Positions 1 through 34,795 of a DNA stretch of 34,795 nucleotides are shown piece after piece (positions within the stretch are counted from its first letter, which is position 1; each line of letters begins with the position of its first letter). Origin of the DNA: Phenylobacterium zucineum (GTDB lineage: Bacteria; Pseudomonadota; Alphaproteobacteria; Caulobacterales; Caulobacteraceae); assembly GCA_002221445.1 (NCBI GenBank), contig NMUI01000069.1, positions 1 to 34,795 on the forward strand, given 5' to 3'. The notes under the pieces are model-generated. The model had not been told where the DNA came from and made no database searches. It saw nothing but the letters and a program-made list of their open reading frames with translations. A program made the position numbers and the translations under genes.

Positions 1-167
1 CGCTTGTAGATCGCCTTCGCCGCGTCTAGCGTGAGGTTGGCAATGTCCTGGTCGGGATAGGCGCGTTTGGAGATTCCGAACTTGGTTTCACCACCTGGGT
101 CTTGCGGATTGTTGGTGTACCCGCCTTCGTGGCCGATCAAGACTTCAAACGCTTGGTCGAAAGTCAT
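1..167 (-). CDS. Endolysin, GH108-type N-acetylmuramidase, N-terminal part (cut by window edge)
   Basis: Manual translation from ATG at 167: MTFDQAFEVLIGHEGGYTNNPQDPGGETKFGISKRAYPDQDIANLTLDAAKAIYKR..., with the typical HEGGY...N..DPGG.TKFGI motif; ATGA overlap with the upstream ORF. Confidence 0.88.
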   Translation of the reverse strand, partial: MTFDQAFEVLIGHEGGYTNNPQDPGGETKFGISKRAYPDQDIANLTLDAAKAIYK

Positions 168-574
168 TTCTTCTCTTCCAGGTTCTTGATGCGAAGCTCC
201 ATGCGGATGTCTTCGTCGTGGCCTGCCTGGATCGCCTTGTGTATTGCGTCCAGGTCATTGGCTGCGTACACGGCCAGAGCCACTACAACTGCCTGTGCAG
301 CCCCAAGGCCCCACGCGATTACCTTCCACATACCCTTACCCTGATTCAAGATTTCTGCGTCCGCAGCCACCTTCTCTTCGAAAGTTGTCAGGTGGTCATC
401 GAACTTCTGGGACAGGCCGGCAGTCGCGCTGGTGTTAGCCATTAAGGCCACGTTGATGGAATTCAGAATGATGAGGAAAGCCCGCTGCTTGGGGTCGTTC
501 TCCTCTGCGATCATTGCCTCGATGTCGTGCCGCTTTGAGTCAGTGGCGCGGCGTGCGTATGGCAGGTCGGTCAT
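164..574 (-). CDS. Holin-like / lysis-module membrane protein
   Basis: ORF with one hydrophobic segment (WKVIAWGLGAAQAVVVALAVYAA) and charged ends, directly upstream of the endolysin with ATGA coupling. Confidence 0.55.
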   Translation of the reverse strand: MTDLPYARRATDSKRHDIEAMIAEENDPKQRAFLIILNSINVALMANTSATAGLSQKFDDHLTTFEEKVAADAEILNQGKGMWKVIAWGLGAAQAVVVALAVYAANDLDAIHKAIQAGHDEDIRMELRIKNLEEKK

Positions 575-636
575 TTCTGGAATTCCTTACGATAGGTTGG
601 CCTTGTAGTTGCGACCCGTTGTAACGGATAAATTAA

Positions 637-879
637 TCACTTTTGAAACTCTGGGCTGAGTTGCAATTTCAGTTTTTCCGACTCATACGCAAGTCGGCAG
701 TGGTCTTTCTGGAATGGTCGGAACAGTAGGTCAATCACTGGGCGCATGAACCCCCAGAACCGTCCTTGCTGCTCCATCCGGTAGGCTACGCTGGACATGG
801 TTTCGTCAGGCTCGCCGTTGCAGATGACTACGTTGATCAGTTGGTCTAGGGCGATCAGGACGCGGAGGATGTAGTTCAT
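637..879 (-). CDS. Conserved phage protein of unknown function
   Basis: ORF beginning MNYILRVLIALDQLINVVICNGEPDETMSSVAYRMEQQGRFWGFMRPVIDLLF; overlaps the preceding ORF by 4 nt. Confidence 0.6.
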   Translation of the reverse strand: MNYILRVLIALDQLINVVICNGEPDETMSSVAYRMEQQGRFWGFMRPVIDLLFRPFQKDHCRLAYESEKLKLQLSPEFQK

Positions 880-1325
880 GGTTGGGTGGGCCAAGTTATT
901 TGCCACGGGAAGCCAGCTTGCGTCGACAGATCGCGCAACGCTTGTCGGTAAGCTGCCCATGCCCCCTTATTTACTAAGGAATCTGGAAGTTGAGTCCAGT
1001 CGCACTGGGACAGTAGAAGATTTCGTGTTTCGCGTACTTGCTTGGCCTCTTTGGAAGACTTATAGGCAATATCCTCTTGTGTCGCGGCAGCATCCACTAC
1101 CCACTCTGCCTTCCACGCTCCATCTATTTGAACTGGATTAGCCAGCTTGTAGATGTACTGGTCATACACATAAGGTGGCGCTTCTACTGCGACAAAGCCA
1201 AGAGCCGCAATAGAGTCCGTGTCCATCAGGTTCAGGCCGGTAGCCAAGAACTCGTCGCGGGATGCTTTCGATACTGGAAGCTCAGTGATGGCCCCGTCTT
1301 TGATCTTTGCTAGTATGTGAATCAC
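876..1325 (-). CDS. Phage tail fibre assembly / tail chaperone-like protein
   Basis: C-terminal signature CDWTQLPDSLVNKGAWAAYRQALRDLSTQAGFPWQITWP typical of phage tail assembly chaperones; GTG start at 1325 overlapping the stop of the upstream fibre gene. Confidence 0.75.
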   Translation of the reverse strand: MIHILAKIKDGAITELPVSKASRDEFLATGLNLMDTDSIAALGFVAVEAPPYVYDQYIYKLANPVQIDGAWKAEWVVDAAATQEDIAYKSSKEAKQVRETRNLLLSQCDWTQLPDSLVNKGAWAAYRQALRDLSTQAGFPWQITWPTQP

Positions 1326-2167
1326 GAGAAGAACCCCCAAGCGTCAACACTAAGGTTATACATACTTGAAAATGTCATGGCATAGCCACCTGTTCCGAAG
1401 ACTGTGTTGCATTGTGCTATGTTCATTGAAAAGAAGATGTAGGTGTTAGTGGTGTCGGATACCGTTTCATGGATGGTGCAATTTGCCGCTGTTGCCACCA
1501 CGCCGGTTACGTTGTTCACGTTAATAACTCCGTGAATCTCCCCTGCTGTGTACCCAAAACCGAAAAAGGAAAATGCCAGAAGCGCTCCCCCAACATTGTT
1601 CATAGTTGGTTGACTATTGGCGACGATCTGTGTGGACGTAGCTGCTGCGGTATACGGGGCCATAACCCAAGTCAGCGTACCCACCGACGAGAACGTCTGT
1701 GGGGTACCTAGAATCCACGGACTGTTGAGGGCGTAATAGGATGCGTACCAGCTACCCGAAGATACCCACGAACTTCCACCAGCCGGAGAATAGGGGGAGT
1801 TGCCGCCCACCATCAGCCGCGTAGAAAACGCGTTGCTAGTCAGGTTCCCCGACGCTGGAAGCGTAACGGTAACGGGGTTCGGAGAGGCCGTCTGGTAGCT
1901 ATACCAAGTGGGAGCTGGCCCCACGGTGCCCCCTCCCGCTGCGCCTTGAAAGCCTTGTGGCCCTTGTGCGCCCGCTGCACCTTGGGCACCCTGTGCGCCC
2001 GCTGCACCTTGGGCACCCTGTGCGCCTGAGCCGGTGGCACCTTGTGGCCCTTGCGGCCCTGCCACCGTACTAGCGGCACCTTGCGGCCCCTGCGGGCCTT
2101 CTGCACCGACCACCACAGGTGTCCATACGCCACCTACAAATTGTTTTAGTGTTGCGTTGACTGTCAT
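1322..2167 (-). CDS. Collagen-like tail fibre protein with C-terminal globular domain
   Basis: GPQGPQGA...[19 protein letters not shown] repeats followed by a Ser/Thr/Gly-rich non-repeat domain; located in the tail fibre module. Confidence 0.75.
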
Positions 2168-2547
2168 AGCGTAGCCCTCAATACTTCAATCTGCGCCTCG
2201 ATGCTGGATATGAAACTGCTATCACCAAGCAGGATTGCTTCACGCAAACGCCGTGGTGTTATCTGTGTTTCCAGTTCTGCGATCTGGGCGACTACTCCCT
2301 GCTTGCGTTCAGCTTCAAGCATTTCCGGTGTGCGGGGGTCTATCCACTGCTTAGTGCCGTAGTCGAATGTGTGGTGCGTGGACGGGCTTGCTGGAAGCGG
2401 CACGACCGCGCCGTTTTCGACGTAGTTACCCCATGGGTCAATTGGTGTACTGCTTTCGACTACCACTGGGTCAGTCATGCCCTCGATAGGTTCGTTCGAC
2501 TGCTGCCAGATAAACCCGTTAGCGTCTGGGTACAAATATAGGATCAT
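2164..2547 (-). CDS. Tail fibre accessory / assembly protein
   Basis: [34 protein letters not shown]... between two collagen-like fibre genes; 4-nt overlaps on both sides. Confidence 0.55.
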
Positions 2548-4202
2548 ATTTTGTTTTCCGTTGCAACGATGTAGGACAAGAGCGACACGGACGCCCCCGC
2601 ACCGAAAGCGATTGAGGTTCCGTTGACGTCCACGGGGAAAATGTTTCCGTACACAGTAAAGGTCCGTGCCCCCGCCGCGGGTGTGTACCTATACACGGGC
2701 GTAATATTTGCCTGTGCAGAACCCCCCGGCCCTGAGATACGTTGCGAAACAACACCTAGCGAAGTACCTGTTTCATCTTTAACACCACCGTTAAATATGA
2801 AATACGCCGCCCCAAGAGCGTTCAAACTTCCGGTCAGAGTTATCGAGGCCCATATCGTTATCGGGCTTCCCGTGCTGGTGAATGATGCCGATGTCGATGC
2901 AGTTATCGCGTAACTTGTGGTGACCGAGTTCGGGACGGCCGAAACAAAATTACTTGCCCCGCCCGCCGCTACCGTAGCCAAGTTGCCTTTCAGCGTTAGC
3001 GCAGACCCATCCCATGCCATGCTGTTTGTCGAGTTGCCAATCGAGAACTGCGGCGTGCCACTTACGTTCCCAAGAAAGAACCCGGAAGTGGCATCCCCAA
3101 AGCTGCCTTTGCCGCTATTGAAGTAACCACCGGGGTTTACCATCACCGCGCTCGCCAGCGTGGAGCCAAGCAGACCCTGTGCGCCCTGCGCTCCGGTTGG
3201 CCCCGTGGAGCCTTGCGCACCGGGGGAGCCTTGCGCACCTGTGCCCCCGGTGGGGCCGGTCGCACCTTGCGAACCTGTCGGGCCTTGGCTACCTTGTGCG
3301 CCGGTAGCACCTTGGGCACCCGCAGCACCTTGCGCACCCTGCGCACCCGCAGAGCCTTGCGCACCAGTTGTGCCGGTAGCGCCCTGCGAACCCTGTGCGC
3401 CGGTTGCGCCCGTGCTACCCGTAGCGCCCGTGGCACCTTGTGCGCCCGTGACGCCTTGCGCCCCTGTCAGACCGACAGAACCTTGCGGGCCTTGCGCACC
3501 GGCAGCACCTTGCGCACCTGTCGGCCCCGCAGTTCCGGTGGCACCCTGCGAACCCTGTGTGCCTTGCAGCGACAGGATGTTCCAGTAGGTAGCATTCGGT
3601 GGGGCTTGGTTGGTATTGGCAAGCACGCAGATGTACGTTGTGCCGCCAGAAGCTACCGCATCGGTTGCGACATACGCGGTGGCCGCAGACCAGCTTCCGC
3701 GATAAGTTAGACCCGATGCTCCTACTGCGCCAGTTGCGCCCTGCGCCCCCGTGGAGCCGGTGATGCCCTGAACACCTTGCGGGCCTTGAACACCCTGCGG
3801 GCCTTGGTAGATGTTGCCGATGGCCGTGTTGGTGTCTAGCCACAGAACGGTGGTGTCAGCGGGTGCGCTTGCACCAACCACAATGCCCTGCGCCCCCGCG
3901 CTGCCGGTTGCGCCCTGTGCGCCGGTTGGCCCAGCCGAGCCAGCGCCACCCTGCGCTCCTTGCGGGCCGGTAGCACCAGCGGTGCCTTGGAAGCCTTGCG
4001 CCCCGGGCGAACCCTGCGGGCCGGTGCCGCCAGTGGAACCAGCAACGCCCTGCGCACCCTGTGCGCCGGTAGAGCCTCCCGGCCCCTGTGCGCCGACTGA
4101 ACCCTGCACACCCTGTACGCCCTGCGTACCTTGCGGGCCTTGGGCGCCACCGAAGTCGTACCAGCCGGTGTTTGTCTCGTTTCGGATGCGCAGCGTAGCC
4201 AT
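2544..4202 (-). CDS. Long collagen-like tail fibre protein
   Basis: 552-aa ORF with three blocks of G-X-Y repeats ([28 protein letters not shown]...) and a C-terminal beta-rich domain. Confidence 0.8.
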
Positions 4203-5470
4203 TTAGATTTGAACCTCTCCAACGGGCCGCAGTGCGTAGTCCCCTTTGAGTGCGATGAGGTCGGACTGCACCACGGGGATGTTGTGCGTGCGCTCAAACT
4301 CAGAAGGGAAATAGGTGACCGTGCGGCTATTTTGAAAACGCCCCTTGAAGTCGGGGATGAATCGTGCGAACTGTTGCTTGGTGTAGTACCAGATGCTGTT
4401 CTCGTTCCAGAAGGAAACATGGGTCGGGTCTTGGAACGCTCCGCGCCCATCGGTGCTGGGAACCTCCAACAGCAACCAGCCACCGGGGGCCAGCACGCGG
4501 AAAGCCTCGTTCATCGAGTGGATCGGGTCTTTCAGATGTTCGAAGATGTGGCTGGCGCGAATCACGCCAACGCTGTTGTCTTCAAACGGCCAGGGCTGGT
4601 TCAGGTCGGCCACGACATCCGCGTCAAACAGGTCGACCGTTTTATAGCCCGTCCAGGCGTTTAAACGCCCACCGAGGTCCAACCTATCCAGCCCTTCGTC
4701 TGCGGCCCAGCGGGAGGCCAAATCGCGGGAATAGCGCAGGTAATTGCGCAGCGTCTGGTCCTGCACCTCCTGGTTGGCAGTTACGCAGGAGTTTTCACCA
4801 TGCAGCCGGTACAAGTAGAGGCACTTGTCGATGTGCCGAATGTTCTTGTGGCCGAAGTTGATCAGCATGCGGCAGCACAGGTCGTGATCGTCGCCGGTCT
4901 TGATCGACTGGTCATGCCCGCCAATCGCTTGGTACGCAGTGGTGCGCCATGCGCGAATGTGGTCCGGTGCCCAAAAGATGAAGCGCATCATCTGTGCGCT
5001 GCAAGGCCACGCAATCGCCTCGTTCAGTTCGTGGCCCCTCCACGGGAAAGAGCGATAGCGCCATCCAAAGGCCGCGTCGAACTTTGGGCTTTCCCATGTG
5101 TCTGTCTGGAAGCTGGCCGAGTTGGAATACACCATGACGGTGTCGGGATCGGCAAAGCCAGAGCCACCTCGTCGAGGGCAGTCGGGACCAGGATGTCATC
5201 GGCATCAAGCTCAACCAGGATTTCGCCGGTAGCCACAGAGCAAGCGGTGCCCTTCAATCGGCCAATCTTGTTGTGCGTTTCATCATCGTCATCGATGTTG
5301 AACACCTTCACGCGGGAGTCGGCACTGATGTGGCCGGGGACTGTGCCGCCGCCATTGAGCATGATGACCCACTCCCAATCGCCAAATGTCTGGGACACCA
5401 GCGATGCGTAGGTTTCCTGGATATACGGTGCAGCTTTCGCATGCACAGGGGTGATTACCGAGATAGTCAT
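4203..5470 (-). pseudogene. GT2 glycosyltransferase-SAM methyltransferase fusion, split by an apparent -1 frameshift near 5154-5156
   Basis: ORF 5024-5470 starts MTISVITPVHAKAAPYIQETYASLVSQTFGDWEWVIMLNGG with DADD (GT2). ORF 4203-5135 continues the GT2 C-terminus, then LDLGGRLNAWTGYKTVDL...IRASHIFEHLKDPIHSMNEAFRVLAPGGWLLLEVP (class I methyltransferase). Adding one T at TTT (minus) restores LDEVALAFADPDTVMVYSNSASF. Confidence 0.8.
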
Positions 5471-5476
5471 TTAGTT

Positions 5477-7855
5477 TTAAGGTAATAGCCATACCTGCCC
5501 CGCGAAGGGACTTGCTGGCTCAGTTGCTGAGATGTTGTTGACTCCAAGCTCTACTGGCTTGAATGGTTTGCTTGCTTGCAACAGTGACCCGTTCCAAGTG
5601 ATGCTCGCGGAGCCGCCTGCGTTGCGATTCCACCGGAGTTCGACATCGATGTTGGTGCCCGATTGGTTGATGATCAGATGGTCATCGCTGAACTGGGGCG
5701 CGGTGATAGTTCCTGGGATAGAGCCGAGCGTCAGAGTGCTGGTGTCCACTGCCGACTCAACGTACACGATGCTGATGCCAACCGCGTTAGCGGATTCGTT
5801 CAGCGAGGTGTCGCGGTGCTTCACCACGAAGTCGTAGGTGCCGCTGCCAGGACGCGCAAACAGGCACGAAGTCGTATTGCCGGTGAACACCACAGTTCCC
5901 GTGGGATATGAAGTGCCCGCCTTGATGACGGTTTCCTTGTAGTCCAGATCGGTACACGGGTTCCATTTCAGCAAGATGCCTGCTGCGCTTTGCGAGATAG
6001 TCAGGCCAGTAACGTCCACGGGCCGAGCGGTCTTACCGATAACGGTGTGAGAGGCCGGCTGCACCCACGGTGACGGGGTGCCCATCGTATTGATGAACCG
6101 GACGCGGACATCGTAGGCAGACCCATCATCCACCGGGGCAATGTACGCAGCACCCTGCGATGCATCCGAGTTAGGGATGGAAAACCACGCGGTGTCGGTT
6201 GTGAGCTTGTATTGGATTTCTGCCGTGGTACTGAACGCATCCGAGGGGACCGTCCAGGTGCATTTGATTCGGCTGATAACGGTGCCGTCACTGCCCACCA
6301 ACAAGTCGGCAGTGCCGCTGGTTAGCGTCAACGTGGCCGGGGTAACGACCAAGAACGGATTGGGCAGGCTCAGAGTCGGCGTGCTGGTGATGGCCGTTAG
6401 TGTGTCCAGGTTGTAGACCGTGGCATCGTACTCATGGCATACCACATCGACTTCCTCGTCCTCCCGCAGCGTCATGTGCAGCACGCGGAAGAGCTTGCCC
6501 ACCCAGCCAGGGGTCGAGTGCGTGATCGCCACTACATCACCAACTTCGCAGCGCAGGCCCGCCTGGAAGGCCGTGAATGTGACCGTCAGGCCAAAGCGGC
6601 TCTGCTTTAGCTGCAAGCCCGCGAGTTGCTGCGCGGAATATAGGTTGGTAGTGAACGGCAGATCAATCGAAGTTTCCAGCAGCAGGTTGTTATCCACTGT
6701 CCGGTAGGCAGGACTGTCCGAAATGCCGTAGTTAGGTTGCCAGTTGTTTCCTGGGTCGAAGAACGTGCCGGTTACTCGGTTGTAGCGGTCTTTGCGGCCA
6801 GCCGTTGCAATCGACCAGTTGCCTGTGATTACGTCCTCATCAAAGGTGAACGATGAGGTGGTAGCCTTGTCGAGGATCAGCTTGTACTTGCCAACGGAGA
6901 ACACCAGCATGCCACGGCAGGAGGTCAGCAGCGACTTGATGTTGTTGTAAGCGGAGTTATCAACGCTCACCACACCGTTGCAGGTATAGCGTTTCTGGTT
7001 GCCCCCAGGCGTGGTAACCAGTTCGTCGCAGTAGTTCGCAGCCGCGATGATGCTGGTGTCATCGATGAGCGAAGCGGGGATGCCTTTGCCGTAGCGGGTA
7101 TTTGTCAGGTAGTCGCGGATGCACAGGGCCGGGTTGTCGCTCCACGCAGTTGTAGCTGTGCGGGGGTCATAGACCTTCACACCTTTCACATCGGCTGTGA
7201 TAGTAGGAAACCCGCTGTACGCCTTTGAGTCGTATTTAAGCTTGGCAGTGAGGTACGCAATTCCGCTTCCCTTGTGCGCGGTTGTCCACACCGAAGGAAT
7301 GTCGGCGATGAGTGCGCTATCAGCGGGCTGTATGTCAGTTCCCGAATGGATCAGGATCGTGGACAAGCTGGCGAACTTGGCATCGCTGCTTAGTACATCG
7401 TCGATGTACACATTGGTGACGGAGTCGATCTCACCTTCGCCCAGCACAATAACCAGATGCAGGTACTCGTTGTTCGCCCCCGATACCTGCACCAGCACGC
7501 GGGAACCACCGACCCGGCGGGTGCCGTAGATCACGGGAATCTGGGCCACATTGTTGGCCGTATTGATGAGCGTGCCCTGCGCTTGCGCGGAGCCAACCTG
7601 ATCGACATTGCCCGCCATGTTCGACAGGACGTAGAGCGTGGTTGCCGCCTGCGATACCGTGCCGATTGTCAGCACCGTAGAGGTCGCCAAACCGGCGTTG
7701 AATGCCGTAGTCGCCGCCCAGTTGCCGACCAATTGCGGCGCGTAAATCAGCGCGGCTACGTCAACGACCTTAACCAGCGTATCGCCGCCGATGTCCCGCG
7801 CAACGTCCTCAACGGCACCGAGCGGGTTGCCAAACAGCTTGTCAAAGAAACCCAT
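5477..7855 (-). CDS. Tail tip / host specificity protein (lambda J-like)
   Basis: 792-aa ORF; N-terminal hydrophobic segment, QAQGTLINTANNVAQIPVIYGTRRVGG motif, fibronectin-like C-terminal region; position after the tape measure. Confidence 0.82.
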   Translation of the reverse strand: MGFFDKLFGNPLGAVEDVARDIGGDTLVKVVDVAALIYAPQLVGNWAATTAFNAGLATSTVLTIGTVSQAATTLYVLSNMAGNVDQVGSAQAQGTLINTANNVAQIPVIYGTRRVGGSRVLVQVSGANNEYLHLVIVLGEGEIDSVTNVYIDDVLSSDAKFASLSTILIHSGTDIQPADSALIADIPSVWTTAHKGSGIAYLTAKLKYDSKAYSGFPTITADVKGVKVYDPRTATTAWSDNPALCIRDYLTNTRYGKGIPASLIDDTSIIAAANYCDELVTTPGGNQKRYTCNGVVSVDNSAYNNIKSLLTSCRGMLVFSVGKYKLILDKATTSSFTFDEDVITGNWSIATAGRKDRYNRVTGTFFDPGNNWQPNYGISDSPAYRTVDNNLLLETSIDLPFTTNLYSAQQLAGLQLKQSRFGLTVTFTAFQAGLRCEVGDVVAITHSTPGWVGKLFRVLHMTLREDEEVDVVCHEYDATVYNLDTLTAITSTPTLSLPNPFLVVTPATLTLTSGTADLLVGSDGTVISRIKCTWTVPSDAFSTTAEIQYKLTTDTAWFSIPNSDASQGAAYIAPVDDGSAYDVRVRFINTMGTPSPWVQPASHTVIGKTARPVDVTGLTISQSAAGILLKWNPCTDLDYKETVIKAGTSYPTGTVVFTGNTTSCLFARPGSGTYDFVVKHRDTSLNESANAVGISIVYVESAVDTSTLTLGSIPGTITAPQFSDDHLIINQSGTNIDVELRWNRNAGGSASITWNGSLLQASKPFKPVELGVNNISATEPASPFAGQVWLLP

Positions 7856-8415
7856 TATTGGCTACCCCACTTCAATTTCCGGTTGATCTGGGTGACGTAG
7901 TCAAAGAACTTATCTCCTGGGAAATACACCTGTTGCTCTTGCGAGTTGGTGTGCCGTCCAGGCTTGCGCTCAAAGTCGCCCCATTGGTTGGTTGCGCTGA
8001 TCGCGATACTGCTGTCGCCCGCCGGGTTGTCGTTGATCACCATCGTGTCCATTCGGCCATCGAATATCACCAGTGGGCTGGAAATGGCGGTCTGGGTGTC
8101 ATCCATGAAGGCCTTGTAAATCAGCAACTGCCGATCCAGAAAGGGTTCATTCAGGGCCAGAGAGACATACGCCTGATCCACACCGGACACAGTGATCGTG
8201 ACGTTTGGAATCTGCATGTCACTGGATTCTTCAAGTCCAGTGAAGGCCAGCATCTTGCCGGTGGACTGATAGAGGTTTCCACCCCACACCACCGGCCTGG
8301 GGGCGTCCGTCAGTCGATCCGTGCCCGAATCGAACTTGAACTCAAACAGGTAGCAAGGCTGGTTCGCAGCCTTGACCAGTTCCGTGATAAACGGTGAAGA
8401 CGCCCCGCGATCCAT
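7855..8415 (-). CDS. Minor tail protein (distal tail / DUF1833- or DUF2163-like)
   Basis: ORF with LFEFKFDSGTDRLTDAPRPVVWGGNLYQSTGKMLAFTGLEESSD; synteny with tail tip genes. Confidence 0.7.
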   Translation of the reverse strand: MDRGASSPFITELVKAANQPCYLFEFKFDSGTDRLTDAPRPVVWGGNLYQSTGKMLAFTGLEESSDMQIPNVTITVSGVDQAYVSLALNEPFLDRQLLIYKAFMDDTQTAISSPLVIFDGRMDTMVINDNPAGDSSIAISATNQWGDFERKPGRHTNSQEQQVYFPGDKFFDYVTQINRKLKWGSQ

Positions 8416-9014
8416 CAGAACACCTCGATGACGTTAATGCTCAGAGGGGCAAGCCCGCCAGCACCGGCCACGATGTCCGCGTTGTCGGATGCCAAAGCTA
8501 CGGTGAACGGAACGCTGTTGGTCACGATTGCCTCGTTGTTTGCAGGACTCACAAGCAGGGCCGGTTCGATGTTCAGGGTCACGTTGCCAGACACATCGGA
8601 GGCAGCGTCTGCCGTCACCATGTACACCTTGCTGTGCCCTGCGAACTTGATCAAATCGCCCGCCTTCGCGATACCGCTTGTAACGGATGTGAAGCCCTTT
8701 AGCGAAATAGTTCGTCCGGTTTGTGAGGCCCCGTTGACCAGGGGGTTGCCGGCCCATGAGCCGCGAGGCGCGTTGCTGCCGTTCAGGGTGCAGGTAAACG
8801 TGTCGAACTGGCCGCGCTGGGCGATCAGGAACGCATAGAACACCATGAAGTGGTCGCGCAGCATCGGGCTGAATACATAGCTGATCGCCCACCGCTGCGC
8901 GTTGCGCGTGCGCACCTGACGTTTCAGGCTATGGGACACCGACACGCGGGTCGGCTGAACAGAAGAAAGGGAGGCCGTGGCTGGGCCTCTTACGGTGGGT
9001 AGTGTGCCGCTCAT
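8415..9014 (-). CDS. Minor tail protein / distal tail protein
   Basis: ORF MSGTLPTVRGPATASLSSVQPTRVSVSHSLKRQVRTRNAQRWAISYVFSPM..., directly downstream of the tape measure gene. Confidence 0.65.
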   Translation of the reverse strand: MSGTLPTVRGPATASLSSVQPTRVSVSHSLKRQVRTRNAQRWAISYVFSPMLRDHFMVFYAFLIAQRGQFDTFTCTLNGSNAPRGSWAGNPLVNGASQTGRTISLKGFTSVTSGIAKAGDLIKFAGHSKVYMVTADAASDVSGNVTLNIEPALLVSPANNEAIVTNSVPFTVALASDNADIVAGAGGLAPLSINVIEVF

Positions 9015-11893
9015 GCGAACCGTCCTGCGCGTTTAGTCATTGCCTGTCGGATGACACCCTCGACCACCTTCGCGTTCTGCGCGATCATCGCGGGCATCAT
9101 TGCTTGAATCTGAGCCACCGTCTGCGCGTTGGCATTGGGGGCACTGATGTTGAGGGGTTGGTTAATGATCACGCTGCCCGCGCCGCCCTGCATCGCCACA
9201 GGGATGCGCTTGCCATCAGGCAGCGGCACAAAGGCCTCGTTCATAGAACCTTCGCCAAAGACCGCAACCTGGGGGCTGGTGGCTACCCCACCAGTTGCGT
9301 ACTTTTGGAGCGGCATAGGGCCGTTTGAGGTCATCACGCCACCATCGGCAAAGCCGAAGGACTTGATCATTCCCGCCAGCGGACCAACCACGTTTGCCCG
9401 GATCTGGATGCGGATCAGATCGGAGATGATCTGGTCGGCCAACTGCTTGCTGCTGATCTGGCCGGTCATGGCCCAGTTCGTCAGGGCGTCTTCCATCGTC
9501 TTGAACGCATTGGTGAATACGCTCTCGGACGCCTTAGCTACGTTGTTCACATCGTCCAGGTAGTTGTCCAGCGCACGTTTGGCACCGTTGGTCCAATCAG
9601 CTTCACCGGATTTGAGCTTGTCGTAGTAGTCGGTCCACTCAGCCAGGGATGCATCCTGGAACTTCTGGATGACGCTCAGTTCCTCCAAGTAGGCTTTCGC
9701 GGCCTCCGCGCTGTGGTTGGACTTGATGTAAGTCCCCGCAGCCTGATTGCGCATCTCGGCATACTTGTCGTTGATCTGGTTGATACCGGCATCGCGGGAG
9801 TTCTGTGCGGTTCCCTGGCTCTGCGCCCGCAGTTCGCGCTGGTGGCCTTGCACGGTGGTTTCGAAGTACTTTTCAGCCGCTAGGTTCAGATCGATGTATG
9901 CGTTCTGAATCTTGGCAAGGCTGGCAGTCTCTTGCAGGTTCAGCAGGATCAATGCGCTGACCGCACCTTCGCGGGCCTTCTGGCGTTGCTGTTCCAGGTC
10001 GAATATTCGCTTCTTCTTGTCCTCACGGATAAGCTCGACATCCAGTGCCGTTGCGCCCTTTTCGCTGCGCTTGTCTTCCCTGGCGATCTCCGCAGTAAAC
10101 GAATCCTCGGCCAACTTAGCCTGCGCGGCCAGGATGGCACGCTTGGAGTCGTAGTAGTCTTGTTCGGACACCACGCCCGCGCTGCGCAGGGCGTCCAGCA
10201 CCTTCTCGCCATCGGACATGGCCCGCGCCTGGGCGTCATAGCCTGCGCGAATTTCGCCCTCGGCAAACGCCGCACGGGCCTTGTCCAGTTGCGCCTTCTT
10301 GGCCTCTTCGCCTGTGTCGGTGAACTTCTTGATGATTCCAGCGCGGGTTTCGTTGTAGTCCTTCTGCGAGAACCCAGGCGTGCCGATGCGGTCCTTGAAC
10401 TTGCCATCGAGCGCGGCAAGTTCCTTCTTCATCTGAATTTCTTTGCCCAGGTACTTGTCATGCTCCGCGTCGAATTCCATCTTCAACTGGACGGTCTTCG
10501 CATCCTCGGTATCGAAGCTCTTTAACTTGGCTTGCAAATCGACCTGCAATTGCAATTGCTCGATCTGGGCGCGGAGTTCGTTTGCCTTGCTCTCCCCACC
10601 CCACCATGCTGCGACCTTTCCGGTGCCGCCAGAATCCTTGATCATCTGCGCGAGTTGATCTTTCAAGCCTTGCAGCTTTGTCTCCGGGGTTTCCTGGCGT
10701 CCGATGTTCAGCACCTTGTCCCACATCGCTTTGAACCAATCGCCCACATCGCGGGTGGCGGTTTCCAGGGTGCCCATGTCAGCTTTGAGCTTGTCCATGT
10801 TGTCGGACGATGCGTCCGCAAAGGCCTTCTGCGCGAGCTTCACGGCGTCCCAGTGCTTGCCCTGGTCTTCCAGGGCCTTGATCTGGTCCCACATCTCAAC
10901 AGTCAGATAATGCATCGTGCTGTTGAGCTTCTGGCTGGTTGCAATCGGATCGCGGGCTAAGTCTTCAAACTGCTTGACCACATCGGCCACTGCCGCTCCG
11001 GTTTCACGGTGGACCTTGACGGCCACCAACCCCATGCGTTCTAGGTTGTCGCCCGTGATCTGACCAGACCCGGCCAACGCGGCCAGGGCCTGCGCGGCAG
11101 CACCCTGGGTGGCACCGCTCATCTGGGAAATACGCATCGCCATAGCGCCCAAAGAGCCAGCCGATTGGCCTGCGTAGTCATTGGTAAGGATCAGGGCCTT
11201 GTTGAACTCCTGGGCCTCTTTGCGGCCAGAGTAGAACGCATACCCCAGGGTGGCCGCAGCGGCCACGGTTAGGGTGAGCGGGTTCACCATATCCAGGATG
11301 TATCCACCTATTGCCTTAACAGCGGGGACCACGCCACCGAACATGTCCTTCAACTGACCACCTTGTTGCAGCAGAACGGTGAGAGGGGCCTGCCCGCCTT
11401 GCAGGCCGACCACGATGTCGGTCATCTGCGCGGGGACGTTGCGCAATGCAGCGGCAGTCGCTTTCGCGGACATCTCGTACTTCTGCATCGAGGGCACGGT
11501 CTGGTCCACCGCGTCCTTCACAGCCTTCTGCTTGGGCGCGACCTTATCCAGTGCGTCCAGGTACGGAGCGATGATCGCGGGATCGATGCCGCGCTGCTGG
11601 GCCAGAACGCGGTAGTAGTCCGAGCTACTCTTGGAGCCAGCGGAGAAGGCCGCAGTGGCCCGCTCGATGCTCTGCACCATAGACCTCTCTGCGCGGGTCA
11701 TCTGGTCCGCAGCTTTGGTCGGGACATCACCCAAATCGTTCAGCGATTTCGATGCTTTGCCAGAAGCCTGGGAAACCTTGTCGGCCATCTGATCGATGGA
11801 AGTACCGACCTTTTGCGCACCTTGCTCGACAGGGGTGGCGTCCATCCCCACTTCGATTTGAATGTGCGGGTTGGTGCCGTTGGACTTTGCCAT
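9011..11893 (-). CDS. Tail length tape-measure protein
   Basis: 960-aa ORF with coiled-coil regions, hydrophobic segments and a lambda-type C-terminus (ALTNWAMTGQISSKQLADQIISDLIRIQIRANVVGPLAG); located after the chaperone pair. Confidence 0.92.
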   Translation of the reverse strand: MAKSNGTNPHIQIEVGMDATPVEQGAQKVGTSIDQMADKVSQASGKASKSLNDLGDVPTKAADQMTRAERSMVQSIERATAAFSAGSKSSSDYYRVLAQQRGIDPAIIAPYLDALDKVAPKQKAVKDAVDQTVPSMQKYEMSAKATAAALRNVPAQMTDIVVGLQGGQAPLTVLLQQGGQLKDMFGGVVPAVKAIGGYILDMVNPLTLTVAAAATLGYAFYSGRKEAQEFNKALILTNDYAGQSAGSLGAMAMRISQMSGATQGAAAQALAALAGSGQITGDNLERMGLVAVKVHRETGAAVADVVKQFEDLARDPIATSQKLNSTMHYLTVEMWDQIKALEDQGKHWDAVKLAQKAFADASSDNMDKLKADMGTLETATRDVGDWFKAMWDKVLNIGRQETPETKLQGLKDQLAQMIKDSGGTGKVAAWWGGESKANELRAQIEQLQLQVDLQAKLKSFDTEDAKTVQLKMEFDAEHDKYLGKEIQMKKELAALDGKFKDRIGTPGFSQKDYNETRAGIIKKFTDTGEEAKKAQLDKARAAFAEGEIRAGYDAQARAMSDGEKVLDALRSAGVVSEQDYYDSKRAILAAQAKLAEDSFTAEIAREDKRSEKGATALDVELIREDKKKRIFDLEQQRQKAREGAVSALILLNLQETASLAKIQNAYIDLNLAAEKYFETTVQGHQRELRAQSQGTAQNSRDAGINQINDKYAEMRNQAAGTYIKSNHSAEAAKAYLEELSVIQKFQDASLAEWTDYYDKLKSGEADWTNGAKRALDNYLDDVNNVAKASESVFTNAFKTMEDALTNWAMTGQISSKQLADQIISDLIRIQIRANVVGPLAGMIKSFGFADGGVMTSNGPMPLQKYATGGVATSPQVAVFGEGSMNEAFVPLPDGKRIPVAMQGGAGSVIINQPLNISAPNANAQTVAQIQAMMPAMIAQNAKVVEGVIRQAMTKRAGRFA

Positions 11894-11894
11894 G

Positions 11895-12211
11895 TCAATC
11901 CTTCGTGTTCATCAGCCGAATCGCTTCTGCTTCCGCGATCCGCATGTCCTGAAATAGATGCTCAAACTCTTGGTCCGACAACTTCATGCGGTCCATGAGC
12001 CGAAGCATCACGTTGTAGTCAAGTCCAATCACGCCACCAGGGCCTACCCGCCACTGCGTTGCCATGTTCCCCAGGAGGATCAGCGCGGCCTCGTTTTCGG
12101 GCCAGACCTCTATCTCTTCTTCACTAAAGTCCTCGGGCCGCAGACCAGCGGCGATCAACTCAGCCTCATTCGTGGCCGGTTGATACACCGCTTCGACGGC
12201 CCGCTTTAGTT
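11895..12211 (-). CDS. Tail assembly chaperone frameshift extension (T-like, DUF1799-like)
   Basis: -1 frame continuation LKRAVEAVYQPATNEAELIAAGLRPEDFSEEEIEVWPENEAALILLGNMATQWRVGPGGVIGLDYNVM; lacks a convincing start of its own near the join and follows the slippery site. Confidence 0.85.
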
Positions 12212-12520
12212 TCCCAAGCGGGCAGCGGTAAGTTCTTTCAAGTAGGTGTTCTGGATCGCCTGGAAGGCACCCAGATAGTTGTCCAGCAGTTGCTGCACAT
12301 GCTCTGCGTCGAAGGGTTCGACAAGCTCCCAACCGGAAGCCATGTCCATCACCACATCGACCCAGGTTTTGCCCTCAGATTCAAGCATCGAGAGCAGTTG
12401 TTCGCGGGTGCGCCCCTTGAACGTGAATTCCACATCCGCTGTGCCCTCTCCGGGAACAGGGATCGCCACTTTTGCGGTAAAGGTGGGCTTTGCTGCGAGA
12501 GAGAATTTGGTCTTTGCCAT
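12206..12520 (-). CDS. Tail assembly chaperone (G-like)
   Basis: MAKTKFSLAAKPTFTAKVAIPVPGEGTADVEFTFKGRTREQLLSML...; lies between the tail tube and tape measure genes and ends at TAA directly after the GGGAAAC heptamer. Confidence 0.85.
   Translation of the reverse strand: MAKTKFSLAAKPTFTAKVAIPVPGEGTADVEFTFKGRTREQLLSMLESEGKTWVDVVMDMASGWELVEPFDAEHVQQLLDNYLGAFQAIQNTYLKELTAARLGN
12209..12215 (-). promoter_or_regulatory. Programmed -1 ribosomal frameshift slippery heptamer G GGA AAC
   Basis: Minus-strand CGC TTG GGA AAC TAA: canonical X XXY YYZ in the correct phase, stop codon immediately 3'; lambda G/GT uses GGGAAAG. Confidence 0.9.
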
Positions 12521-12610
12521 GATTGTTTTGAGTAAGGTAAAAAGACCCGATAGGGTGCGACCCAACGGGCGTAAAAGACCCCACCGAAGCGGGGCCGCTC
12601 TCGGCAACAA

Positions 12611-13255
12611 TTAAGTTGTGTAGCGCACCGGCTTGCCTTGCAGCGCGACACCGGCCTTCACAGACATCAGGTTGCCCTTGGTCATGGAAGGTGTCTCATC
12701 AAAGGCGAAGATGCCGTTGTAGAGGATGAAACCACCAGCGGGCAGCGTGGCACGCAGAGCGGTAGTGGCGCGGGTCAGCGCAACGGCCTTCACAGCCTGA
12801 TAACCGGCCAGCGAAGGATCGTCAGCGATTTCGATGGACAGAGACTGAGCCGAGGTGGTGGTCGGAATCTGTGTGTCGAAGTTCTGTTCCAGGAAGGAAT
12901 AGGTCTGGTACTGGGGATCGCCACCGGAAGAGGTGCAGCCGATGATCTGGCTGATCTGGGTCCAGGTAGTGATCTTGGCAATGGTGCCGGTGCCAGAGCC
13001 TGCGGGGAACAGCGTGGTGCTGGTAGTGTCAAAGCCTTCAAGCACCAGATTGGATGCCGTGGGGGTCTTGACGCGGAACACGCGGTTGTTGGCGTTGGCC
13101 CAGCCAGAGGTGAACACAACGTAGTCACCAGCGACCAAGGTATTGGTGACGGTCAGAACAGTTTCCGAGGCATTGGTTGCTGCGGTCACTGTCAGAGCGG
13201 CGGCGTAAGCACTGGCGATTGCCAGAACGATGCCATTAGGAAGAGAAACTGCCAC
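12611..13255 (-). CDS. Major tail tube protein
   Basis: 214-aa ORF MAVSLPNGIVLAIASAYAAALTVTAATNASETVLTVTNT...; position between DUF3168 and the chaperones; flanked by terminators. Confidence 0.78.
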   Translation of the reverse strand: MAVSLPNGIVLAIASAYAAALTVTAATNASETVLTVTNTLVAGDYVVFTSGWANANNRVFRVKTPTASNLVLEGFDTTSTTLFPAGSGTGTIAKITTWTQISQIIGCTSSGGDPQYQTYSFLEQNFDTQIPTTTSAQSLSIEIADDPSLAGYQAVKAVALTRATTALRATLPAGGFILYNGIFAFDETPSMTKGNLMSVKAGVALQGKPVRYTT

Positions 13256-13345
13256 GATGGGACTCCTTTTTAAGAAAAAGCCCGCAAGCGGGCAAGAAAA
13301 AAGCCCCGCTGATTTCTCAACGGGGCCTTACTGGTAGGGTGACCT

Positions 13346-13699
13346 TTAGCGGTCTGCCCAAATGTCGAAATCCTGAATCGCCGCGTACACCGGGATGTCC
13401 GCGTCGAAACTGGTGTGCGGAGCGTTTTGCGGCTCCGCTTGGAATACGGTTGTCATGCGCAGTGCGTCCTCGATGCTCTGGATCAGGGCCGAGGCCTCTG
13501 CGCGGGTGTCGGACCATACGTTCACCTGGACCAGCGCATTGCGCTTGTTGGGCACCAAACGATCCAAGTGGTTAACGGCCACACCACCGATCTGCTGATA
13601 GGTGACGTAGGGGCGTGCCGTAGTGGTCGGCGCGAAGTCGGGGAACGTGCGTGGGCACACGGCCTGCAACAGGGTGAACAGTTGGGTTTCTAAGCTCAC
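13346..13699 (-). CDS. Tail terminator/completion protein (DUF3168, gp17-like)
   Basis: MSLETQLFTLLQAVCPRTFPDFAPTTTARPYVTYQQIGG...LVQVNVWSDTRAEASALIQSIEDALR typical of DUF3168. Confidence 0.85.
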   Translation of the reverse strand: MSLETQLFTLLQAVCPRTFPDFAPTTTARPYVTYQQIGGVAVNHLDRLVPNKRNALVQVNVWSDTRAEASALIQSIEDALRMTTVFQAEPQNAPHTSFDADIPVYAAIQDFDIWADR

Positions 13700-14271
13700 G
13701 ATATTGCCTCAGACATCAACGAACTAAATGTGTACGACATAGCCTCGATTGCCTTCTGCTGGTACTCAACGGATGCACGCCGAATGAAGGAGTGCGCGGC
13801 CACTTGCTTAGGCTGGGCCAGGGGTTTGCTCTTGACCGTTGTCCACATGCCCTTGCGCTTTCCAGACTTGGGGATGAAGGTCTTGTAGCGCATCATGTGA
13901 CCCCACTCGACCAAGCGGCCATGCGGAGCTTTGATCACGTTCCAGCTAACGTGGTACTCCGCAATCTGGCCGTCCTTTGAGTTGGCCTTGCTGTACACCT
14001 GATAGATGGAATCGCGAAGATTCCCGGTCTTCACCGGCATCCCGTCAACGATGGAATGCGTACCATCAGAAAACACTTGCGACCCGGCCTGGGCCGCTGG
14101 GCGAACTGCCGCGCCCGCACCGTCCACAATCGACGCAAGTAGGTCATTCACGCCAGAGGTGTCAACTCGGATCGAGAAGGTGTTCTTGCCTGGGGGTATG
14201 TGCTTACCGTCACTCTTGACGTAGCTGCCCTGGGCATACTTCTTGTTTTTCGATCCTTTAGTCCGCGCCAT
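13696..14271 (-). CDS. HK97 gp10-like head-tail / tail completion protein
   Basis: Size, basic N-terminus and order between the head-closure and DUF3168 genes; DGMPVKTGNLRDSIYQVYSK motif. Confidence 0.75.
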   Translation of the reverse strand: MARTKGSKNKKYAQGSYVKSDGKHIPPGKNTFSIRVDTSGVNDLLASIVDGAGAAVRPAAQAGSQVFSDGTHSIVDGMPVKTGNLRDSIYQVYSKANSKDGQIAEYHVSWNVIKAPHGRLVEWGHMMRYKTFIPKSGKRKGMWTTVKSKPLAQPKQVAAHSFIRRASVEYQQKAIEAMSYTFSSLMSEAIS

Positions 14272-14589
14272 TTAGATCACCTGTTGGCAAACTAGATCGG
14301 TGAATTCCTTACCTTCGAAATCCAGCAGCACTGCCTTGATGTCGTAGGTAATTCCATTCACCAGGACGCGCATACCGGAGTTGAGGTCGGTACGGTAGCG
14401 GATGCGCACGCTGGCCTTCACCGTGGAGATTTCAGCATCGCCCTGGATCGAGGACAGGCCCGAGTTGTTCTTCACGTTGGCCCAGACAGTCGCGAAGGTA
14501 GTCCACGCGGTGGTGGGCTGGCCCAGTGCGTCCTGTGTCGCTGCGCGATACAAGATCGCAGCGCGGCAATTCAACTGGCCGGTCCTCAT
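14272..14589 (-). CDS. Head closure / head-tail adaptor (SPP1 gp16-like)
   Basis: MRTGQLNCRAAILYRAATQDALGQPTTAWTTFATVWANVKN...RYRTDLNSGMRVLVNGITYDIKAVL typical head-tail adaptor. Confidence 0.85.
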   Translation of the reverse strand: MRTGQLNCRAAILYRAATQDALGQPTTAWTTFATVWANVKNNSGLSSIQGDAEISTVKASVRIRYRTDLNSGMRVLVNGITYDIKAVLLDFEGKEFTDLVCQQVI

Positions 14590-15152
14590 GCTGTGATCAC
14601 CGAGTAGCGGTCAAGCAAGCGATCAACGTAGCCAAGCGACATCAGAGTGGCCCGCTCGATGACAGAGGCCTCGCGGTTCTTGTACATCTCGCTGATCTGA
14701 ATCTTGATCCAGGTCTTGATGGGTTCAGGCACGGTGGTGTAGCCAGACACATAGCGCACTGCAACAGCGTTGATTTGCTCACGGGTGACAGGCCAGGACG
14801 TACCATAGGCCGGCACAACGTATGCGCTGTTGTTGTCATCCGCGTTGTCGAACGAATACAGGTTTGACGCCAGCGTCTGCTGCACACCAGTAGCGTCGAA
14901 GTACTTCACCGAGGTGACCGATTGCACAGGCACGCGGGTGAGTTCAAACGCATCAGGGAAGGCGTCCAGCGTCAGTTCCCAGGTCTGGGCCATTAGTGCG
15001 CGACCTGTGATCTGTTCCGCGCCTTCCGTGGCCGTGGTGATCAGCGCAGTCAAAAGCGCATCATCGTCGGCTACATCCACCTTGCAGTGGAGCTTTGCCT
15101 CGGCCAAGGTCACCGGGTAGGTGCTTGCAGCGGTTATGAGTTTGAGTGCCAT
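14586..15152 (-). CDS. Head-tail connector (HK97 gp6-like)
   Basis: MALKLITAASTYPVTLAEAKLHCKVDVADDDALLTALITTATEGAEQITGRALMAQTWELTLDAFP typical gp6-like connector. Confidence 0.87.
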   Translation of the reverse strand: MALKLITAASTYPVTLAEAKLHCKVDVADDDALLTALITTATEGAEQITGRALMAQTWELTLDAFPDAFELTRVPVQSVTSVKYFDATGVQQTLASNLYSFDNADDNNSAYVVPAYGTSWPVTREQINAVAVRYVSGYTTVPEPIKTWIKIQISEMYKNREASVIERATLMSLGYVDRLLDRYSVITA

Positions 15153-15958
15153 CAGCGTGCAATCCTTGAAGAACCGATTCGTGAAATACGGGAGCCACCA
15201 ACCTGGGCGGGTCGTATGCCCTCGACCGCTACCCGCGACCCTGCGACCGCCCCTGGCACATAGGCACTCGACTGCGCGACATAGGGGATGTGCCCAGACA
15301 GAACCAACGAACCCTTTGTGGGCGCAATGGTCTTGCTGGTGGTCTGCGTGACCGTAGGCAGCTTGCCGGTGTAGGCCAGAGTGCCTTTGGTCGGCGCAAT
15401 GGTCGTGCCGCTTGTACGCACCACGGTGGGCGTGTAGCCGGTGAAGGCCACCGCACCCTTGGTAGGTGCAACCGTCTGGTTTCCAGCCCGCACCACTGTT
15501 GGTGCGTAGCCGGTGAAGGTCAGAGATGCCTTGGTCGGCGCGACAACTTGGTTTGCCGTGCGGGTTACCGTGGGAACCTTACCCGTTAGAGTCAGCGCAC
15601 CCTTGGTCGGAGCGATTGTTACTCCGTTGCCTCGCGCAACCGTTGGCGTGTAGCCGGTCAGGGCCAGCGCACCCTTGGTGGGGGCGATGATCTGGTTGGC
15701 AGTCCGCGCCACTGTGGGCGTGTAGCCCGTAAGCGTCAGCGCACCCTTCGTAGGGGCCAGGGTTGTTCCCGCGCCCTGCGTGATCGTCGGCACCTTGCCG
15801 GTTAAGGTCAAGGCACCTTTGGACGGTGCGACGATCTGGTTGGCCGTGCGCGTGACTGTGGGCGCGTAGCCGGTGAACGTCACCGTGCCCTTGGCAGGAG
15901 CTACGGTCGTTCCGCTTGGCGCGGCTCCCTCTAAGAGTGACCGTAGCGCGATTAACAT
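15152..15958 (-). CDS. Tandem-repeat virion-associated protein (24-aa repeats)
   Basis: Eight complete and one partial 24-aa units of consensus [VI]APTKGALTLTGYTPTVxRTANQx between head genes. Confidence 0.75.
   Translation of the reverse strand: MLIALRSLLEGAAPSGTTVAPAKGTVTFTGYAPTVTRTANQIVAPSKGALTLTGKVPTITQGAGTTLAPTKGALTLTGYTPTVARTANQIIAPTKGALALTGYTPTVARGNGVTIAPTKGALTLTGKVPTVTRTANQVVAPTKASLTFTGYAPTVVRAGNQTVAPTKGAVAFTGYTPTVVRTSGTTIAPTKGTLAYTGKLPTVTQTTSKTIAPTKGSLVLSGHIPYVAQSSAYVPGAVAGSRVAVEGIRPAQVGGSRISRIGSSRIAR
15266..15904 (-). repeat. 72-bp in-frame tandem repeat array, about 9 units
   Basis: Period of exactly 24 codons in the translated ORF; units end in GYxPTV or GKxPTV variants. Confidence 0.88.
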
Positions 15959-15961
15959 GGC

Positions 15962-17275
15962 TTAGATGTACGCAGTAATGACCTTGACCTGTGCGGCTGT
16001 AACCGCTGTTGCGTCAGCGTCGGTTCCAAGATTGGTAATCGCCAATGCAATGCCGGTACTGAATCGCGCACCAGAAGTTCCGAATGGCAAGTTGACTGTG
16101 CCGCCAGCCGGAACGGGAATGGTGATAGCGATAGTGCTTGTGCCAACGGTCGGTGCCGCCGCCAAGTTGTAGAGCTTGACGTAGGCTACCGCAGCACCGG
16201 TATTCGACGCCGTTACCGAGTACACCGTGCCCGCAGTTGCCTTCACGCTTGTGGCGTTGGTCGTGGCCGCGCTGTTGATGATGCTGGCCGTTGGGGTCGG
16301 CAGGACAATCGGGCTGTTGGGCGATAGCGATACCGTCAGTGCGGGGTCGGTTGCGGCGGCAGCGGTCGATGCCGCTTTCACGGCAACGGCGGTTGCGCCG
16401 CTGGACAGTGCAACCAATACTTCACCACGGTTGGTTGTCTGCAAGTCGGTCTGCTGGCCGGTCGTGTAGGTTGGCAGGGTCGTGGTGAACGTGCCACCGA
16501 TACGCACCGGGGTGCCAGCGATTGCCGCAGCCGCAGCGCCTTGGCCGGTAATAACAGCGCGGCCATTCACGTCTGCCAACAGGTACGCCAGCGAACCGGC
16601 TGTGAATGTCGGCAGTGTCGTGTTATAGACCGCGTGCGCGGTGACGCCCATCGCCGGGGCCGCAGCGAACATACCTAACTGGATATTGATAGCTGCGCTG
16701 CCGCTCGTCCACGCGGTAGAACGCACGCGGAAGTACAGTGCTTCACCAAGCTCTACGTCCCATGCGCGTGTGGCATTGGCCGTCAGAACGCCGGACGTAA
16801 TTTCCGCGATGTTGGAGTCACTGCGTACTGCGGTAATCGGAAACCATAGCGTGTTGTCGTTACTTGCCTCAAAGGACAAGTTGACGCCAGCGTAGGTTCC
16901 AGACACCACCACGGTGGCACCGTCATACTGGTTCAGCGTGACGGGGCCAACGGTGGTCGCAGCGGTAGTGATTGCGCCGGTAGTAGCGGCCACAGCAGGT
17001 GCCGGGGCCACTTGCAGACCTCCAAGCGAGAACATCCGAAGGCGATCCCAGCTTGCGCCGTTCCACGCCTTCAAATAGCTCTCCGTGGCAAGCGCAATGT
17101 CACCGGCATCTGCGTCGGTGTTCGGTGTGCCAACAGCGGCAAGACCCGCCGCGTTGGTCGGGTCACCGATTACTACGCGCTGCCGCTCTACGGTGTTCGC
17201 GCCAACGATTAACTCGCTGGTGTCCACCTTCTTGCCCGTAGAGTCGGGCGCGACTTGGATTAGACCGTCTGCCAT
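15962..17275 (-). CDS. Virion-associated head protein, possibly decoration
   Basis: 437-aa Ala/Thr/Val-rich beta-type sequence MADGLIQVAPDSTGKKVDTSELIVGANTVERQRVVIGDP..., in the head gene cluster. Confidence 0.55.
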   Translation of the reverse strand: MADGLIQVAPDSTGKKVDTSELIVGANTVERQRVVIGDPTNAAGLAAVGTPNTDADAGDIALATESYLKAWNGASWDRLRMFSLGGLQVAPAPAVAATTGAITTAATTVGPVTLNQYDGATVVVSGTYAGVNLSFEASNDNTLWFPITAVRSDSNIAEITSGVLTANATRAWDVELGEALYFRVRSTAWTSGSAAINIQLGMFAAAPAMGVTAHAVYNTTLPTFTAGSLAYLLADVNGRAVITGQGAAAAAIAGTPVRIGGTFTTTLPTYTTGQQTDLQTTNRGEVLVALSSGATAVAVKAASTAAAATDPALTVSLSPNSPIVLPTPTASIINSAATTNATSVKATAGTVYSVTASNTGAAVAYVKLYNLAAAPTVGTSTIAITIPVPAGGTVNLPFGTSGARFSTGIALAITNLGTDADATAVTAAQVKVITAYI

Positions 17276-17277
17276 GA

Positions 17278-17742
17278 TTAGATAGCGTCAAACCAACCGG
17301 TTGCGGGCGTCGTAACCGTCAGCGTATTCGTGGCCGTTGTCAACGGAATGTCGGCGGGCGTTGCATCACCCAGGAAGTACCCGATCAACGGATTCACTTG
17401 ACCCCAGAGCGTGCCGACCACATACATGACGTAGTAGCGGTGCGCGGGGATGCCCGCACCCGATGCCGTCCAGGCGGGGATAGTGCTAGTGTAGAAATAG
17501 CCGTTGTTGCCGGCAGTGGCGGTCGCCGCTGCGCCGGTTACGGTATTGCCACCCGTGGTGTATCCATTGCCGTTGGCGATCTCATTCGCGGACACATCGG
17601 CCCACAGAGCATTGCCGGTGGCCGTGGCGTTGGGGGTCCACGCGGACGTAACCAAAGCCACTTTGACAACCGCGCCGACGATGTCGTTGATGCGGTAGTC
17701 ATCCTTGTTCTTTGCGAATAGTGTGAATGCGCCTGCGGCCAT
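17278..17742 (-). CDS. Putative virion structural protein
   Basis: 154-aa ORF MAAGAFTLFAKNKDDYRINDIVGAVVKVALVTSAWTPN... downstream of the capsid gene. Confidence 0.55.
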   Translation of the reverse strand: MAAGAFTLFAKNKDDYRINDIVGAVVKVALVTSAWTPNATATGNALWADVSANEIANGNGYTTGGNTVTGAAATATAGNNGYFYTSTIPAWTASGAGIPAHRYYVMYVVGTLWGQVNPLIGYFLGDATPADIPLTTATNTLTVTTPATGWFDAI

Positions 17743-17745
17743 GTC

Positions 17746-17880
17746 TTACCCCTGTGTTGCTGCGATTTCGCGTTCGATTTCCGCTTGCAGCAGTGTTAAT
17801 GCGTCCGTCAATTTCTGCTGCGCCAAGGGGTAGGCCCCGGCGGCATCAATCAACGCTTGAATTTGAGTTTGCAAATCCAT
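17746..17880 (-). CDS. Small head-module ORF, 44 aa
   Basis: Manual translation: MDLQTQIQALIDAAGAYPLAQQKLTDALTLLQAEIEREIAATQG*; compact spacing to neighbours; below the track cutoff. Confidence 0.6.
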   Translation of the reverse strand: MDLQTQIQALIDAAGAYPLAQQKLTDALTLLQAEIEREIAATQG

Positions 17881-17882
17881 GA

Positions 17883-18059
17883 TTAGCCTTTCAGCGACTC
17901 GGCATACGCAACCGCTTCCGGGTTGGTATCGAGTTCCGGGTTGTCTTGCGCAACGTCAGCGGCCACTTCGACCACATCGTCACATTCACCAAACATTCCT
18001 TTGACCAGCACGCGGGCCTTCACCGTCCCAGTTGCGTCTGTCTTTTTCTTTGTCGCCAT
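17883..18059 (-). CDS. Small head-module ORF, 58 aa
   Basis: Manual translation: MATKKKTDATGTVKARVLVKGMFGECDDVVEVAADVAQDNPELDTNPEAVAYAESLKG*; resembles the short protein often found after capsid genes. Confidence 0.65.
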   Translation of the reverse strand: MATKKKTDATGTVKARVLVKGMFGECDDVVEVAADVAQDNPELDTNPEAVAYAESLKG

Positions 18060-18070
18060 CTGCTACTCCA

Positions 18071-18101
18071 AAAGAAAAAGGGTGACCCCGAAGGGCCACC
18101 C
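18071..18101 (-). terminator. Rho-independent terminator downstream of the capsid gene
   Basis: Minus strand GGGTGGCCC-TTCG-GGGTCACCC followed by TTTTTCTTT; 9-bp stem (one G-U) with a UUCG tetraloop. Confidence 0.85.
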
Positions 18102-18110
18102 ATTCGCCGC

Positions 18111-19370
18111 TTAGGTAGCGGAGTTAGCGTAGTAGCGGGTTGCGCCACCAGCGTCGATCAAGTTGCCGCCTGTACGCAGGAAGGCAACGAAACCGACTTG
18201 ACCCAGCAGAGTGAACGCGGAGTCGGTCATGCGGAACAGTGTCAAGTCCATCACATCGCGGATGGTGTACTTGCTGAACTGACCGAACAGGATCGACTTG
18301 GCGTTAGCGGCCATCACAGGCATGTCCTGGTTGATGGTGATGGGGCGACCCATGATGGTGTCCGGTGCGCCGCCATTGATCATGGCATTGGCTTCGTAGC
18401 CGGGAACGAAGATCGGACGGTTTTGAGCGTCCTTGATCTTGCGGATCACCTTCAACGATGCGTCATTCATCATGTAGCCCACACCGGCTTGGTTGCGGTA
18501 TGCGGGGTCCAGGCTGTGTTCCAGGTCCACCAGATCGTCATAGATCACGGACAGAGTCTGGCCGGTGGTGCCGGTCTTGCCAACGCTGGAAGCGGTCAGC
18601 AGGCCGTTGGGCTGGCCGGTGCCAGTACCCACAGTGAAGTGGGTGTTCTGGATGCGGCCCAGACGCATAGCCAGCACGCTCTGGATGTAGGCCTCGATGT
18701 CGATGAACGAATCCTGGATCAATTCAAACGGCAGGGCGATCTTCTTGGACGAATACTTGTAAACGTCCAGAGTGATGTTGCCGAAGGTTGTATCCAGGCC
18801 GGTCACAGCAGTGTTCTGACCCACGATTTCACCAACTTCCGCAGTCGGATCGGACTTGGGGAAGTTCATGGTGATACCAGAGCCGGTGCGGATTGCCGTA
18901 GCAACCGAGCGCATGCCGCCATAGGCCTTCATCATGGTTTCCAAGCTGCGCTGGTATTCCAGTGCTGTGGTGTAGCCACCTTCCGTTGTGGTGGAGGTGG
19001 ACATCGCATTGCGGATTTCCGGGGTCTGGCGGGCCATCATCACGTTGCGATCTTCTGGCGACAGATTGGAGATGCCGCCGGCCAGGAAGGCCTTCAACGC
19101 TTTGTTCTCACCGCTGTGGGCACCGGGGGTGCGGGTAGCAGCGTTCAGGGCAGCGGCTTGCTGTGCTTCCGGGGTTTCCAGTTGCAGTTCGGCCATGCGC
19201 TTTTCGCGTGCCAGATCAACGTCAACAGCTTCCACCTTTGCCAGAATTTCGTCCAGCTTTTTGGCGTCAGCCTCGGGCATAGCAACGCCAGCAGCGTACT
19301 TGCCATTGAGTTCCTGTGCATCTTTGGACAGGGTATTGCGCAGTGCGCGGAGGTCTTGCAATTTGCTCAT
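18111..19370 (-). CDS. HK97-family major capsid protein
   Basis: N-terminal coiled delta domain (MSKLQDLRALRNTLSKDAQELNGKY...), then TEGGYTTALEYQRSLETMMKAYGGMRSVATAIRTGSG...; follows the ClpP-like protease. Confidence 0.93.
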   Translation of the reverse strand: MSKLQDLRALRNTLSKDAQELNGKYAAGVAMPEADAKKLDEILAKVEAVDVDLAREKRMAELQLETPEAQQAAALNAATRTPGAHSGENKALKAFLAGGISNLSPEDRNVMMARQTPEIRNAMSTSTTTEGGYTTALEYQRSLETMMKAYGGMRSVATAIRTGSGITMNFPKSDPTAEVGEIVGQNTAVTGLDTTFGNITLDVYKYSSKKIALPFELIQDSFIDIEAYIQSVLAMRLGRIQNTHFTVGTGTGQPNGLLTASSVGKTGTTGQTLSVIYDDLVDLEHSLDPAYRNQAGVGYMMNDASLKVIRKIKDAQNRPIFVPGYEANAMINGGAPDTIMGRPITINQDMPVMAANAKSILFGQFSKYTIRDVMDLTLFRMTDSAFTLLGQVGFVAFLRTGGNLIDAGGATRYYANSAT

Positions 19371-19422
19371 TTCTGAGACTCCTTTAAAGAAAAATGACTG
19401 CTTCACGCAAGTCTTACGGACA

Positions 19423-19445
19423 AGAAAAAGCCACCCGTAGGTGGC
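19423..19445 (-). terminator. Rho-independent terminator between protease and capsid genes
   Basis: Minus strand GCCACC-TACG-GGTGGC followed by TTTTTCT. Confidence 0.78.
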
Positions 19446-19467
19446 CGTTACAGTTGCGCGAAGCGCA

Positions 19468-20265
19468 CTACTGTTGGTTGGCGATCAGCAACCGCACGCG
19501 GCGGTTTTGGTAATCGCGTTGTTCTGCACTGATCGTTTCAGGAATCGTTTCCGAAATAGTTTCAGGAATGGTTTCATTGGCAGGAGGGACTTCTGCCTTG
19601 GGGGCCGGCAGCGGGGCCTTGGCGTACATCGACAAGTCCCACTCGTTCTTTGTGGTGGGGCCGCAGACCTTGTTGATAAAGCCGTTGTCCAGAGCCTCTT
19701 GTGCGGTCATCCAGGTTTCGGCCAGCATCATGTCTTTGACGGCAGCAGGGTCCATGCCAGTGCGCTTGGCGTATTGGTCAACGATCACACTGTCAACCTT
19801 GTCCAGCAGCGCGGCAGTGGCCCGCATGTCAGTCGCGTTGCCCATTGCCATCGTCCAGCCGCAGTGGACCATGAACATCGCGCCATCGCTCATTTCGACG
19901 GTGTCAGCGGCCATTGCGATGACCGTTGCCGCGCTGGCCGCGAGGCCGTCGATGTGGGCGATCACGTTGGCCTTGCAGTCGCGGATAGCGGCCACGATTG
20001 CCTGCGCAGCGAACACATCACCACCGGGGGAGCTAATGCGCAAGTGCAGCGTGCCGCCTTTGATGGCACGCAGTTGCGGCACCAGCGTTTCGGCTGCAAC
20101 GCCACCGAACCACTCGGCCTCGGCCTGGGTGGAAACGATGCTGTCGAACAGGTACATCGTGGAGTCGCCGCCATCGGCTGCGGCCACCACTGCGGTCTGC
20201 TGCGGCAGGGCCTTTGCGACTGCGCGGTTGCGCACCACAAGGTTCATTAAACGGTTGATCATCAT
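19468..20265 (-). CDS. ClpP-like prohead protease
   Basis: LRISSPGGDVFAAQAIVAAIRDC...HIDGLAASAATVIAMAAD...MFMVHCGW: ClpP-type Ser (ASA) and His motifs; between portal and capsid. Confidence 0.92.
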   Translation of the reverse strand: MMINRLMNLVVRNRAVAKALPQQTAVVAAADGGDSTMYLFDSIVSTQAEAEWFGGVAAETLVPQLRAIKGGTLHLRISSPGGDVFAAQAIVAAIRDCKANVIAHIDGLAASAATVIAMAADTVEMSDGAMFMVHCGWTMAMGNATDMRATAALLDKVDSVIVDQYAKRTGMDPAAVKDMMLAETWMTAQEALDNGFINKVCGPTTKNEWDLSMYAKAPLPAPKAEVPPANETIPETISETIPETISAEQRDYQNRRVRLLIANQQ

Positions 20266-21608
20266 GCTGATTTGCCCTTCTTTTTGGGGTCCGCGGGTGC
20301 TGGATCAGCAGGTGCCGCATTGGGGTCGGCAGTGGGTACTGCCTTGTTAATTTCATCGCCGCCATCCACAGGGGCCAACAGCTTCATCGAGCGCACTTCG
20401 TTGACCGTGAGCCAGCCGGGTTCGCCTGCGCGGCCAAGTGCCACGCGGAAGGCCTCGTTCTCGGTCTTCAAGTCGCCACGCTCGATCTCAGTGACATCGA
20501 ACTCGACAAAGAACTTCTGGCTGCGAGGCCAGAACTTGCGGTTGATCTCCTGCTGAATCTTGATCAGATCGCGGCGCAGGGTGTACTTCACAAAGCCCTT
20601 GCCCATGTTCTCTTGGCCGGTGCCCCAAGAAGTTGTCTTCTCGGTGCTGCCAACCATGAACGGGGGCACGCCCAGCACGCGGCAAATCTCTTCCAAATTC
20701 CACGATGCCGTTTGCAGAATTTGCGAATCGGCCTGGGACAGGGTCAGCGGTGTTGCCTTCAACCCGCCGGTCAGGATGGCCGGTTTGTGCGAGTTGGCCG
20801 ATCCACCATAGGCATCCATCCAGGTGGCACGCAGAACGTCCACTTGCTCTTTGGTCAGGTTGCCGGGGGTTTCCAGGGCGAAATCGGGGCGGGCACCGTT
20901 GGAGAAGAACTTGCCGTTCCACTCTGCCGTGGCAATCGAGGTGCCAACAGCTTGGCGGGCCGCGTAGGTGATCGGGCTGGGGCTGGTAAGCCCGTCATAC
21001 CCGAGGGACGGAATGTGCAGCATGTCTGCGGGTTGCAGAACGTAAGACGCGCCCACCAAGGGGGTCACGCGATACCACAGGCGTCCGTTTACATCGCGGA
21101 AGGGGTACACCCGCAGAGGGTGGTGCAAACGCAGGCCAGACACCTCTGTGCTGCTGGTGTGGGGACGCAGAATTTCCGCGTAACCGTCACCATAGAACAT
21201 TTTTGCGGAAATGATGTATTCCCAGAACACCGCAGCGGAGATTTCATCGTCCGGTTGCTCGTTCAGGAACCACCAGTACTGATGATTCTTGGCCTTCTCG
21301 CGGCCCGTGTCGGTACGCTGGTACACATTGAGCGGCAACGTGCTGATCGCGCCGGCCACCAGGGCCACGCAAGCGTAAACAGCAGAAACCTTCATGGCCG
21401 TGGCTTCGCTCACCAAAGCACCCGAACTAGAGCCAAAACCCGCGCCAATCGTCTTCAAAAGCTCATCAACCGTGAGGTTTTCCCGCACTTGGTTCATGTT
21501 TTGGACCGATTTCGCTGCTTCTGGGCCGAAGTTCTGTCGCCATGCGTTCAGCACGACTGAACCCGGCACTTTGGCCTTTGCCAGTGCATTGCTGAAAACT
21601 TGACTCAT
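20262..21608 (-). CDS. Portal protein
   Basis: 448-aa ORF; AMKVSAVYACVALVAGAISTLPLNVYQRTD...LHIPSLGYDGLTSPSPITYAARQAVG...EICRVLGVPPFMVGSTEKTTSWG typical of HK97-type portals. Confidence 0.95.
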   Translation of the reverse strand: MSQVFSNALAKAKVPGSVVLNAWRQNFGPEAAKSVQNMNQVRENLTVDELLKTIGAGFGSSSGALVSEATAMKVSAVYACVALVAGAISTLPLNVYQRTDTGREKAKNHQYWWFLNEQPDDEISAAVFWEYIISAKMFYGDGYAEILRPHTSSTEVSGLRLHHPLRVYPFRDVNGRLWYRVTPLVGASYVLQPADMLHIPSLGYDGLTSPSPITYAARQAVGTSIATAEWNGKFFSNGARPDFALETPGNLTKEQVDVLRATWMDAYGGSANSHKPAILTGGLKATPLTLSQADSQILQTASWNLEEICRVLGVPPFMVGSTEKTTSWGTGQENMGKGFVKYTLRRDLIKIQQEINRKFWPRSQKFFVEFDVTEIERGDLKTENEAFRVALGRAGEPGWLTVNEVRSMKLLAPVDGGDEINKAVPTADPNAAPADPAPADPKKKGKSA

Positions 21609-23128
21609 AGAATGAAAATTCCTGCGATAGGTGTCTCGTCCACCACTGGCATGACACCCACGGCCATTGCCAGGGCGACCATGCCGTCAATGCGGCGGGT
21701 CTGCTTTCTCTTGTCGAACTTGCGGGCACCGGAGTCGCCGACCACAGTCGCGTTCTTGGCGCACATCTCCAAGACCGGGTGGTTGCCGTGGCGCAACTGG
21801 GAGCCAAGCAACTTGACTTCCAACTCGCGCAGCGCGGGGGTCATGGACACTGTGCCCTGACCAAACGGCTTGAACCGCTCGATCTCCTCCTCGCTGAACC
21901 CGACCTTCACCAGCCAGGGTTTGAGGTGGACCATGTTGTATCGGTCAAAGCCAAGCGATTGCACTTGGCACCGATCAAACAGGCCCCGCAGGAACTCAGC
22001 GATGTACTCGTACTCGATGGCCCGCCCCGGCGTGGTGTTCAGGAAGCCTTGCTTCTCCCACACATCGTATGGGACGCGGTCCTTCTTGGCCTTCTCGCGC
22101 AGTCCCTCGGAAGGGAGCCAGAATTCGCTGTGGACGCCACCGTCCTCTGTGACCAGCACTAAGGCAGTCAAGTCGTGGACGCTGGACAGGTCCAGGCCGC
22201 CCCAGACCTTATTGCCGTCGATCATTCCGCACATCAGACCGTTCTGTTTCCAGACCGACTGCGACACGAATGGCGACTGCATCTCGACCCGTTGGTTCAG
22301 GATCAGATTCCTGAATGCCGGTTCGTTGGAAGGCATCTCCTGGGCCGAGCGGCACTGTTTCTCGATGTCCTCGATGGAGCGGAACTTGCCCATCGCGGGA
22401 TTGGCCGCTGCCCATGCTTTGCGGTCATCCAGTTCGCACTCTGCTGGGGCTTCGTACACATGGCACACCACGCGGGGATCGGGCGCGTTCTTCTGCGCGT
22501 CGATCCATACCGACAACATGTCTGCATCGGTTGGGGCCTGCGTGCTGATCGTGATCAACAGCGGGTTGGTGTACGCACCTTGGGAGGTTGTGATCGCATC
22601 AACAAACGGGTCTGTCGGTCCTACGATCTGGCCGGTTTCGTCCAGAATCGCTAGGATGGGTGATAGGCCGTGGGCAGTCTTGCCTTCTGCTGATAACGCT
22701 CGATAAAGCACGTTTTTGCTCAGGCCTATCAGCCGTTTGCCAGAGGGTTGGATACGCACCAACCTTGACAGCTTGGGCGACATCTCAATCATCTTTCGCG
22801 CCAGTTCAAAAACCACCGCAGCTTGGTCTTTGGACTGTGCCCCAGAAATGATCTGGGAGTTCTGAACTGCCTCTGGGCCGCAGAGGTGCGCAAGCAGTAA
22901 ACCCGCAATCGTGGCAGTTTTAGCGTTCTTACGGGCGATTGATAGGATCGCCGTGTGCGTGCCCACCGGGTTGTCGTAGATCGCCAGAATGAACTTCTTC
23001 TGGAAGTCTTCCAGCTTGATCGGCTTGCCGATGTGCTGGCCTTCTGGGACCAGGATATATGTTTCGATGAAGGCGATAACCTTCTCGCCCCGCGTCATCT
23101 TGGACACGGGCTTTGCCTTCTTTGTCAT
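21605..23128 (-). CDS. Terminase large subunit
   Basis: 507-aa ORF; AILSIARKNAKTATIAGLLLAHLCGPE, LSPILAILDETGQI and KVWGGLDLSSVHDLTALVLV motifs. Confidence 0.95.
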   Translation of the reverse strand: MTKKAKPVSKMTRGEKVIAFIETYILVPEGQHIGKPIKLEDFQKKFILAIYDNPVGTHTAILSIARKNAKTATIAGLLLAHLCGPEAVQNSQIISGAQSKDQAAVVFELARKMIEMSPKLSRLVRIQPSGKRLIGLSKNVLYRALSAEGKTAHGLSPILAILDETGQIVGPTDPFVDAITTSQGAYTNPLLITISTQAPTDADMLSVWIDAQKNAPDPRVVCHVYEAPAECELDDRKAWAAANPAMGKFRSIEDIEKQCRSAQEMPSNEPAFRNLILNQRVEMQSPFVSQSVWKQNGLMCGMIDGNKVWGGLDLSSVHDLTALVLVTEDGGVHSEFWLPSEGLREKAKKDRVPYDVWEKQGFLNTTPGRAIEYEYIAEFLRGLFDRCQVQSLGFDRYNMVHLKPWLVKVGFSEEEIERFKPFGQGTVSMTPALRELEVKLLGSQLRHGNHPVLEMCAKNATVVGDSGARKFDKRKQTRRIDGMVALAMAVGVMPVVDETPIAGIFIL

Positions 23129-23586
23129 GCCAGCAGCGGATCGTCTTCAAGCTCTTCACGGAGCTTGCGAGACTGCGCTTCCAACTTGCGAGTGTTCCCC
23201 ATATCGCGGGCATCGCCGGCGGGCTTGCCACCCATGCGCAGAGTGCGCATCAGGGCCATCTCGCGGCGGGCTAGACCTTCCAGCACCGTCACGCGGGGGT
23301 TCATTATTTGGGTGCCGCGTGCGTTCTCGACCACGGTGCCCTCGGAATCGAGCAACTCCTGCTGGTCTTCCAGATCGGCCTGGGTGCGTGCCAACTGCGC
23401 GGCCACCACCAGATCGGCCTGCGTCCACTCATCATGGGCGCGGGACAGGATCACACCAGCCCAGAACGGCGCGTCTTTCTCGCGCATCTTGCAGTGGACA
23501 GGCGCAACGTGCGTGGGCTTTGCCGCGTTGATCATTGCCTTCACTGCACCGGATGCTGAGTCTGTACGGGTCTTTCTGGTTGCCAT
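23125..23586 (-). CDS. Terminase small subunit
   Basis: MATRKTRTDSASGAVKAMINAAKPTHVAPVHCKMREKDAPFWAGVILSRAHDEWTQADLVVAAQLARTQADLE; 4-nt overlap with TerL. Confidence 0.82.
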   Translation of the reverse strand: MATRKTRTDSASGAVKAMINAAKPTHVAPVHCKMREKDAPFWAGVILSRAHDEWTQADLVVAAQLARTQADLEDQQELLDSEGTVVENARGTQIMNPRVTVLEGLARREMALMRTLRMGGKPAGDARDMGNTRKLEAQSRKLREELEDDPLLA

Positions 23587-23587
23587 T

Positions 23588-23887
23588 TCAATTCCAAATA
23601 ACCCGACCATCGGGTGTGAACTTCGTCCGCTTCTCACCGGACTTTTCCAGCCGCTGCTTGTCGGAGTCGTGGCACCGCTTGCACAGTGCCTGCCAGTTGG
23701 CCGTGTCCCAGAAGAGCTTCTGGTCGCCTCGGTGCGGGATAACGTGATCCACCACCTTGGCCGGCGTAAGCTCCCCGTCAGCGTGACACATCACGCAAAG
23801 TGGGTGGCTTTTGAGGTAGGTATCGCGGGCCTTTTGCCAGCGCGAGTCATAGCCGCGTTCAGATGCGGACTTTCGGGAGTCACCCAT
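23588..23887 (-). CDS. HNH endonuclease
   Basis: YLKSHPLCVMCHADGELTPAKVVDHVIPHRGDQKLFWDTANWQALCKRCHDSDKQ: HNH motif with CxxC pairs; next to terminase. Confidence 0.93.
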   Translation of the reverse strand: MGDSRKSASERGYDSRWQKARDTYLKSHPLCVMCHADGELTPAKVVDHVIPHRGDQKLFWDTANWQALCKRCHDSDKQRLEKSGEKRTKFTPDGRVIWN

Positions 23888-24086
23888 AGGACTTAATCCT
23901 TTCGGACCTGGATGTGGCCTGTCGCACCTCCCCCGATCCCGGTGATGCATTCGGTAGAAATTCCACGCATTTACCCGTGCGTGGCCGATTCGGGTTATCG
24001 GAAATGTCGGGGGCGGGGATTTTGCAGGCGGCGAAGCCTGCGCATGCGGGTGTGGCTATTTGCGTATTCGCGGACCAAGTGCGCCG

Positions 24087-24114
24087 ATTATCACGGACCT
24101 AAATAGGCAGTCAA
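24087..24114 (-). promoter_or_regulatory. Sigma70-like leftward promoter upstream of HNH-terminase
   Basis: Minus strand TTGACT (24114-24109), 16-nt spacer, GATAAT (24092-24087). Confidence 0.65.
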
Positions 24115-24502
24115 TATCTCAATAATATTGTATTTAAGTATTACATAACCCTCACGCGCACACGAATTGACCCAAATCAGGGGTCGGATAGCGGACTAGT
24201 AATAAATCCATTGGATCAGGCGGGTTAATAGGCCAGAAGGCCAGAGTTTTGAAGGCCCCCTAGGCCCGGCAGAATGGCTCAGGCTGCGCCGCTTGATGCA
24301 TTCCAATGGGCAAGCATGCATCGAATAATAAATGCCTTAAATCTAATGCCTTGCACGTGCGTTATTTGGCCTACTGTATGGGGCATCGCATGCATGGGGC
24401 ATTCGGGGCATCCTATGAAAATATATTCGCGTGCACCTAGGGGGTTCTAACGCGGTATATGCACCTTATACGCGGTATCGTTTTCTGCATCCCATTTGCA
24501 GA

Positions 24503-24530
24503 TTGAAATATATTTTGTTTTTCCTATAAT
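24503..24530 (+). promoter_or_regulatory. Sigma70-like rightward promoter of the island
   Basis: TTGAAA (24503-24508), 16-nt spacer, TATAAT (24525-24530). Confidence 0.7.
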
Positions 24531-24536
24531 TGCGGC

Positions 24537-24698
24537 ATGGATTATTTAATTCATACGCGAAATCCGGCGAATCAGGATTTATGGAAATTCAAAATGTATA
24601 ACTCTTATTTCATGCACTGCGCACGCTGCGCAACCCTAGGCGTAAAGCCTGTTCCCTATATCGCGTTTATTCGCGCACTTGACGCAATGGGGGTTTAA
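24537..24698 (+). CDS. Small phage protein, 53 aa
   Basis: Manual translation: MDYLIHTRNPANQDLWKFKMYNSYFMHCARCATLGVKPVPYIAFIRALDAMGV*; abuts the next ORF (TAATATG). Confidence 0.6.
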   Translation: MDYLIHTRNPANQDLWKFKMYNSYFMHCARCATLGVKPVPYIAFIRALDAMGV

Positions 24699-24699
24699 T

Positions 24700-25529
24700 A
24701 TGCGCAACGTTCTTAAATCTGGTGAAGTGTTTCACTATTTCGCAAATAAGGTGCAACCATCTGGCCGCTGTGGCAATATCTCATTCGCTTTGCCGCGTGC
24801 ATATAGCTATGCGGCAGTAATTGGCAAGCATTTTGATAATGGCGTTGCCTTGGCTAGTGGCACTTGGAGTATGACCACAACGCGCCATCAATCCGAATTG
24901 CGGCAAGCATGCAGACATAAAAACTGCATTTATGTGCCTGACCCTGATTCCGTACATGAAAGCCACCGAATAGTTAACCATAACGTGGCGCAGCTATTGC
25001 GCAAAGCAAGCACAGCGAAGGCACGCCGTGGTTTTTACTTAGGCGATGCACTGCGCCAAATCGAACAATTTAACACATTTGCCGAATGGAATGATTCAGC
25101 GCTGCGCATAGCTGCGCCAATGACCGACCCCGAAGCATTGAAAGAGATTGCGGCCAGTGTTAAGGCTGAAACAGCAAAACGCAACGCGGCCATCAAAGAA
25201 CGTGCACGCATTGACGCATTGAAAGATGCCGAAAAACTAGCCGAATGGCGCAAAGGTGTTTCAGTCTATCTGCCATATAACTTACCCGTTGCGCTGCGCG
25301 TTAATGGCGAAGTAATAGAGACATCAAAAGGCGCACGCATACCTGTTAGCGAATGCCCCTTATTTGGGCAATGGTGCAACGTAAAAAGGAATGGAAACCC
25401 GGCGCACCTATTGGCGTATACCAACTAACAAAAATTCGTGCGGATGGTTCTATTGTTGTGGGTTGCCACGATATAGCGTTTTCTGAATTGGAATACATCG
25501 CCAAAGAATTGGAGTATTCCAATGCGTGA
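24700..25529 (+). pseudogene. Uncharacterised phage protein, split by an apparent 1-nt loss near 25356-25359
   Basis: Frame 1 ORF 24700-25428 (MRNVLKSGEVFHYFANKVQPSGRCGNISFALPRAYSYAAVIGKHF...GARIPVSEC) and frame 0 continuation LIWAMVQRKKEWKPGAPIGVYQLTKIRADGSIVVGCHDIAFSELEYIAKELEYSNA*; one extra C in CCCC joins them. Confidence 0.65.
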
Positions 25530-25605
25530 TTTTCTTGAATCTTTGGCCGTTGGGTTGATTCTCGCAACGCCATTCATTGTTGAAATAATCAAGGGGATTT
25601 TGTAA
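25522..25605 (+). CDS. 27-aa predicted membrane microprotein
   Basis: Manual translation: MRDFLESLAVGLILATPFIVEIIKGIL*; start overlaps the end of the previous frame and its stop overlaps the next ATG (TAATG). Confidence 0.5.
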   Translation: MRDFLESLAVGLILATPFIVEIIKGIL

Positions 25606-25835
25606 TGACCAAAGAAGTAGAATATTTTGAAATTGAGATTTCAACTTATCACGGAGAACCCGTTGGGCGAATTCAATTTCACAACAATGGCGAGCTAGAA
25701 CAATCCTCACTCTATTCCATGAATGAGATAAACAACATTATTCAACTATGGCGAATGGATGAACTAATGGGCGGTTTTGCTATCGGCACAAAATTAGCCG
25801 ATAAGTATCATTTTCAGATTTTTACTAGGGGCTAA
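25605..25835 (+). CDS. Small phage protein of unknown function
   Basis: 76-aa ORF MTKEVEYFEIEISTYHGEPVGRIQFHNNGELEQSSLYSMNEINNIIQLWRMDEL...; tight coupling with neighbours. Confidence 0.65.
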   Translation: MTKEVEYFEIEISTYHGEPVGRIQFHNNGELEQSSLYSMNEINNIIQLWRMDELMGGFAIGTKLADKYHFQIFTRG

Positions 25836-25837
25836 AA

Positions 25838-26298
25838 ATGGAAAATAAATTCACCTTTGCCGGTTTCACTTGGCCGCGCAACGTTGCCACACTTACCCCA
25901 TTATCGCAATTGCGTAAAAACGCGAAACCCGCAAAGTATGCGGGCCTTATTACCATGCTCCAAAGCCAAACAGCGAGGGAATGGGTTTTTATACTGACGA
26001 TATGGGGCAACCATTCACCCGCTGGAAATGGTGCGATGAGGTAATGCCCCATATTCGGCATGAGGGATGGTTTACTGATTTGCATGGCGACGGAGAAAAA
26101 ATACGCGGCATTGTCGTATTTTTACCGCATGGCCGGTTTATGGCCGGATGGTCTATGGGTGAAGGGATGTGCGCAACGGTTGACGGTAAGTTATACGATG
26201 GCGAAGTATGCGCAGCATATGCCGCCGATTCTATGGCCGAAAATGCCGCACAGCGAGAAATTGAATATCAGGAACAATGGGAGTTAGAAAATGCGTAA
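25838..26298 (+). pseudogene. Small phage protein, split by an apparent 1-nt loss near 25977-25979
   Basis: ORFs 25838-26044 and 25981-26298; one extra G in GGG gives ...LITMLQSQTARGMGFYTDDMGQPFTRWKWCDEV.... Two overlapping genes remain possible. Confidence 0.55.
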
Positions 26299-26503
26299 AG
26301 CAGACTATGCGCATTTGGCGAATGTAATAAACGCAAAAATACATACCGCCAATGCAAATATTAAACACTCGGAAAACACCGCGCAGCGTGAACACTGGCA
26401 GACTACCAAATCTGTTGCGGATGATATTGCGCGAAGGTTTGCACGCGAAGCAAGTGTTAACCATGATTCATTTTTAAGGGCATGCGGTATAGAAAACCCA
26501 TAA
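26291..26503 (+). CDS. Small phage protein of unknown function
   Basis: 70-aa ORF MRKADYAHLANVINAKIHTANANIKHSENTAQREHWQTTKSVADDIARRF...; overlaps the upstream ORF and is followed by a terminator. Confidence 0.65.
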   Translation: MRKADYAHLANVINAKIHTANANIKHSENTAQREHWQTTKSVADDIARRFAREASVNHDSFLRACGIENP

Positions 26504-26550
26504 CTAACAATCTAACCGTGTACCCGGCACGCTAAACCGGAAAACCCTAG

Positions 26551-26581
26551 GGGGCTACATCGTAAGGTGTAGCCCCTTTTT
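26551..26581 (+). terminator. Rho-independent terminator ending the rightward island transcript
   Basis: GGGGCTACA-TCGTAAGG-TGTAGCCCC followed by TTTTT; 9-bp perfect stem. Confidence 0.9.
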
Positions 26582-26591
26582 CGTTGTCTGC

Positions 26592-26624
26592 TTTCCAATG
26601 CGTCAGAATTCGGCGCATTGGAAA
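26592..26624. repeat. 11-bp perfect inverted repeat, possible operator
   Basis: TTTCCAATGCG (26592-26602) and CGCATTGGAAA (26614-26624), 11-nt spacer, just before ATG 26635. Confidence 0.75.
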
Positions 26625-26634
26625 ACGTACACCT

Positions 26635-26904
26635 ATGCAAAAACTGAACAATCTAAACCGGGCACGCCTATCTGTTTCGCTGGGCGACGGATGGCGCAAC
26701 CATGCTCGAATGGTGCCAGTAGGCATTACGCCTATTGGCCTAGTCACTCGAAAAGGGCTAACTCAATCCTTGGGGGTTGACGCATCCGGCGATTATTGGG
26801 CATTCGGTACAGGTAGGCCCGAACTGTTGCCACGTCAAAAGGTGCAGGGGGCTTTGGCCTTACTTGCCACGGGTATGAACCCTAAAAATAATGAGAAACC
26901 GTAA
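26635..26904 (+). CDS. Small phage protein of unknown function
   Basis: MQKLNNLNRARLSVSLGDGWRNHARMVPVGITPIGLVTRKGLTQSLGVDASGDYWAFGTG...; separate from the upstream unit by a terminator. Confidence 0.6.
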   Translation: MQKLNNLNRARLSVSLGDGWRNHARMVPVGITPIGLVTRKGLTQSLGVDASGDYWAFGTGRPELLPRQKVQGALALLATGMNPKNNEKP

Positions 26905-27069
26905 TATTCACGCAAGAATCGCCTAAATTATTGGCATTTTGCTTACTTTTTAGGCATTTTGGTGTACTTTTGTAAGTTTCGCGTCAGAAATGCCAGTTCG
27001 CGTGCTTTCGGCCAAACACCCCCGTGGGAATTTTGGGATAAAAATTGGCAAATATCCTGGGAATTTTGC

Positions 27070-27438
27070 CTATGAGGGTTCCTCCGTTTTCGGTGCTTTC
27101 GGGAGCGGCGAGATGAAATCGTCAAAAAGCTTCAACGCCCGTGGTCTGAGGTTTTCGCACTCTGCATTGGTGTAGCACTCAGGCTCAAAGGCGATGCGGT
27201 ACTTGCCTTCACCAAGAGGCTCTTTGGTAACGCTGCCGCCAACGCGGCCATACCCACTCGGTCTGAATGTTTCTATGCGGCTCTCCGACTGAAAGCGGAT
27301 ACGCATGGTCGAAAGCATTGTCAAAGCCTTCTGTGCCGAGAACCACATCTTCTCGCACTGATCCGGTCCTTCACACACCACGCCCGCGCTGGCAGCGAAG
27401 CTAATCGACGCCAGGACTGCTGCAATTTTCTGTTTCAT
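27070..27438 (-). CDS. Predicted secreted protein
   Basis: Signal peptide-like N-terminus MKQKIAAVLASISFAASAGV, four Cys in the mature part, no recognised domain. Confidence 0.6.
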   Translation of the reverse strand: MKQKIAAVLASISFAASAGVVCEGPDQCEKMWFSAQKALTMLSTMRIRFQSESRIETFRPSGYGRVGGSVTKEPLGEGKYRIAFEPECYTNAECENLRPRALKLFDDFISPLPKAPKTEEPS

Positions 27439-27481
27439 GGCTAACCCTCCCTTTGTGAATCGAAGTATGCCCCACCAGGGG

Positions 27482-27907
27482 CTAAATGTTCCACCGTTCC
27501 TTGCGCTCGGCCATCATCACCTCCCAACGCCCGCCGCGCAGCGCAAGGTCCACCATCCCCCGGCCATCGTGGATGTACGTCATCAAGGCCGGTGGGGCCG
27601 CTCCAATCGTCCTACACGCCTTCGAAACGCGGCTCTGGTACACATAGCACCACCGCAGTGATTCGCGGTGCGCATGGGGCAATTTGGCAATGATCCGCTC
27701 GATCTGCTGGGCTTCGATGGGATCACAGGCTAGTCGATGCTCCCGTGGGTGCCACTGCCAAGCGTGGCTGCGGTAGTCCCTGAACATCGGAGACACCTTG
27801 GGCGACATCCCAGGCGTCACCCATCGCGCCCAGTTCAGCAGACGGTCATGCACCCACTTGTGGTGGTCGTACACCCTGCCAAAGTCAGGTAATTCTCTTT
27901 TTGCCAT
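27482..27907 (-). CDS. Putative late regulator (Q-like or sigma region 4-like)
   Basis: MAKRELPDFGRVYDHHKWVHDRLLNWARW...DPIEAQQIERIIAKLPHAHRESLRWCYVYQSRVSKACRTIGAAPPALMTYIHDGRGMV: LP..hRE.L.w.Y pattern as in region 4-like HTH; position at the end of the early operon. Confidence 0.45.
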   Translation of the reverse strand: MAKRELPDFGRVYDHHKWVHDRLLNWARWVTPGMSPKVSPMFRDYRSHAWQWHPREHRLACDPIEAQQIERIIAKLPHAHRESLRWCYVYQSRVSKACRTIGAAPPALMTYIHDGRGMVDLALRGGRWEVMMAERKERWNI

Positions 27908-28091
27908 TTTGCTTTTTGATTGTTTTGCCGTGCGCACCGAGGCTGGCGTCAGCGTTCACGCGCAGGGCAGTTGAAATGACGTACTGGATCGTTGGCCGCT
28001 GGCCGGTCTGCGTGAAGATGCTGCCCGCACCCTTCCAGGTGAATGCGTTGCCTGTGCTTTTGGCAGTTCCATCAGGCCACTTTTTGGGCAT
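27885..28091 (-). CDS. Small phage protein of unknown function
   Basis: MPKKWPDGTAKSTGNAFTWKGAGSIFTQTGQRPTIQYVISTALRVN...; overlaps both neighbours. Confidence 0.55.
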   Translation of the reverse strand: MPKKWPDGTAKSTGNAFTWKGAGSIFTQTGQRPTIQYVISTALRVNADASLGAHGKTIKKQNGKKRIT

Positions 28092-28245
28092 CTTCAATCG
28101 CCTTCCTCAACCACGCACTACCACCCAGCCGGTAGAACTCCACACGCAGCGAAGGCGTGAGGCTCACTGATGTAGACACCCGGTTCTCGCCGCTTTGCAG
28201 TCGGGGCCTGCCGGCGGGTTTGCGTTCACGCTTCTTGGGTTTCAT
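28072..28245 (-). CDS. Small basic protein, possibly ribbon-helix-helix-like
   Basis: MKPKKRERKPAGRPRLQSGENRVSTSVSLTPSLRVEFYRLGGSAWLRKAIEDAQKVA. Confidence 0.5.
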   Translation of the reverse strand: MKPKKRERKPAGRPRLQSGENRVSTSVSLTPSLRVEFYRLGGSAWLRKAIEDAQKVA

Positions 28246-29605
28246 GTCTGCCCTCCAAATACTTGAAAAATTCGTCTTGTTCGGCCTCTTTTTCGGCCAG
28301 CCCATCCAGCAGCGCACCGTCCACGATCCCGTTCTCTGCTGAGATGCGGAAGATGCGGACTGTTTCCTCCTGACCGCTGCGCACGATTCGTTTGTTCGCT
28401 TGGTCGTAAAGCTCAAAGCTGGCGGGTATGGCAAACCAGCAGATGGCCGAGAACTGGTGCTGCAACCCATCAACCCCGTGGCCTGCTGAACCAGGGTTCA
28501 AAAGCGCAAGCTCGACCTTCCCGGCCATTGCGGCTTCCATCCCCTCCTCGGTTGTGATGTCAACAGCCTCTGGGAATCGGGCTTTGATGCGATCAAAGTC
28601 GTGTGTGTACCAGTGGCACACCAGAAGTGGCCCATCGACCTCTTCGATGATCTCGGCCAGTTCATCCAGCTTTTCGTTGTGCATCACGCTCACACCCTCA
28701 TCGGTGAAGATCGCGCCCTGGCACATCTGGTGCGCCTTGCCTGACACCACCCCCTGGCTAGGTGCGTTGATGGTTATCGCGTCGATGTCCACGACTTGGT
28801 TGCGCATCAGGGTTCGGATCGCGGTGGCTACCTTGGCCGGGAGAGTCACCTTGCGGTCAACCACCACCGATCTCAGACCCAGGTCGGGTGCCACGGCAAA
28901 GTACAGGTCGCTGATGCGCTCATAGAGCTTCGATTCCATGCCCTGGCGCAGCTTCCACGAATAGACCTGACCCGTGTGCCTGTTGAGCTTTTTGGGTTCC
29001 AGGTAGTCAGCGCGAAAGCCCGTCAGCGTCTTGCCCAACCGCTGGCCCCCATCCAGGATGCCAACCGGCGCAAACAATTCATGCGCGGTCCCTGGTCGGG
29101 GCGACCCGGACATCAGCACGATGCGCGAGTCGGTCCTGCGGGCCATCGTGTTCATTGCCTTCCAGCCCACGCTGCCCTTGCGGCCACCTTTGCGCAGACG
29201 GGACGCCTCATCGAAGATGACCAGATCGAAATCCCAATCTTTCAGCCTGATCAGCTTCATCAGTTCTGGGAAGAAATCAAAGCTAACCGTCAGCACATCG
29301 AAATCGGACGCCAGGGCCGCTTTTCGCTCCTCGGGGCTACCCACATACACCGCGAAGCGCAAATGGCCGCTGAATGCCCAGTTCTTGGCCTCGTTGGGCC
29401 ATTGCTTGGCTACCCGCTTGGGTGCCACGACCAAAGTGCGACGAACCGAGAACTGGTCGTACATCAGGGAATTAGCCAGCGCGAGTGCCACGCCGGTCTT
29501 GCCCGCGCCAGCCTTGGCCGCTAGATACGCCCGTGGGGTGCGCTCCAAGAACGCAAGCGCATCGTGCTGGTATGGACGGAAGTCATGCAAATAGCGCACG
29601 GGCAT
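28226..29605 (-). CDS. SNF2/DEAD-like helicase
   Basis: FRPYQHDALAFLERTPRAYLAAKAGAGKTGVALALA (Q/Walker A), FDLVIFDEASRLR (DEAx), VLMSGSPRPG, C-terminal QANKRIVRSGQ motif VI. Confidence 0.9.
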   Translation of the reverse strand: MPVRYLHDFRPYQHDALAFLERTPRAYLAAKAGAGKTGVALALANSLMYDQFSVRRTLVVAPKRVAKQWPNEAKNWAFSGHLRFAVYVGSPEERKAALASDFDVLTVSFDFFPELMKLIRLKDWDFDLVIFDEASRLRKGGRKGSVGWKAMNTMARRTDSRIVLMSGSPRPGTAHELFAPVGILDGGQRLGKTLTGFRADYLEPKKLNRHTGQVYSWKLRQGMESKLYERISDLYFAVAPDLGLRSVVVDRKVTLPAKVATAIRTLMRNQVVDIDAITINAPSQGVVSGKAHQMCQGAIFTDEGVSVMHNEKLDELAEIIEEVDGPLLVCHWYTHDFDRIKARFPEAVDITTEEGMEAAMAGKVELALLNPGSAGHGVDGLQHQFSAICWFAIPASFELYDQANKRIVRSGQEETVRIFRISAENGIVDGALLDGLAEKEAEQDEFFKYLEGRHETQEA

Positions 29606-29849
29606 CCTCCACGGTATCGATGGCACGGACATCGACCCCAAGGCGTTTGAGTTCCTTGTGGACTTCAACCTGCCGTGGCCGTAATGACTTGCCGGGGGCC
29701 TTCAACTCCACAAAGACGATTCGGCCATCTGGGAAGAAGACGATCCGGTCAGGCACTCCGGTGTATCCGGGGCTGACCCATTTGAGTGCTAGACCCCCTG
29801 CCTTCTTGGCCGCTGCGGTCAGGGCCGCTTCAACGGTGACCTCACGCAT
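29583..29849 (-). CDS. VRR-NUC domain nuclease
   Basis: GVPDRIVFFPDGRIVFVELKAPGKSLRPRQVEVHKELKRLGVDVRAIDTVED typical VRR-NUC. Confidence 0.92.
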   Translation of the reverse strand: MREVTVEAALTAAAKKAGGLALKWVSPGYTGVPDRIVFFPDGRIVFVELKAPGKSLRPRQVEVHKELKRLGVDVRAIDTVEDARALFA

Positions 29850-30037
29850 GGCAACCCCCTCGGGTTACAAGGAACGAGGTTACAGGTACAAGTAGTCCGG
29901 TAGCGCCGCAGGAGCATATATTTTCAGCGGCTGCATATTTCTTTTTTCTTGTTTACTAACTCTATAACTTGTAACCTCATAACTTTTAAAGATAAAAAGA
30001 GTAGTAGCTAAGAGTGAAAACACCGAAAAACCGGCTA

Positions 30038-30073
30038 GGTTACAGCCGGGGTTACAGGCATGGTTACAGGGAC
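30038..30073 (+). repeat. Three 12-bp direct repeats GGTTACAGNNNN (iteron-like)
   Basis: GGTTACAGCCGG GGTTACAGGCAT GGTTACAGGGAC; further copies at 29863-29869 and 29879-29886, and one inverted at 29970-29976. Confidence 0.8.
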
Positions 30074-30085
30074 GGAATTTCAGGC

Positions 30086-32836
30086 TCATTGCAGGAAATC
30101 CTCCGTTGCCGTGTCGGTAGTGCGATCCAAAATGGCCCGCAGATGGGCAAAATTGTCCGAACTGTCGGTTACAACAAGTCCCGGCACCCCGTCCCTAATC
30201 CAAACGCGGTGCGCTGAACCGCGCCACTTAACGACCTGAACGACCTGCTTGAAACCCTGGTTTTCAAGAAATTTGCGCATCCTGCTGGTCAGCAACGACA
30301 CCGGCTGGGACTGTTCGGCCAGTGCTTTGGACAGGCAACCGCTGCTCAAAACGTCCTTTGAAACGCCATAGGCCCCGTTGTCGATATAAAACTTTGCGTA
30401 CCCTTCCGCATCGTCCAGATCGCCAGCGGCCACCATGTCCCGCTTAAATTGGGTCTGTGGTGCCCTGCCGGCTGGATCGAACTTGGACACATCGATTGCC
30501 TCAAAGAAGGCCCGAACCGCTTCCGGGTTGTCATTCACCACGTTGTGCAGGGCCACCCAGTAGTCACGGGGATCAGCAAACCCCAACGCCTTGATGGCAT
30601 CGTGGAATTCCCCGATCTGACGCCACGGGGTCGCCACGGCAAAGAACCGGCGATCCTCATCGTTCAGGGGCAGTGCGTCCGAATGGTTGGTGAACGCGAT
30701 GTAGTTGACGGTATTGATCTCGGTAACCGAGGCCCTGCCCTTGCGGTGGACCTCGATGCGCGAGTTGGCAATCAGGGGTTTTAGCTTGTTGTAGACATCG
30801 TGCCGGTTGTGGCCTTGCAGCTTGATCTCTTCCAGCAGAACCACACAGCGGTTCGCAGCCCAATCGTTGAAAGCCGAGTTGCTCAGAGTCTCAGGGCCGA
30901 CATCCCCTACGTTCTTGGCCCCCATCGCGCTACGAAGCATATTTCCGATGACGCTCTTGCCATCCCCCTCCACGCCTTTGATCAGGCACGCCCACATGAC
31001 CTTACGGCCAGGGTTCTTCACAACCCACGCAGCCCATTGCAGGAAGATGTCCCTGGCCTCTTTGTCGCTGAACACCAGATCGAAGTGGCGCATCAGCACC
31101 GCATCAGCGGCTGGGTCTGGGATGGACAGGGGCACCAGTTCTGGCTGGTACACATTTGCGTAGTCGCGGCCATCGAGCGTGAAGGTGTCACCCACCGTTG
31201 GCAGGTACATGGTTTCGCTCACAATTGGTATCTGCCAGATGTCGCAGGCCACCTTGGCCGCGCTGGGCACATTGCCGTTTTCATCGGGGGGCATGTACCG
31301 GCAGTGCGCTGCATCGAAGGCATCGCGGGTGATGGTGTCTTTGCTGTTGAGGTTGAAGAACTTCGCCTGGGAGGTGACGTAGCACCATGAGCGGACCCAC
31401 TCAGGCCCAGCCCCCAGGCCGGTGATCGCCCGGTTGCGCTCCCGCGCCAGCATTTCCTTGACGGCCTTGATCGACGGGTTCACGCCCGTGATCTCCCGCA
31501 AGCGGTTACGGAAAGCCGGGACCAGAATGTCGATGGCGAGGGTGTCGATAGCCGGGTCTACCTTCACCCGCTGGCAGATGGCGCGGATAGCGGCTTCGTC
31601 TGCCGCGGCTGCGATCTCGGCCTTGTAGGCATCCTTCACGCTGATCGTCTGCGCCTTGATCTCAGGTAGATCATTCACGAATTCTTTCATCGCGATCTGG
31701 CTGGGGCGCGAGTTGACATCAACCAACTCAAAGGCGTCGATGCCAACGTCCAGGTGGCCGAATTTGTAGTGGCGTACCAAGTCCCACTTGTTGGCTGCGC
31801 GGCCACCAAAGGGGTCGCTGCTGGACGTATTGAAGATGCCTTGCCGGTTGTCGGTGATACCGGCACCCTCGGTGGCTCCACTGCCACTGAGCAACCAAGT
31901 CAGGCGCGTGTCGGTCACAAACTCAAAGACCTCGGCCAGCCACTTCTCAATGACCTCCTCGATCTCATAGGTGCGGCAGAACAGACCGATCAGGTTGTCC
32001 TTCTCCCGTGGGTCCACCATCTCCGAGCGTGACTTGCGTTCGGTCTTGGCACGCAGCAGGATGGCCGGCTCGATGACCAGATCGACCTCATCTCCCAGCA
32101 TGCCAACGCACAACCCTGAGCGCACGGGCACGGGGTCTTGCACACCGTTCACGAAGACGGGTGCAGCGGTGTAGTTGGGCTGGACGGTGCGGAAGACCGT
32201 GACATCGATGGGCAGGTTCTTGGACTTGACCCAGGCGTCCAGGTCTTCGCCGAGGTGGGGCTTACTGAGCCAGAACGCAACGTGCGCTTTGAGGATGCCT
32301 GCGTTGTCGGGGTGCCCTGCGCCACTGGACAGTTGCCAGTGGAAAGTGATGCCCTGGAAGCATGCGGGCAGCGTGCGCTCGATGTACTGGTTGATCGCGT
32401 TCTCTGGATCGGCAACCGGATCAATGCCCTCGGGCTGGTAGCGGTCAATATCGATGTAGAAGAAGTGCAGTGCCTGATCCTTGAAGAAGGTCAGCCGGCG
32501 CAGGGTGAAACCCTCCTTTGGCACCACCAGCGACTTGCCGCGCTTACGGTCTTGCTCGATCTCCTGCGGGTAGAGTTCCTTCGCCTTCGCGTGCCCAATG
32601 AACCGGCCACGAATCAGGCACGAATTGCGCTCTGGTTCCAATTCGGTCAGCAGGATCGAGAGGTCATTGATGCCCTCGACGTAACGCTCCTGAACGGATA
32701 CCTGCTGCGCACGCTCATAGCCTTGGGGCTTGCCGGTTGCACTGTCCCAGACCTTCGTGAGCCTGGGGCCTGCGGAGGTGAGGATCGTTAGACTATCCCC
32801 ACCAGTTCTGGTGGTATTTAGCTGCGGCATCATCAC
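30086..32836 (-). CDS. Phage primase-helicase (D5/DUF5906-like SF3 helicase)
   Basis: 916-aa ORF with KGVEGDGKSVIGNMLRSAMG Walker A, RCVVLLEEI Walker B and TNHSDALPLNDEDRRFF SF3 motif C. Confidence 0.88.
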   Translation of the reverse strand: MMMPQLNTTRTGGDSLTILTSAGPRLTKVWDSATGKPQGYERAQQVSVQERYVEGINDLSILLTELEPERNSCLIRGRFIGHAKAKELYPQEIEQDRKRGKSLVVPKEGFTLRRLTFFKDQALHFFYIDIDRYQPEGIDPVADPENAINQYIERTLPACFQGITFHWQLSSGAGHPDNAGILKAHVAFWLSKPHLGEDLDAWVKSKNLPIDVTVFRTVQPNYTAAPVFVNGVQDPVPVRSGLCVGMLGDEVDLVIEPAILLRAKTERKSRSEMVDPREKDNLIGLFCRTYEIEEVIEKWLAEVFEFVTDTRLTWLLSGSGATEGAGITDNRQGIFNTSSSDPFGGRAANKWDLVRHYKFGHLDVGIDAFELVDVNSRPSQIAMKEFVNDLPEIKAQTISVKDAYKAEIAAAADEAAIRAICQRVKVDPAIDTLAIDILVPAFRNRLREITGVNPSIKAVKEMLARERNRAITGLGAGPEWVRSWCYVTSQAKFFNLNSKDTITRDAFDAAHCRYMPPDENGNVPSAAKVACDIWQIPIVSETMYLPTVGDTFTLDGRDYANVYQPELVPLSIPDPAADAVLMRHFDLVFSDKEARDIFLQWAAWVVKNPGRKVMWACLIKGVEGDGKSVIGNMLRSAMGAKNVGDVGPETLSNSAFNDWAANRCVVLLEEIKLQGHNRHDVYNKLKPLIANSRIEVHRKGRASVTEINTVNYIAFTNHSDALPLNDEDRRFFAVATPWRQIGEFHDAIKALGFADPRDYWVALHNVVNDNPEAVRAFFEAIDVSKFDPAGRAPQTQFKRDMVAAGDLDDAEGYAKFYIDNGAYGVSKDVLSSGCLSKALAEQSQPVSLLTSRMRKFLENQGFKQVVQVVKWRGSAHRVWIRDGVPGLVVTDSSDNFAHLRAILDRTTDTATEDFLQ

Positions 32837-32843
32837 GCTACCG

Positions 32844-33089
32844 TTAAGCGGCGGATAGGGAGTCGAGTGCGCGTCGAACCGTATTCGGGCGCATCAAGGC
32901 AGAGGTCGGTATTCCAGTGATCGCCTTAATTCTGTCAACGTGACGCTCGGGGGCGTAGCCTTGACGCACCCACAGACCCACCGCTTGCTGCGAAACTTTT
33001 AGTTTTCGCGCCAGTTCCGCCTGGGAACCGACTCGGCTGACTGCCGCCTGAATGCCCGTTGTGACGGAAGTTGTCTTTACAAGATTCAC
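32844..33089 (-). CDS. Cro/YdaS-like HTH regulator
   Basis: GSQAELARKLKVSQQAVGLWVRQGYAPERHVDRIKAITGIPTSALMRP; GTG start with GGAG Shine-Dalgarno 8 nt upstream. Confidence 0.85.
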   Translation of the reverse strand: MNLVKTTSVTTGIQAAVSRVGSQAELARKLKVSQQAVGLWVRQGYAPERHVDRIKAITGIPTSALMRPNTVRRALDSLSAA

Positions 33090-33144
33090 AAGTATTACTC
33101 CATTTAAGTTTAACTACTTGCGAAAATTGTACTTGTGAATCTTG
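33080..33144. promoter_or_regulatory. 15-bp perfect inverted repeat, candidate repressor/Cro operators
   Basis: CAAGATTCACAAGTA (33080-33094) and TACTTGTGAATCTTG (33130-33144), 35-nt spacer. Confidence 0.8.
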
Positions 33145-33154
33145 ACTGTTACAA
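33126..33154 (-). promoter_or_regulatory. Leftward early promoter (PR-like)
   Basis: Minus strand TTGTAA (33154-33149), 17-nt spacer, TACAAT (33131-33126); spacer contains most of one arm of the inverted repeat. Confidence 0.7.
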
Positions 33155-33244
33155 CTTATTTCTTGGAAATAACACTATGGGTCTTACACTACCTATACAA
33201 GTAAAATGTTGTATTTGGGGGCAAGCACTCACAAGGACTAAACA

Positions 33245-33979
33245 ATGACCGAACAGACTTTCGCTGAACGGCTACTACAGCACAGGAGCAATCTCGGAAT
33301 CTCCCAAGAAGCGGTAGGCAGCATCCTGGGCGTGTCGTCACAAACCATATCAAACTGGGAAGCGGGCACGGCTCCGCGAAAATCCAGACTCGCCCAGGCA
33401 CTGACCTGGATGGCGTCAGGCTTGGTCCCGCCTGTAGAGCCTGCCAAGCTCCGTTCTGAAATCCTCAGTGCCGAAGAAATAAAAGAGGGGGAGGCTACAG
33501 AGCTAGGAAGGGAGCCTATCGTTATTGAGAAAGCTCGGCGTTTGGCTTCGTGGCAGAAGCGTCAAGACGAGGAAAAGCAGTTTGCCGAGGACGAACGGTC
33601 AGTCTTTAAACAAGCGATTCCAGACGCCCTAAAGCAGTACGTAGACCCGCCAGTCGTCACCTATCAAAACCTACGGCTACCCAGAGTGTATTTAAGCCCG
33701 AAGGTAAGCGTAACTATGGTGTTTCCACAAGTGCATCGGGGGCTTTTAAAGCATGCCGCCCTAGTGGTAGCCGCCCTGAAAACCTTAGACACCGAAGCCG
33801 GGCATCCTTGCAAATACTACGCCTTAATAATAGCTGGGGCTGACTCGGGAGAACAAGTCAGAGAGGCGTCTTTGACTACCGTTGCTGGCATTCTGGGGAT
33901 AGACATGTACTTTGTTCCCGACCCGTTAGGCGCGGCTGCGGTAGTTGCCGAGCTAGAAAACGCCGACCCCACGCTATAA
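33245..33979 (+). CDS. XRE-family repressor (cI position) with atypical C-terminal domain
   Basis: TFAERLLQHRSNLGISQEAVGSILGVSSQTISNWEAGTAPRKSRLAQAL HTH; divergent from the cro-like gene; no evident S24 Ser/Lys peptidase motifs. Confidence 0.8.
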   Translation: MTEQTFAERLLQHRSNLGISQEAVGSILGVSSQTISNWEAGTAPRKSRLAQALTWMASGLVPPVEPAKLRSEILSAEEIKEGEATELGREPIVIEKARRLASWQKRQDEEKQFAEDERSVFKQAIPDALKQYVDPPVVTYQNLRLPRVYLSPKVSVTMVFPQVHRGLLKHAALVVAALKTLDTEAGHPCKYYALIIAGADSGEQVREASLTTVAGILGIDMYFVPDPLGAAAVVAELENADPTL

Positions 33980-34002
33980 GTTCCATAGCAACCCAACCAC
34001 AT

Positions 34003-34026
34003 GCCGCCTACCCTGGCGGCTTTTTT
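34003..34026 (+). terminator. Rho-independent terminator downstream of the repressor gene
   Basis: GCCGCC-TACCCT-GGCGGC followed by TTTTTT. Confidence 0.88.
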
Positions 34027-34050
34027 ACGCCTACTTTATAAAGTTTATAA

Positions 34051-34111
34051 AAACTTGTTGCCTTAATTGCAATTCTTGTACTAGAATTTGCCTAACTTGA
34101 TAAACAAGTTT
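34051..34111. repeat. Inverted repeats in the KilA-N gene promoter region
   Basis: AAACTTGTT (34051-34059) / AACAAGTTT (34103-34111) enclosing AATTCT-TGTACT-AGAATT (34071-34088). Confidence 0.65.
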
Positions 34112-34138
34112 CGCAATCTACACAAGGATTCTGGGCAA

Positions 34139-34795
34139 ATGAGTGACTTGATTACTACGCAGTTGGCCTTCGACTTCAACGAAGACCAGTTCGTAAGCCT
34201 GACCGCTATGTACGCTAAAGCGGTAGCGGTGGGTAAGGCAGGCGGAAAGGCCGATCCCGGAACATGGAAGGTCAAATCCGGTTCGACTTTTATAAAAAAG
34301 TTGCGCAAACTAAATACTCCCACCGGGAGTATTTACAAAACGACCCGTGGCAAGAACGGCGGAAGCTGGGCGCACTGGCAGATCGGCGCAGCCTACGCGA
34401 CCTACCTCGATGAAGACCTGCACATGCAGTTCAACGCGGCAGTCCGGGCCATGTCCTTGGGTGATCCCCGCGTGGTGGATGTTTTGCTGCGCAACGCCAG
34501 CGAGTCCGATACCCGCCGGATGCTGTCGAAGGTATCCCGCCACAACTTCACTGACCGCATCAAGGCTGCAGGCGTAACTGACAACAAGGTATATGGCCAG
34601 CTAACCAACGTGATCACCCAGAGCGTGCTTGGAGCAAAGGTCGACGTTGTGAAGGTCCAGCGCGGCCTGACTGCCAAAGACAGTCTGCGCGACAACCTTT
34701 CGATGACAGAACTGGCCCGCATTACCTTGGCCGAGTCTATGGCCGCTGATGACATGGAGCGCGGCATAGCTCCGATGGTGGCTTGCACCAAAGCC
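34139..34795 (+). CDS. KilA-N domain protein (runs off window)
   Basis: LTAMYAKAVAVGKAGGKADPGTWKVKSGSTFIKKLRKLNTPTGSIYKTTRGKNGGSWAHWQIGAAYATYLDEDLHMQFNAAVRAM: KilA-N signature; no stop before window end. Confidence 0.85.
   Translation, partial: MSDLITTQLAFDFNEDQFVSLTAMYAKAVAVGKAGGKADPGTWKVKSGSTFIKKLRKLNTPTGSIYKTTRGKNGGSWAHWQIGAAYATYLDEDLHMQFNAAVRAMSLGDPRVVDVLLRNASESDTRRMLSKVSRHNFTDRIKAAGVTDNKVYGQLTNVITQSVLGAKVDVVKVQRGLTAKDSLRDNLSMTELARITLAESMAADDMERGIAPMVACTKA

Follow-up and report, generated by a model that had tools for sequence, protein, structure and literature searches.

Does the rightward operon of this tailed-phage contig begin with a leaderless mRNA, and is the AUG at the 5′ end of that mRNA used by the ribosome? 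In the window, that is, the whole contig of 34,795 bases, the terminase, portal and HK97-type capsid genes are oriented leftward, helicase and primase are encoded in the right part, and an XRE regulator (33245-33979) and a KilA-N protein are found at the far right. The contig matches IMGVR_UViG_3300020811_000114, a record of equal length, identically across the matched regions, and was binned with a 3.3-Mb genome of 452 contigs, in which a search for 16S found none. A rightward island of lower GC content (44-47%) separates the leftward HNH/terminase operon from the leftward genes that come next. It forms an operon of five cistrons (24537-26503), headed by a 53-codon ORF and closed by an intrinsic terminator (Table 1). 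An Rfam search of positions 24000-27000 gave zero matches.

Table 1. Features of the rightward island and of its surroundings (positions in the window).
Feature	Position	Strand	Basis
Divergent leftward promoter-like TTGACT-N16-GATAAT, 10/12	24087-24114	-	sequence match
Direct repeats ACGCGGTAT, two exact copies	24450-24458 and 24470-24478	+	sequence
Sigma-70-type promoter TTGAAA-N16-TATAAT	24503-24530	+	11/12 consensus match
Predicted transcription start at the A of the ATG, after a C	24537	+	7 nt after the -10 box; peak position in the viral scan
53-codon ORF, candidate leaderless first cistron	24537-24698	+	translation as quoted in the sequence-only reading; TAA stop 1 nt before next ATG
Near-palindrome ATGGATTATTTAATTCAT, 7-bp hairpin over the 5′ AUG in RNA, or DNA operator	24537-24554	+	folding prediction
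Alternative start Met20, 34-aa product, 57-nt leader	24594-24698	+	coding signal and analogy with PCA1 (start at 3175)
Second cistron, phrog_7247 relative	24700-25529	+	profile match; SD GGGGG, -9.1 kcal/mol
Third cistron, 76 aa, SD-led	25605-25835	+	ORF
Fourth cistron, phrog_33651 relative	25838-26298	+	profile match; split by apparent one-base omission near 25981
Fifth cistron, 70 aa, SD-led	26291-26503	+	ORF
Intrinsic terminator of the island	26549-26578	+	13-bp stem, then T-rich tail

The sequence-only reading had placed a promoter ending at 24530 ahead of an ATG at 24537, and these coordinates are confirmed. The -35 box TTGAAA spans 24503-24508, the -10 box TATAAT spans 24525-24530, and the 16-nt spacer is inside the 16-18 range. 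If the split genes described below are due to homopolymer sequencing errors, the T4 and T5 runs of the spacer could likewise be short by a base; the spacer would then be 17 nt, and the promoter would not be weakened. The site is the sole match of at least 11/12 to the sigma-70 consensus on both strands of the whole window; it may also be imagined that the match is due to chance, transcription of the island depending on a promoter elsewhere or on a different polymerase. However, this best match of the window stands in the right place and orientation, and chance equivalents are few. In Markov-1 random sequences, 0.15 sites of at least 11/12 are expected per window and 0.028 in the 586-nt intergenic region, and the expectation falls to 0.0015 for an 11/12 site in that region with an ATG at leaderless distance (+6 to +8). 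A chance promoter is, in our view, very unlikely. Sites of 9/12 occur in the region at chance level (5 found, 5.5 expected).

Upstream of the -35 box, and ending 24 nt from it, are the only two exact copies of ACGCGGTAT in the window. They are 20 nt apart from start to start, about two helical turns, and faintly hint at a possible regulator site. The leftward promoter-like site probably serves the HNH/terminase operon; it and the island promoter point away from each other as a divergent pair.

The six bases TGCGGC form the discriminator between the -10 box and the ATG (24537-24539). Spacings of this kind were examined by scanning IMG/VR for TTGACA-N16-18-TATAAT-N0-20-ATG, the gap length serving as internal control; each scan comprised at least 120 stretches, and a second scan used the TTGAAA box of the window. 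Among the matches listed, ATGs following 178 TTGACA/TATAAT promoters number 23 at gap 6 and 25 at gap 7, against 3-13 at the other gaps. Of the 61 ATGs at gaps 0-20 whose ORF has 50 aa or more, 31 lie at 6-7 among the matches listed, where about 6 are expected (P about 3e-16), and the hexamers of the window give a weaker peak (10 of 40 among the matches listed, P 0.004); both P values are optimistic because related contigs were removed just as identical 60-mers. The control triplets AGT, GAT and GTA, of the same composition, show no 6-7 peak among the matches listed. Seven of the ten ORFs tested at leaderless spacing match Pfam families (DNA polymerase B, clamp loader, helicase, 5′-3′ exonuclease, RecA, D12-class methylase). 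A pyrimidine precedes the ATG, as in the window, in 34 of 41 cases at the peak gaps versus 78 of 133 where the ATG is more distant, among the matches listed.

Since viral ATGs pile up at gaps 6-7, with which the 6-nt gap of the window coincides, the mRNA probably starts at or next to the AUG. Promoter quality, gap, C-A (pyrimidine-purine) step and positional enrichment together lend good support to this prediction, and transcription likely begins at A24537 or within one base. For the part of the leaderless claim that concerns the transcript start, the viral gap enrichment is the strongest support. The enrichment would also imply that leaderless mRNAs are widespread among phages, as far as uncultivated viral contigs can indicate.

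Two observations may be added on these viral contigs. In loci L019-L138 and L139-L258, a distance of 6-7 nt between consensus sigma-70 promoters and the ATGs of real genes, many of them replication genes, is strongly over-represented. In L102, L132 and L058, ORFs of 31-40 aa at leaderless spacing lie directly ahead of a longer gene, as in the window.

The transcript of lambda cI made from PRM begins with the start codon and has no SD, a precedent, already invoked in the sequence-only reading, that is fair for the mechanism, even though the gene of the window is not a repressor gene. In phage PY54, leaderless mRNAs of cI and cro were mapped by RACE (PMC4488713). In these phages, as would be the case here, a phage promoter puts the transcript start on the start codon without an SD; however, the genes there are repressor genes in a switch, whereas here a small ORF heads an operon and the start is predicted from the sequence. 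E. coli mRNAs with an AUG at the 5′ end bind 70S ribosomes there, also where the next gene is SD-led, and the expression of this next gene may be raised or lowered (PMC4965119). The window would resemble them in that a short ORF, opened by a 5′ AUG, lies ahead of an SD-led gene on which it may have an effect; it differs in that its ORF stops 1 nt short of the following gene, and the short protein and its start are putative. Leaderless genes of Deinococcus-Thermus have their -10 motif 6-7 bp ahead of the ORF (PMC12340547), as here, but the window has a -35 box as well, and belongs to a phage genome with many other genes carrying SDs. Leaderless mRNAs have been predicted in cluster O mycobacteriophages (PMC4351075), and phage transcripts have been described as often leaderless (PMC5312081). 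Leaderless phage mRNAs being already known, though the 5′-AUG arrangement is uncommon, the window plausibly provides a new example of a known arrangement. If true, it would be a non-repressor case of leaderless expression heading a phage operon, and its product a small protein of a kind that gene finders relying on SDs may overlook. With promoters preferring a 6-7 nt distance, one could directly count how common leaderless phage mRNAs are; this preference also matters for the annotation of start sites.

Whether the 53-codon ORF encodes a protein is a distinct matter. The product was said to look unannotated, in agreement with our searches, which found no match in Pfam and PHROG and no relative by tblastn across 50,697 phage records. 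The sole match in IMG/VR is the identical record. In further searches, GTDB contigs yielded no relatives with the A2 patterns, and 398 genomes of the order a single weak partial match. Codon usage was trained on 740 codons of the island and of the gene of L003 (IMGVR_UViG_3300045995_000088), the nearest relative. Codons 20-53 are coding-like, with z 3.9 in frame and lower values in the other frames; over codons 2-19 no frame stands out as coding (z 1.45 in frame versus 1.9 in another frame), 18 codons being a weak test. Because of the codon signal and of a stop placed 1 nt before the second cistron (TAA-T-ATG, 24696-24702; 3 nt in L003), the short ORF would be real, and the data support its existence in a 53- or a 34-aa form.

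As had been claimed, ATG 24537 lacks a Shine-Dalgarno sequence, its best pairing reaching only -1.7 kcal/mol and overlapping the promoter. At the four downstream island starts tested, SD energies run from -5.6 to -9.1 kcal/mol, and Met20 is preceded by a weak GGA at 8 nt or by AGGAT at 15 nt. Since these four starts are SD-led while ATG 24537 has no SD and Met20 pairs weakly, a leaderless use of the first AUG would be favoured. The sequence shows the promoter motif and its rarity, the spacing, the coding signal of codons 20-53 and the layout of the operon; that the promoter is active, where precisely transcription starts, and whether the 5′ AUG is used and coupling occurs are inferred from these. 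The following mechanism may be envisaged. Host RNA polymerase would use the sigma-70-type promoter for an early-type operon of five cistrons, up to the terminator, and transcription would begin at A24537 or within one base, leaving the AUG at or next to the mRNA 5′ end. 70S ribosomes would bind this AUG and translate the short first cistron without an SD, and the tight TAA-T-ATG junction may pass them on to the second cistron, which is SD-led. In our estimation, it is as likely as not that the 53-aa ORF is translated in leaderless fashion from an mRNA starting at A24537.

The main rival keeps the same promoter and start site, and leaves the 57 nt of 24537-24593 untranslated, as a leader that carries a hairpin at its 5′ end, ahead of a 34-aa protein starting at Met20; the 5′ AUG would be incidental, or would only bind ribosomes in the manner of a 5′-uAUG. 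Besides the coding signal of codons 20-53, Met20 is favoured by the pairing of the 5′ AUG and by the comparison with two relatives. In RNA starting at A24537, the AUG is predicted to pair within AUGGAUU/AAUUCAU. The hairpin alone is weak (-2.2 kcal/mol); the predicted mean unpaired probability of the AUG, 0.08, is nevertheless below that of all 41 viral ORFs that share this geometry (lowest 0.18), and 10 of 1000 codon-order shuffles reach a value that low. Folded as a whole, the leader RNA does no better than shuffled sequences. Structure around the start is known to inhibit leaderless initiation (PMC9031893). As for the relatives, Curvibacter phage PCA1 (L011) has a small-gene island in the same position, between terminase and primase, with a TTGCAA-N16-TATAAT promoter, a leader of about 53 nt and a 29-aa first protein from 3175 with the SD AAAGGGG. 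The distance from the -10 box to the first-gene start is 60 nt there and 64 nt to Met20 in the window. In L003, a 43-aa head gene with the SD AAAGGA lies just before a 67%-identical phrog_7247 gene, its stop 3 nt ahead of that start. In both phages a small ORF heads the island, as in the window, but a leader and an SD precede it. Against the 34-aa product stand the poor pairing upstream of Met20, the statistical weakness of a test over 18 codons and the lack of support for homology of the small proteins. A pattern Y..H...G..P...F.R can be followed by eye in those of the window, L003 and PCA1, yet shuffle P values range from 0.06 to 0.75 (window ORF versus L003, 0.2-0.3; versus PCA1, 0.06-0.12). 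Homology is not claimed because these values are too high; the proteins are alike in size and position, and not provably homologous. We give the 57-nt leader a substantial probability, short of an even one. Translation of a 53-aa protein from AUG 24537 is the less certain part of the leaderless claim.

The near-palindrome itself may be considered at the DNA level. ATGGATT-N4-AATTCAT, with 7 bp and one mismatch from perfect, lies exactly over the start site, from +1 to +18, and could be an operator for a phage repressor shutting off the island, the ATG within it being coincidental; an XRE-type regulator is encoded in the window. However, one other site occurs in the window, with 2 mismatches, the total of matches is within chance and no second copy is convincing; an operator would, moreover, be compatible with leaderless translation. 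This possibility appears very unlikely. Also very unlikely is a dual-start control combining 5′ AUG, hairpin and in-frame Met20: 70S ribosomes would initiate at the AUG and 30S subunits at Met20, the proportions of the 53- and 34-aa forms would vary in the course of infection, and the next gene would be gated through coupling to the translated short ORF.

The head ORFs of phiAxp-2, AXY1, PMBT3 and YIMV22061 were also considered; they look unrelated and do not have leaderless spacing from a consensus promoter. In PCA1, the annotated start of UZZ64578.1 (L011 3139-3264) is probably 36 nt too far upstream, the ATG at 3175 having the strong SD AAAGGGG.

Downstream of the leaderless candidate, the second cistron matches phrog_7247 in two frames (8e-12 and 7.7e-11). 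It is read as 24700-25428 plus 25353-25529, a split caused by its having one base fewer than L003 around CCCC 25356-25359. Relatives of the fourth cistron in phrog_33651 belong to Casjensviridae phages of Aeromonas, Burkholderia and Achromobacter, and the families of the island products are common to Casjensviridae and Limnohabitans phages. Since these products are encoded in small-gene islands that lie opposite the structural operon, they may have early roles directed at the host. The splits of the second and fourth cistrons resemble sequencing errors at homopolymers rather than programmed frameshifts. On the reverse strand, family 2 glycosyltransferase and methyltransferase ORFs overlap in two frames (4203-5470) and look like one gene, with an apparent one-base omission near 5130-5160; in this glycosyltransferase as in the second and fourth cistrons, each apparent missing base adjoins a short homopolymer run.
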